DNA from: Parasphingopyxis sp. | Lineage (GTDB): Bacteria; Pseudomonadota; Alphaproteobacteria; Sphingomonadales; Sphingomonadaceae | Assembly: GCF_028279465.1 (NCBI RefSeq) | Contig: NZ_JANQNS010000016.1 | Coordinates: 1-47,367 of the forward strand | DNA: 47,367 nt | Direction: 5' to 3' | In this document: positions 1 to 47,367 of the stretch, piece by piece | Numbering within the stretch: position 1 is the stretch's first letter | Layout of the letters: each line of letters starts with the position of its first letter | Made by a program: the position numbers and the translations under genes | The notes under the pieces: model-generated | What the model saw: the letters and a program-made list of their open reading frames with translations, nothing else | Told to the model about the DNA's origin: nothing | Database searches by the model: none

Positions 1-136
1 CCGGTGCCGCGCCTGAGCGAAAACGAAGGTCTGACAAAGAAGCTTCCCTAACCAAATCGGTTTTTCTCTTTCCTACACTATTGCCGAAATGGCAAGTAGG
101 GGTATCGATTCCCTGCACATAAAAGAGACAGCGTCT
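1..136. other. Left edge, no gene supported
   Basis: No gene can be supported here. A short + strand reading frame enters from the left edge and stops at the TAA at 49-51, so the first 51 bases could be the tail of a gene cut by the window, but 16 codons are too few to identify. The rest is AT-richer spacer (TTTTTCTCTTTCC around 61-73) that would hold the promoter of the DUF6456 gene. Confidence 0.3.
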
Positions 137-676
137 ATGCCGAAAGCGTCCCGCAAACCCGATACCGGCCCCCGTATTCTCGCCGAACGGCCTTTGCCGC
201 AGGATGGCGTGGCGCGTCCCGATCCGGTGCGGCCGGGTGCGCCGGTGCGCAAGGGCCGGCTGGCCCGTTCGGTTACGGTCAATCTCGCGGAATCGCCGCT
301 ATCCTGGCTACGGTCGCGGGGCCATGTGACCGCGCGCCAATATGATGCGGGCGAAGCCCTGCGGCGCGATTACGAGCTTTCGCATCTATCGCCGCGCGTG
401 ACGATGCAATGGGATGCGCCGCCGACCGGCAAGGTTGCGCGCGGTGCGCCCGCGGCGCTTGATCCGGGCGAGACGCAGATTGTCGCAAAGCAGCGCTTCG
501 AACAGGCGGTCGCAGCGCTCGGCCCGGGGCTCGATGATATTGCCTGGCGTGTGCTCTGTGCCGGCGAGGGGCTCAAAACGGCAGAAGGCGAACTTGGCTG
601 GCCGGCCCGCTCAGGCAAGCTTGTGCTCGGCCTCGCGCTCGACCGGTTGGCAGACCATTACCGGCTGCCGGGCTAA
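137..676 (+). CDS. DUF6456 domain-containing protein
   Basis: A 179-residue soluble protein with a basic, proline-rich N-terminus (about residues 1-55) and a C-terminal domain of about 120 residues. The latter begins near VNLAESPLSWLRSRGH and includes PRVTMQWDAPP, the LGPGLDDIAWRVLCAGEGL segment and a final GWPARSGKLVLGLALDRLA. This matches DUF6456 proteins common in Sphingomonadales, whose function is not known. The last segment looks helix-turn-helix-like, so a DNA-binding role is possible but only inferred. The start at 137 is preferred because AAAGAGA lies just upstream; an in-frame ATG at 89 would add 16 residues. It stands alone, convergent with the PilZ gene. Confidence 0.75.
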   Translation: MPKASRKPDTGPRILAERPLPQDGVARPDPVRPGAPVRKGRLARSVTVNLAESPLSWLRSRGHVTARQYDAGEALRRDYELSHLSPRVTMQWDAPPTGKVARGAPAALDPGETQIVAKQRFEQAVAALGPGLDDIAWRVLCAGEGLKTAEGELGWPARSGKLVLGLALDRLADHYRLPG

Positions 677-735
677 TACCCTGACAGCCGGTAATGCACG
701 CCGCCCAGAGGCCTTGTCCGGGGGAACGGGAATCT

Positions 736-1383
736 CTAGCCGGCGCTGTGGGGGGCTTGGTCACCAGCGTTACGGTTGCGCGCGATGCGCACGACCCATT
801 CGGCCAGCGCGGTGAAGGGGAAGGGGTGCGAGAATTCCACACCGAAACAGTTGCGGCGCGACCATCGCACCACGCAGGTCCGTGAACCGAGCGAACCGAT
901 TGCCAGCTCGGGCGACCGGTATTTGTCGAGCGGATAGTCCAGCTCCAACAATGCGCCGCCGACCCCGATATCGCGTATCAGCGCGGGCCGCTGCCAATCC
1001 GTGTCCTTGAGCGTCGCCCGGTAATCGACCCGCGCACGCAAGGGGCGGCGCGCCATGCCGGGCGGGGCGGTAGCCAGAAACTGCTCGACATCGATCGGCG
1101 AGCGGAAAGAGGCGCCGCAACTGTCTTCATTCTGCCATTCCTTCTTCACGGGCAGTACCGTGCCGTTGGCCAGTTCGATCTTCATCTGCGCCGGAAAATC
1201 GATTGCGCCGAAGGTTCTGATCGCAAGGCCCTTTCGCGATACGTTGCGCACCACCGTCAATATTTCATGATCGTCCCAGATGAGTTTGGCGGTCCGGTAC
1301 AACAGGCGCATGCGCGGTTCGGCGCGGTTGTCGCCGCCAAATTCCGGATCGCTCCTCCTGTTCAATGCCGCCACCGTCTGCAT
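736..1383 (-). CDS. Tandem PilZ domain protein
   Basis: A 215-residue soluble protein with two PilZ-like domains in series. The first has RAEPRMR followed by the NVSRKG loop (residues about 20-55). The second has RRPLRARVDYRA and the DIGVGGALLEL loop (about 110-150). These correspond to the RxxxR and (D/N)xSxxG motifs with which PilZ domains bind cyclic di-GMP. In the second domain the Ser of the loop is replaced by Gly, so binding there is less certain. It probably acts as a c-di-GMP receptor for surface, motility or envelope functions, but nothing nearby names a partner. The start at 1383 avoids a low-complexity N-terminal extension; a longer frame opens at 1446. Confidence 0.8.
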   Translation of the reverse strand: MQTVAALNRRSDPEFGGDNRAEPRMRLLYRTAKLIWDDHEILTVVRNVSRKGLAIRTFGAIDFPAQMKIELANGTVLPVKKEWQNEDSCGASFRSPIDVEQFLATAPPGMARRPLRARVDYRATLKDTDWQRPALIRDIGVGGALLELDYPLDKYRSPELAIGSLGSRTCVVRWSRRNCFGVEFSHPFPFTALAEWVVRIARNRNAGDQAPHSAG

Positions 1384-1526
1384 CGCCTCGTTCCCGCGCG
1401 CATTGCCGTCCGACCCGTTCGGTGACCTTGCGCGCTGTGGCGGCAATTATGGGAAGGCGGGCCTATCCAAGTCTTGAATCAATTCTGGATAATTCGGGGA
1501 TTCTGCCGTGGCAAAACGGGTTTGCC

Positions 1527-3086
1527 TCAGGGAATATCGTGCGCGGCGAAGATGCCCTTCAGTTGCTCGGCTGCCTCTTTGCGCATCATCGGATGGGCTT
1601 TCACGAACCGTTCCGTCGTGAAACCGGGGTGAACTTCCTCGATGCGCCGCGCGATCCTGAGCGACACATCCCGATGTCCGGCGACATAATTGGCGCACAG
1701 CCCCGATACCATCGCGACGATGTCGGTATGCGGCAGCTCCATAATCTTGCGGCCCCATTCGGCCGCCTCTTCCAGCTTGCCGAGATGAATATGGGCGGTG
1801 GCCAGCGCCGCATAGGTGCTGTGACGGAGCGGATCGCGCGGGCTGAGCGCAAGCGCCTTCATCGCATGATCGACGGCGACATCGACCGGGCCGGTCATCG
1901 AGCGCTTCGCGGCGATCTGGCTGTGGCCCCAGGCATAGTTGGGGCAATATTCGATCGTGCGATCGAGCCACATCAGGGATTCGTCCTGCGTGTCCTCGAA
2001 CGATGTGGACCGGGCCATGGCGAGGCTCGCCGCCGGGTCGAACGGATCGCAGTCGATGGCGCGCTTGGCGCTGTCGATCATTTTCATGCGCATATCGCCG
2101 GTGTCCCGGAACAGGTGCTGGATGTTCAGCCACCAATAGGTGTGGGACAGGCCGGCATGGGCGCGCGAAAATGTCGGATCGATTGCGATGGCCTGTTCGA
2201 AAAATCGCGCTGCCGCATTCTGCCGCCGGATATCGCGCATGAAGATATGCGACATGCCGAGATGGAAAGCCTGCCAAGCCGTGAGCTGATCGGGGACTTT
2301 CAGCCGGACCCGCTGCGCCTCGTTATGCGAAATCCGCAGTTCGACCTCCGAGACGATGGCCGCGACGATATCCTGCCGGATTTCGTGGATTGCGCCCATG
2401 CTGCCCGCGAAACGCTCGGCCCAGACGATGCTGTCGTCGCGGGTGTCGGCCAGTTCGGCCGTCACGAACAGTTTATCGCCGGCGATCTCAATCGTGCCGG
2501 AAAGGCAATATTGGACCGACAATGCGCGGCGGACCTCCGACAGGCTCGTCGCGCCGGCGGGGAACTGGAAACTCGAACCTCTCGCGATCACATGGAGCAT
2601 GCGAAGACGCGAGAGCGCGGTGATGATCTCGTCGGGTAGCGCCTCGCTGAGCGCGCCGCGCGGATCGGACGTATCCAGAACGGTAAAGGGCAGAACCGCT
2701 ATCGACGGGCGGCTGCCGATGCGATCGGCCGGCGTATCGGGCGCTTCCGCGGTGGCGCGCGCGACGCTTGCGGGCCGGGGCCGCGACGTATTGGCGAGCA
2801 GCCGGAAGCCCTGGCCATGCACCGTGCCGATGACGCGATAGGGCCTTTCGGTATCGCCGAGCGCCTTGCGCAGCGCCTTGATCTGGCTCGACAGCGCCGA
2901 GTCCGAAACGGCGCGCCCATCCCATACTTCGTCGAATATCCGTTGCTTCGTCAGCAGCCGGCCCTCGGCCGAAACCAGCAAATCGAGCAGCCGCATCGCG
3001 CGCGGTTGCAGCCGGACGACCTCGCCCCGGCGCAGCAGTTCGAACCGTTCCCGGTCGAGCGTGAATTCCGCGAATTGATACGACAT
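1527..3086 (-). CDS. CadC-like winged-helix regulator with TolB-like and TPR regions
   Basis: A 519-residue protein. Residues about 1-100 are an OmpR/PhoB-type winged helix (FTLDRERFELLRRGEVVRL, then ISxxSALSSQIKALRKALGD-like helices and the wing VIGTVHGQGFRL). The middle (about 130-270) is the TolB/FlgO-like segment seen in COG5616 regulators (SIAVLPF, LPDEIITALSR, YCLSGTIEIAGDKLFVTAEL). The C-terminal 250 residues are TPR-like helices (AARFFEQAIAIDPTFSRAHAGLS). No response-regulator receiver domain and no convincing membrane helix are present, so the signal is unknown. Such proteins are transcription regulators whose TPR part probably binds a partner. The start at 3086 gives MSYQFAEFTLDRE, the usual beginning of the wing-helix domain. 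Target genes cannot be inferred. Confidence 0.85.
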   Translation of the reverse strand: MSYQFAEFTLDRERFELLRRGEVVRLQPRAMRLLDLLVSAEGRLLTKQRIFDEVWDGRAVSDSALSSQIKALRKALGDTERPYRVIGTVHGQGFRLLANTSRPRPASVARATAEAPDTPADRIGSRPSIAVLPFTVLDTSDPRGALSEALPDEIITALSRLRMLHVIARGSSFQFPAGATSLSEVRRALSVQYCLSGTIEIAGDKLFVTAELADTRDDSIVWAERFAGSMGAIHEIRQDIVAAIVSEVELRISHNEAQRVRLKVPDQLTAWQAFHLGMSHIFMRDIRRQNAAARFFEQAIAIDPTFSRAHAGLSHTYWWLNIQHLFRDTGDMRMKMIDSAKRAIDCDPFDPAASLAMARSTSFEDTQDESLMWLDRTIEYCPNYAWGHSQIAAKRSMTGPVDVAVDHAMKALALSPRDPLRHSTYAALATAHIHLGKLEEAAEWGRKIMELPHTDIVAMVSGLCANYVAGHRDVSLRIARRIEEVHPGFTTERFVKAHPMMRKEAAEQLKGIFAAHDIP

Positions 3087-3255
3087 ATGCGACCTATCCC
3101 GTGCGCCCATTGTCCTGAAAGCCAAGGGCTTTGTCCATGCGCGAGGCCATAGCCTTGTTCATAATTGCGCGATTTTCACGGCGTCTGGGTACGCGACTTG
3201 TCAGCTAGGCCGCGCAGTGACTAGGGTGCGCGGCACAGATAGAGGGGCAGGCATT

Positions 3256-3615
3256 ATGGATAATCAGGAACCGCGGCCGCAGGTGCAGCCGGTGCAGAGC
3301 GGCGACAGCAACGGGATGGCGATTGCCGCGATGATCATCGGGCTGTGCGCGGTGCTGCTCGCGCTGATCCCGATCATCGGGTTTATCTCATGGATATTGG
3401 CGCCGCTGGCGATCGTCTTCGGTATCATCGGCAAGAACAAGCCGACGGGCGGCGGATTTGCCTGGACCGGCATCATCAGCGGCGCGCTCGCGCTTGCCAT
3501 ATGTGTCGCCTGGCTACTCGCCTGGTGGGGGCTGGTGAGCTTCGGCGAAACCATTGCGCGGGATTATGAGGAGCAGATCCGCGCGGAGCAGAGTTTCGGC
3601 GACAACTCCAAATAG
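3256..3615 (+). CDS. Small DUF4190-like membrane protein
   Basis: A 119-residue protein with a short polar, proline-rich N-terminus (about residues 1-20) followed by two hydrophobic blocks: roughly 22-55 (MAIAAMIIGLCAVLLALIPI through IVFGIIG) and 70-95 (TGIISGALALAICVAWLLAWW). The spacing, with a GKNKPTGGG turn between the helices, resembles DUF4190 membrane proteins, whose role is not established. It is likely inner-membrane with a charged cytoplasmic tail (DYEEQIRAEQ). The start at 3256 sits after GGGGCAGG; an earlier GTG at 3217 is less attractive. A strong hairpin follows, so it is probably transcribed alone. Confidence 0.7.
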   Translation: MDNQEPRPQVQPVQSGDSNGMAIAAMIIGLCAVLLALIPIIGFISWILAPLAIVFGIIGKNKPTGGGFAWTGIISGALALAICVAWLLAWWGLVSFGETIARDYEEQIRAEQSFGDNSK

Positions 3616-3638
3616 GAGAGCCGCCGTAGAGCAGATTT

Positions 3639-3659
3639 GCACCGGCCCGGTGCGCTTTT
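3639..3659 (+). terminator. Rho-independent terminator after the DUF4190-like gene
   Basis: A 7-bp perfect stem GCACCGG/CCGGTGC with a single-base loop in the sequence, in practice probably opening to a tetraloop, is followed by GCTTTT. It lies 24 bases after the stop codon of the small membrane protein and before the GST gene. Confidence 0.7.
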
Positions 3660-3729
3660 CATGCGTTGCAATCTGCAACTGATCTGATAGCTTTGGATTC
3701 AACCCACCGCTTCATCAGGAGTTTCTCGC

Positions 3730-4368
3730 ATGATCATCTACGGCGCTTCGCTTTCGCCCTTTGTCCGCAAAACCGTCGCTTTCGCCAATGAAAAGAGCGT
3801 CGAATTCGAGCATCGCGACAGGATGCCCGGCGCCGACGATCCGGAATTCCGCGAATGTTCGCCTTTCGGCAAGATTCCGGGCCTGCGCGATGGAGACTAT
3901 TGCCTCAGCGATTCCACGGCCATCGCCCACTATCTCGAAGCCAAAAACCCGGACCCCGCGCTGATCCCCGCTGAGGCCGAAGCGCGCGGAAAAGTGATGT
4001 GGTTCGACGAGTTCGCCGATACGATCTTCGTGGCGGTTGGCGGGGTGATCTTCTTCAATCGTGTGGTCGCCACCTTCATGGGGCAGGAGCCGGACGAGGC
4101 GGCGGCGGTGACCGCGGAAACCGAAACGCTCCCGCCGATCCTCGCCTTTATCGAAAAAACGCTGGCGGACGGACGGGAGTGGCTCGTCGGCGACAACCTC
4201 ACACTGGCCGATATCGCTGTCGCGGCGCCGTTCAAAAATCTCGATTACGGCCGGGCGGCCGTCGATTGGGATGCCTATCCGAAGACGCAGGCCTTCAAGG
4301 ACCGTGTGCTGGGTCGCGACAGCTTTGCCGAGCTGCTGGCGAAGGATGCGGCGATGGTAGGCGGCTAG
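3730..4368 (+). CDS. Glutathione S-transferase family protein
   Basis: A 212-residue cytosolic protein with the two-domain GST fold. The N-terminal thioredoxin-like domain (about 1-78) has SLSPFVRK at residues 7-14, where the catalytic Ser/Cys normally sits, then the cis-Pro region FGKIPGL and the glutathione-binding SDSTAIAHYLE. The C-terminal helical domain (about 90-205) has LVGDNLTLADIAVAAPF, the N-capping box typical of GSTs. It would conjugate or reduce electrophiles using glutathione; the substrate is unknown. AGGAG at 3717-3721 supports the ATG at 3730. Its stop lies only 11 bases from the end of the convergent unknown gene. Confidence 0.9.
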   Translation: MIIYGASLSPFVRKTVAFANEKSVEFEHRDRMPGADDPEFRECSPFGKIPGLRDGDYCLSDSTAIAHYLEAKNPDPALIPAEAEARGKVMWFDEFADTIFVAVGGVIFFNRVVATFMGQEPDEAAAVTAETETLPPILAFIEKTLADGREWLVGDNLTLADIAVAAPFKNLDYGRAAVDWDAYPKTQAFKDRVLGRDSFAELLAKDAAMVGG

Positions 4369-4379
4369 AGGCCGGCCGA

Positions 4380-5930
4380 TCAATCGTGCACGTAACTCGC
4401 ACCGATCCAAAAGTTCATGTGGTCGATATGTTTATCGATATTGGCTTGATCCAAACCGAGCAGTCCCTCGAGTGTGGGCCTCATGACCTTACCAATTGTG
4501 TGATCTGCGATCTTCTCGGCCGTTGCCATGCCGACGCCGCCTAATGCAGTTGTGAGCGCTGTGTTGATTGCGGCTTCGGGCATCCCCATGCTAGCAAGAA
4601 ACAATGTGGGAGTTACGCTGACCACAGCGGCAGGAGCGGCCTTTTGAACTGCAAAACCCGCAATGGCGTTTTTTGGCGTCCATTCGTTGGCCTGTTGTTT
4701 TAGCCTTAGAAATATTTTTCCGAGCTTGTTTTCGACAGCGTAGTCGGGGAGGTCGGCCAGTACAGTATCGATGTGCTGATCCATCGCGTCCTGAACGGCA
4801 GCTTGTCGACCCTTACGCGCATCGCGAACCTCGCGGGTGAACCGGACGATGTCGGTATCTTTGTGTTCTTCGGCCGATGCGAGCGACCTTTGTTCGTTGT
4901 CCAGCGCCTGTTTGATTTTGCTGTTCATACGCCGAAGACTGTTCTGAAAGGGCGATGAGGCAACGATTTCCCAAATGCGATCCCAGTCGACCTTGTTGGT
5001 GGCACCACTCAGGCCTGCACTTCCTTGCTCTCCGGTTTCCACGGCCTTTACGAGGCCATCACTGGCGAAACCAAGCGTGAGGCCGACCGGATATTTGTCT
5101 TGCTCGATTTCCTGCAAGAAGAGCGAGGGGACGTGCACGCCGTAACGCGTGATGAATTCTTGGTTGAGAGAGTAATCGAGCCATATCCGGGCTAGATCCC
5201 ACGTATCACCGAAGCGCACCCGATTTTCATTTTTGTACCACGTTCCACGTAATCCAAGGCCTTGCGAAGTCTTCTCGATAGCTTCCAGCCCCTCGCTCAA
5301 CTCTTTGTGCGACGCAAGATCGCCGAATTGCGCGCCCGTTCGTTCCAAGAACGCACGTAGCGGAAGGGCCAAGCCCTCCCGTTTTGAGCTATAGGGCCTA
5401 TGGATATTACCATGGGTGACAGTGAGGGAGCAGTCGTTTCCTTCCCCAAATTCCCTGGCGATACGATTGAAGAAAAGGCCAGGGCCTCCATGCTGTTCGA
5501 TCAGAAAAAATTTCCGTTCGAGATATGCTTTGGACATAAAAGCGAGCAGTTGATCGTTGGTCACTCCCTGCTGTTTGGCGATGTCGCCCAGGACAACGAG
5601 GTTGGTTTCCGGGTCAAGGAACCGGTCGACATAATCGCGGACGAAGTCATCATAGTTTTGAAACTGATGATCGAGCCCCAATGAAAAAGGTCTGTAGGAA
5701 CTTAGAGAATAGAGCTTTTCCCTACTAGCTTCCAAAGCCGTGATAACTTCGCTGAAAATTATCTGAAACCCGGGAGAATCGGCGATGAAACCCGCGGGTA
5801 CAACGATTTTGCGTCCGAAAATGACCGCCATAAGGACGTCAGTGCGCGCCTGTGAAATATCGAAAGCCCGATCGAGTTCATCGTCCTCTTGGTATCGAGC
5901 TGCATCCAGGCTTTGGAGCAAGGTGCGCAT
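4380..5930 (-). CDS. Unrecognised 516-residue protein, low GC, probably acquired
   Basis: I do not recognise this family. The protein has an N-terminal segment rich in hydrophobic strands (DVLMAVIFGRKIVVPAGF, about 30-50) and a mixed alpha/beta middle. A charged, probably coiled-coil stretch follows (about 340-410, many K/E/R/D). The C-terminal part (about 430-495) is Ala/Gly-rich and hydrophobic (FAVQKAAPAAVVSVTPTLFL, then TTALGGVGMATAEKIADH) and could insert into or lie on a membrane. Base composition is near 50% GC with non-biased codons, clearly unlike its neighbours. It sits alone between GST and the flavoprotein. The start is uncertain: ATG 5930 is used, but GTG 5957 and TTG 6032 are in frame, the last preceded by GGGG. 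A defence or effector role is a guess from shape and composition only. Confidence 0.6.
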   Translation of the reverse strand: MRTLLQSLDAARYQEDDELDRAFDISQARTDVLMAVIFGRKIVVPAGFIADSPGFQIIFSEVITALEASREKLYSLSSYRPFSLGLDHQFQNYDDFVRDYVDRFLDPETNLVVLGDIAKQQGVTNDQLLAFMSKAYLERKFFLIEQHGGPGLFFNRIAREFGEGNDCSLTVTHGNIHRPYSSKREGLALPLRAFLERTGAQFGDLASHKELSEGLEAIEKTSQGLGLRGTWYKNENRVRFGDTWDLARIWLDYSLNQEFITRYGVHVPSLFLQEIEQDKYPVGLTLGFASDGLVKAVETGEQGSAGLSGATNKVDWDRIWEIVASSPFQNSLRRMNSKIKQALDNEQRSLASAEEHKDTDIVRFTREVRDARKGRQAAVQDAMDQHIDTVLADLPDYAVENKLGKIFLRLKQQANEWTPKNAIAGFAVQKAAPAAVVSVTPTLFLASMGMPEAAINTALTTALGGVGMATAEKIADHTIGKVMRPTLEGLLGLDQANIDKHIDHMNFWIGASYVHD

Positions 5931-6070
5931 TTCAGGTATTTCGACACGTCTTGACACAATAGGGTGTGAGTGCCTTGCGCGGCATCTGCATGCAAGTTGA
6001 AGATGTTCCGAAATCAGTGAAACTCGGTCCAATCTCGACCCCGTAACAGTTCGTACCTACATATTCGCTC

Positions 6071-7801
6071 ATGACCGATACAGCCCGCACCGCCACGCCC
6101 ACCGCCGCCGCCTTCGACATTCAAGCCGGGAGCGCGCAGGACCCCTATAACCGGGAACATCAGATCTTCCCGAAGCTGTCCGCGAACCAGCTCGAACGCG
6201 CGCTGGCCTATGGCCGCGAAGAGGCGCCGGAGGCGGGCAGCTATCTGTTCGAGCGGGGGCAGCGCGGCGTCGATTTCTTCATCTGCCTCGAAGGCGCGAT
6301 CGAGATTGTCGCGCATAAGGACCAGGCGGACGCGGATGACAATACCGAGGAAGTGATCACCGTTCACGGGCCAAGCCAGTTTACCGGCGAGCTCGATCTG
6401 TTCAACGACCGGAAGATTCTCGTCGACGGCCGGGTGCGCCCGGGCACGCGGGTTATCCGCGTGACGCGCGAAGATTTCCCGCAACTGGTCTCGGCTGAAA
6501 CCGATATCGGCGAGCTTGTGATGCGCGCCTTCATCCTCCGGCGCACGGGCTTTCTCGTGCATGATCAGGCGGGCGCGACCTTGGCGGGTCCGAAAAATGA
6601 CGGCGATGCGCTGCGCATCACGCGCTTCCTGCGCCGCAACGGCTATCCGCTGCGGGTGGTCGACACGGACGATCCAGACCAGGCCGAGGCGTTCTTCGCC
6701 GATCATCCCACGGCGCGCGACAAGCTGCCGGTGCTGATCCATACCGGCAATGCCTGCCTCTCCAATCCCAGCAATCACGAAGTCGCGAATGCGCTGGGCC
6801 TGACGGAGGATCTCGATCCCGATCATATCTATGACGTTGCCGTTGTCGGCGCCGGACCGGCCGGGCTCGCTGCGGCGACCTATGCGGCGTCGGAAGGCCT
6901 GGATACGGTCGTGATCGAACAGGAGGCGCCCGGCGGGCAGGCGGGCACGTCCTCGAAAATCGAGAACTATCTCGGCTTTCCGACCGGCATTTCCGGGCAG
7001 GCATTGGCCGGGCGGGCCTGGATTCAGGCGCAGAAGTTCGGCGCGCGTTTTGCGATCTCGCGGGCGATTGTCGACATGGATTGCGATAACCGGCCTTATG
7101 CGCTGCAGCTCGAATGCGGACAGCGGATCGTGACACGGTCGGTCATCATTGCTTCGGGCGCGCGCTATCGTCAGCTCAGCCTCGACAATTACGACAAATA
7201 TGAGGGGCAGGGGATTCATTACGCCGCCACGGCCATCGAAGCCCGGCTGTGCCATGACAAGGAGGTGATCGTGGTCGGCGGCGGGAATTCGGCCGGGCAG
7301 GCGGCGATCTTCCTCTCGCACCATGCCCGCCATGTCCATATTCTCGTGCGGAGCAAGAATCTCGCGGCGAGCATGTCCGACTATCTGATCCAGCGGATCG
7401 ACTCTTCCGCACGCATCACGCTGCACACCGAAACGGAGATTACCGAACTGCACGGCGATCCGCTGCTCGACCAGGTGACCTGGCACGACAAGGCGAACGG
7501 CAAGAGCGAAACGCGCGACATCGGCAATATTTTCGTGATGATCGGCGCGGTGCCGAACAGTGATTGGCTCGAAGGCTGTCTCGACCGCGATGGCAAAGGC
7601 TTTGTGCAGACTGGGGAGGATTGTCAGGGCAATGCCACGACATCGCCCTATGCGACGAGCCGGCCCGGCATCTATGCGGTCGGCGATGTCCGCGCGGGTT
7701 CGGTCAAGCGCGTGGCGTCGGGCGTCGGCGAAGGCTCGGTCGTCATCGCCAGCGTCCATCAATATCTGGCGGAGGAAGCCAGCCGGGCGCAGCCGGCCTA
7801 G
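6071..7801 (+). CDS. cNMP-binding domain / thioredoxin-reductase-like FAD oxidoreductase
   Basis: A 576-residue fusion. Residues about 35-155 form a Crp-type cyclic-nucleotide-binding fold (YLFERGQRGVDFFICLEGAIE, FTGELDLF). About 160-245 is a glutaredoxin/thioredoxin-like linker without CxxC. About 253-570 is a class II pyridine nucleotide-disulfide oxidoreductase with the FAD motif GAGPAG (260-265), the NAD(P)H motif VVGGGNSAG (401-409) and the second FAD motif GIYAVGDVR. At the position of the thioredoxin-reductase CATC the sequence is AATA (about 385-388), so it cannot reduce thioredoxin in the usual way. As I recall, fused homologues share this loss. A flavin oxidoreductase gated by a small ligand or by oligomerisation is plausible. 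The last four bases overlap the convergent hydrolase gene. Confidence 0.85.
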   Translation: MTDTARTATPTAAAFDIQAGSAQDPYNREHQIFPKLSANQLERALAYGREEAPEAGSYLFERGQRGVDFFICLEGAIEIVAHKDQADADDNTEEVITVHGPSQFTGELDLFNDRKILVDGRVRPGTRVIRVTREDFPQLVSAETDIGELVMRAFILRRTGFLVHDQAGATLAGPKNDGDALRITRFLRRNGYPLRVVDTDDPDQAEAFFADHPTARDKLPVLIHTGNACLSNPSNHEVANALGLTEDLDPDHIYDVAVVGAGPAGLAAATYAASEGLDTVVIEQEAPGGQAGTSSKIENYLGFPTGISGQALAGRAWIQAQKFGARFAISRAIVDMDCDNRPYALQLECGQRIVTRSVIIASGARYRQLSLDNYDKYEGQGIHYAATAIEARLCHDKEVIVVGGGNSAGQAAIFLSHHARHVHILVRSKNLAASMSDYLIQRIDSSARITLHTETEITELHGDPLLDQVTWHDKANGKSETRDIGNIFVMIGAVPNSDWLEGCLDRDGKGFVQTGEDCQGNATTSPYATSRPGIYAVGDVRAGSVKRVASGVGEGSVVIASVHQYLAEEASRAQPA

Positions 7802-8436
7802 CTACGATCCCCAACTGGGACCGGCGCAAATGCGGCGGAGCGCAACAGATCGGCTGGAAACACGATGTCGCGGATCATTGCCGCGCGGCTCGCATCGGGC
7901 GGCGCGAGTGTGATCGCCGCGCCGGCGCTGTGGAAAGCGTCCAGTACGAGCTCGGTGCAATAGAGCGCGCTATCGTCGTCAGTATCGAACTCTTCATCAA
8001 ACGGAATGCGCCGCGCGGCGAATGCGCGGGCGGCCGTCACGGTCGAGATACGTTCTGCCGCGGTGAGGTCTGACGGTCGGTAGAAAACGATATCGCTGGC
8101 GAGCCCCGGATCGTTGAAGATGGCCAGCGGCACGCGCTCCACATAACCGCGCCCGCCATCTTCGGGCGGCGCGGCATGGATCACGAAGATCGCGCCGTCC
8201 GCCGTCCGCTCGATCAGACCGACATGGGAAAAGCGGGCGAAAGAGCCAGCCCGCACGGCGTCCGCCTCCCAGCCGCGGCCGGCGCGGAATACGAGATCGC
8301 CCGAGCGTAGCCGGTCCGTGTCAATCTCAGCGGTGGCGATCCGCTGCGTGCGGTCCAGCGAGCTGGCCGGCACCGTCGCCAGTGCCGCCAGCATCGCGGC
8401 GATGGCCAGCCATATCGCGGCTGGCCGGCCGGTCAT
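7798..8436 (-). CDS. YiiX-like permuted NlpC/P60 (papain-like) hydrolase
   Basis: A 212-residue protein with an N-terminal hydrophobic signal (AAIWLAIAAMLAALATVPAS), so probably exported to the periplasm. It then carries the permuted papain-like arrangement seen in YiiX/YebB proteins: LRSGDLVFRAG, then the histidine motif FSHVGLIE, and a later cysteine motif ALYCTELVLDAF. In this family the His precedes the Cys, giving a permuted catalytic pair. Substrates are not established; cell-wall peptide or lipid-linked amide bonds are the usual guess. It overlaps the preceding lipoprotein gene by four bases (ATGA), so the two are translationally coupled. Confidence 0.8.
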   Translation of the reverse strand: MTGRPAAIWLAIAAMLAALATVPASSLDRTQRIATAEIDTDRLRSGDLVFRAGRGWEADAVRAGSFARFSHVGLIERTADGAIFVIHAAPPEDGGRGYVERVPLAIFNDPGLASDIVFYRPSDLTAAERISTVTAARAFAARRIPFDEEFDTDDDSALYCTELVLDAFHSAGAAITLAPPDASRAAMIRDIVFPADLLRSAAFAPVPVGDRS

Positions 8437-8816
8437 TCCATCTCGACCGAGATATACCAGACGCCGTCCACGCGGGTCAGCGTCGCTTCATCCTCTTCGC
8501 TGGTGCCGTCGCCGAAATTCGATTGATAGCGCACGGTGGCCGTATCGCCTTCGACTTCCTCGGACAGAATCTCGATACCGTCGAACCCGCCGCGCCGATT
8601 GGCTTCCTGCGACGCGAGCGAGACGATCATGCCCATTTTCGGGCGGAACATTTCGCGCGCATCGGGCTCGATATGCTCGATAACGGCTTCTTCATTGCCC
8701 TCGGCAATCGCCGTCTGAAACGCCTCGACCGTCGCGCCGGGCCCGGAATTGCCACCCGAACAAGCTGCCGCGAAGACGAGCAAAAGCGGCGCCAGAAATG
8801 CAAGAATACGATTCAT
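8433..8816 (-). CDS. DUF4878-like lipoprotein
   Basis: A 127-residue lipoprotein. The signal peptide ends in the lipobox LVFAAAC, with Cys19 followed by SGGNSGPGATVEAF. The mature part has the DUF4878/NTF2-like pattern: a helix starting at the lipid end (TVEAFQTAIAEGNEEAVIEH), then strands DTATVRYQSNF and a closing DGVWYISVEM, which resembles the usual DGKWKI ending. These small cone-shaped domains often bind small ligands or partner proteins; no reaction is known. It is the first gene of a two-gene unit with the YiiX-like hydrolase and may assist that enzyme in the periplasm. This is inferred from the ATGA overlap only. Confidence 0.75.
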   Translation of the reverse strand: MNRILAFLAPLLLVFAAACSGGNSGPGATVEAFQTAIAEGNEEAVIEHIEPDAREMFRPKMGMIVSLASQEANRRGGFDGIEILSEEVEGDTATVRYQSNFGDGTSEEDEATLTRVDGVWYISVEME

Positions 8817-8911
8817 GACAGAATTCTCCCCCTGAAATGCGAAAACGCACGATGCGGGGCGAAACCTATCTTGGCGCCGGCCCGCTGTCCATGCAGCCCG
8901 TGCGCAATGGA

Positions 8912-9757
8912 TCAGATTTCGATCGCCGCGCGGTACCGTCGGCTACAGGGTACGGTTTCGCCGCCCTTGAGCGTCAGCACCAGATCGCCGCTGCCCGACG
9001 GGGCGCTTTCGACGATCTTGTCGCGGTTGACGAGCCATGAGCGGTGGACGCGCGCGACATCAATGCCGGCATCGCGGAGCAGCCCTTCCACCCCGGCAAG
9101 CGTCGCGCGCGCGAAATGCGTCTGGTCGCCAGCGGCGACTTCGACATAATTGCCGGCCGATTTCGCATGGCGAAACGCGGCGGCATCGAAGCGCATCGTT
9201 CGCCCGCCGCATTTGAGTGTGATGAGCTGCGATTCGCGCGCATCTCTGCGCGCCGCTTCCAGTTCGCGCTGCTGTTCCATCAGCATCCGGAACATCGTCA
9301 TCGAGGCGGCGATGACGGCATAGGTCAGCAGGTCCTTGCGAAACTCATAGACGAACAGCGCGGCGAGGGACTCGGACGGCAGATAGGCGCGGTCCAGGAT
9401 CGGCGGGAACAGCGCGAGCCGCAGTCCCGTCATCAGCGCGATATGCAGTGTTGAAAAAATCGCCGCCGCAGCCAGATGCCCGGCGATCCAGAGCGGCAGC
9501 CCGCGATCGGGGAGCCGCCACGCCCCGGTCAGTAGGACGATGAAGGGCGCCAGCGCGACGATGGCCGCGACGCTGGTCAACTCGGTCAGCCATTGCTGGG
9601 CCGGTTCGACGAGCAGCCCGGTGCGCCTCATATCGGCGATGTCGGACAGCGCGTTCACGGCAGCGATCGCAATCCCCACGAGTGCGATCGCGATCATGGC
9701 GTAGAGCATGATGCGGCGTTCGAAACGTCCTTCGGTTTCGGCCGCGCTCAGCACCAT
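8912..9757 (-). CDS. Membrane-bound LytTR family transcription regulator
   Basis: A 281-residue protein. The first 150 residues contain about four hydrophobic helices (IMLYAMIAIALVGIAIAAVN, SVAAIVALAPFIVLLTGA, LWIAGHLAAAAIF, LLTYAVIAASMTMF). A short coiled-coil linker (EQQRELEAARRDARES) leads to a C-terminal LytTR DNA-binding domain with AAFRHAKSAGNYVEV, the FARATLAGVEGLL strand-helix and VHRSWLVNRDKI. It probably senses an envelope signal and regulates nearby genes, most obviously the divergent acyltransferase gene across a 139-bp spacer. ATG 9757 is chosen; the frame is open further upstream to 9898 but that extension is arginine-rich and overlaps the divergent promoter region. Confidence 0.85.
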   Translation of the reverse strand: MVLSAAETEGRFERRIMLYAMIAIALVGIAIAAVNALSDIADMRRTGLLVEPAQQWLTELTSVAAIVALAPFIVLLTGAWRLPDRGLPLWIAGHLAAAAIFSTLHIALMTGLRLALFPPILDRAYLPSESLAALFVYEFRKDLLTYAVIAASMTMFRMLMEQQRELEAARRDARESQLITLKCGGRTMRFDAAAFRHAKSAGNYVEVAAGDQTHFARATLAGVEGLLRDAGIDVARVHRSWLVNRDKIVESAPSGSGDLVLTLKGGETVPCSRRYRAAIEI

Positions 9758-9896
9758 CGCCGCTCGTCCCTGTGGCTTGCCGCTCGTCCCGGCGCATCGC
9801 CGTTCGTCCTCGACAGTCGCGTTCCGGCCCGGATTTCTGGGATTTCTTCTCGACACACGCCAGTCATGATGCCGCCAAGCCGAAAGGAGACGCCGC

Positions 9897-11090
9897 ATGG
9901 CACTGCTTGCCGAACCGATCGCCGACAGCCGCCGCTACGATCTCGACTGGCTGCGCTTCGGCGCCTTCGCGCTGCTGATCTTCTACCATATCGGCATGTT
10001 CTATGTGACATGGGGCTGGCACGTCAAAAGCGTCTATGCCTCGCCGGCGGCCGAGCCGCTGATGAGCCTGCTCAACCCGTGGCGACTGGCGTTGCTCTTC
10101 TTCATCTCGGGCGTCGCCGTGCGCTTCGCGTCGGACAAGATGGCGTCGGGGGCCTTCGCCGCGAGCCGGCTCAGGCGGCTCGGTCTTCCGATCCTGTTCG
10201 GCATGACGGTCGTCGTCGCACCGCAGACTTATTTCGAGCTTATCCAGGATGGCACGATGCCGCCCGGCTATCTGGCCTTTTACGGCGAGTATATCGTGCC
10301 GATGGGGCCTTGGGAGATGATCACCCCGACCTGGAACCATCTCTGGTATGTGGTTTACCTGCTCGTCTACATCCTGCTGCTCGCACCTTTTCTGAAGCCG
10401 CTGTCGCGCTTCGCAGCCGGGCGGGGCGCGGAGTGGTTTGGAAAGGCGCTCGGCCATCCCGTCTCGCTGCTGCTGGTCGTGACCGCCCCATTCGTTTTCT
10501 ATGCGGCCGTCTTCGGAGATCGCTTTCCAGAAACGCATGCCCTGTTCGATGACTGGCACAATCACGCCAATCGTTTCACGATTTTCCTGATCGGCTATTT
10601 CGCCGCGAAGAATGCGCGTTTCTGGAAAGCCGTGGGCCGCGCACTGCCCCTGGCGGCCATCGTCGCCGCTGCGATCGGCGCGATCATTCTCGTCTACACG
10701 ATGGTGCCGGGGTTTCGCGAAGAACACCGGCTCGGCCCTATCGTCGGGACGACGCTGATGACGCTCTACGCCTGGTCGGTGATCGTGCTGCTCATGGGGC
10801 TGGGGCAGCGTTTCCTCAACCGGGATTCGAAACCGCTACGCTACCTCACCGAAGCGATCTTCCCCTATTATATCCTGCACCAGACGATCATCGTGATCGC
10901 GGGTTTCTACCTGACGCAGCTTGCGCTCGGCGCCTGGCCGGAGTTCCTGCTGCTGGTGCTGACCACCGTCGGCGGATGTGTGCTGCTGCACGAATATGCG
11001 ATCCGGCGGATCGGCTGGCTACGCCCGTTATTCGGTCTCAAGCCAGCGAGGAAGGCTGAGTCTCTGTCTGCTGTGGCTTGCACCAGCTGA
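9897..11090 (+). CDS. Acyltransferase 3 (OpgC/MdoC-like) membrane protein
   Basis: A 397-residue polytopic membrane protein with around ten hydrophobic helices. The N-terminus RRYDLDWLRFGAFALLIFYH contains the DxxR motif and His of acyltransferase-3 proteins. Then come LALLFFISGVAVRFA and later the FPYYILHQTIIVIAG segment that closes the family fold. These enzymes move acyl groups across the inner membrane onto sugars or glycans; OpgC, which succinylates periplasmic glucans, is the nearest well-known relative by pattern. The true acceptor is unknown. It is divergent from the LytTR gene, an arrangement that I recall as recurrent in sphingomonads and that suggests direct regulation. AAAGGAG precedes the ATG. 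Confidence 0.85.
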   Translation: MALLAEPIADSRRYDLDWLRFGAFALLIFYHIGMFYVTWGWHVKSVYASPAAEPLMSLLNPWRLALLFFISGVAVRFASDKMASGAFAASRLRRLGLPILFGMTVVVAPQTYFELIQDGTMPPGYLAFYGEYIVPMGPWEMITPTWNHLWYVVYLLVYILLLAPFLKPLSRFAAGRGAEWFGKALGHPVSLLLVVTAPFVFYAAVFGDRFPETHALFDDWHNHANRFTIFLIGYFAAKNARFWKAVGRALPLAAIVAAAIGAIILVYTMVPGFREEHRLGPIVGTTLMTLYAWSVIVLLMGLGQRFLNRDSKPLRYLTEAIFPYYILHQTIIVIAGFYLTQLALGAWPEFLLLVLTTVGGCVLLHEYAIRRIGWLRPLFGLKPARKAESLSAVACTS

Positions 11091-11129
11091 ATCATAGCGC
11101 GCATACGATGCCGGCATGTCTGCGCGTCC

Positions 11130-12674
11130 TTACAGCATCCACTCGACCGGCAGCCAGCTCATGAAATGGGCCATGCCGCGTTCGAAAGCGCCGGTATTGG
11201 GTTCCGTGTCATGCGTGATGGTTTCGCCATCTTCGCCGGCTTCGGTCCAGACGATCTCGTTCTCGTCGCTCAATGACAGTCGATAGAAGAGGTCGTTGCG
11301 GTCAAGTGCGCGCGATAGGGCGGTGGCGATCGCCGGGCTTTCGATCAGAAACCCCATCTCGGTGTTGAGCGAGGCCGAGCGCGGATCGAAATTGAACGAG
11401 CCGATGAAAATGCGTTCCCCGTCAATTGCGAAAGTCTTGGCGTGGAGGCTCGACTGCGAGCCCGTGAACAGCTGGGTTTGCGCCGGATCGGGCGTACCGG
11501 GTTGCCCGCGTAACTCCATCACCTCGGCGCCGGCGCGCACCAGACGGTTGCGATAGCCCATCCAGGCGCTGTGTACGGGCGCGACATCGGTTGCCTCGAG
11601 TGAGTTGGTCACCAGCCGGACGCGCACGCCATCGGCCAGATACGTTTCGAACAACTCCGTCCCGATTTCGCCGGGAATGAGATAGGCCGAAACAAGGTCG
11701 ACGCTTTCTCTCGGCTGCTGCAAGAGCGCCGGCAATTGCCCGACCAACAGTTCATCCTGCTCCGCTTCGCCCAGTCCTTTGGCCGGATCGTCGCTGATGA
11801 GCGTCAGATTGACCCATTCGAACAAATCCTCGCCAGCGATGACGCGCGAGAGCACCGGCGCGTTCGCAACGACCCGGCTATATTCCGAACCGAGCGCGTC
11901 TTCCCGCGCCGTCGCGGCGGCGGCGGCAAGTTCTTCCCGCCCGTCGTCCGAAGCGGGCAGGATGTCGGCGGCTTCATAGGAGGAGCCGCTTGTCCAATAG
12001 CGGTCGAAATTATCCGAGACATCGATCGCGGCGGGCCCCACGGCGAGCACGTCGAGATCGAAATAGGTGACGCCGTCGCCATAGGCGAAATAGATATCGC
12101 CGATATTGCGCCCGCCGATCACCGTGGCGACGCCGTCCACAGTCATCGACTTGTTGTGCATCCGCCGGTTCAGCCGGAAGAAATCGAAGCCATAGGAGAG
12201 GAGCTTGGGGCTGCGCATCGTGAACGGATTGAAGATGCGGACCTCGACATTCTCCATCGCGTTTAGGTCGGCCAGCACATTGTCGAGGCCGGGAATGCCA
12301 TTGTCGTCGAGCAGCATCCGGACCCGCACTCCGCGCTCGGCGGCCGCACGCAGCTCGTCGAGCAATAGCCAGCCAGTCGTGTCGGTCTGCCAGATATAAT
12401 ATTGGACATCGATCGTCTCTTCGGCGGCGCGGGCGAGCAATAGTCGGGCGGCCAGCGCGTCGCGTCCGTCGGCCAGCGGGACGATCCCGCTGCGGCCCGG
12501 ATTCTCGGCGATATGCGGCAGGAAGGCGGCGCCCAGCCGGGTATCCTCGCTCGTCGGGATGGCCATCGAGGCTTCGCCTTCGGGTAGCGGCGGCAGGGGA
12601 TGGGTAAGTCGCAATATGACAAGTGCCACGGCGACAACCGCGACGACCCCGAACAAAATCTTGAGAAACCGCAT
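11130..12674 (-). CDS. Phospholipase D family / ClsC-like cardiolipin synthase
   Basis: A 514-residue protein with an N-terminal membrane anchor (LKILFGVVAVVAVALVIL, residues about 4-21) and two PLD repeats. The first HKD motif is HNKSMTVDGVATVIGGRNIG (about 180) and the second HAKTFAIDGERIFIGSFNF (about 415). The segment VQYYIWQTDTTGWLLLDEL and overall length resemble E. coli YmdC/ClsC, which joins phosphatidylglycerol and phosphatidylethanolamine into cardiolipin. A transphosphatidylase at the inner membrane, facing the periplasm, is therefore likely. ATG 12674 is preferred over 12728 because it places the anchor at the extreme N-terminus. It is divergent from the FAH-like gene across about 210 bp. 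Confidence 0.85.
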   Translation of the reverse strand: MRFLKILFGVVAVVAVALVILRLTHPLPPLPEGEASMAIPTSEDTRLGAAFLPHIAENPGRSGIVPLADGRDALAARLLLARAAEETIDVQYYIWQTDTTGWLLLDELRAAAERGVRVRMLLDDNGIPGLDNVLADLNAMENVEVRIFNPFTMRSPKLLSYGFDFFRLNRRMHNKSMTVDGVATVIGGRNIGDIYFAYGDGVTYFDLDVLAVGPAAIDVSDNFDRYWTSGSSYEAADILPASDDGREELAAAAATAREDALGSEYSRVVANAPVLSRVIAGEDLFEWVNLTLISDDPAKGLGEAEQDELLVGQLPALLQQPRESVDLVSAYLIPGEIGTELFETYLADGVRVRLVTNSLEATDVAPVHSAWMGYRNRLVRAGAEVMELRGQPGTPDPAQTQLFTGSQSSLHAKTFAIDGERIFIGSFNFDPRSASLNTEMGFLIESPAIATALSRALDRNDLFYRLSLSDENEIVWTEAGEDGETITHDTEPNTGAFERGMAHFMSWLPVEWML

Positions 12675-12883
12675 CGTGAAAGCTCTCTTGGGACAGTGAC
12701 TTATCGGGGTTGAACGCTTCCTATACACGTTTGCCGGACTTTTGCGCGATCTGATTGTGATGGCGAATCTTCAGAACAGATAGCGGATCAGGTCGCTGCG
12801 TCCCCTGTTCGCATTGAAACCACCGCGCTTTGCGCCAGTGCGCCTGCCCCGTTATGGCGATAGCCAGAGCGGGGGAGGGCCGG

Positions 12884-14077
12884 ATGGCGCGCAGGATTGC
12901 AATCACGATATTCGCCATCGTCGCATTGGGCGCGATCATCCTGTTTGCGCTCTGGGCAACATCCCCGGACCCGCGCGGCAATGCCGCAACCTTCGAGGAT
13001 AGCGAACTGGAATCCGCGATCCGCCCGCTGGACGAAGCCGTAACGCTAGCGCGGATGGAGCGGCCCGGGGGCGATATCGCGACCCTTCTGGTCCTCGATT
13101 TCGACGGGAACGCGGCGACGGTTGTCGATCTGGAAACGCTCGGTGCGGTTCCGTCTGATGACCCTTTCGAGGCGCTGGCCAGTGTCGACGGTGATGATCT
13201 GGCCTCGCGGGTCACGGGCGATATCGTGCGCGAGACCGTCTCCATGGATGATTTGCTGCCTGCGGCCGGCTCGGGCGACCGTCATATCGCGACCGGCACC
13301 AATTTCCCCGAGCATGCCGAAGAGGCGTCGAGCGACTCTGTTTTTCGCTTTCCCAAGTTCGGCACCGCGACACCGGCACGGACAACGGTGACAGCCGAGC
13401 CCGATGTCATGCTCGATTACGAGATCGAGATGTGCATGATCTTCGATCGCCCGATCCGTGCGCTTGAGGATTTCGACGCGGCGGCGAAAGGCTTTTTCCT
13501 CTGCGGCGATTTCACGGACCGGTCGACGCTGATCCGGTTGATCGATCCCGACAATCTGGATTCCGGTCACGGCTTCAGCGACGCGAAAAGCGGCCCCGGT
13601 TTCTACCCGGCCGGTGCGTTTCTCGTGATCCCGCGCGACTGGCGCGCTTTCATCGCCGAAGAGCGGATGACGACGCATGTGAATGACGAGCGGCGCCAGG
13701 ATGCGCGGGGCGGGGAGATGACGCTCGATTTCCGGGAACTGACGGAACAGGCGCTGGCGGACATGGCCGAACCCCGCTTTCTGTATCAGGATGACTATTA
13801 TCACCTCTCGCCCGAACCCGAGATACGCGAAGGCATGACGCTGATGTCCGGGACGTCCGAGGGCGTTATTTTTACGCCGCCGACGCGCGCGGACATTATC
13901 GAGGGCGGGCTATGGCATCTCTTTTCCGGGCGGCTGTTCGAAGGCGAGACGCTGACATCGTCGGTGATCGAGGTGTTTATTGGCAATGAGCTGGAAACCG
14001 GCCACTTCCTGCAGCCGGGCGATATCGTACACTATCGCTCCAGCTCGATGGGCGATATCGTGATTGCGGTCGAATAG
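12884..14077 (+). CDS. Membrane-anchored fumarylacetoacetate hydrolase-like protein
   Basis: A 397-residue protein with one N-terminal membrane segment (IAITIFAIVALGAIILFALW, about 5-24) followed by a large domain. Its C-terminal part has features of the FAH fold. These are LDYEIEMCMIFDRPI, where the Glu residues correspond to metal ligands, CGDFTDRSTL, and the closing GHFLQPGDIVHYRSSSMGDI, which matches the family's PGDxV...G ending. FAH-family enzymes cleave or decarboxylate diketo acids in the cytoplasm; a signal-anchored form is unusual and the substrate is unknown. The ATG at 12884 has a strong GGGGGAGGG upstream; an earlier frame from 12830 would bury the anchor. No neighbour indicates a pathway. 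Confidence 0.7.
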   Translation: MARRIAITIFAIVALGAIILFALWATSPDPRGNAATFEDSELESAIRPLDEAVTLARMERPGGDIATLLVLDFDGNAATVVDLETLGAVPSDDPFEALASVDGDDLASRVTGDIVRETVSMDDLLPAAGSGDRHIATGTNFPEHAEEASSDSVFRFPKFGTATPARTTVTAEPDVMLDYEIEMCMIFDRPIRALEDFDAAAKGFFLCGDFTDRSTLIRLIDPDNLDSGHGFSDAKSGPGFYPAGAFLVIPRDWRAFIAEERMTTHVNDERRQDARGGEMTLDFRELTEQALADMAEPRFLYQDDYYHLSPEPEIREGMTLMSGTSEGVIFTPPTRADIIEGGLWHLFSGRLFEGETLTSSVIEVFIGNELETGHFLQPGDIVHYRSSSMGDIVIAVE

Positions 14078-14128
14078 ACGAGTGCGGTTCTTGTTTTGAG
14101 CGTATATCCCGTTCAAACAGGCAGCGCT

Positions 14129-14210
14129 CGTCACCCCAGCGAAAGCTCGGATCTCAGGCGGATAGGCACGGCGTTTGTGGCCGGAGATTCCAGCTTTCGC
14201 TGGAATGACG
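14129..14210. repeat. REP-like inverted repeat
   Basis: The spacer carries an imperfect palindrome: CGTCACCCCAGCGAAAGCTC on the left and CCAGCTTTCGCTGGAATGACG-type sequence on the right, about 80 bp in all. It has the GTCATTCC-stem form of repetitive extragenic palindromes common in alphaproteobacteria and resembles the element at 33084-33173. It lies between convergent genes and may also act in termination. Confidence 0.65.
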
Positions 14211-14241
14211 GATTGTGAGTCTGTGGCTTGGGGCCGGACTT

Positions 14242-14823
14242 TTAAAACAGATAGCGTATCGCGACGAACCCGCCGACGAGCAACACACCGGCCAGCGCGG
14301 TCAGCATCCCGAAATAGCGTTCGATGAACGCTTTCATCGGCTCGCCGAATTTCCAGAGCAACGCCGCGACGAGGAAAAAGCGCGCGCCGCGGGCGATGAT
14401 CGCGGCGGGGATCAAGATATGGAGCGGGAGGCCCGTGGCGCCGGCCGCAATCGTGATCACCTTGAAGGGCAGGGGCGTGAACCCGGCCAGCAGGACGATG
14501 ATCCAGCCCTGTTCGTTGAAATTGGTCGCGAAGCTCTCGAAATCGCCGGTATAGCCGTAAAATTCGATGATCGGCTGGCCGACCGTCTCGAACAGGAAAT
14601 AGCCGATCGCATAGCCCAGCACCGCGCCGAGCACCGAAGTGATCGTGCAGATCGTCGCATAGCGAAACGCCTTGTCAGGCCGGGACAGGCACATCGGCAG
14701 CAGCATCACGTCCGGCGGGATCGGGAAGAAACTCGATTCCACGAAGGACACGCCGCCGAGCCAGCGCTCGGCCTGGCGGTGCGCGGCTTTCTCCAGCGTC
14801 CAGTGGTAGAGGCGTTTCAGCAT
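14242..14823 (-). CDS. YqaA family (DedA/SNARE-associated) membrane protein
   Basis: A 193-residue inner-membrane protein with hydrophobic segments at about 50-75, 105-125, 128-150 and 170-190. It has the family features SFVESSFFPIPPDVMLLPMC near the N-terminus and AGFTPLPFKVITIAAGATGL later. These two re-entrant, Pro-containing stretches are characteristic of the DedA/YqaA (VTT) superfamily, whose better-studied members move phospholipids or undecaprenyl phosphate between leaflets. This member's substrate is unknown. It is transcribed alone, with its start at the edge of an AT-rich spacer shared with the divergent TonB receptor gene. Confidence 0.85.
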   Translation of the reverse strand: MLKRLYHWTLEKAAHRQAERWLGGVSFVESSFFPIPPDVMLLPMCLSRPDKAFRYATICTITSVLGAVLGYAIGYFLFETVGQPIIEFYGYTGDFESFATNFNEQGWIIVLLAGFTPLPFKVITIAAGATGLPLHILIPAAIIARGARFFLVAALLWKFGEPMKAFIERYFGMLTALAGVLLVGGFVAIRYLF

Positions 14824-14854
14824 GGGCGCGCCTTATAGGCACCGCATCGAAAAG

Positions 14855-14892
14855 GGAAATACGGGTAGGGCGGATAGGAAATACGGGTAGGG
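14855..14892. repeat. 22-bp-period direct repeat upstream of the TonB receptor
   Basis: The 16-base word GGAAATACGGGTAGGG occurs at 14855-14870 and again at 14877-14892, a centre-to-centre spacing of 22 bp, close to two helical turns. It lies between the divergent YqaA and TonB receptor genes and could be a pair of regulator sites. No known motif is recognised. Confidence 0.5.
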
Positions 14893-15061
14893 GCGAAATC
14901 GCCGAATTCCCGGCGACCTTCGGAATAACAACAGCTTACCGATAACCCTTAGATGCGCGTCAACAATATATAACAAATGCGTCATTGGGTCGTCATGAAA
15001 ACACCACCCAAGCGAAACCTTCGTCGCCTAGGCGCGGTGCAGGCATCAATGGGGTAACATC

Positions 15062-17911
15062 ATGAGCGATTCTCTGTTCGCACGGCGTTCCGTGCGTCTT
15101 CTTTCCGCTTTGGCCGTATCGACGGCCATCGTCTCGCCGGCTGTTGCCGGCACCATCGTCGGCACCGTGATCGACGCGACGGATACGCGGGCGCTGCAAT
15201 CGGCGCAGGTGCGAATCCTCGAGCTCGACCGAACGGCGTTGGCCGAACGCGACGGGCGGTTCCGCTTCGCCGACGTTCCGGCGGGCAATTATACGCTCGA
15301 AACCCGGTATGTCGGCGCCGAAACGGTGACGACGCAGATCACGGTTCCAGAGACCGGCACGGTCACCGCGAACATTGTGGTCGGCATGCCCGACAATGCG
15401 ATCCTCGTTATCGGGCAGCGCGCAAACCAGGCGAGCGCGCTCTCCCGCCAGCGCGAGGCGGATGGCGTCAGCTCGGTCCTCACCCGCGATGCCATCGGCC
15501 AGTTTCCGGATCAGAATGTTGCGGAATCGCTGCGCCGCCTGCCGGGCCTCAACGTGCTCAACGACCAGGGCGAGGGCCGCTTTGTTTCGGTGCGCGGGCT
15601 CGACCCGAACCTCAACTCCTCCTCGATCAACGGGACGCGTATTCCATCGCCCGAAGCAGACGTACGCGCCGTTGCCCTCGACGTGATTTCCTCGGACCTC
15701 ATCGAATCGATCGAAGTCCGCAAGACGCTGACGCCCGATATGGACGCCGACACGATCGGCGCCTCGATCGACATTCAGACGGTCGCCTCGTTCGACAGCC
15801 GCAGCGATTTCCTCTCGCTGCGTGCTGAAGCGAGCTGGAATGAACTGTCGGATTCGATCACGCCGAAAGCGAGCCTCGATTTCTCGACCGCGCTCTCCGA
15901 CAGTTTCGGCATTTCGGGCGGTATCTCCTATTATCTGCGCGAGTTCGAAACCGACAATGTCGAGGCCGATGGCTGGACGACCGGCGATGACGGCACGGAT
16001 TTCGTCGAGGAGATCGAGTATCGCGATTATGACGTTGAGCGCGAACGGATCAGCGCGTCGCTCTCGCTCGATTTCCGGCCGAGCGACAGTACGACGCTCT
16101 TCGCGCGGGGCCTGTGGAGTCAGTTCGATGATCAGGAATTCCGCCGCCGGCTGATTTTCGATGTCGGCGATTTCGATCAGGTCTCTGCTGGGTCCGGTAA
16201 TCTGGTCTCCTTCTCCGATAGCGAAGAGGAAATCGCGGTCGAGCGGGACATCAAGGACCGGTTCGAGCGGCAGCGTATCTGGTCGATCAGTATCGGCGGC
16301 GAGACCGAAACCGGCCCATGGACGATCGATTATCAGGGCAGCTTCTCCCGGTCCTCGGAGTTCGAGAACGGGTCTGTCGACCCGGCGACCTTTGCCCGCG
16401 ATTTCGACGATGAAGGGTTCGGCGTTGCGTTCGACTATACCAATCCGATGATCCCGACCTATGCGGTTACGGGCGGTCAGAGCCTGTTCTTCGACGCGAG
16501 CGAATTCGAACTGGACGAGATCGAATTTACGGCCTTGTCGGACTCGGTCGATGAGGAATGGATGGCCCGGCTTAACGTCGCCCATGTCTTCCCGACGACC
16601 AGCGGCGATTTCACCGTTCAGACCGGCGTGCAGGGCCGGTGGCGCGACAAGATGTTCGACGGCACAGTCGAATATTATGAGAATGACGCGCTGGTGCTGC
16701 GCGATTTTGTCGGCCCGCCGACGTTCCGGCTGGCCAATATCGCGCCGGCCGCGGCGGATAGCCGGATCAGCAATTTCTTCTTCAATAATCGCGGCGCGTT
16801 CGAGCTGCAGGAAATCGATACGCAGTTCGATTCGAACGTCGAAGATTATATGAACCAGGAAGATATTTATGCCGGCTATCTGCTCGGCCGTTGGGACAGC
16901 GATACGCTGCGCGTGATCGGCGGCGTCCGCGTCGAGCTGACCGAAAACCAGATCAATGCGAACACCACGGAGCTGCTCGACGAGATCGCCGAGGAAGATC
17001 CTATCACAGGCGAAGATATTGTTATCCGCGAGGAACAGGTGATCGTCACGCCGAACAGCTTCTCGCGCAGCTATACCGATTGGCTGCCGAGCCTGAACAT
17101 CCGCTGGGAGCCGATCGACAATCTCGTTTTCCGCGCCGCCGGTTATCGCAGCCTCGTGCGCCCCAATCTCGCCGATCTCGCGCCGATCTTCGCGGTCGAG
17201 GAAAATGATGAGGAGGAACGCGAGGGCGAGTTCGGCAACCCGAACCTGCTGCCCTATGAAGCGTGGAACTTCGATGCTTCGATCGAATATTATTTCAGCT
17301 CGAACGGCGCGATCTCGGCCAATATCTTTTATAAGGATATCGAGAATTTCATCGTCGATTTCTTCGACAGTGACGGCGGCACGTTCAACGGCGTGGCGTT
17401 CGATGAAGCGGTGATCCCGATCAACGGGGAAAGCGCGGAGGTTTTCGGCTTCGAGTTCAGCTTCGCCCAGGCCTTCACCTTCCTGCCGCACCCGCTGGAC
17501 GGGCTGCTCTTCAACTTCAACTATACCTATACCGACGCGGAAGGGACGGTGCTGGACGAGGATAATAATCCGCGCGTGATTCCGCTCCCGGCCTCGTCGC
17601 AGAACACTTTCAACGCCGTGCTCGGCTATGAATCCGGACCGTTCAGCATCCGCATCGCGGGCACCTATCGCGACCTCTATCTCGACGAGCTCGGCAGCTC
17701 GCCCGATACGGACCGCTACGTGCAGGACCATTTCCAGCTCGACGCGAGCGCGCGCTTTACCGCGACCGAGAATCTCCAATTCTTCTGGGAGTGGATCAAC
17801 ATCACGGACGAACCCTATTTCGCCTATCAGAATTTCAACGGCAGCCGGCGGCTTCTCCAATATGAAGAATATAACTGGACGATGAAGTTCGGCGCGCGTC
17901 TGCGATTCTGA
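15062..17911 (+). CDS. TonB-dependent outer-membrane receptor
   Basis: A 949-residue protein with a signal peptide ending near VSPAVAGTI. It then has a CarboxypepD-regulatory-like beta-sandwich (about 30-110, GTVIDATDTRALQSAQVRIL), a plug domain (about 125-240, IGQFPDQNVAESLRRLPGLN, the VSVRGLDPNLN loop) and a 22-strand barrel. The barrel has the C-terminal ending WTMKFGARLRF, a final Phe as required for outer-membrane insertion. It takes up a bulky substrate using TonB energy. The phytase lipoprotein gene starts 15 bases downstream, so the substrate may be inositol phosphates or their products. The preceding AT-rich 230 bp presumably holds the promoter. The antisense strand is open for 986 codons but shows no protein features. 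Confidence 0.92.
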   Translation: MSDSLFARRSVRLLSALAVSTAIVSPAVAGTIVGTVIDATDTRALQSAQVRILELDRTALAERDGRFRFADVPAGNYTLETRYVGAETVTTQITVPETGTVTANIVVGMPDNAILVIGQRANQASALSRQREADGVSSVLTRDAIGQFPDQNVAESLRRLPGLNVLNDQGEGRFVSVRGLDPNLNSSSINGTRIPSPEADVRAVALDVISSDLIESIEVRKTLTPDMDADTIGASIDIQTVASFDSRSDFLSLRAEASWNELSDSITPKASLDFSTALSDSFGISGGISYYLREFETDNVEADGWTTGDDGTDFVEEIEYRDYDVERERISASLSLDFRPSDSTTLFARGLWSQFDDQEFRRRLIFDVGDFDQVSAGSGNLVSFSDSEEEIAVERDIKDRFERQRIWSISIGGETETGPWTIDYQGSFSRSSEFENGSVDPATFARDFDDEGFGVAFDYTNPMIPTYAVTGGQSLFFDASEFELDEIEFTALSDSVDEEWMARLNVAHVFPTTSGDFTVQTGVQGRWRDKMFDGTVEYYENDALVLRDFVGPPTFRLANIAPAAADSRISNFFFNNRGAFELQEIDTQFDSNVEDYMNQEDIYAGYLLGRWDSDTLRVIGGVRVELTENQINANTTELLDEIAEEDPITGEDIVIREEQVIVTPNSFSRSYTDWLPSLNIRWEPIDNLVFRAAGYRSLVRPNLADLAPIFAVEENDEEEREGEFGNPNLLPYEAWNFDASIEYYFSSNGAISANIFYKDIENFIVDFFDSDGGTFNGVAFDEAVIPINGESAEVFGFEFSFAQAFTFLPHPLDGLLFNFNYTYTDAEGTVLDEDNNPRVIPLPASSQNTFNAVLGYESGPFSIRIAGTYRDLYLDELGSSPDTDRYVQDHFQLDASARFTATENLQFFWEWINITDEPYFAYQNFNGSRRLLQYEEYNWTMKFGARLRF

Positions 17912-17925
17912 TAGAGGTTTCCGCC

Positions 17926-18957
17926 ATGCGATCAGCCATTTCCGTTGCCGCACTCGCGGTCCTGCTCGCGGGTTGCGAAACCATCCCGCAGCCCGATCCC
18001 GCGCGCGGCATTCCGGTGACGGCGAGCGCGCAGACCGTGCCAGTCGAGAGCACCGACGATGCCGCCGACGATCCGGCGATCTGGCATCATCCCACCGATC
18101 CCGCGCAAAGCCTGATCGTCGGCACCGACAAGCAGGCCGGGCTCTATGTCTATGGCCTCGATGGCGCGCGGCGTGGCTTCTATCCGGCCGGCCGCGTCAA
18201 CAATGTCGATCTGCTAACCGTGCGCCGCCGCAATGGCGATGCCGTGCTCGTCGCGGCGAGCGACCGCAACGACGAGCTAACCGCGCATGTCTCCCTGTTC
18301 TGGCTCGATCCGGGCAGCGGCGCGCTTGCACCGGCGGGCCGCATCGAGGCCGGGCCGGGCGAGGGTTACGGCTTCTGCATGGCGCTGGCGCCGGACGGCC
18401 TCGTGCACACCTTCCTCAACACCAAGGAAGGCACGATCTATCATCAGCGGCTGGACTGGATCGACGGAATCCAAGTGCGTGACACCCGCACCATGACCGT
18501 GCCGACCCAGCCCGAAGGCTGCGTCGTCGACGGGCGCAACGGCACACTCTATGTCGGCGAAGAGGCGGCGGGCGTCTGGCGCTTCGATCTTGAAACGGGC
18601 GAGGGCGAACTCGTCATCCGCACCGATGGCGACCGGCTGGTGGCCGATGTCGAGGGGCTCGCACTCGCGCCGGCGGGCGAAGATGGCGGTTACCTGATCG
18701 CCTCGAGCCAGGGCGACCACGCCTTCGCCGTCTATCGGTTGCCGGATTTCGGCTATGTGGGCCGCTTCTATATCGCCGATAGCGAAACGATCGACGGGGT
18801 GACGGAAACCGACGGCATCGAATTGAGCCTCGCCAATTTCGGCCCCGCCTTCCCGAACGGCCTGTTCGTCGTCCAGGACGGCCACACCCCCTCGCGGCGG
18901 CAGAATTTCAAGCTGGTGGATTGGGGGCGGGTGATCGGGGCGCTGGGTTTGGAATAG
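17926..18957 (+). CDS. Beta-propeller phytase lipoprotein
   Basis: A 343-residue protein with a lipoprotein signal peptide (ALAVLLAGC, Cys17). The mature part is a beta-propeller phytase: DDAADDPAIWHHPTDPAQS, IVGTDKQAGLYVYGLDG, NNVDLL, GYGFCMA, QPEGCVVD, VADVEGLAL and TDGIELS. The acidic residues in these motifs correspond to the calcium and phosphate sites of the family. It would release phosphate from inositol hexakisphosphate at the cell surface or in the periplasm. GAGG precedes the ATG, and only 14 bases separate it from the TonB receptor, so the two are an operon. Linked phytase and TonB receptor genes are known in aquatic alphaproteobacteria. Confidence 0.9.
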   Translation: MRSAISVAALAVLLAGCETIPQPDPARGIPVTASAQTVPVESTDDAADDPAIWHHPTDPAQSLIVGTDKQAGLYVYGLDGARRGFYPAGRVNNVDLLTVRRRNGDAVLVAASDRNDELTAHVSLFWLDPGSGALAPAGRIEAGPGEGYGFCMALAPDGLVHTFLNTKEGTIYHQRLDWIDGIQVRDTRTMTVPTQPEGCVVDGRNGTLYVGEEAAGVWRFDLETGEGELVIRTDGDRLVADVEGLALAPAGEDGGYLIASSQGDHAFAVYRLPDFGYVGRFYIADSETIDGVTETDGIELSLANFGPAFPNGLFVVQDGHTPSRRQNFKLVDWGRVIGALGLE

Positions 18958-18970
18958 CTGAGAAGACGCT

Positions 18971-19139
18971 CCCTCTCCCCTTGTGGGAGAGGGATGTGGA
19001 GGCTTGGTCCGACCGTGTCGGGCCTAGTCGCAGCCGGGTTAGGGGTATGATTTCACGATGACGCGAAACCCCTCATCCAAGTTCGCCTAGGCGTGTTCCA
19101 CGCCAAGGCTTTCTATCCTTCTCCCACAAGGGGAGAAGG
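18971..19139. repeat. Hairpin-ended intergenic repeat, copy 1 (outside the GTA)
   Basis: A 169-bp unit between the convergent phytase and symporter genes. It begins with a hairpin of CCCTCTCCC/GGGAGAGGG arms (18971-18993) and ends with CCTTCTCCC/GGGAGAAGG arms (19117-19139). Both ends have the same centre, CTTGT on the left and its complement ACAAG on the right. An inner imperfect inverted pair (GGCCTAGTCGCAG and CATCCAAGTTCGCCTAGGC) lies between. It is the same family as the copies at 34773-39163. Confidence 0.8.
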
Positions 19140-19146
19140 AAGGTCT

Positions 19147-20703
<1,557 letters not shown>

Positions 20704-20817
20704 CAACTCACTCCCCGAAACCGTTATCGTTGCGGGCCGGGAGCTTTAGCGGAAGCCGGAGTGATGTAAACCGCGGGGTGGGGGAGGGAGGGATTGATGC
20801 CACGTGTCACATAAGCC

Positions 20818-23800
20818 ATGGGAAACCATGAGGGAGCTCCGCACACAAAAGTGAATATCGACCAACTTGTTGAAAAATGGCTGACGAAGGAGCGGGCCGG
20901 AGAACGCGCTGAATATCAGCAATTCCTGACCGAATTCTGTCAGGCCATCGACGTCCCGACGCCCGGCGACGATGGGATTCCTGCTGAGGACTATCGGTTC
21001 GAAGCCCCGGTTGTATCGGAAGCGGCTTTTGGCACGAAGGGCACGCATCGGATCGATCTGTACCGTCGCAATCACTTCATTCTCGAAGCGAAACAGAGTC
21101 AGCTGGCCGAGGGCGAAGAAGCGCCGGAAGAACCGCCAGCCGAGCCCGCCGAAACGGCCTATGATCTCTTTGGCAATCCGGTCGGCGTGCACGATACCGC
21201 CGGAAAGGCGCGGCCGCGCTATGACCGGTTGATGTCCGATGCCCGCGTTCAGGCGGAGCGCTATGCGCTGGCGCTGCCCGGCGATCACAAGGCCCCGCCC
21301 TTTCTGATTGTCTGCGATATCGGTAGGGCGTTCGAGCTCTATTTCGACTATTCGGGGAACGGGCGGGGCTATGGCTTCTTCCCGGATCAGCAAAGCTATC
21401 GCCTCGCGCTCGAAGACCTCCAAAGCACTGAAAAGCTTCGCGGCACCAAACTCACGCCGCGTGACACGCTGGTTGCAATCTGGACCGATCCGGCCGGCAT
21501 AGACCCGCGCCTGGTTTCGGCGGAAGTGACGCGCGATGTCGCGATGCGGCTGTCGCGCGTGGCCGAACGGCTCGAAAAGGATCAGCGCGCTGCCAATCCT
21601 GACGGGCTGGAAACCGAACTGGCGCTCGGCATCGAAGCGACCTCGCTCTTTCTCATGCGGATGCTGTTCTGCATGTTCGCGGAGGATGTTGGGCTCCTGC
21701 CGCAAGAGAGTTTCAAGCGGTTTCTCGCGGATGCGCGCAAACGTTCGGATCAGTTCTGGCGCAGCGGTCTTCACGATCTCTGGTCGAAGATGGACGAGGC
21801 CGAAGAAACCAATCGCTACTGGTCGTTCGGCGATGCGATTGTCAGTTATTTCAACGGCAATCTCTTCGCCTCGGCCCAGGTGTTCGACGTGCCCCAAGAG
21901 TTCAAGGGCGAATTGCTTGAGGCGGCGAAGAAAGACTGGCGCGCGGTTGAGCCCGCCATCTTCGGCACGCTACTCGAGCAAGTGCTGACCGAAGGCGATC
22001 GCTCGAAGCTCGGCGCGCATTATACGCCGCGCCTCTATGTCGAGCGGCTGGTTGATGCGACGATCATGGACGTGCTGCGCCCCGAATGGGAGGCTGTGCG
22101 GGACGATGTGCGCATGCTGATCGAAAAGGACGAACGCGATCGGGCGCTCGATAAACTGCGGGCGTTCCGCGACCGGCTGGCCGCCGTCCGTGTGCTCGAT
22201 CCGGCCTGCGGCACGGGCAACTTTCTCTATGTTGCGATGGAGCAGCTTTTGCGGCTCGAAGGCGAGGCGATCCAGCTCGCCGCCGAACTCGATCACAAGC
22301 TGAAACCCGAAGTGCATCCCAATGGCTTTTTGGGCCTTGAGCTCAATCCGCGCGCGGCCGTGATCGCCGAACTCGTGCTCTGGATCGGCTGGCTGCGCCA
22401 TCGCCTCGCCAACCATCCCGACGCTATCGGCGAGCCGGTGCTGCCAACGCTGACCAATATCAACGAAGGCACTCATGGTGGCTTCGATGCTGTGCTCGTC
22501 AGGACAGCGACGGGTCAGCCTGATACCAAGAAACCCCGCCAACCGGCTTGGCCCGAAGCGGAGTTTATCGTCGGCAATCCGCCGTTTATTGGCGGCAAAG
22601 ATATCCGCGACAAGCTCGGCGGCGATTACGCCGAGGCCTTGTGGGCAGCCAATCCACGTGTGCCGAAATCGGCCGACTTCGTCGTGCAATGGTGGGATCG
22701 GGCCGCTGCCATGCTGACGGCCAAAGCCAGCCCGCTCAAGCGTTTCGGTCTTGTGACGACCAACTCGATCACGCAGGAATTTTCGCGCCGTGTAATCGCT
22801 AACTATCTGGGCGACGATACCCATCCTCTGTCTCTCGTCATGGCAATTCCCGATCATCCATGGACAAAAGCGACCAAAGATGCAGCCGCTGTACGGATTG
22901 CCATGACCGTGGCCGAAGCAGGAAAGATGGATGGCCTTCTCCATGAAGTGACCAGTGAGACGGCACTTGATACGGACGAGCCACATATCGAGTTGGCTAC
23001 CGTCGAGGGTCGGATAAATCCCAACCTTACCACGGGCGTCAGCCCCAATTTGGCGCAGTCGCTCCGCGCCAATGAAGGACTGTCATCACCGGGTGTCAAA
23101 CTTCACGGAAGCGGATTTATCGTCACAAAGAAAGAGGCCGCCGTACTGGGCCTCGGCGAACGTGAAGGGTTGGAGCGGCATATTCGGCCGTATCGCAATG
23201 GTCGGGATCTGCTGCAGCGGTCGCGCGATGTCATGGTGATCGATCTGTTCGGGCTCGATGAAAAAGAGGTCCGGCAACGTTTTCCGGAAGTCTATGAGCA
23301 TCTGCTCACTAAAGTATGGGAGTTTGAGGAGTTCAACAAACGCAAAGGCGACTGGGAAAAGAAAGGTCGCAAGCATAATCGCCGAGAGAGTTACAAGGAA
23401 TATTGGTGGATTCACGGCGAACCGAGAAAGGATTTGCGGCCAGCGCTTGAGGGACTGCCACGCTATATCGCGACCGTCGAAACCTCAAAGCATCGGATAT
23501 TCCAGTTTCTCGATGCCGAGATAGTGCCGGACAATATGCTCATCGCCATCGGGAGCGATGACGCATTCCATCTTGGCGCGCTGCAATCGGCGGTTCATGT
23601 GCAATGGGCGTTGCGCGCGGGCGGCACTTTGGAAGATAGACCTCGTTACAACAAATCGAAGATATTCGAGCCATTCCCGTTCCCCGATGTCACCGACGAT
23701 CAGCGTAAAGCCATCGCCGACCTAGCGGAAGAACTGGACGCGACCCGCAAAGCCGCGCTCGCCGAAACCGAGAAGCTCACCATGACCGAGCTTTATAATC

Positions 23801-24087
23801 TGCGCGAGAAACTGCGCTCGGGCGATCCCGTGTCGAAAGAGGAAGAGAGGCGCGCGACCAAGGCGCGCGCTGCCATCATCAACCGGCTGCATGAGCAGCT
23901 CGATCAGGCCGTTGCCGAGGCCTATGGCTGGGGAGAGGAATGGAAGGCTGGCGAGCTCGGTCCGTCCGAGATCGTAGCGCGGCTCGTCGCGCTCAACCAT
24001 GAACGCGCGGCCGAGGAAGCCGAGGGCCATGTCCGCTGGCTGCGGCCCGACTATCAAATCCCGCGCTTTGGCGCGAAAGAAGACTGA
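20818..24087 (+). CDS. Type IIG restriction-modification enzyme (MmeI-like, fused nuclease and N6-adenine methyltransferase)
   Basis: A 1089-residue single-chain enzyme. The N-terminal region (about 60-100) has RIDLYRRNHFILEAKQSQ, a D...ExK nuclease motif of the PD-(D/E)XK type. About 390-410 is KLGAHYTPRLYVERLV, the lead-in to the methyltransferase. Motif I is VLDPACGTGNFLYVA (about 460) and motif IV is FIVGNPPFIGGK (about 582), marking an N6-adenine methyltransferase. The last 400 residues form the target-recognition and helical regions. Such enzymes both methylate one strand and cut at a distance from their site, using AdoMet. No separate specificity, helicase or BREX/DISARM genes are adjacent, so it is a solitary defence gene. 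GGGGGAGGGAGGG lies far upstream of the ATG. Confidence 0.85.
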   Translation: MGNHEGAPHTKVNIDQLVEKWLTKERAGERAEYQQFLTEFCQAIDVPTPGDDGIPAEDYRFEAPVVSEAAFGTKGTHRIDLYRRNHFILEAKQSQLAEGEEAPEEPPAEPAETAYDLFGNPVGVHDTAGKARPRYDRLMSDARVQAERYALALPGDHKAPPFLIVCDIGRAFELYFDYSGNGRGYGFFPDQQSYRLALEDLQSTEKLRGTKLTPRDTLVAIWTDPAGIDPRLVSAEVTRDVAMRLSRVAERLEKDQRAANPDGLETELALGIEATSLFLMRMLFCMFAEDVGLLPQESFKRFLADARKRSDQFWRSGLHDLWSKMDEAEETNRYWSFGDAIVSYFNGNLFASAQVFDVPQEFKGELLEAAKKDWRAVEPAIFGTLLEQVLTEGDRSKLGAHYTPRLYVERLVDATIMDVLRPEWEAVRDDVRMLIEKDERDRALDKLRAFRDRLAAVRVLDPACGTGNFLYVAMEQLLRLEGEAIQLAAELDHKLKPEVHPNGFLGLELNPRAAVIAELVLWIGWLRHRLANHPDAIGEPVLPTLTNINEGTHGGFDAVLVRTATGQPDTKKPRQPAWPEAEFIVGNPPFIGGKDIRDKLGGDYAEALWAANPRVPKSADFVVQWWDRAAAMLTAKASPLKRFGLVTTNSITQEFSRRVIANYLGDDTHPLSLVMAIPDHPWTKATKDAAAVRIAMTVAEAGKMDGLLHEVTSETALDTDEPHIELATVEGRINPNLTTGVSPNLAQSLRANEGLSSPGVKLHGSGFIVTKKEAAVLGLGEREGLERHIRPYRNGRDLLQRSRDVMVIDLFGLDEKEVRQRFPEVYEHLLTKVWEFEEFNKRKGDWEKKGRKHNRRESYKEYWWIHGEPRKDLRPALEGLPRYIATVETSKHRIFQFLDAEIVPDNMLIAIGSDDAFHLGALQSAVHVQWALRAGGTLEDRPRYNKSKIFEPFPFPDVTDDQRKAIADLAEELDATRKAALAETEKLTMTELYNLREKLRSGDPVSKEEERRATKARAAIINRLHEQLDQAVAEAYGWGEEWKAGELGPSEIVARLVALNHERAAEEAEGHVRWLRPDYQIPRFGAKED

Positions 24088-24180
24088 ACCAAAGCCCTTC
24101 CCAAAAGCCCGTAAACTCCGCTAGATGCGCGCAAAACATATCGCGGGTCGCACTGGGACGGGGTTTTAGGGGGCGAATAG

Positions 24181-25968
24181 ATGGCGGACGATTTTTCGCA
24201 GGTCGAAGCTTTTGCCGGTCTGGACGAAACCGGGCGGCAGGCCTTACGCGAAGCGGCGGAGCGCATGCCGGTCAAGGGCGGGGAATATCTGGTCCGCTAT
24301 GGCGAGGAAGCCGATGCGCTGTACCTCGTCTCCACCGGGCGGTTTTACGTGCAGCTTTCCAACGGCCGCGTGGTTGCGGAGATCGGCGCGGGCGAACCGG
24401 TCGGCGAACTCGCTTTCTTCTCCGGCGGCACGCGGACAGCCGACGTGCGCGCGAGCCGCGACAGTACCGTCTTCCGGCTGACGCGCGAGGCGTACGACTC
24501 GATCGTCGCAAAACATCCGAAAATCGCCGACTCCATACTCGCGACCGTGTCCTCACGGCTGGCGCGGACGACGGCCTCATCGAGCGCCATGGAGGCGAAA
24601 CCCGGCAAGGTTGTCGCGCTGATGCCCGCCGCGGGATCGCAACTGCCCGAAGGATTTGCCGAGCGGCTGGGCGCGGCGCTCGGCCGGCACAACGAAACGC
24701 GGATCGTCACCCTTGCCGAGAAACCCGAAGGCGTGTCGGCCGATAGTGACGCGCTGAGCCAATGGCTGGGCGAACTGGAGCGCAAGGCCAAGCGCGTTAT
24801 CCTGGTTGCCGGCGGCGAGCGCGGCTGGGACCGGGCGATCGCGCGCAATGCTGACGATCTGATACTTGTCGCGCCGCTATTCGAGGAGGAATGCGACCGC
24901 TCCGATCTTGAGGATTATGCGATCCCGCTGTTCCTGCGCGCGAACCGGATGCTGATCCTGTGGCGCGAGCGCGAGGCGCAGGAGATTACGGGCTCTGGCC
25001 GCTGGCTCGACAGCCGCAATGTGAAGCTCCACCATCAGGTGCCGCTCGACAGCGAGGCGGCGTTTGCGCGGGTTGGCCGGTTCATGGCGGGGCGGGCCAA
25101 TGGTGTCGTGCTCGCCGGTGGCGGCGCGCTGGGCTGCGCGCATGTCGGCGTGATGCAGGCGCTGCTCGAAAACGACATTCCGATCGACTTTTACGGCGGC
25201 ACGAGCGCGGGCGCGGCAATGGGCGGCGCGCTGGCGCAAGGGCTGACGCCGGAAGAGACGATCGTGCAGATGCAGGACATGTTTATCGCCAAAAAGGCGA
25301 TGAAGCGGGTTACTGTACCGGTCCATTCGATCCTCGATCCGCGCGTGTTCGACGAGCAGTTGGAGCTGCGATACTCCAACAAGGATATCGCCGATCTGCC
25401 CTATAATTTCTTCGGCGTGTCGACGAACCTCTCTACCAACAGCGTCTATGTGCACCGGCGCGGGCCGCTCTGGCATGCGGTGCGCGCATCGGGCTCTCTG
25501 CCGACGATCCTGCCGCCTTTCATCACGCGGGAAGGGGATATTCTCGTCGATGGCGGCGTGCTCGACAATATCCCGGTCACGATCATGCGAGAGGCGAAGG
25601 CGGGGCCGAACGTGGTCGTCTCGCTGCGCTCGGATGCCGGCGAGGAGTGGCGGCTCGACACCAAATACCGCTTCCTCCGCTCGCGCGGAAAATTGCTGGC
25701 GGACGTGCTCTTACGCCGCAAACCGAAACACGAATTTCCGAGCATCGTTGAGATCATGTCGCGCTCGATGGTCGTCTCCAGCGCGAGCGCGGTGCGCGAC
25801 AATCTCAGCCAGGCGGACGTGCTGCTGATGCCGCCGATCCCCGAAACGATGAAGATTCTCGATTGGCATCTCGGCCGCGATCTCTCGGAATCGGCGCGCC
25901 AATATACCGCGCAACGGATTATCGAGCAGCAGGATCTGGCCGATATGAAGGACCCGTTGACCGCCTGA
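24181..25968 (+). CDS. cNMP-binding / patatin-like phospholipase (NTE-like)
   Basis: A 595-residue protein. Residues about 5-130 are a Crp-type cyclic-nucleotide-binding fold (GGEYLVRYGEEADALYLVST, GEPVGELAFFSGGTRTADV). About 140-290 is a linker domain of the kind found in neuropathy-target-esterase relatives. About 308-520 is the patatin domain with the oxyanion loop GGGALGCAHVG (313-323), the nucleophile motif GTSAG (Ser342) and the catalytic DGG (Asp457). It should hydrolyse phospholipids or lysophospholipids at the membrane, possibly controlled by nucleotide binding. AGGGGGCG precedes the ATG. It is downstream of the type IIG gene by 93 bp, but no nucleotide cyclase is nearby, so a CBASS effector role is not supported. 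Confidence 0.87.
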   Translation: MADDFSQVEAFAGLDETGRQALREAAERMPVKGGEYLVRYGEEADALYLVSTGRFYVQLSNGRVVAEIGAGEPVGELAFFSGGTRTADVRASRDSTVFRLTREAYDSIVAKHPKIADSILATVSSRLARTTASSSAMEAKPGKVVALMPAAGSQLPEGFAERLGAALGRHNETRIVTLAEKPEGVSADSDALSQWLGELERKAKRVILVAGGERGWDRAIARNADDLILVAPLFEEECDRSDLEDYAIPLFLRANRMLILWREREAQEITGSGRWLDSRNVKLHHQVPLDSEAAFARVGRFMAGRANGVVLAGGGALGCAHVGVMQALLENDIPIDFYGGTSAGAAMGGALAQGLTPEETIVQMQDMFIAKKAMKRVTVPVHSILDPRVFDEQLELRYSNKDIADLPYNFFGVSTNLSTNSVYVHRRGPLWHAVRASGSLPTILPPFITREGDILVDGGVLDNIPVTIMREAKAGPNVVVSLRSDAGEEWRLDTKYRFLRSRGKLLADVLLRRKPKHEFPSIVEIMSRSMVVSSASAVRDNLSQADVLLMPPIPETMKILDWHLGRDLSESARQYTAQRIIEQQDLADMKDPLTA

Positions 25969-26002
25969 AAAAAGAAGCGGGCGTGCTGTGAGGCCGCCCG
26001 CT
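25968..26002 (-). terminator. Terminator downstream of the sterol desaturase gene
   Basis: The stem AGCGGGC (25976-25982) / GCCCGCT (25996-26002) is followed, on the minus strand, by a run of T from the GAAAAAAGAA tract at 25968-25976. It lies 33 bases past the desaturase stop codon and directly abuts the stop of the convergent patatin gene. Confidence 0.65.
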
Positions 26003-26034
26003 CCGAGGGGAGAGTGAAATCTAGGGTCCTAACC

Positions 26035-26874
26035 CTAGCGCGCGGCGGCAAGGCCTGTTTCCGCTTGCTCGGTTTCCGCTTCGGGCTTGGCGACCGATGC
26101 GGCGAAAGCGGCTTCATATTCGGGCGCTTCGGTCTTCATAAGCACGTCCCAAAAGCGAAAATAAAATCCGTAGTTGCGATTGAAATTGCCCGAATGGTGC
26201 ATGTCGTGATGGGTGGTCGTGCTGATCCAGCGGGTGAGCGGGTTTTTCAGCCACCAGCGCGCGTGCAGCTCGAGCCCGGCATGGCCCATCGCGTTGCGGA
26301 TAATCATCAACGCGAGAAAGGCGGTTATCACCGTGGCCGGGGTCGGCACGAAGAACAGCCAGAGCGGCATGAAGGCGACCATCACCAGCGCCTCGGGTAT
26401 ATCGAACGCATAGGCGGCGAAGGGCGTCGGCGTAACCGAACGATGATGGAAGCGGTGGAAGGTCTTGAACAGCTTCGGGTGGTGCATCATCCGGTGCGTC
26501 CAATAGAAATAGGCGTCATGTGCGAGCAGTATCGCTGCGAACAGCGCGAGATCGATGGCGAGGCCGTAGCTGCCCTGAATATCGTAGAGGATGCCCATCT
26601 GCGACGCGGCGACGATGAAGATGCCGACAAACACGAATATCGCGCAGGTGCGCAGCGAGGCGAAGAATTCGCGCCGGTAATCGGCCGAGCTCGCGACCCG
26701 TTTCTGAATTTGACGATAGGCCCCGCCGCCGCGCTTGGCGATCCAGACGATCGCGGCGATCACCGACGCGGCGATCAGATAGCGGCCGAAATCGAAGGTG
26801 ATCATGCTGGGTATATGCGCGATACCTACACGGATCGGCTCGGGCAGAAAGGCGAGAATTTCGTTGATCGGCAT
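26035..26874 (-). CDS. Sterol desaturase / fatty acid hydroxylase family protein
   Basis: A 279-residue inner-membrane protein with hydrophobic segments near residues 25-45, 75-95, 110-125 and 175-195. It has the three histidine clusters of the di-iron family: HDAYFYWTHRMMHH, FHRFHHRS and TTHHDMHHSGNF. These coordinate two iron atoms used to hydroxylate or desaturate a lipid chain or ring with O2. In sphingomonads such proteins can hydroxylate carotenoids, fatty acids or hopanoid-type lipids; the substrate here cannot be told. The C-terminal tail is charged and Ala/Glu-rich. ATG 26874 follows CATGGGAGAG. It is transcribed alone, with a terminator between it and the patatin gene. Confidence 0.88.
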   Translation of the reverse strand: MPINEILAFLPEPIRVGIAHIPSMITFDFGRYLIAASVIAAIVWIAKRGGGAYRQIQKRVASSADYRREFFASLRTCAIFVFVGIFIVAASQMGILYDIQGSYGLAIDLALFAAILLAHDAYFYWTHRMMHHPKLFKTFHRFHHRSVTPTPFAAYAFDIPEALVMVAFMPLWLFFVPTPATVITAFLALMIIRNAMGHAGLELHARWWLKNPLTRWISTTTHHDMHHSGNFNRNYGFYFRFWDVLMKTEAPEYEAAFAASVAKPEAETEQAETGLAAAR

Positions 26875-27117
26875 TGCGGCTCTCCCATGTGCGTTTGATG
26901 GGGCCGATGTGCCGGTCTGCAGCCTGTTTTTCTCGCCCGGCTTGGAACCAGGCTAGCCGGATTTCGAAATCGATAAGCGGAAAAGCGTCGGAATTCAGCC
27001 GATCTTGGCTAGGCAGGCACACTGATCTTGTGCCCTGCCCGATAGATCTCGGTATCGGATTTCGATATTTATCGTTGTCGCCCACCGTTGCCGAACTCAA
27101 CTAGTCACGCGATACTG
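26875..27117. other. Low-GC spacer
   Basis: These 243 bases separate the desaturase gene from the small unknown gene and are distinctly less GC-rich than the surroundings. No gene, strong hairpin or repeat was found. It presumably contains the desaturase promoter (transcribed leftward). Confidence 0.4.
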
Positions 27118-27465
27118 CTATTCGCCTACCCGGTGTTCCGAAATGAGCCGATCATCAATGCGGCTGTAGCAGTATACTTTCGACCCGCCGATTGTTCGCG
27201 TCGTTGGTCTAAGCTCAACACATCGTCTATCTTCCAAATGCATAACGATCGGGAACAGATATTTATAGTCGTCCAGCAGCATGGGCTCTGCCCTAGGGTT
27301 CATAGCGTTGTATCGTCGAATCGAAGATTCCACGATTGATACATCGCTTCTGTAGTAGAAAGGCTTGCGCTCAAATTCTTCAACCTTGAGCCATAGCCAC
27401 ACGGAGAATCCCAAGGAAACCAGAAGAGAAATCAAAGTTATGCAAAAGTATATTTTGTATTTCAT
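27118..27465 (-). CDS. Small single-pass membrane protein, unrecognised
   Basis: A 115-residue protein with one N-terminal hydrophobic helix (YFCITLISLLVSLGFSVWLW, about 5-24) and a basic soluble part. The soluble part has IVESSIRRYNAMNPRAEPML, DDYKYLFPI and two cysteines (CVELRP and YCYSRID). It is probably anchored in the inner membrane with the soluble part outside. I recognise no family. GC is about 45%, well below the neighbours, and codon use is unbiased, suggesting recent acquisition. It starts 39 bases after the stop of the AraC-type gene on the same strand, so it could be read through from that gene. Coding is supported by the intact frame and the coherent helix. Confidence 0.5.
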   Translation of the reverse strand: MKYKIYFCITLISLLVSLGFSVWLWLKVEEFERKPFYYRSDVSIVESSIRRYNAMNPRAEPMLLDDYKYLFPIVMHLEDRRCVELRPTTRTIGGSKVYCYSRIDDRLISEHRVGE

Positions 27466-27504
27466 CCTAATTCCGATCTGCGCGAAATTCTCGCAAATGA
27501 CCGT

Positions 27505-28593
27505 CTAATCGATCTTCGCCGCGCGATACTGGCTTGGCGTCATATCCTCGGCTTCGCGAAACGCTCGGTTGAACGGGCCGAGCGAGCCGAATCCGGCGTC
27601 GAGCGCGATGGTCAGGATCGGCACGTCGCGCTGTTCGGGATCGGCCAGCGCCGTGCGCACCTCGTCCAGCCGATAGCTGTTGAGGAAGGCGGCGAAGTTG
27701 CGATGGCCGAGTTGCCGGTTGATCAGGCGGCGCAGCCGATATTCCTGCGTGTCGAGGCGATGAGCGAGCGCGGCGATGGTGAGGCCGTCCTCCCGCCAGG
27801 CCAGCTCGCTCGTCATATGTGCATCGAGCTTGGCGGCCAGCACGGTATCGAGTTCGGGCTTCTTCTCGTCGGCATCGCCGGATCGCTGCGGCGCGCCGAA
27901 CAGATCGGCGCGGTTCGTGGCGAGCATCGCTGTAGCGGCGGCAAGCGTGAGCAGGAAAATACCGAAGACCAGCCATGCCCGGGCGCTGCTCGGCGAATAG
28001 AGAAAGGCGGGCCGCATGCCGATTTCGGTGACCAGTACGATCACCGTGTAAAGGCCGATCGCGCTCATACCCCAGGTGCGAAACCGCCGGCGTTCCTCGA
28101 TCAGGTCTTCGCCCCGGCTGCGCCAGGCGACATAAAGGCCGGCCACCGCCATGCCGATGGCCGCAGCCCGTCCCGCGATTCCGGTCGGTATGATCCAGGG
28201 TTCGATATCGAGCCACAGCATCCAGGCATGCCAGTGCATGAGCCCGACCGAACCCGCGACCAGGGCCCAGCTGCGCCAGCCCGGCCGTTCGTCGGCGAAC
28301 CAGGCGCGCGCGAGCAGCCAGAACACGCCCGGTGCCGCGTTGGAACCGACCTCGAACGCCCAGTCGATCAAGGCCGGCGGACCGTCGATCCCCGTGACCC
28401 GGTTCGTTGCGACGATGTGGCAGATTACCGTTACAAGAAAGAGCATGCCGATCCGGCCGGCCGGCGCGTGCCGATGATCGCGCCAGAGAATCAGGGTCAT
28501 CAGCAGCGCGAGCCCGATCACACCGCCCTTCACGACCAGATTGAGTTCGTCCCAGCTCATGGGGGAAGGTGGTGTCAGAGAATTTTGAGTCAC
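27505..28593 (-). CDS. AraC family regulator with N-terminal membrane domain
   Basis: A 362-residue protein with about seven hydrophobic helices in the first 235 residues (for example VVKGGVIGLALLMTLILW, GMLFLVTVICHIVAT, WLVFGIFLLTLAAATAML). It has a C-terminal AraC/XylS domain of about 100 residues with two helix-turn-helix units (GLTIAALAHRLDTQEYRLRR and PILTIALDAGFGSLGPFNRAF) ending in the family signature DMTPSQYRAAK. It likely senses something at the membrane and controls transcription. The first codon used is GTG; ATG 28560 is an in-frame alternative that keeps all helices. It is divergent from the GTA cluster across 160-170 bp, so its own promoter and the GTA promoter share that spacer and it is a candidate GTA regulator. 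Confidence 0.85.
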   Translation of the reverse strand: MTQNSLTPPSPMSWDELNLVVKGGVIGLALLMTLILWRDHRHAPAGRIGMLFLVTVICHIVATNRVTGIDGPPALIDWAFEVGSNAAPGVFWLLARAWFADERPGWRSWALVAGSVGLMHWHAWMLWLDIEPWIIPTGIAGRAAAIGMAVAGLYVAWRSRGEDLIEERRRFRTWGMSAIGLYTVIVLVTEIGMRPAFLYSPSSARAWLVFGIFLLTLAAATAMLATNRADLFGAPQRSGDADEKKPELDTVLAAKLDAHMTSELAWREDGLTIAALAHRLDTQEYRLRRLINRQLGHRNFAAFLNSYRLDEVRTALADPEQRDVPILTIALDAGFGSLGPFNRAFREAEDMTPSQYRAAKID

Positions 28594-28639
28594 GCAATCC
28601 CGCGCATATCGGGGCCTTGGGATAGAGTGGGGTCGGTTA

Positions 28640-28658
28640 TTTTACCAAATCGGTAAAA
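28640..28658. promoter_or_regulatory. Palindromic operator candidate upstream of the GTA promoter
   Basis: A perfect inverted repeat TTTTACC-AAATC-GGTAAAA with 7-bp arms sits directly upstream of a TTGACA box (28664). The form resembles sites of dimeric helix-turn-helix regulators such as the TetR type. It lies in the spacer between the divergent AraC-type gene and the GTA small terminase. Confidence 0.6.
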
Positions 28659-28663
28659 ATACC

Positions 28664-28692
28664 TTGACAGCGTAACGCTGTTTCGGTACACA
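28664..28692 (+). promoter_or_regulatory. Candidate GTA promoter
   Basis: A perfect -35 hexamer TTGACA (28664-28669) is followed after 17 bp by a weak -10 (TACACA, 28687-28692). A second small palindrome CAGCG-TAA-CGCTG (28668-28680) overlaps the end of the -35 box and the spacer, where a bound repressor would block RNA polymerase. This is the only promoter-like sequence seen ahead of the GTA genes. Confidence 0.5.
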
Positions 28693-28716
28693 AGCCGAAG
28701 ATCGAAAAATCTATCC

Positions 28717-28752
28717 AGCCGGGGCGCGACAGCGTTTCCCGGCTTTTGTTTT
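28717..28752 (+). terminator. Terminator-like hairpin in the GTA leader
   Basis: A 7-bp stem AGCCGGG (28717-28723) / CCCGGCT (28738-28744) with a 14-base loop is followed immediately by TTTTGTTTT. It lies between the candidate promoter and the first GTA start codon (28762), so it would terminate or attenuate GTA transcription unless bypassed. Confidence 0.55.
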
Positions 28753-28761
28753 GGCGTGAAC

Positions 28762-29508
28762 ATGGCGGCGGCGATGAAAGGCAAAACCGGACGACCGCGT
28801 GGAAAGGGCAATCTGTTTACGCCGGAGCGCCGAGAACATTTCCTCGAAGAACTCGGTATTTGCCAGAACGTCGCCAAGGCGGCCCGGGCTGTCGGCATTA
28901 GCAGCGCCTGCGCTTATCGCTGGCGCAACAAGGACAAAGCGTTTCGCGCTGGATGGGCGGAGGTACTTGGGCAGGAAATCGTGCTTGAGCCGCGCCGGAT
29001 CAATCCCGGCGGCCGCGGCGTTCGGGTGGCGATGGTCGCCCGGCGGCACGATGCTCCGAGCGAAGAGATACGGGCTGAGTTTCTCGCGCATCTGGCGATG
29101 ACGTCTAATGTCGCCAGCGCCGCGCGCCATGCCGGTATGTGCAAGCAGACGGCATACCGCCTGTTTGATCGCGACGCGGCTTTCGCCCGGCAATGGTGCG
29201 AAGCGCTGACCTCCGGCTATGCGCATCTGGAAATGGAAATGCTGGCGCGGGCGCGGTTCGGAACGGAAACCCCGAAGTTTCATGCGGGCAACAAGATTGC
29301 CGAGATTACCACATACAGCGACGCCACGGCGCTCAAACTGCTGCTGGCGCACAAGGACGCGGTGGTCCGGCAGCGCGCAATGCAACAGGATGTCGACGAG
29401 GATGACATATTGGAGCGCCTCGATGCCAAACTTGCCGAGATGAAAGTGCGGCTGGAGAGCGCGGACACGGAAACCGCGCGGCCCGGTTCGGCATCGGATG
29501 GTCCATAG
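28762..29508 (+). CDS. GTA small terminase-like protein (gp1 position)
   Basis: A 248-residue protein with two related helix-turn-helix segments: FLEELGICQNVAKAARAVGI, followed by SSACAYRWRNKDKAFRAGWA, and later FLAHLAMTSNVASAARHAGM, then CKQTAYRLFDRDAAFARQWC. The duplicated 'NVA.AAR..G......YR....D..F...W' pattern is clear. The C-terminus is acidic and probably coiled (DEDDILERLDAKLAEMKVRL). Position directly before the large terminase and the DNA-binding modules fit a small terminase that recognises or feeds DNA to the motor. The start is unsure: ATG 28762 is used, GTG 28756 and ATG 28774 are alternatives, and none has a strong Shine-Dalgarno. It overlaps the large terminase gene by 11 bases. 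Confidence 0.7.
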   Translation: MAAAMKGKTGRPRGKGNLFTPERREHFLEELGICQNVAKAARAVGISSACAYRWRNKDKAFRAGWAEVLGQEIVLEPRRINPGGRGVRVAMVARRHDAPSEEIRAEFLAHLAMTSNVASAARHAGMCKQTAYRLFDRDAAFARQWCEALTSGYAHLEMEMLARARFGTETPKFHAGNKIAEITTYSDATALKLLLAHKDAVVRQRAMQQDVDEDDILERLDAKLAEMKVRLESADTETARPGSASDGP

Positions 29509-30829
29509 CAATCCGCGGTTGTCTGCGATGCTGGCCTTGCCGCCGCATCACCGGCGCGCTGTTCTGGAGGCGTTGGGCAAGACGTCTGCTCGCGCGCTGG
29601 AAAGCCTCTGGCGATTTTGGGCCGGCGATGATCAGATTGCACCAGAAGGCGACTGGCATGTCTGGCTGATTCTGGCCGGTCGCGGTTTCGGCAAAACGCG
29701 TGCCGGAGCCGAATGGGTGCGGGCAATCGCGAAGGAGAACGGAGCAGCGCGGATCGCACTGATCGGCGCGACTTTGCATGAAGCACGCAGCGTGATGGTG
29801 GAAGGCCAAAGTGGGCTTTTGGCGGTTACGCCGCGAGATGAGGATATTCTGTGGGCGCCATCCCTGCGGCGGCTGGCTTGGCCGAACGGGGCACAGGCCA
29901 AGCTCTATTCGGCGGCGGAACCGGACAGTCTGCGCGGACCGGAGCACAGCCATGCCTGGTGCGACGAGATCGGCAAATGGCCGGATGGCGAAGCGGCTTG
30001 GGACAATATGATGCTGGGCATGCGGCGTGGCGGCGGGCCGCGCATCGTCGCCACGACGACTCCGCGTCCGGTTCCGCTGATCGAGCGGCTGATAGGCGAG
30101 GCGCAGAGCGACGATAAAGCTATCATCGTCACACGCGGTAGGACGCAGGACAATTGCTTGAACCTTGCGCCAGCTTTTATTGCCACCGTCGAAGCCGCCT
30201 ATGGCGGCACCCGGCTGGGGCGGCAGGAGCTGGATGGCGAGCTGATCGCGGATATCGAGAACAGCCTGTGGCCGCGCGCGCTGATCGAAGCGTGCCGCGT
30301 CGATGCCGCGCCGGAGATGCGGCGCATTGTCGTCGCGGTCGATCCGCCGGCCGGCGCGGGCGAGCATTCGGACGCCTGCGGCATTGTCGCCGCCGGGCTT
30401 GGCGCGGACGGCCGCGGCTATGTGCTCGCCGATGCGAGCGTCGACGGATTGCGGCCCGAAGGCTGGGCGCGGAAAGTGGCCGAGACGGCGGAGATTTGGA
30501 ACGCGGATCGCGTGATCGCCGAGGCGAACCAGGGCGGCGAGATGGTGCGCGCCGTATTGCGCGCGGCGGAGCGGAACCTACCGCTCCGGCTGGTCCACGC
30601 CGCGCGCGGCAAGAGCGCCCGCGCCGAGCCGATCGCGGCCTTTTATGAGCGCGGTGAGGTCCGCCATATGGGCACCTTCCCGGCGCTCGAAGACGAGATG
30701 GCGGGCCTGACGATAGACGGCCGCTACCAGGGCCCCGGCCGCAGCCCCGACCGCGCCGACGCGCTGGTCCATGCGCTGACGGAGCTATTGTTGAGAGGGC
30801 GGAATGCGCCGGGGGTACGAAGGCTGTGA
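29498..30829 (+). CDS. GTA large terminase (gp2), packaging ATPase/nuclease
   Basis: A 443-residue DNA-packaging motor. The ATPase half has Walker A LAGRGFGKTRAG (about 59-70) and Walker B HAWCDEIGKW (about 152-161), with an arginine-rich RGGGPRIVATTTPRP coupling segment. The C-terminal RNase H-like nuclease domain starts at IVVAVDPPAGAGEHSDACGI, whose Asp is a metal ligand, and ends with PGRSPDRADALVHAL, the final acidic cluster. It cuts and translocates host DNA into GTA capsids. The length fits RcGTA-type large terminases. An in-frame ATG at 29528 would give a shorter N-terminus without overlap of the upstream gene. It is the most diagnostic gene of the cluster. Confidence 0.93.
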   Translation: MVHSNPRLSAMLALPPHHRRAVLEALGKTSARALESLWRFWAGDDQIAPEGDWHVWLILAGRGFGKTRAGAEWVRAIAKENGAARIALIGATLHEARSVMVEGQSGLLAVTPRDEDILWAPSLRRLAWPNGAQAKLYSAAEPDSLRGPEHSHAWCDEIGKWPDGEAAWDNMMLGMRRGGGPRIVATTTPRPVPLIERLIGEAQSDDKAIIVTRGRTQDNCLNLAPAFIATVEAAYGGTRLGRQELDGELIADIENSLWPRALIEACRVDAAPEMRRIVVAVDPPAGAGEHSDACGIVAAGLGADGRGYVLADASVDGLRPEGWARKVAETAEIWNADRVIAEANQGGEMVRAVLRAAERNLPLRLVHAARGKSARAEPIAAFYERGEVRHMGTFPALEDEMAGLTIDGRYQGPGRSPDRADALVHALTELLLRGRNAPGVRRL

Positions 30830-30954
30830 AGCAAAGTGCTAATATTGTTTCATATCAGTTATTTCGGCTGCTAAAATCACTCGCGATCGTGCGGACGGTG
30901 GACACAGTTCATCGCTCATAGTAAACGGTTCGTCTTGCAGATGAGGAGTTCCGC

Positions 30955-31821
30955 GTGCGTAAGAAATTTGCTGTGCTTGGTGTTCTGGGCGTGTTGGCGG
31001 CCTGTGGTGAAGCTTCGCAATATGCGGATGAAAGCGCATCAGCCGACCGGGTCGCGCCAAATATCGATCCCACCGCGGCCCCTGGCGTCGCGTTCGATTA
31101 TGCGATGCGGCTCGGAGTGCCGGATTCGCTCATCGCCGAATTACAGGAAAGCCATGCGGATTCGTGCGAGGAAATGGGGCTGGATCGCTGCCAGATTATC
31201 GGCATGCAATTCGATCGATCCGATGAGGGTAGAGTGCGGGGATCGCTGACCTTTCTAATCGTACCCGCCGAGGCCCGGTCCTTCGCCGGCGATGCCGTAA
31301 GCAGCGCAGAAGAAATGGGAGGCACTCTGCTATCGAGCCGGTTCAGCGGCGAGGAGGTGCAGACAGCTATCGATGACAGCGAGCGCAGCGAAACCCGTAT
31401 CGAGGACCGTTTGGCCGAGATCGACCGCGCTTTGAATGCCGGTGGATTGTCGGATGACCGGCGCGCCCAACTTGAATCGGAGGCAGCAGATCTGCGGGCG
31501 CGATTGGCCGGCGAGCAGCAGGTGCAAGCGGCGAATGAGCGGCGCCTCGCCATGTCGCCACTGACGATCAGCTATGTCGGCGAATACAGCTATGGCCGGA
31601 AGCCACTCGGACAGATCGCGGATGAGGGGCTCCAGGCGGGCCGTACCAGTCTGACCGCGCTCTTCACCGTTCTGGTATATCTCGTGACCGTGTTGCTGCC
31701 ATGGCTCGTCGTCGGTGGCCTGCTGATTTTTGGTTTGCGTTGGTTGTCCAATCGGTTCGGCGAATGGCGCGCGCGGCGTGAGGCGATCCGCTATGCCGAT
31801 GAAGAAGCCGACCAAATGTGA
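30955..31821 (+). CDS. DUF4349 lipoprotein inserted in the GTA cluster
   Basis: A 288-residue lipoprotein starting at GTG 30955, supported by GAGGAG 7 bases upstream. The lipobox is VLGVLAAC (Cys17). The mature part has a beta-rich segment (VRGSLTFLIVPAEARSFAGD), a coiled coil of about 60 residues (ETRIEDRLAEIDRALNAGGL, RRAQLESEAADLRARLAGE), then LTISYVGEYSYG. A membrane helix near the C-terminus (LFTVLVYLVTVLLPWLVVGG) ends in a basic tail. This order is that of DUF4349 envelope proteins of unknown function. It is not a known GTA structural gene and has its own AT-rich upstream region (30830-30954), so it looks like an insertion between large terminase and portal. Confidence 0.8.
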   Translation: MRKKFAVLGVLGVLAACGEASQYADESASADRVAPNIDPTAAPGVAFDYAMRLGVPDSLIAELQESHADSCEEMGLDRCQIIGMQFDRSDEGRVRGSLTFLIVPAEARSFAGDAVSSAEEMGGTLLSSRFSGEEVQTAIDDSERSETRIEDRLAEIDRALNAGGLSDDRRAQLESEAADLRARLAGEQQVQAANERRLAMSPLTISYVGEYSYGRKPLGQIADEGLQAGRTSLTALFTVLVYLVTVLLPWLVVGGLLIFGLRWLSNRFGEWRARREAIRYADEEADQM

Positions 31822-31956
31822 ACGAGCGTATCCAACGCGGCTGAGCTGATAATGTGCTGTAACGGCAAACTACAGCAGAAACGATCTGAGCCGTACGGGC
31901 TCAAATAGAACTGCGTCTAGCCAGCTCGCCGCTGGGAGAAGGTTCAGGAGAATTCG
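31822..31956 (+). promoter_or_regulatory. Spacer with two hairpins before the portal gene
   Basis: Two perfect inverted repeats lie here: TGCTGTA (31855-31861) / TACAGCA (31871-31877), and GAGCC (31888-31892) / GGCTC (31898-31902). Neither has a good T-run, so they are more likely operator or RNA structure than terminators. AGGAG sits just before the portal ATG. Confidence 0.45.
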
Positions 31957-33078
31957 ATGAAACTCTTCGGATGGAAGTCCGGGCGCGCGTCCGCGCGTCC
32001 GGCGTTGCTGCGTGCGCCATGGGGTGCGGTCACGGTCGGCGATTGGCCGCGTGGGTATGAGGCCCAGGTGCGTGGCGGCTATGTTGACAATCCGGTTGCG
32101 CAGCGCGCCGTGCGTCTTGTTTCCGAGAGCGCGGGCGCGGCGCCGCTGGCCGGCGGAGCGCGGGAGACGGGCTTGTGCGCCGCGGATTCCGCCGGTCAGC
32201 CTCTGATCGAGACGGCGGCGGCGCATCTGCTGCTCCATGGCAACGCCTATATCCAGATTCTCTGTGATGCGGATGACGCGCCGGCCGAGCTGTACGCGCT
32301 GCGCCCCGAGCGGGTGACGGTCGAGCCCGACGCGCAGGGCTGGCCCGCCGCCTATCTCTATCGCGCGGGCGAGAAGACCATGCGGCTCGAGGCGAAGGAT
32401 GGGATGGGGAGGCCGGGCCTTATCCATATCCGCGCCATGCATCCGCTCGACGATCATTACGGGCTGGGCGCGCTCGGCGCGGCGGCGGGCGCGATCGCCA
32501 TCCACAATGCTGCGACCAAATGGAACAAGGCGCTGCTCGACAATGCGGCGCGGCCCTCGGGTGCGCTCGTCTATGATCCCGGCGAACCGGGCGCGGCGCT
32601 GTCGGGTGAACAGTTCGAGCGGCTCAAGGCGGAGATGGAGGCCGGCTTCCAGGGCGCGGCCAATGCGGGCCGCCCGATGCTGCTCGAAGGCGGGCTGACA
32701 TGGCAGGCGATGAGCATGACGCCGGCGGACATGGATTTCGTCGGGCTGAAAGCGGCCGCGGCGCGGGAGATCGCGCTGGCCTTCGGCGTCCCCCCGATGC
32801 TGCTCGGCCTCCCAGGTGACAATACGTACGCCAATTATCGCGAGGCGAACCGGGCGCTGTGGCGGCTGGGCGTCTTGCCGCTGGCGAACAAGATACTGGG
32901 GGGCATCGCACGCGGGCTCGCCGAGTGGTGGCCGGATGCGGCGCTGGAGGTCGATCTCGATCATGTGCCCGCGCTTGCCGAGGATCGCGAGAAGCTCTGG
33001 GCGCAGGTCAGCGCAGCGGACTTCCTCTCGCCTGAGGAGAAGCGCGCGATGCTGGGGCTGGAGACCCTGGCTGAATAA
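31957..33078 (+). CDS. GTA portal protein (gp3), HK97-type
   Basis: A 373-residue portal protein. It has the family course: YVDNPVAQRAVRLVSESAGA near the N-terminus, HLLLHGNAYIQILCDADDAP, then LYALRPERVTVEPD, LIHIRAMHPLDDHYGLGAL, and in the C-terminal half IALAFGVPPMLLGLPGDNTY followed by ANYREANRALWRLGVLPL. These are hallmarks of HK97/SPP1-like portals of the RcGTA group. Twelve copies would form the ring through which DNA enters and to which the tail connector attaches. AGGAG is well placed before the ATG at 31957. It is separated from the large terminase by the DUF4349 insertion but followed closely by the next GTA genes. Confidence 0.92.
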   Translation: MKLFGWKSGRASARPALLRAPWGAVTVGDWPRGYEAQVRGGYVDNPVAQRAVRLVSESAGAAPLAGGARETGLCAADSAGQPLIETAAAHLLLHGNAYIQILCDADDAPAELYALRPERVTVEPDAQGWPAAYLYRAGEKTMRLEAKDGMGRPGLIHIRAMHPLDDHYGLGALGAAAGAIAIHNAATKWNKALLDNAARPSGALVYDPGEPGAALSGEQFERLKAEMEAGFQGAANAGRPMLLEGGLTWQAMSMTPADMDFVGLKAAAAREIALAFGVPPMLLGLPGDNTYANYREANRALWRLGVLPLANKILGGIARGLAEWWPDAALEVDLDHVPALAEDREKLWAQVSAADFLSPEEKRAMLGLETLAE

Positions 33079-33083
33079 CCCCT

Positions 33084-33173
33084 CGTCACTCCCGCGCAGG
33101 CGGGAGTCCAGTCCGGCCCGGTCAGTTCGCGCTGCGGCCGGTGGACTGGTTTCCCGCCTGCGCGGGAATGACG
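33084..33173. repeat. REP-like inverted repeat in the GTA cluster
   Basis: An imperfect palindrome of about 90 bp: GTCACTCCCGCGCAGGCGGG then AGTCCAGTCC on the left, and GGACTGGTTTCCCGCCTGCG then CGGGAATGACG on the right. Each side also folds on itself through CCCGC/GCGGG arms. It is of the same general type as the element at 14129-14210 and lies between portal and DUF6127 genes. Confidence 0.75.
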
Positions 33174-33193
33174 TGTGACATTGGACAACCGGC

Positions 33194-33508
33194 ATGACCG
33201 AAAACGAAGAAATGCTCGTCCGGCTGGTCGAGCAGTTATCCGAAAAGGGTGGCGATCTGGTGACGGTCCGCGCGATCGTCGAGGAGGCGAGCGAATTGGG
33301 CGCGACCCATGCGCTGCACAAGCTCGGCCTCGACGATGTCCATGCGCGCAAGGATCTGGATGAGCTGCGCGAACTGCTCGGCGCCTGGCGGATCGCGCGG
33401 CGCGGGGCGATGCGTACGGCGTTTGGCTGGATCGGCAAGACGCTGCTGGCGCTGATCCTGCTTGGTCTTGCCGTGCGCTTCGGCATGGTCGGCTGGCCCG
33501 GGCGATGA
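33194..33508 (+). CDS. DUF6127 family small membrane protein
   Basis: A 104-residue protein. The first 75 residues are acidic and helical (ENEEMLVRLVEQLSEKGGDL, AIVEEASELGATHALHKLGL, AHKDLDELRELLGAWR-like), followed by a basic RIARRGAMRT and one C-terminal hydrophobic helix (LLALILLGLAVRFGMVGW, about 84-101). This matches DUF6127, which I know from sphingomonad GTA clusters between portal and protease. The function is not established; a chaperone or membrane-tethered assembly factor is possible. It overlaps the protease gene by four bases (ATGA), so the two are coupled. Confidence 0.75.
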   Translation: MTENEEMLVRLVEQLSEKGGDLVTVRAIVEEASELGATHALHKLGLDDVHARKDLDELRELLGAWRIARRGAMRTAFGWIGKTLLALILLGLAVRFGMVGWPGR

Positions 33509-33921
33509 GCCTGCGCTTCGCCGGTTATGCGGCGGTCTTTGATCGGCCCGACCAGGGCGGCGATGTGATCCGCGCGGGCGCGTTCAAGCGGTCGCTGGAG
33601 CGTTCGGCGGGGCAGGGGCGGGATGTGCCCCTGCTGTGGCAGCATGAGAGAGGCCACGTGATCGGCCGGATCGAGACGCTGGCGGAAGATGCGCGCGGCC
33701 TGCGCGTGATCGCAAGGCTCGACGATGCGAAGCTGGCGGCGGGGCTGGAGAGCGGCACACTCGGCGGCCTCAGCTTCGGCTATCGCGTGCGCGACGGCCG
33801 GCAGGGCAAACGCGCGCTGCGCGAACTGATCGATGTCGATCTGGTGGAAGTCAGCCTGGTGCCTATTCCCATGCAGCCATTGGCGCGGGTGCATGCGGTG
33901 GCTGACAATCAAACTCGCTGA
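33505..33921 (+). CDS. GTA prohead protease (gp4), HK97 family
   Basis: A 138-residue serine protease of the HK97 prohead type. Seen motifs are RFAGYAAVFDRPDQGGDVIR, GAFKRSL, VPLLWQHERGHVIGRIETL with the catalytic His, GTLGGLSFGYRV with the catalytic Ser, and LIDVDLVEVSLVPIPMQPLA near the end. It would cleave the N-terminal scaffold part from the capsid protein during assembly. The length is short but matches GTA proteases. It overlaps the DUF6127 gene by ATGA. The downstream gene is on the other strand and converges on it with stop codons 13 bases inside each other, so the GTA transcript is interrupted here. Confidence 0.88.
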   Translation: MSLRFAGYAAVFDRPDQGGDVIRAGAFKRSLERSAGQGRDVPLLWQHERGHVIGRIETLAEDARGLRVIARLDDAKLAAGLESGTLGGLSFGYRVRDGRQGKRALRELIDVDLVEVSLVPIPMQPLARVHAVADNQTR

Positions 33922-34481
33922 GATTCCCGGCGAATTTGCTCGTGAACAGATCGAGCATTCGCAACTCTTTGAAATTTCATCGATTTGCTGAGGGACGGAA
34001 CCCAAATACCCAAACCTGAAGGTGAAATCCAATCACTCTTGCTTTCAAAGGCTATAGTACCCGAGCCATCAGCTCGTTCGGAAAGCTCCAAAACGGGTAG
34101 ATGGCCTAAGTCTAGTGACTGAACCGACACATTTTTTCGTTGCCTGAAAACTAAAACGCGCTGATCGGTAACCACATAGATTTGAGAACTTCGGATTTTG
34201 GCATCATGTACGAAGCGACCAACCGTAAAGTAAAACCCGCCGAGCAAGAAGGGTATACCAAATAATGCGAACATGAAGGCTACGGACTCACCACTAATGA
34301 TTGCGGCGCCCCAAGCTTCGATATTCCAGAAAACGACAAAGCCCGCCCAAAATATGCTGAATGGAATGAGAAACCAATCGGTTCTTTGAAACAAGAAGCC
34401 TTGTGCAGGTCTACCGCTCCAAACAATACGCTCGTCTACCGTAAGGTAATCGCTCGGAGAGGGCGATATGTTTATATTCAC
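33909..34481 (-). CDS. PH-like domain membrane protein inserted in the GTA cluster
   Basis: A 190-residue protein. Residues about 10-30 (YLTVDERIVWSGRPAQGFLF) begin like bacterial PH-domain proteins. Two hydrophobic helices follow (about 33-55, WFLIPFSIFWAGFVVFW; about 70-90, FMFALFGIPFLLGGFYFTV). Then come IYVVTDQRVLVFRQRKNVSV and strands to the end, the bacterial PH pattern. The role is unknown. The start is GTG 34481, which overlaps the stop of the DUF3297 gene by four bases (GTGA), so they are coupled. GC is clearly lower (about 45-48%) than all GTA genes around it. It overlaps the protease gene end-to-end by 13 bases. Confidence 0.75.
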   Translation of the reverse strand: MNINISPSPSDYLTVDERIVWSGRPAQGFLFQRTDWFLIPFSIFWAGFVVFWNIEAWGAAIISGESVAFMFALFGIPFLLGGFYFTVGRFVHDAKIRSSQIYVVTDQRVLVFRQRKNVSVQSLDLGHLPVLELSERADGSGTIAFESKSDWISPSGLGIWVPSLSKSMKFQRVANARSVHEQIRRESQRV

Positions 34482-34735
34482 ACCTCGTCCACATCCTCGA
34501 ACCATGCCTCGACTTCGCCGTTGAGTTTGATCGTCAGCGGGTTGCCGTGGCGGTCGTTGGTTTTGCCGGCCTGGACGCGGATCCAGCCTTCGGAAACGCA
34601 ATATTCCTCGACGTCCGTCCGCTCCTTGCCCTTGAAGCGGATGCCGATGCCGCGCTGGAGCATGGCGGGATCGTAGAAATCGCTCATCGGGTTGTTGGCA
34701 AGGCGATCGGGCGGGGTTTCTTTGGTGTCGGTCAT
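34478..34735 (-). CDS. DUF3297 family protein
   Basis: An 85-residue soluble protein: PMSDFYDPAMLQRGIGIRFK, KERTDVEEYCVSEGWIRV, NDRHGNPLTIKLNGEVEAWF. This matches DUF3297, a small family of unknown function that I recall as frequent in alpha- and gammaproteobacteria. AGGACGCGCC precedes the ATG at 34735. It is the first gene of a minus-strand pair with the PH-like protein and is transcribed against the GTA genes. Unlike the PH-like gene, its GC is like that of the chromosome, so the two partners may have different histories. Its promoter region coincides with the outer end of repeat copy 2. Confidence 0.8.
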   Translation of the reverse strand: MTDTKETPPDRLANNPMSDFYDPAMLQRGIGIRFKGKERTDVEEYCVSEGWIRVQAGKTNDRHGNPLTIKLNGEVEAWFEDVDEV

Positions 34736-34772
34736 GGCGCGTCCTGTAATTTGAAATTCTTGCGATGGGAAG

Positions 34773-35054
34773 GCTCACTCCTCTCCCATTTCTGGGAGTG
34801 AGCGGTGGTCGCCGGGTGTGCCATGCCCCCGGCATCGCACAGGTCGTGCTGGGAGCACGACCGACCCGTCGAACACCGCTCACTGAAACGAGACTTGCGA
34901 TCATGAGCTTGTCGAAGGGTCGCTAGTCGCAGTTGGAGAGGGTTTTCCGGGCGAGAAACGGCGCAGGACGGCTCCACGCTCATTACGTTCGCTCTCGGCC
35001 CCTCTCCCTGGCGACGCTGCGCGCCGCCTTTCCCTCTCCCGCGAGGGGAGAGGG
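34773..35054. repeat. Hairpin-ended intergenic repeat, copy 2 (inverted orientation)
   Basis: A 282-bp unit filling most of the gap between DUF3297 and the capsid gene. Its inner half, read on the minus strand, begins with a CCCTCTCCC/GGGAGAGGG hairpin (35032-35054) and AAAGGCGGCGCGCAGCGTCG, as in copies 3, 4 and 6. It then has the CTAGCGACCCTTCGACAAGC segment shared with copy 4. The other end is a GCTCACTC/GAGTGAGC hairpin (34773-34803). It carries an insert of about 90 bp with GTCGTGCTGGGAGCACGAC, related to the insert of copy 4. Confidence 0.75.
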
Positions 35055-35086
35055 GTTAATTTCACCGCCTCCGCGCCTTCCGGCTC

Positions 35087-35107
35087 GGGGGCTTTTTTTG
35101 TGCCCCC
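35087..35107 (+). promoter_or_regulatory. Hairpin abutting the capsid ribosome-binding site
   Basis: The stem GGGGGC (35087-35092) / GCCCCC (35102-35107), with a T-rich loop (TTTTTTTGT), ends exactly at the Shine-Dalgarno AAGGAG (35108-35113). The GC stem may hold the ribosome site open or stabilise the 5' end of capsid mRNA; the T-run could also act as a terminator together with upstream bases. Confidence 0.45.
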
Positions 35108-35122
35108 AAGGAGAAGATGAAC

Positions 35123-36316
35123 ATGACAATCGAAACCAAGATGGACCCGCTCGCGGCGAGCTTTGCGGCGATGGAGCAGCCGGCGCATGAAGATGCCGCC
35201 GCGGCCGAAGATGACGCGCCAGAGGAGGATCAGGAGCAATCGCCGGCCGAGCAGGTTGCCGAACATATTGCCGCCGTAAAACGCTGGATGGATGCGCATA
35301 CGGTCGCCGCGGCGCGCCCGGCGCTCGAGGGTACGAAGTCGATGCCGCGCGGGCAGAGCGATTTCACGGCGCACTATCTGCGGCGCGGGCTGGAGACCGG
35401 CCTCGAGCGCAAGAGCTTCGACGGCACGGGCGGGCCGGCGGGCGGTTATGCCATCCCGCAGGAAATCGATGCGGTGATCGACCGGACGCTGAACGACATT
35501 TCGCCGATCCGGAGCATCGCCAATGTCGTGAAGGTCGGCAGCGCCGGTTACCGGAAACTCGTGACGACGGGCGGGACGCCCTCGGGCTGGGTCGCCGAAG
35601 ACGCCGCGCGCCCCGAAACCGATACGCCCGATTTTGCCGAGATCGCCCCGCCGATGGGCGAGCTTTACGCGAACCCCGCCGCCTCCCAGGCGATGCTCGA
35701 CGATGCGGCCTTCGATGTCGAAGCCTGGCTCGCCAGCGAGATCGCGGCCGAATTCGCCCAAGCCGAGGGCGCGGCCTTCGTATCGGGCTCCGGCACGGAC
35801 CGACCCAGGGGCTTCCTCACGGGCACGCCAACCGACGAGGCCGATGACGTCCGCGCCTTCGGAACGCTCCAATATATCGCCACCGGCACGGATGGCGGCT
35901 TCGATGCGAGCGATCCCGAATATGCGCTGGTCGATCTCGTCCAGTCGCTGCGCTCGCCCTATCGGCAGGGCGCGCACTTCGTGATGAACGCGGCGACGCT
36001 CTCGGCGATCCGCAAGTTCAAGACGGCGGACGGCGCGTTTCTCTGGCAGCCGGGCCTGATGGCGGGCCAGCCCGATACGCTGCTCGGCTATCCGATCGTC
36101 GAGGCCGACGACATGCCCGATATCGGCAGCGGCACGGACGCGATCGCCTTCGGCAATTTCAAGGCTGGCTATCTGATCGCCGAACGGGCCGAAACCGCGA
36201 TCCTGCGCGATCCGTTCAGCAACAAGCCCTTCGTCCATTTCTACGCGACGAAGCGCGTCGGCGGGCAGGTCTCGAACAGCGAGGCGATCAAGCTGCTGCG
36301 GTTTAGTGTGAGCTGA
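35123..36316 (+). CDS. GTA major capsid protein (gp5), HK97 fold
   Basis: A 397-residue capsid protein. The first 100 residues are acidic and helical (AAAEDDAPEEDQEQSPAEQV), the scaffold delta-domain removed by the protease. The shell part starts near FTAHYLRRGLETGLERKSFD with GGPAGGYAIPQEIDAVIDRT, then ISPIRSIANVVKVGSAGYRK, GEIAPPMGELYANPAASQAM-like E-loop and strands, AFVSGSGTDRPRGFLTGTP and a C-terminal YATKRVGGQVSNSEAIKLLR. This is the RcGTA capsid pattern. ATG 35123 is chosen because AAGGAG lies nine bases upstream; ATG 35117 is only three bases from it. It is the first + strand gene after the minus-strand insertion, so a separate promoter is likely but none is clear. Confidence 0.92.
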   Translation: MTIETKMDPLAASFAAMEQPAHEDAAAAEDDAPEEDQEQSPAEQVAEHIAAVKRWMDAHTVAAARPALEGTKSMPRGQSDFTAHYLRRGLETGLERKSFDGTGGPAGGYAIPQEIDAVIDRTLNDISPIRSIANVVKVGSAGYRKLVTTGGTPSGWVAEDAARPETDTPDFAEIAPPMGELYANPAASQAMLDDAAFDVEAWLASEIAAEFAQAEGAAFVSGSGTDRPRGFLTGTPTDEADDVRAFGTLQYIATGTDGGFDASDPEYALVDLVQSLRSPYRQGAHFVMNAATLSAIRKFKTADGAFLWQPGLMAGQPDTLLGYPIVEADDMPDIGSGTDAIAFGNFKAGYLIAERAETAILRDPFSNKPFVHFYATKRVGGQVSNSEAIKLLRFSVS

Positions 36317-36324
36317 TCCTGAAA

Positions 36325-36495
36325 CCCTCTCCCCTTGCGGGAGAGGGACAGGCGGCGCGTAGCGTCGCCAGGGAGAGGGGCGCAGAGCGAAGCGTAAAAG
36401 CCTCAAAGCGATACGCTTGCGGCTCACCCCTCTCCAACTTCGCCTAACCCGCTTGCGCGGGAAAGGCTGCGTATCCTCTCCCGCAAGGGGAGAGG
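36325..36495. repeat. Hairpin-ended intergenic repeat, copy 3
   Basis: A 171-bp unit after the capsid gene. The left hairpin has CCCTCTCCC/GGGAGAGGG arms (36325-36347) and the right one CCTCTCCC/GGGGAGAGG (36475-36495). The centres are mutually complementary (CTTGC on the left, GCAAG on the right). Inside are ACAGGCGGCGCGTAGCGTCG, an inner GGGAGAGGGG / CCCCTCTCC pair and the AACTTCGCCTAA segment common to the family. Confidence 0.85.
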
Positions 36496-36502
36496 ATGGC
36501 GT

Positions 36503-36546
36503 GCGCCGCGTCTTCTGTGCCTCCCCCTTCGCAGGAGGCGCGGCGC
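36503..36546 (+). promoter_or_regulatory. Two-tier hairpin before the adaptor gene
   Basis: An outer stem GCGCCGC (36503-36509) / GCGGCGC (36540-36546) encloses an inner stem GCCTCC (36519-36524) / GGAGGC (36534-36539), followed by TTTCCCC. It lies just beyond repeat copy 3 and 29 bases before the adaptor ATG, so it could pause or terminate transcription or protect the 5' end. Confidence 0.45.
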
Positions 36547-36574
36547 TTTCCCCTATATCCACGGAGCCTTTTTC

Positions 36575-36856
36575 ATGACTCCCATTCTCAAAGATCCCGA
36601 TGCGGATCTGCGTTATGCCATGCGCTGGCCGGACGCGCTGCTCGATGGCGCGACGATTGCGGCCGCCAGTTGGGCGATCGAACCCGATGAGCCTGGCGGC
36701 GTCACCGCCTCGGCCGACTTTATCGACGGCAGCGAAACCGGCGCGCGTTTCTCGGGCGGTATCGCGGGCCGCGTCTATCGCGCCGCCTGCCATATCGACC
36801 TGTCGGACGGGTGCGCGGCCGACCGCTCGCTCGTCATTCGCGTGGAGCAGGTCTGA
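36575..36856 (+). CDS. GTA fiber-tail adaptor-like protein
   Basis: A 93-residue protein with a small beta-rich pattern: LKDPDADLRYAMRWPDALLD, ATIAAASWAIEP, VTASADFIDGSETGARFSGG, then AGRVYRAACHIDLSDGCAAD and a closing RSLVIRVEQV. The 'L.DPD..L.Y...W......G..I....W' opening and the 'Y.....I..S.G...DRS..I.V' ending match phage fiber-tail-adaptor-like proteins. In sphingomonad GTA clusters such a gene commonly lies between capsid and connector. It probably forms part of the neck or head surface; the exact place is not known. GGAG sits 12 bases before the ATG. Its stop overlaps the connector start by one base (TGATG). Confidence 0.65.
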   Translation: MTPILKDPDADLRYAMRWPDALLDGATIAAASWAIEPDEPGGVTASADFIDGSETGARFSGGIAGRVYRAACHIDLSDGCAADRSLVIRVEQV

Positions 36857-37398
36857 TGGCGGCGGTCGAAGATGTGCCCGCCGCAACCGCCGTCGCGCTG
36901 GACACGGTGAAAGCCGATCTGCGCATCGCGACGGACGAAGACGATGCGCTGCTCGCCGGGCTGATCCGCACCGCGACCGGCGTCTGCGAACGCTTTGTCG
37001 GGCGGGCCCTGCTGTTGCGAGATGCGGAGGAGACGATTCCCGTATCGAGCGAATGGCGGCGGCTGACGCTGACGCCGGTCGCCGCGATCACCGGGATAAC
37101 CGGGCTGCCGGAAACGGGCGATCCCTTCGCGTTGCCGATCGACAGCTATGCGATCGATATAGATAGCAATGGGGATGGCTGGGTACGCGTGACGGCGGCC
37201 GGGCAGGCGCGCCGGGTGACGGTCGCCTATCGCGCCGGCATGGGGCCGGACTGGAATGCCGTGCCCGAACCCTTGCGCCAGGGCATTGTGCGGCTCGTCG
37301 CGCATCTCTTTACGGAGCGCGATGCGGACGAGACGGCGGGGCCGCCGGCCGCGGTCGTTGCGTTGTGGCGGCCCTGGCGGCGGATGCGGCTCCAATGA
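36856..37398 (+). CDS. GTA head-tail connector (gp6)
   Basis: A 180-residue protein of the phage head-tail connector family (gp6/HK97 gp6 type). The N-terminal helices have ALDTVKADLRIATDEDDALL, AGLIRTATGVCERFVGRALL, the typical connector opening. The middle has LTLTPVAAITGITGLPETGD and the C-terminus VAYRAGMGPDWNAVPEPLRQ, then GIVRLVAHLFTERDA. Twelve copies would sit beneath the portal and link it to the tail. The ATG at 36856 overlaps the adaptor stop by one base, and the end overlaps the DUF3168 gene by four (ATGA), so these three genes are tightly coupled. Confidence 0.85.
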   Translation: MAAVEDVPAATAVALDTVKADLRIATDEDDALLAGLIRTATGVCERFVGRALLLRDAEETIPVSSEWRRLTLTPVAAITGITGLPETGDPFALPIDSYAIDIDSNGDGWVRVTAAGQARRVTVAYRAGMGPDWNAVPEPLRQGIVRLVAHLFTERDADETAGPPAAVVALWRPWRRMRLQ

Positions 37399-37787
37399 GC
37401 ACCGAGATCGTCTTGCGCGGTGCGCTGATGGCGGCGCTGCGCGATCATGCGCCGCTCGCCGATGCGGTGAACGGCATTTATGCCGCACCCGTCATCCGCC
37501 CGGCGATCCCGTACGTTGAGCTGGGCCCGATCGCGGCGCGCGACTGGAGCACCAAGACCGAACCGGGCCGCGAGCTGCGTTTTGCGCTGTCCATCTTCGA
37601 TCAGGACGAACGCGCCGAGCGCCTCGCCGAACTGATGGCCGAGGCGGAAACCGCAATCGCCGCGCTCCCGCGCGACCTGTCCGGCTGGCGCGTCGCGAGC
37701 TGCGTCTTTCTGCGCGGCCGCGTCGACCGCAGCACCAACTCCTGGCGCGGCATCATCGATTACCGGGTGCGGATGCTGGCGGTGTGA
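37395..37787 (+). CDS. GTA DUF3168 tail-completion protein (gp8 type)
   Basis: A 130-residue protein with LRGALMAALRDHAPLADAVN, GIYAAPVIRPAIPYVELGPI, AARDWSTKTEPGRELRFALS and the closing DRSTNSWRGIIDYRVRML. These are features of DUF3168, which includes the RcGTA tail-terminator/completion protein and SPP1 gp17 relatives. A ring of it would cap the tail tube and join it to the connector. The ATG at 37395 overlaps the connector stop (ATGA). Only three bases separate its stop codon from repeat copy 4, so this is the last gene of a coupled trio. Confidence 0.85.
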   Translation: MSTEIVLRGALMAALRDHAPLADAVNGIYAAPVIRPAIPYVELGPIAARDWSTKTEPGRELRFALSIFDQDERAERLAELMAEAETAIAALPRDLSGWRVASCVFLRGRVDRSTNSWRGIIDYRVRMLAV

Positions 37788-37790
37788 CAC

Positions 37791-38034
37791 CCTCTCCCCA
37801 CCGCGGGAGAGGGAAAGGCGGCGCGCAGCGTCGCCAGAGAGAGGGGGGCAGAGCGAAGCGTAAATGCCTCGGGGCAAAGAGCTTGCAGCTTACCTCCTCT
37901 CCAATTTCGCCTAGCGATCCTTCGACAAGCTCAGGATCGCAAGGCTCCATATCAGTTCGGGGTGAACAGCGCCCCGCGCTGTTCAGATCATGCTGGGAGC
38001 ATGATCGACCTCCGAACTCCCGCAAGGGGAGAGG
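37791..38034. repeat. Hairpin-ended intergenic repeat, copy 4
   Basis: A 244-bp unit starting three bases after the DUF3168 stop. The left hairpin has CCCTCTCCC/GGGAGAGGG arms (37791-37814) and the right end CTCCCGCAAGGGGAGAGG (38017-38034). It contains AAAGGCGGCGCGCAGCGTCG, the CTCTCCAATTTCGCCTAGCG segment, CCTTCGACAAGCTCAGGATC, and an extra block of about 75 bp holding GATCATGCTGGGAGCATGATC-type dyad symmetry bounded by GTTCGG / CCGAAC. Here the two outer centres do not match, unlike copies 1, 3, 5 and 6. Confidence 0.8.
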
Positions 38035-38053
38035 AATTATCGAGGAGACAATC

Positions 38054-38461
38054 ATGGCAGCAGAAAAAGGATCGGCTTTCCTCCTGAAAGTCGGCGATGG
38101 CGGCGATCCGCCGACCTACAGCACGGTGGCGGGCATGCGCACGACGCAGCTTTCGATCAATGGCGAGCCGGTGGTCGTCACGAACAAGGATTCGGGCGGC
38201 TGGCGCGAATTGCTGAGCGGTGCGGGCGTGCGGTCCGTATCGGTGTCGGGGGCGGGCATCTTTACCGGCTCGGTGGCCGAGACGCGGCTCAAGAATAATG
38301 CGCTCGGCGGATCGCTCGACGATTATGAGCTGAGCTTCGAAAGCGGCGAGCGGATGCAGGGGCAATTCCTGATCGCCCGGCTCGACTATGCCGGCGATTT
38401 CAACGGCGAACGCAACTACACGCTGGCGCTCGAAAGTTCGGGCGCGGTGGTGAGCCTCTAA
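38054..38461 (+). CDS. GTA major tail protein (gp9)
   Basis: A 135-residue tail-tube protein: AAEKGSAFLLKVGDGGDPPT, YSTVAGMRTTQLSINGEPVV, VTNKDSGGWRELLSGAGVRS, then VSVSGAGIFTGSVAETRLKN, and an ending YAGDFNGERNYTLALESSGA. The 'VTNKDS.GWRELL.GAG..S..VSG.GIF' run is diagnostic of the TP901-1/RcGTA major tail protein family. Hexamers would stack to form the tube. GAGGAG precedes ATG 38054 by seven bases. The gene lies isolated between repeat copies 4 and 5, each directly abutting it. Confidence 0.92.
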   Translation: MAAEKGSAFLLKVGDGGDPPTYSTVAGMRTTQLSINGEPVVVTNKDSGGWRELLSGAGVRSVSVSGAGIFTGSVAETRLKNNALGGSLDDYELSFESGERMQGQFLIARLDYAGDFNGERNYTLALESSGAVVSL

Positions 38462-38462
38462 A

Positions 38463-38654
38463 CCTTCTCCCTTGATGGGAGAAGGATACGCAAACTTGCT
38501 GATCCTGAGCTTGTCGAAGGAGAAGCTAGTTGGAGTTGGATGAGGGTGATCTATCCGCTGGCTATATCGCCTACCGATGAATCACCCTCATCCAACTTCG
38601 CCTAGGCTCGTGCCTCGCCAAGGCTCCATATCCTTCTCCCATCAAGGGAGAAGG
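38463..38654. repeat. Hairpin-ended intergenic repeat, copy 5
   Basis: A 192-bp unit starting two bases after the tail-protein stop. Left (38463-38485) and right (38632-38654) hairpins share CCTTCTCCC/GGGAGAAGG arms, and the right end is an exact reverse complement of the left, including the TTGATG centre. A second, perfect 17-bp inverted pair lies inside: AGTTGGATGAGGGTGAT (38534-38550) and its complement (38581-38597). GATCCTGAGCTTGTCGAAGG is also present. Confidence 0.87.
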
Positions 38655-38671
38655 TTTGAAAGGTACCCAAT

Positions 38672-38983
38672 ATGACGAAAGCCAACCCCGCGCGTGGCGA
38701 GGCGGAGATTGTCGTTGCGGGCGAAGCGCTGCGGTTGCGGCCGAGCTTTGCCGCGTTGGTGGCCGCCGAGGAAGAGCTCGGCCCGCTGTTCGCGCTGGTC
38801 GAGCGGGCGGCGGATGGCGGGCTCAGGCTGGCCGAACTTGTCGCGCTCTTCTGGCATTGTCTCGATCCGAAGCCCGAGGCGCTGACGCGCGAGCGGTTCG
38901 GCGAGGCGCTGGCGGGGCAGGGGCTTGCCGCGCTGACCCCGGCGCTGCGCATCCTGCTTGGGCAGGTACTGCAGGGCCGATAA
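38672..38983 (+). CDS. GTA tail assembly chaperone (gp10)
   Basis: A 103-residue protein: ARGEAEIVVAGEALRLRPSF, AALVAAEEELGPLFALVERA, DGGLRLAELVALFWHCL, and ALTPALRILLGQVLQGR. The pattern 'G......G...LR...ALVA.E...G.L..L' followed by 'L..LVAL.W.C' matches the RcGTA gp10 (GTA_TAC) family. It helps tape-measure and tube assembly as a tail assembly chaperone. It starts 17 bases beyond repeat copy 5 and stops two bases before copy 6. The Shine-Dalgarno is not obvious apart from AGGGAGAAGG inside the end hairpin of copy 5. Confidence 0.82.
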   Translation: MTKANPARGEAEIVVAGEALRLRPSFAALVAAEEELGPLFALVERAADGGLRLAELVALFWHCLDPKPEALTRERFGEALAGQGLAALTPALRILLGQVLQGR

Positions 38984-38985
38984 AG

Positions 38986-39163
38986 CCCTCTCCCTTTACG
39001 GGAGAGGGAAAGACGGCGCGTAGCGTCGTCAGGGAGAGGGTACAGAGCGAACGTTTAGTGAGCGTGGAAACGCGGCGCATTGCAGCGCAGCTAAACCCTC
39101 TCTGACTGCGGCTAGGCAGCAAGCTGCCAAGCCTTCGTTGTTCTCTCCCGTAAAGGGAGAGAA
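38986..39163. repeat. Hairpin-ended intergenic repeat, copy 6
   Basis: A 178-bp unit. The left hairpin has CCCTCTCCC/GGGAGAGGG arms (38986-39008) with centre TTTACG. The right has TTCTCTCCC/GGGAGAGAA arms (39141-39163) with the complementary centre CGTAAA. Inside are AAAGACGGCGCGTAGCGTCG, shared with copies 2-4, and ACTGCGGCTAGGC. The right hairpin's GGGAGAG is also the Shine-Dalgarno for the next gene. Confidence 0.87.
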
Positions 39164-39170
39164 AGAATTG

Positions 39171-39377
39171 ATGATATCTGAAACTTTCGCCCAATCCGCT
39201 GCCCGGCTCGCCGGGCTTGCCGGTGCGATGCTGGGCTGGCGGCCGGACGATTTCTGGGCGGCGACGCCGGCCGAACTCGCAACGATTTTGCAGGTCTTTT
39301 CGGATGACGCACCGGACGGCGTTCCCGCCGCGCGATCGGATCTGTCCGCCCTGATGGAGCAATTTCCCGATGGATGA
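39171..39377 (+). CDS. GTA second tail assembly chaperone (gp10.1, DUF2376-like)
   Basis: A 68-residue protein: SETFAQSAARLAGLAGAMLG, WRPDDFWAATPAELATILQV. The 'F...A.R.AG.....GW.P..FW..TP.EL' pattern matches the small second tail assembly chaperone of RcGTA-type clusters (rcc01693 / phage TAC family). With gp10 it probably guides the tape measure. ATG 39171 is preferred; the frame further upstream lies in the repeat. The Shine-Dalgarno GGGAGAG (39155-39161) is part of the end hairpin of repeat copy 6, nine bases before the ATG. It overlaps the tape-measure gene by eight bases. Confidence 0.8.
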   Translation: MISETFAQSAARLAGLAGAMLGWRPDDFWAATPAELATILQVFSDDAPDGVPAARSDLSALMEQFPDG

Positions 39378-39951
39378 TGAGTTTGACGACCAGATGGTCC
39401 GTATCCGCGCCGATACCCAGGCGTTCCGGCACGATGTCGAGGATATGCGCCGTGCGCTGGCCGATGGGTTGGGCGGCGCGGCCGATATTACCGGACGGCG
39501 GATCGAGGGCGCGCTGCTGCGCGCGGTGCGCACCGGCAAGCTCGGTTTCGACGATCTGAAACGCACTGCGCTCGCCGTGATGAGCGATATCGCCCAGGCG
39601 GCGATCCGGGGCGGGCTGGATTCGCTCTTCGGCGGCGCGCGGAGCGCCGGATCGGGCGGCTTGCTGTCGCTCGGCACGCAGCTCGCCAGTGCGTTGCTCG
39701 GCGTTCCGGGGCGCGCGACGGGCGGCCCCGTGGCACCGGGCCGGGCCTATCGCGTCGGCGAGCGCGGGCCGGAACTGTTCGTGCCGTCGGCCAGCGGGCG
39801 AGTCGAGCCGCTGGCCGCCCGCGACAATGCCCGTGATGTGCACGTGACCGTCAATCTCAACGCGCCGCGCGGGTCCGAACCCGAAGCGCTGACCCGTTCG
39901 AGCCGCCAGATCGCGCGCCATGTCCGCCGGGCGCTCGAGCGGGCGGACTAG
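39370..39951 (+). CDS. GTA tail tape measure protein (gp11)
   Basis: A 193-residue protein. The N-terminal half is helical (DQMVRIRADTQAFRHDVEDM, RRALADGLGGAADITGRRIE, LKRTALAVMSDIAQAAIRGG) with a glycine-rich turn. Then comes GRATGGPVAPGRAYRVGERG followed by PELFVPSASGRVEP, the signature of the C-terminal end of phage tape measures, and a beta/basic tail (RDVHVTVNLNAPRGSEPEAL). The size is short, in line with the short GTA tail. It sets tail length and is threaded through the tube. ATG 39370 overlaps the chaperone by eight bases. Confidence 0.87.
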   Translation: MDDEFDDQMVRIRADTQAFRHDVEDMRRALADGLGGAADITGRRIEGALLRAVRTGKLGFDDLKRTALAVMSDIAQAAIRGGLDSLFGGARSAGSGGLLSLGTQLASALLGVPGRATGGPVAPGRAYRVGERGPELFVPSASGRVEPLAARDNARDVHVTVNLNAPRGSEPEALTRSSRQIARHVRRALERAD

Positions 39952-39955
39952 GCCG

Positions 39956-42286
39956 ATGCCCTTTTGGCTCGCCGCGCCCGGCGATGCGCAGCAGCACAGC
40001 TTCATCAAGCGTTTCGATCCGCGCTTCTGGACCGTCGATTTTCCGCGCCCGATGATGGCGTCGGTCGTGACGACGAGCCCTGCCTCGCTGCGCGCCGATT
40101 GCGTTTTCTATGACAGCGACAATCTGGCCGGGCTGATCTGGGAGAGCGAAGACCGGTGGGATCATCCGCTGATCGCCTATGAAACGGCGCGCGATTATCG
40201 CGGGTGCCGCGTGAGTTTTCACTGGCGGTCGTCGGGACTCATGCCGCTCGATGCTATTAACGGGCCGACGCTGACGATCGAGGGCCGGGACGCGAGCGGT
40301 GCGGCGCGCAGCTGGTATGTGCGCCTCTGGAACTATGCCAGCGGCGCGCCGGACGATGCGGCAATCGCGCTCGATTTCGATGCGATGCACGGCGGCTTTC
40401 TGTTGCCGGGCGAGGCCGATCCGGTCTGGGCCGGGGATATCGACCGGATGTTCATCTCGCTGGTGCCGCCCGGCTATACGGACGTAGCCGCGCCGCTCGC
40501 GGAAACGGCTGAGGCCTGGGTGGAACTGTCGGATATCGTCGCGTGTGGTCCTGCCTCGACGCTCGAGATCGGCGACACACTTCTGCCCGAACACGGGCTG
40601 CGCCTCGCGACGGGCTATGACGACGCCTATAACCAGACGCCCGAACGGCTGCTGCGCAACGCGCTGCATCTCGGCTATCGCGGGCCGATCAACCATTATG
40701 TCGGCATGAGCCATTATTACCGGCTCGGCTATTTCAGTTGGGAGCCCGGCGTTCCCCAGGCGACCCTGTCCGGCGGCGCGATCAACGCGTCGTGCGAACG
40801 CTGGCATATCGAATTTGCCGAACGGGCGAAGGCGCTCGGCTATCATCTGATCTTTTCGCTGTCTTACGAGCTGTTCGACGCGGTGTGCCGGGAAAGCTGG
40901 AAGCAGCGGGACGAGCTAGGCAATACGGCGCAGACCGGCTGGGTGCCGCCCTCGACCCTGTTGTCGCCGGCGCGCGCCCAGGCGATGAACTATCTGCGTG
41001 CGGTTGCGCTCGCCTTTGTCACGATCCTGCAGGATGCCGGGCTGCCCGTCCATTTTCAGATCGGCGAGCCCTGGTGGTGGATCACGCTCGACGGCTCCTA
41101 TCGCATCTGCCTCTACGATAATGCCGCCGTGCCGGCCTTTGGCGACGATCTCGTCTCGATCCCGACGATCCTCGGGCCGCAATCGCCCGAACAGATCGCG
41201 ATGCTCGACCGGGCCGGCGAAATCCTTGCGGACTCCACGGCGCTGATCGCCAATGCGGTCAAAGCGCAGGCCCCCGATGCGACGACCTATCTGCTGGTGT
41301 ATCTGCCGACCGTGCTCGACGAGGCCGCGCCCGAGGCGAAGCGCGCCAATGTGCCGCTTGGCTGGGCGGACCCGGCTTTCGATGTGCTCCAGCTTGAAGA
41401 CTATGACTGGGTGACGGCCGGCAATCGCGGCGCGACCGCGCGCGGCGTCGCGGCGATGGAAGCGCGGCTCGGCTATCCGGTCACGCGCCAGCACTATTTT
41501 TCGGGCTTCGTGCTCAACGCCGAAGATGCGGCGCAATGGAGCGAGATCGACGCGGCGGCCGATGCCGCACGCCGCCGGGGCGTCGCCGACACTTTCGTAT
41601 GGGCGCTGCCCCAGGTGATGCGCGACGGCTTTACCCATTTCGACAGCGAGGAGAGCGATGTGCAGGCTTTCGACGATGTGCAATTTCCGCTGGCGCTCGG
41701 CCGCGAGGCGGTGGCGGCCTCCGGCTTCTCGACCGCGATCGTGACGACAGCGTCGGGCGCCGAGCATCGCAACAGCGACTGGGCCGATGCGCGGATGCGC
41801 TACGATGCGGGGCCGGGCGTGCGCGCCGAAGACGATGTCGGGACGCTGATCGCCTTTTTCCGCGCCCGGCGCGGCGCGGCGCGCGGCTTTCGCTTTCGCG
41901 ATCCCTTCGATCACAGTTCGAACGGCATGGCGGGAACGCCCGCGCCCGGCGACCAGTTTCTCGGAATCGGCGAAGGGCAGACAACCGGCTTTGCGCTTGT
42001 CAAACGCTATGGCGATGCGCCGGATCAGCAGGTCCGCGCCATCACCCATCCGGTTTCGGGATCGATCCGAGTGGCCGTGGACGGCGTTGAACAGGCGAGC
42101 GGCTGGGCGTTCGAAGCGGGCGAAATCCGGTTCGACACACCGCCTGCCGCCGATGCCGAAATCCGCGCCGGCTATCTGTTCGACGTGCCCGTGCGCTTCG
42201 CCGAGGACCGGCTCGAAGTGAGCCGCGCCACCTTTCGCGCCGGCGAGGCATTGAGCGTGCCGTTGATTGAGATTCGGCCGGTCTGA
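39956..42286 (+). CDS. GTA distal tail protein DUF2460 fused to a TIM-barrel-like N-terminal region (gp12 position)
   Basis: A 776-residue protein. The last 205 residues or so (from about 568) are DUF2460, the RcGTA gp12 distal tail protein (FPLALGREAVAASGFSTAIV, IAFFRARRGAARGFRFRDPF, DHSS, then ADAEIRAGYLFDVPVRF and LIEIRPV). The first 560 residues are not in RcGTA gp12. They contain a beta-sandwich-like lead-in (about 40-200) and a glycosidase-like (beta/alpha)8 part (about 230-560) with GPINHYVGMSHYYRLGYFSW, YHLIFSLSYELFD, LPVHFQIGEPWWWITLDGSY and FDVLQLEDYDWVTAG. Sugar binding or cleavage during host attachment is plausible. ATG 39956 lies four bases after the tape-measure stop; the gene overlaps gp13 by one base. 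Confidence 0.8.
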   Translation: MPFWLAAPGDAQQHSFIKRFDPRFWTVDFPRPMMASVVTTSPASLRADCVFYDSDNLAGLIWESEDRWDHPLIAYETARDYRGCRVSFHWRSSGLMPLDAINGPTLTIEGRDASGAARSWYVRLWNYASGAPDDAAIALDFDAMHGGFLLPGEADPVWAGDIDRMFISLVPPGYTDVAAPLAETAEAWVELSDIVACGPASTLEIGDTLLPEHGLRLATGYDDAYNQTPERLLRNALHLGYRGPINHYVGMSHYYRLGYFSWEPGVPQATLSGGAINASCERWHIEFAERAKALGYHLIFSLSYELFDAVCRESWKQRDELGNTAQTGWVPPSTLLSPARAQAMNYLRAVALAFVTILQDAGLPVHFQIGEPWWWITLDGSYRICLYDNAAVPAFGDDLVSIPTILGPQSPEQIAMLDRAGEILADSTALIANAVKAQAPDATTYLLVYLPTVLDEAAPEAKRANVPLGWADPAFDVLQLEDYDWVTAGNRGATARGVAAMEARLGYPVTRQHYFSGFVLNAEDAAQWSEIDAAADAARRRGVADTFVWALPQVMRDGFTHFDSEESDVQAFDDVQFPLALGREAVAASGFSTAIVTTASGAEHRNSDWADARMRYDAGPGVRAEDDVGTLIAFFRARRGAARGFRFRDPFDHSSNGMAGTPAPGDQFLGIGEGQTTGFALVKRYGDAPDQQVRAITHPVSGSIRVAVDGVEQASGWAFEAGEIRFDTPPAADAEIRAGYLFDVPVRFAEDRLEVSRATFRAGEALSVPLIEIRPV

Positions 42287-43107
42287 TGACCGATTTTCTC
42301 GCGGCGCCGGTCGCGACGATTGCCTTTTGCTGGCGTCTCGCGCGCCGGGACGGCGTGACGCTGGGTTTCACCACGCATGACCGGGATCTGACCATCGACG
42401 GCCTGGTCTATCGGTCGGCACCGGGCATGCTGCCTTCGGCGATCCGGATGGAGAGCGGCCTCGATGCCGACGTGATGGATGTCTCGGGCGCGCTGACCAG
42501 CGATGCGATTACCGAAGGCGATCTGGCGACCGGCCGTTGGGATGGCGCGCGCGTCGAGATATTCGCGGTGGATTGGGAAGAGCCGAACGCCGAAAAACTG
42601 CGGCTTGGACGCGGCGAACTCGGCGCCGTCTCGACCGAGGTTCTGCGCTTTACGGCGGAACTGAAAGGCCCGGCCGCGATGCTCGACCGGCCGGTCAGCG
42701 AGATGACGTCGCCCGAATGCCGGGCGCGGTTCGGGGACAGACGATGCCGCGTCGATCTGGCCCAGCATCAGCGGATGAGTAGCGTCGTTGCGCTGATCGA
42801 CGACCGGACCATCACCATCGCCGATAGCGAACCTGCCGCCAACAGCTATGCCTATGGCCGGCTCCGCTGGATCGATGGCGGGAATAGCGGCCTGATCAGC
42901 GCGATCCTCTCATCGGACGGCGATCGTCTCACTTTGCGCGAAGCTCCGCCTTTCGCCGTGCAGCCCGGCGCGCATATCGAACTCACCCAAGGCTGCGACC
43001 GGCTGTTCGCGACCTGCCGCGACCGTTTTGCCAATGCAGAGAATTTCCGGGGCGAGCCGCATCTGCCGGGCAACGATCTGCTGACCCGCTATCCGGGAGC
43101 CGGATGA
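42286..43107 (+). CDS. GTA hub protein (gp13), DUF2163
   Basis: A 273-residue protein of the DUF2163/BR0599 family: TIAFCWRLARRDGVTLGFTT, HDRDLTIDGLVYRSAPGMLP, DVMDVSGALTSDAITEGDLA, then SPECRARFGDRRCRVDL and GCDRLFATCRDRFANAENFR, followed by PHLPGNDLL. Four cysteines at 145, 154, 237 and 244 are placed as in RcGTA gp13, whose hub is reported to hold an iron-sulfur cluster. It forms the central baseplate hub through which DNA passes. It overlaps the preceding gene by one base (TGATG) and the peptidase gene by four (ATGA). Confidence 0.92.
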   Translation: MTDFLAAPVATIAFCWRLARRDGVTLGFTTHDRDLTIDGLVYRSAPGMLPSAIRMESGLDADVMDVSGALTSDAITEGDLATGRWDGARVEIFAVDWEEPNAEKLRLGRGELGAVSTEVLRFTAELKGPAAMLDRPVSEMTSPECRARFGDRRCRVDLAQHQRMSSVVALIDDRTITIADSEPAANSYAYGRLRWIDGGNSGLISAILSSDGDRLTLREAPPFAVQPGAHIELTQGCDRLFATCRDRFANAENFRGEPHLPGNDLLTRYPGAG

Positions 43108-43544
43108 TGGGCGAGCATCACGATACTCCGTCGCGGATTGTCGCGGCGGCGCGCACCTGCGTTGGTGCACGGTTTCGCGTGCAGGGACGCGATCCGGCGG
43201 TCGGGCTCGACTGTGTCGGCCTTGCCGCCTTCGCCTATCGCGCGGCGGGCGCGGTACTTACGCTGCCATCCGGTTACGCGCTGCGCGGCGGCGATGTACG
43301 CGACATGACCGATCGGCTGACCGCCAACGGTTTTGCCACCGTACCGGATGGTCTGGCGATACCGGGCGACCTTAGAGTTTTACGGCCCGGCGCGCGCCAG
43401 CTCCATTTCGCGATTCTGGGCGGCACCGGATTCATCCATGCCGATCTCGCGCTGCGGCGCATCGTTGAGCGGCCCGGACCGCCGCCCTGGCCCGTGCTCG
43501 GAACTTGGCGCTGGCGGCCCGATGCGGACCGGGAAAGGCGCTGA
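43104..43544 (+). CDS. GTA cell-wall peptidase (gp14), NlpC/P60
   Basis: A 146-residue NlpC/P60-type peptidase. Residues 10-50 have RIVAAARTCVGARFRVQGRD and GLDCVGLAAFAYRAAG with the catalytic Cys37. His101 in RQLHFAILGG and His112 in FIHADLALRR complete the usual Cys-His-His set. It would cut peptide cross-links in recipient or host peptidoglycan when the particle injects DNA. The length is typical for GTA peptidases, with no extra binding domain. The start overlaps the hub gene (ATGA) and the tail-tip gene follows three bases later, so the genes are coupled. Confidence 0.9.
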   Translation: MMGEHHDTPSRIVAAARTCVGARFRVQGRDPAVGLDCVGLAAFAYRAAGAVLTLPSGYALRGGDVRDMTDRLTANGFATVPDGLAIPGDLRVLRPGARQLHFAILGGTGFIHADLALRRIVERPGPPPWPVLGTWRWRPDADRERR

Positions 43545-43547
43545 TCC

Positions 43548-45749
43548 ATGGCGACACTGATATTAAGCACGGTCGGCACCGCGGTGGCTGGTCCGCTCGG
43601 CGGCTCGATCGGCGCCTTTATCGGTCAGCAGATCGACAGTCGGCTGTTCGCGCCCAAGGGGCGGGAAGGGCCGCGCCTCAACGATCTGCGCCTGCAGACC
43701 TCGTCTTACGGCACGCCGATCCCGCGCGTCTTCGGCACCATGCGGATCGCGGGTACGGTGATCTGGGCGACCGATATCCAGGAGGATCGCAATCGCGAGG
43801 GCGGCGGCAAAGGCCGGCCGAGCACCACCACCTATAGTTATAGCGCGTCCTTTGCGGTTGCCCTGTCGGCGCGGCCGATCCGCGCCGTCCATCGCATCTG
43901 GGCCGATGGCAAGCTGCTGCGCGGCGCGGCCGGGGACTTCAAGAGCGAGACCGCCGATTTCCGGTTGCATCTGGGATCGGAGGATCAAGTTTTCGATCCA
44001 TTGATCGCTTCGGCCGAGGGTGCCGATGGCACGCCGGCCTATCGCGGGCTGGCGCTCGCCGTGTTCGAAAATCTCCAGCTGGCCGATTTCGGCAACCGGA
44101 TACCCTCGCTCACTTTCGAAGTGGAAGCGGATGCCGATGCGGTCGGCATCGGGGATATCGTCGACGATCTCAGCGCCGGGCAGGCGGCGGCCGACAGCGA
44201 TGCTACGCTCTCCGGCTATGCCGCCCATGGCGCCGATCTGCGCGCCGCGATCGAAATGCTGTTCGCCGCCCTGCCGCATCATCAGATCGACGATCCCGAT
44301 ATCGTGCGGTTTTCCGATGCGATTCCCGATGGTTCCGACCTTGCGGATGACGATCTCGGCGCGGAGCCGGGAGAAGAGGGCGGGGCGCGCCACCGTATCG
44401 AACGGGACGGCGCAGGCCAGACGCCGGTCGAAGTTGCCATCCGCTACTATGAGCCCGTGCGCGATTATCAGGCCGGATTGCAGCGGGCCTGGCTCGATGG
44501 GCCGGATCGGGCCGTGGAACGTATCGATCTACCCTCGGCGCTGTCCGCGCCGCGCGCCAAGGCCATCGCCGAAGCACGGTTGGCGCGGCTATGGAGCGAG
44601 CGGGAGACGGCGACCGTCGCGCTGCCGTTCCGGGCGATGGACGTGCGGCCCGGCGATGCGGTGCGGATCCCGGGGCAATCCGGGGTGTGGCGCGTCGCCG
44701 GTTTCGGGCTGGAGCGGATGGCCGTGATGCTCGATCTGGTCCGGGTCGCGCCGGCCGCGCAGCCGGTTGCGGATATGGCCGCGCCGGGCCGCGCCGTATC
44801 CGATCCCGATCTCGATCATGGGCCGACGGTCTTGCATGTGCTCGACCTGCCGGGTCTCGACGACGCGCTGTACGACGCTCCGCGCCTGATCGTAGCGGCG
44901 GCGGGGCCCTCGCTGGGCTGGCGGTCCGCCGTGCTCGAAGTCAGCTATGACGGTGGCGCGAGCTTCGCCTCGCTGGGCCGCACCGCGCCCTCCGCCGTGA
45001 TGGGACAGGCCGCCAGCCTGTTGGCCGGTGGCCAAGCGGCGATGATCGATGCGCAGTCTGGGGTCGAGGTCGCATTACTCCATGACGCGATGTGGCTCTC
45101 CTCGGCATCCGATGCCGCGCTGATTGCCGGCGCGAATCTGGCGCTCCTCGGCGATGAGCTGATTCAGTTCGGCTTGGCCGAGCCTTTGGGCGAGGGGCGG
45201 TTCCGCCTCGGCCGGTTGTTGCGCGGACGGCGCGGCACCGAATGGGCGATGGACGCGCACAGTATCGGCGAAGGATTCGTGTTGATCGAGGCGGCGGCTG
45301 CAAAGGCGATCAATGCGCCGATCTCCGCATTGGGCGGTTCGATCGAAGTGATGGCGACCGGCTTGGGCGATACCGACGCGCCCGTATCAGTCAGCGATAG
45401 TATCGCCGGACTGGCTATCCGCCCGCCCGCGCCGGTTCACCTGACGGCGGAGCGGCTGGCGGATGGCGGAATTGCGTTCCGCTGGGTGCGGCGCAGCCGC
45501 CTGGGCTGGGCATGGACCTCGGGCAGCGACGTGCCGCTTGGCGAGGAGACCGAATCGTGGCAGGCCACGGTCATGCCGGCGGTTGGTGCAGAACGCACGG
45601 TCGAGACCGGCCAGCCCGATTGGACATATATGCGTGCGGACCAGCTCGCCGACGGCGCAGACATGGCCGGGAGCTACACCCTCTCTGTCGTCCAGCTTGG
45701 TACGCATGCCGAATCATTCACGCCGGCGCGCACGGTTTTCACCCTCTGA
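43548..45749 (+). CDS. GTA tail tip / baseplate protein (gp15), without TIM barrel
   Basis: A 733-residue protein. It begins with a glycine-rich segment (LSTVGTAVAGPLGGSIGAFI) and then the phage tail-tip pattern LQTSSYGTPIPRVFGTMRIA, GTVIWATDIQEDRN, YSASFAVALSARPIRAVHRI and YRGLALAVFENLQLADFGNR. The rest, with GEGRFRLGRLLRGRRGTEWA, matches the phage-tail_3 region and C-terminus of RcGTA gp15. RcGTA gp15 is about 1300 residues because it contains a TIM-barrel domain; that part is absent here. It would form the tip that contacts the cell. It is followed after 15 bases by the DUF2793 gene. Confidence 0.9.
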   Translation: MATLILSTVGTAVAGPLGGSIGAFIGQQIDSRLFAPKGREGPRLNDLRLQTSSYGTPIPRVFGTMRIAGTVIWATDIQEDRNREGGGKGRPSTTTYSYSASFAVALSARPIRAVHRIWADGKLLRGAAGDFKSETADFRLHLGSEDQVFDPLIASAEGADGTPAYRGLALAVFENLQLADFGNRIPSLTFEVEADADAVGIGDIVDDLSAGQAAADSDATLSGYAAHGADLRAAIEMLFAALPHHQIDDPDIVRFSDAIPDGSDLADDDLGAEPGEEGGARHRIERDGAGQTPVEVAIRYYEPVRDYQAGLQRAWLDGPDRAVERIDLPSALSAPRAKAIAEARLARLWSERETATVALPFRAMDVRPGDAVRIPGQSGVWRVAGFGLERMAVMLDLVRVAPAAQPVADMAAPGRAVSDPDLDHGPTVLHVLDLPGLDDALYDAPRLIVAAAGPSLGWRSAVLEVSYDGGASFASLGRTAPSAVMGQAASLLAGGQAAMIDAQSGVEVALLHDAMWLSSASDAALIAGANLALLGDELIQFGLAEPLGEGRFRLGRLLRGRRGTEWAMDAHSIGEGFVLIEAAAAKAINAPISALGGSIEVMATGLGDTDAPVSVSDSIAGLAIRPPAPVHLTAERLADGGIAFRWVRRSRLGWAWTSGSDVPLGEETESWQATVMPAVGAERTVETGQPDWTYMRADQLADGADMAGSYTLSVVQLGTHAESFTPARTVFTL

Positions 45750-45764
45750 CACAGGAGTATCGGC

Positions 45765-46265
45765 ATGACCGATTCGACGGCCCGGTTCGGGCTACCTTTC
45801 ATCCAGCCGGGTCAGGCGCAGAAGGAGGTCTTCCACAACGAGGCGCTCGCGCTGCTCGATGCGGCCCTGCATCCGGTGGCCGAAACGCGCGGTGACAATA
45901 TCCCGCCGCCGATACCCGCGATCGGGCAGGGCTGGATCGTCGGCACTGCGCCGACCGGCGACTGGTCCGGTCAGGCGAACCGGCTGGCCGTCTGGACCGC
46001 CGGCGGCTGGCGCTTCGTTGCGCCGACAGAGCATATGCGCGTCTGGGTGCGGGACGCCGAGATATATACAGTATGGGATGGCGCGGCATGGATGGACGGT
46101 GAGTTGGCAGGCTCTGTCGTCCGTATCGACGGAGTCGCTGTTGTCAGCGCGCAACAGGCGGCGATTGCCGATATCGGTGGCGGTAGTGTTATCGATGCGG
46201 AATCGCGCGCCGGGATCACCGCGATTCTCGCAGTTTTGCGGGCGCACGGCCTTATTGCGACATGA
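45765..46265 (+). CDS. DUF2793 domain protein, last gene of the GTA cluster
   Basis: A 166-residue protein. The first 105 residues are DUF2793: TARFGLPFIQPGQAQKEVFH, NEALALLDAALHPVAE, PAIGQGWIVGTAPTGDWSGQ, ANRLAVWTAGGWRFVAP. This family is found on phage and GTA tail fibres. The remaining residues have SVVRIDGVAVVSAQQAAIAD and a hydrophobic helical end (GITAILAVLRAHGLIA). It probably decorates the tail tip or fibres for host recognition. AGGAG is placed before the ATG at 45765. The GTA cluster ends here; a 235-bp spacer follows. Confidence 0.88.
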   Translation: MTDSTARFGLPFIQPGQAQKEVFHNEALALLDAALHPVAETRGDNIPPPIPAIGQGWIVGTAPTGDWSGQANRLAVWTAGGWRFVAPTEHMRVWVRDAEIYTVWDGAAWMDGELAGSVVRIDGVAVVSAQQAAIADIGGGSVIDAESRAGITAILAVLRAHGLIAT

Positions 46266-46500
46266 TCTTGCGAATAATCACAATTAAATAACTAACTTTC
46301 CTTGCAACACTGCAACCATCGCGGCATAGAAACGTTCAGGTCGTGTATTGCTGACAAAGGCCGCTTCCAGTCTGCCATTTGAGTGCGCAGATGCGGCATT
46401 TTGGCAACAGATACGCCAATTGACTGCTTGCGTGGTCAGTTCGGTTTCGATATTGGTTTTGGCATTCCTAAGCTAGGAATTTGTAAGAAAGGGGAAAGTT
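46266..46500. promoter_or_regulatory. AT-rich spacer before the outer-membrane protein
   Basis: The 235 bases between the GTA cluster and the outer-membrane protein gene are AT-rich (TTAAATAACTAACTTTCC near the left) and must hold its promoter. A TTGACT box at 46420-46425 is present without a convincing -10 at the normal distance. AAGGGGAAAG just before the ATG is a very strong ribosome-binding site. Confidence 0.4.
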
Positions 46501-47367
46501 ATGCGCAAGTTCGCCATCAAAGCGGCGCTCGCGACAACCGCGCTCACCGTGGCGGCTACGCCAGCGCTGGCTCGCGATGATTCTTGGTATCTCGGCGCCG
46601 AAGCGGGTGGAACGCTGATCGGCAATGCCGATTTTGACGTTACCAACTCGGCCGGTGTGTTCACCAACAACGCGTTCAGCGTCAACACGGAGCCTGGCTT
46701 CGACGTTGGCGGTGTTCTGGGTTATGATTTCGGTTGGTTCCGTCTGGAAGCCGATGTTTCGTATCGCCGCGCTGAAGTTACTACCATTGAACAGAATCTT
46801 GGTTCGCGTCTGCCGATCGCGGGTACGCCTCGCGCCGACGGCGGTGTGAACTACAACCCAGGTGGCCCGAACGGCAACGCTCCGGGCAACCCGTTCCAGT
46901 GGAATGGCGCGCAGGGCAGCATTCGTATCCTCGCCTTCATGGTCAATGGTCTTCTCGACTTCGGTGACGATGACGGGTTCCAGGGCTATATCGGTGGTGG
47001 TGTCGGTATCGCCCGCACCAGCTTCGATGGTATCCGTACTACGGACGCCGCTCCGGTCTACACCGATGATTCGGACTCGGGCTTCGCTTGGCAACTTGTT
47101 GCCGGCGTTCGCTATCCGCTTTCCCGGAACTTCGACATTGGCGTGAAGTATCGCCTGTTTAATCACGATGATGTTGAAACGAACAGCTTCTACAGCACGT
47201 CGGACGAAACGGATATCCGGTCGCACAGTGCGCTGGTGACGCTGACCTATAACTTCGGGTCGCCGCCTCCGCCGCCTCCGCCGCCGCCACCGCCACCTCC
47301 GCCGCCGCCACCTCCGCCTCCGCCTCCGCCGCCGCCTCCGGCGTGCGAGCCGGGTCCGTTCCTGGTC
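46501..47367 (+). CDS. OmpA-like outer-membrane beta-barrel protein (cut by window end)
   Basis: At least 289 residues, open to the window edge. A signal peptide ends at ATPALA (about residue 24). It is followed by an eight-strand-type barrel (DDSWYLGAEAGGTLIGNADF, FDVGGVLGYDFGWFRLEADV, FQGYIGGGVGIARTSF, FAWQLVAGVRYPLSRNFDIG, VKYRLFNHDD and HSALVTLTYNFGS). Next come 26 consecutive prolines and then ACEPGPFLV, which is how the peptidoglycan-binding OmpA C-terminal domain begins in sphingomonads. Codon third positions have more T than neighbouring genes and the ribosome site is very strong, which suit a highly expressed envelope protein. The linker would span the periplasm between barrel and wall-binding domain. 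Confidence 0.87.
   Translation, partial: MRKFAIKAALATTALTVAATPALARDDSWYLGAEAGGTLIGNADFDVTNSAGVFTNNAFSVNTEPGFDVGGVLGYDFGWFRLEADVSYRRAEVTTIEQNLGSRLPIAGTPRADGGVNYNPGGPNGNAPGNPFQWNGAQGSIRILAFMVNGLLDFGDDDGFQGYIGGGVGIARTSFDGIRTTDAAPVYTDDSDSGFAWQLVAGVRYPLSRNFDIGVKYRLFNHDDVETNSFYSTSDETDIRSHSALVTLTYNFGSPPPPPPPPPPPPPPPPPPPPPPPPPPACEPGPFLV

Follow-up and report, generated by a model that had tools for sequence, protein, structure and literature searches.

A single loop base covaries between the two ends of an inverted double-hairpin repeat in sphingomonads

Introduction

REPINs are inverted pairs of hairpins spread through a genome, and MITE-type small repeats are intergenic units of <200 bp with terminal inverted repeats. 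In REP dimers of the GTAG and CGTC families, each partner may fold by itself, or the two may form one large stem-loop (PMC3733652, excerpts). BoxC of Escherichia coli forms five inverted pairs, each joining a type A and a type B motif (PMC4666352, excerpts). In the portions of the literature searched, no description of loop covariation between the two ends of such repeats was found. Here we analyze repeats of this general kind in the window, a 47,367-nucleotide stretch of Parasphingopyxis sp. DNA, together with their relatives in other sphingomonad genomes.

Results

The sphingomonad element is an intergenic unit of two inverted modules of ~70 nt each. In a typical module, the terminal hairpin consists of a TCTCCC core, a 5-nt loop, and a GGGAGA core; a further hairpin (CTTG...CTAG) mostly contains a T-T mismatch. 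The module also has a G-rich strand, predicted to pair with the equivalent strand of the opposite module. We refer to the fifth base of the terminal loop, adjoining GGGAGA, as x, and to its far-end counterpart as x'. The features of the window are as follows:

18971..19139, + strand: complete B-A heterodimer, loops CTTGT (18980-18984) and ACAAG (19126-19130); arms CCCTCTCCC/GGGAGAGGG on the left and CCTTCTCCC/GGGAGAAGG on the right
34780..35054, + strand: interrupted copy; an inserted inverted repeat (34797-34884) overlaps, then follows, the left hairpin
35117..36316, + strand: neighboring major capsid protein gene of a GTA-like cluster (Phage_capsid)
36325..36495, + strand: complete two-module element, loops CTTGC and GCAAG; end hairpins at 36325-36347 (x = C at 36338) and 36475-36495 (x' = G at 36483)
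37790..38034, + strand: composite copy, its right part interrupted by other repeats
38463..38654, + strand: complete element with two A-type ends (GGGAGAAGG) and loops TTGAT (38472-38476) and ATCAA (38641-38645)
38501-38520: GATCCTGAGCTTGTCGAAGG repeat inside the 38463..38654 element
38672..38983, + strand: tail protein gene of the GTA-gp10 family (Phage_TAC_11), between two copies
38986..39163, + strand: complete element, loops TTTAC (38995-38999) and GTAAA (39150-39154)

As originally noted, the four complete copies carry mirrored loops whose centers differ from copy to copy. Their ends form inverted repeats of 21 nt (100% identity, 36325-36495), 39 nt (90%, 38463-38654), 19 nt (100%, 38986-39163), and 45 nt (80%, 18971-19139). 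At the junction corresponding to 36325..36495, genome G008 carries a similar element with loops CTTGA/CTTGA, and the copy at 38986..39163 is the only one with a TTTAC loop among the pattern matches of the window's genome. The composite and interrupted copies sit in the same cluster, and both are broken by other repeats. Their whole loops do not match (module sense: CACCGC versus CTTGC at 37790..38034, where the last loop base is C at both ends, and ATTTCT versus CTCGC at 34780..35054). A relaxed hairpin pattern matched the window 11 times, whereas shuffled sequences averaged 2.97 matches, and searching the whole window against Rfam at the gathering score returned no match.

Across the window's genome (G000), we found 17 two-ended copies, 9 of them with whole-loop matches. 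After exclusion of three copies whose loops were longer or unequal, fourteen were testable, each end having a 5-nt loop. Relative to within-genome permutation, the whole loop matched in 9/14 copies (3.1 expected), bases 1 to 4 in 9/14 (5.8 expected; p = 0.007), and x in 14/14 (7.3 expected). Given these counts, the ends covary beyond chance, and most strongly at one base. In Sphingopyxis, x agreed in 47/68 elements (32.6 expected under the same permutation), with no excess at bases 1 to 4 (37/68 versus 37.1). The matching rule in relatives thus narrows to x. Although bases 1 to 4 exceed chance in the window's genome, the whole loop was rejected as the covarying unit, given the Sphingopyxis counts and the rare loop cores, which are single-ended in 30/33 rare-core elements and present at both ends in 3/33 (the TTTAC type being the exception). 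In elements pairing a CTTG with a TTGA loop, x agreed in 13/21 (6.6 expected), while the cores beside it stayed different. The predicted relation between a copy's ends therefore survives permutation within genomes, and differs in base at orthologous sites (see below), but for one base rather than the whole loop. A wider contig set gave at least 142 pairs with at least 69 whole-loop matches (13.8 expected); it was kept out of the proof because it combines lineages that each favor particular loops, contains arrays, and yields figures only among the matches listed. Copies within one genome also resemble each other in x, which is thus partly shared genome-wide.

We then aligned 67 two-module heterodimers, picked for a differing arm. 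A standard x-x' pair was present in 76.1%, compared to 36.4% in shuffles (0/500 reached this value). Changes on both sides were seen in 33 cells, and slid controls reached no more than 31%. All four Watson-Crick pairs were used (CG 15, UA 13, GC 10, AU 9), alongside UG 3, GU 1, and 16 other combinations. By APC-corrected mutual information (MI), x-x' ranked 13th among column pairs, the top twelve all being local, inside one hairpin or loop. In 56 heterodimers, x agreed in 37 (13.9 expected), with no excess at the homologous positions c23 (37 versus 34.3) and m25 (21 versus 20.0). For heterodimers alone, the genome-stratified test was weak (agreement, p = 0.063; MI, p = 0.034). A control position, n, reached a nominal MI p of 0.036, yet its agreement was below chance (3/41 versus 9.1). 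These comparisons show that the x in each terminal loop tends to stay Watson-Crick complementary to its far-end counterpart while its identity changes. However, bases 1 to 4 show no Sphingopyxis excess, rare cores are seldom two-ended, and CTTG/TTGA loops pair solely via bulges or mismatches, so that the comparison supports a single base pair rather than a full kissing helix.

The hairpin arms follow a different rule. In 71/123 sphingomonad elements, the left and right ends carry different first arm bases outside the core, on both strands, and all 71 keep both hairpins self-paired; this arm pair is formed locally at 244/246 ends, compared to 102/246 end to end. At the second outer pair, both hairpins were kept in 17/17 elements with differing ends, and the rule was weaker at the third (15/26). 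Over 3 nt, the outer arms differ in 102/123 elements. Comparison thus shows the terminal and second hairpins, as judged from sequence, to be kept as local structures. The proposal that both whole ends are renewed from one template is not supported, given these arm differences, the self-paired hairpins, and the cores that differ beside a matching x.

These data bear on the alternative that the element pairs over its whole length, as a cloverleaf closed by a 20- to 23-bp helix in RNA or DNA, with selection keeping x paired and the end hairpins representing the other state of a switch. Energetically this fold is attractive: RNAfold placed the end-to-end helix, rather than two separate hairpins, lowest in 67/67 heterodimers, on average 15.8 kcal/mol below the local-hairpin fold (17.1 with matched x, 12.7 with mismatched x). 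However, the first outer arm pair often breaks it, 67/67 heterodimers of this set, chosen for a differing arm, have a C-A mismatch at column 3/196, and c23 and m25, further in, do not covary. Arm pairing contradicts an end-to-end helix as the sole structure kept, despite its favorable energy, and we regard the long-fold alternative as plausible but unlikely.

To ask on which strand pairing is maintained, we counted wobble-type pairs. In second hairpins, G-T exceeded A-C on the module strand (19 versus 4). One second-hairpin pair showed 13 G-T and 0 A-C, in 7 gene-sense and 6 antisense modules by a crude gene-direction estimate. Wobble pairs therefore follow the module's own strand and not transcription. 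By the same crude estimate, transition-type mismatches at x in co-directional settings were A-C in 10 and G-U in 3 on the gene-sense strand, which speaks against the long fold as an mRNA helix; an mRNA-level helix was rejected, as gene-sense wobble lends it no support. The estimate assigned 95 of 126 elements to co-directional, 16 to convergent, and 12 to divergent settings (3 unclear), and erred for at least one of the window's four complete copies (36327); because of this error, no conclusion is drawn on a terminator role at convergent genes.

The tracking of module strand rather than transcription in the second hairpin would also suit a homodimeric protein that reads the same base at position x of both hairpins, always on the module strand; the ends would then have to agree without touching. 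Some genomes indeed favor one x, such as G145, with A in 14/14 listed ends. However, the window's genome holds several x values (C and T) that are nevertheless matched element by element, and the search for Y1 transposases, the only one made for a candidate protein, pointed to none (matches in 2/10 genomes). We consider such a reader highly improbable.

Among orthologous sites, two or more different matched x states were present in 6/17 ortholog groups. Matching x occurred at 45/61 loci, compared to 30.3 when shuffled within groups, and at 25/39 when only distinct states were counted (16.6 expected; p = 0.0002). At several sites, x varied among species yet matched at both ends. For example, at site 2, across nine genomes, x states were G/G, C/C, T/T, A/G, and C/T, with interior and flanks that look homologous by eye; TTGA was constant at the A end and CTTG mostly present at the B end, with x variable. 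The match thus appears to be re-established at the same site during species divergence, suggesting that the two ends make contact.

Two explanations of this renewal dispense with contact. In the first, x would be copied from one inverted end to the other, with no function involved, through template switching at replication or short gene conversion. The ends are inverted repeats ~100 to 170 nt apart, x is species variable yet matched, and none of the four bases is strongly preferred, a pattern predicted by neutral copying. However, such copying must transfer x yet spare both the adjoining CTTG/TTGA difference, which persists at site 2, and the arm differences a few bases away, and c23 and m25 of the same potential duplex are not homogenized. 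The palindrome gene conversion originally suggested is disfavored, and we judge copying of this kind unlikely overall.

In the second, elements would amplify from masters with matched ends and cohort-specific x, mismatches reflecting decay and in-place change reflecting reinsertion or replacement at a site. Sites are indeed reused: at site 1, in Sphingopyxis, 31 genomes between them show the element in either orientation, two further repeat families, and an empty site, and interiors differ even within one orientation. At this site, comparison of the empty state of G098 with occupied ones suggests a duplication of ~ATCARTCAT, but this sequence is also common to the unrelated repeat families there and overlaps start/stop codons; no clear target duplication was found in the window. 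The partial genome-wide sharing of x fits this explanation as well, as do several mismatched pairs one step apart among the matches listed in the wide set. In contrast, the homologous-looking interior and flanks at site 2 oppose it, as does site 1, where elements of the opposite orientation class carry C/C, C/T, and T/T with adjacent flanks similar by eye. Moreover, the sequences of A and B modules differ, which means that the ends are not copies of a single template. A cohort effect is thus quite unlikely.

Discussion

Our preferred, tentative reading is that the element is an inverted double hairpin of BoxC/REP-like type with its end loops in contact, probably as single-stranded DNA. The terminal hairpins would make contact through their loops, constant TTG with CAA and x with x'. 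This contact would matter while the DNA is single stranded, at replication, for instance, or on mobilization by some enzyme, and not in mRNA. Contact in cis alone leaves the genome-wide resemblance of x unexplained. More speculatively, and with a rather small chance of being right, x may be a matching code by which the single-stranded ends of a mobile or maintained element recognize each other for processing; the code would drift while the ends agree and be partly shared genome-wide, giving host-lineage dialects.

One varying base pair here reports on the relation between two ends, distinguishes local pairing from pairing over long range, and points to the DNA strand and not to mRNA. The question of what maintains the structure of these repeats, be it DNA, RNA, or an enzyme, thus becomes testable by a one-base change at one or both ends.

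Among described systems, REPINs with RAYTs are likewise inverted hairpin pairs. However, the RAYT-type Y1 transposase first proposed as partner was rejected: the PF01797 (Y1_Tnp) search of ten genomes found matches in 2/10 and none in the window's genome, and 5/14 control genomes were positive. MITEs share with the window copies a length of <200 bp, an intergenic position, and terminal inverted repeats, but left and right end arms differ in many elements here, and the PF01797 search, the sole one made, found no autonomous partner. Like REP dimers (PMC3733652, excerpts), the elements are short palindromes in inverted pairs, mostly intergenic, and form homo- and heterodimers; unlike them, they have a fixed two-module architecture of ~150 to 175 bp and, in the window's genome, no Y1 transposase match. 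The REP tags are rare in the outer 8 nt of sphingomonad ends (GTAG/CTAC, 4/252; CGTC/GACG, 2/252).

The BoxC/PIT/TM_ECO intrastrand-triplex motif of E. coli and other Proteobacteria differs in several respects. In typical modules of sphingomonads, the G-rich strand is preceded by a second hairpin, and the spacing is mostly 35 to 38 nt rather than 3 nt (PMC4666352, excerpts). The one-strand motif CCCTCNCCC N3-6 GGGNGAGGG N3 GGGNGAGGG matched only 4/252 sphingomonad ends (L005, L035, L056, and L062, L035 being from the window's genome), none of the four window copies, and 16/254 wide-set ends among the matches listed. As a second case for loop matching, the five E. coli inverted pairs gave 0/5 by eye, unlike the elements here (PMC4666352, Table 1), and the excerpts of that source make no mention of loop covariation. 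Nevertheless, both systems are intergenic and are built on the same hairpin, CCCTCNCCC-loop-GGGNGAGGG, with a G-rich third strand after it, and the A-B pairing of BoxC in E. coli resembles that of the A and B modules described here (PMC4666352, excerpts).

Loop matching in the window and across genomes

The element is an intergenic repeat of two inverted modules, each ending in a terminal hairpin of the form TCTCCC-loop-GGGAGA. The four copies named in the original prediction are present in the window sequence with the loops reported for them. The copies at 36-39 kb lie among head-tail genes of a GTA-like cluster, namely those for Phage_capsid, the gp6-like connector, gp17 tail completion, Phage_tail_2, and GTA-gp10. 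Repeats in the window are as follows.

36325-36495, 38463-38654, 38986-39163, and 18971-19139: the four copies
34780-35054 and 37790-38034: same GTA-like cluster, split by other repeats, whole loops unmatched
37917-37939 and 38501-38520: CCTTCGACAAGCTCAGGATC-type repeat, either strand, within two elements
14129-14210 and 33084-33173: CGTCA...TGACG inverted repeats that resemble CGTC-tagged REP doublets
47261-47348: triplet repeat array rich in CCGCCT/CCGCCA, at the window end

Across the 3.3 Mb of the window's genome (G000), the core TCTCCC-N3-9-GGGAGA matched 46 times and the reversed control pattern 0 times. These matches included 17 two-ended copies, 9 with matching whole loops. We denote by x the fifth loop base, adjoining GGGAGA in module sense, and by x' its counterpart at the far end. 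As predicted, the left and right loops covary beyond chance genome-wide: among the 14 two-ended copies with 5-nt loops at both ends, x agreed in 14/14 versus 7.3 under within-genome shuffling of ends, and loop bases 1 to 4 agreed in 9/14 versus 5.8 under the same shuffling (p=0.007). In the genus set, whole loops matched in 18/28 elements versus 4.3 expected by pooled shuffling.

The two-ended pattern was found in 41/60 genomes of the genus of G051, probably Sphingopyxis. Among the Sphingopyxis matches listed, the proposed complementarity of whole loop centers held for x (47/68 elements versus 32.6 within genomes) but not for loop bases 1 to 4 (37/68 versus 37.1). Agreement at x varied among single genomes, from 11/18 versus 5.9 in G133 and 8/10 versus 3.7 in G136 to 3/8 versus 2.3 in G051; in G145, 7/7 equals the expected 7.0 because all ends carry A. 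Likeness of x in Sphingopyxis was highest within an element (52/74), lower for end pairs between elements of one genome (470/1188), and lowest between genomes (2466/9616); the corresponding values in the window's genus were 27/29, 218/420, and 392/1204. Of 2000 shuffles, 1 and 18 reached the genome-level effect. In some genomes x was uniform across all listed ends (A in 14/14 for G145, G in 8/8 for G108, T in 8/8 for G001), and such genome-wide uniformity goes beyond what a contact acting only in cis would account for.

Element anatomy and the link between x and x'

A typical sphingomonad module comprises, in order, the terminal hairpin, a second hairpin (GACTTGGCAGC..GCTGCCTAGTC type), and a G-rich strand that base-pairs with the opposite module. 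Heterodimers, in which a B module (GGGAGAGGG) is joined to an A module (GGGAGAAGG), are common, and 67 unique ones were aligned, including the window copy at 18971. In this alignment, 95.7% of all cells pair in the drawn structure versus 44-55% in slid versions, and in each second hairpin 7/9 pairs show changes on both sides. A T-T mismatch within the second hairpin is kept in 66/67 B modules and 62/67 A modules.

Pairing between x and x' occurred in 76.1% of the 67 heterodimers versus 36.4% by shuffling (CG 15, UA 13, GC 10, AU 9, UG 3, GU 1, unpaired 16). By APC-corrected mutual information this is the strongest link between the ends of the two modules, ranking 13th behind twelve column pairs that are all local. 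Agreement at x was seen in 27/37 elements with the same loop core (versus 10.6) and in 20/30 with different loop cores (versus 8.1). Loop cores outside the three common types were shared by both ends in 3/33 elements, including the window's TTTAC copy. At the homologous positions c23 and m25, left-right covariation was absent in heterodimers; at position n, agreement was below chance (3/41 versus 9.1; nominal mutual information p=0.036). A genome-stratified test on heterodimers alone was borderline (p=0.063 and 0.034) because most genomes contribute few of them.

At x, the transition mismatches on the gene-sense strand were A-C 10 and G-U 3 in 95 co-directional elements, with gene directions crudely estimated; a helix in mRNA would not lead one to expect this. 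On the module's own strand, second hairpins carried G-T wobble 19 times versus A-C 4 times; one well-defined pair had 13 versus 0, with 7 and 6 in gene-sense and antisense modules under the same crude gene directions. Since the modules are inverted, no single transcript would favor both.

Apparent change of x in place at orthologous sites

We compared 60 Sphingopyxis elements with flanks of about 600 bases, obtaining orthologous pairs with both flanks conserved (roughly 82-94% identity) and a further pair in which just one flank was conserved. At site 1, both anchors were present in 31/32 genomes examined. The occupants, classified by eye, were the element in one orientation (14) or the opposite one (8), a CGTC-type repeat doublet (6), another repeat (2), or nothing (1), and x was matched in 18/22 elements. 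Because the interiors differ at site 1, elements may have been replaced there. A relative of the CCTTCGACAAGCTCAGGATC-type repeat sits alone there in G139 and G130. At site 2, with both anchors in 29/30 genomes, 9 held the element, alike in interior and flanks, 4 held a different repeat family, and 16 none of these; the x states were G/G in three (including one whose right loop has 6 nt), C/C in two, T/T in one, A/G in two, and C/T in one.

Across 17 ortholog groups, x was matched at 45/61 loci versus 30.3 by shuffling within groups. More than one different matched state occurred in 6/17 groups, including both site 1 orientation classes and the two-locus window group. In the window's genus, the capsid-side copy has C/C in G000 and A/A in G008. 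Elements of one genus are related, and all counts here are of sequences rather than independent events; the within-genome, within-group, and distinct-state tests lessen this kinship effect without removing it.

Sites 1 and 2 of Sphingopyxis (loci L219 and L217) thus hold different repeat families by species, and site 1 also the same family in opposite orientations; these may be insertion hot spots or cases of replacement. In the GTA cluster of G008 (locus L031), a similarly designed family of inverted modules has CCTCCCC-loop-GGGGAGG ends. It lies at the gp17/Phage_tail_2 and GTA-gp10/next-gene junctions, where G000 has the CTCTCCC element. The loops are mirrored in one copy of this family (GGGAC/GTCCC) and read GGCAC/GTTCC in the second.

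Local hairpins versus an end-to-end helix

The two ends could instead pair along their length, and such a helix is energetically favored in 67/67 heterodimers. For the first arm pair beyond the hairpin core, local pairing held at 244/246 ends and end-to-end pairing at 102/246. Where left and right differ on both strands, both hairpins were kept in 71/71 elements at this pair, 17/17 at the second outer pair, and 15/26 at the third. The inner six arm bases are set by the search pattern, and arm type was the criterion for picking the 67 heterodimers, which therefore carry no information on pairing at those bases. In the 102 elements with differing outer arms, x still agreed in 76 versus 26.7 by across-genome shuffling (maximum 42 in 5000 shuffles).

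As judged from sequence comparison, the evolutionary pairing pattern of the arms contradicts the energetically favored helix. Given local arms and agreement at x despite differing arms, the simplest reading would be two hairpins in contact through their loops. We infer this contact, its molecule, and its function.

Comparison with known repeats

The CGTCA...TGACG inverted repeats of the window resemble the CGTC-tagged REP doublets described in PMC3733652. On the sphingomonad elements themselves, the GTAG/CGTC tags of REP families are rare. A search for the RAYT partner suggested originally found a Y1 transposase in 2/10 genomes searched. For these two reasons, we do not assign the element to REP or REPIN.

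Among described families, BoxC/TM_ECO comes closest; its inverted pairs likewise join two types (PMC4666352). The second hairpin distinguishes the sphingomonad form, with the G-rich strand mostly at a spacing of 35-38 nt versus 3 nt in BoxC. In a wide set, mostly Alphaproteobacteria, spacing is commonly 12-20 nt, with at least 21 ends at 3 nt. The BoxC/TM spacing of 3 nt is retained at two loci in the window's genus, L005 (1423 in G007) and L035 (G000), and these short-spaced copies may link BoxC with the two-hairpin modules.
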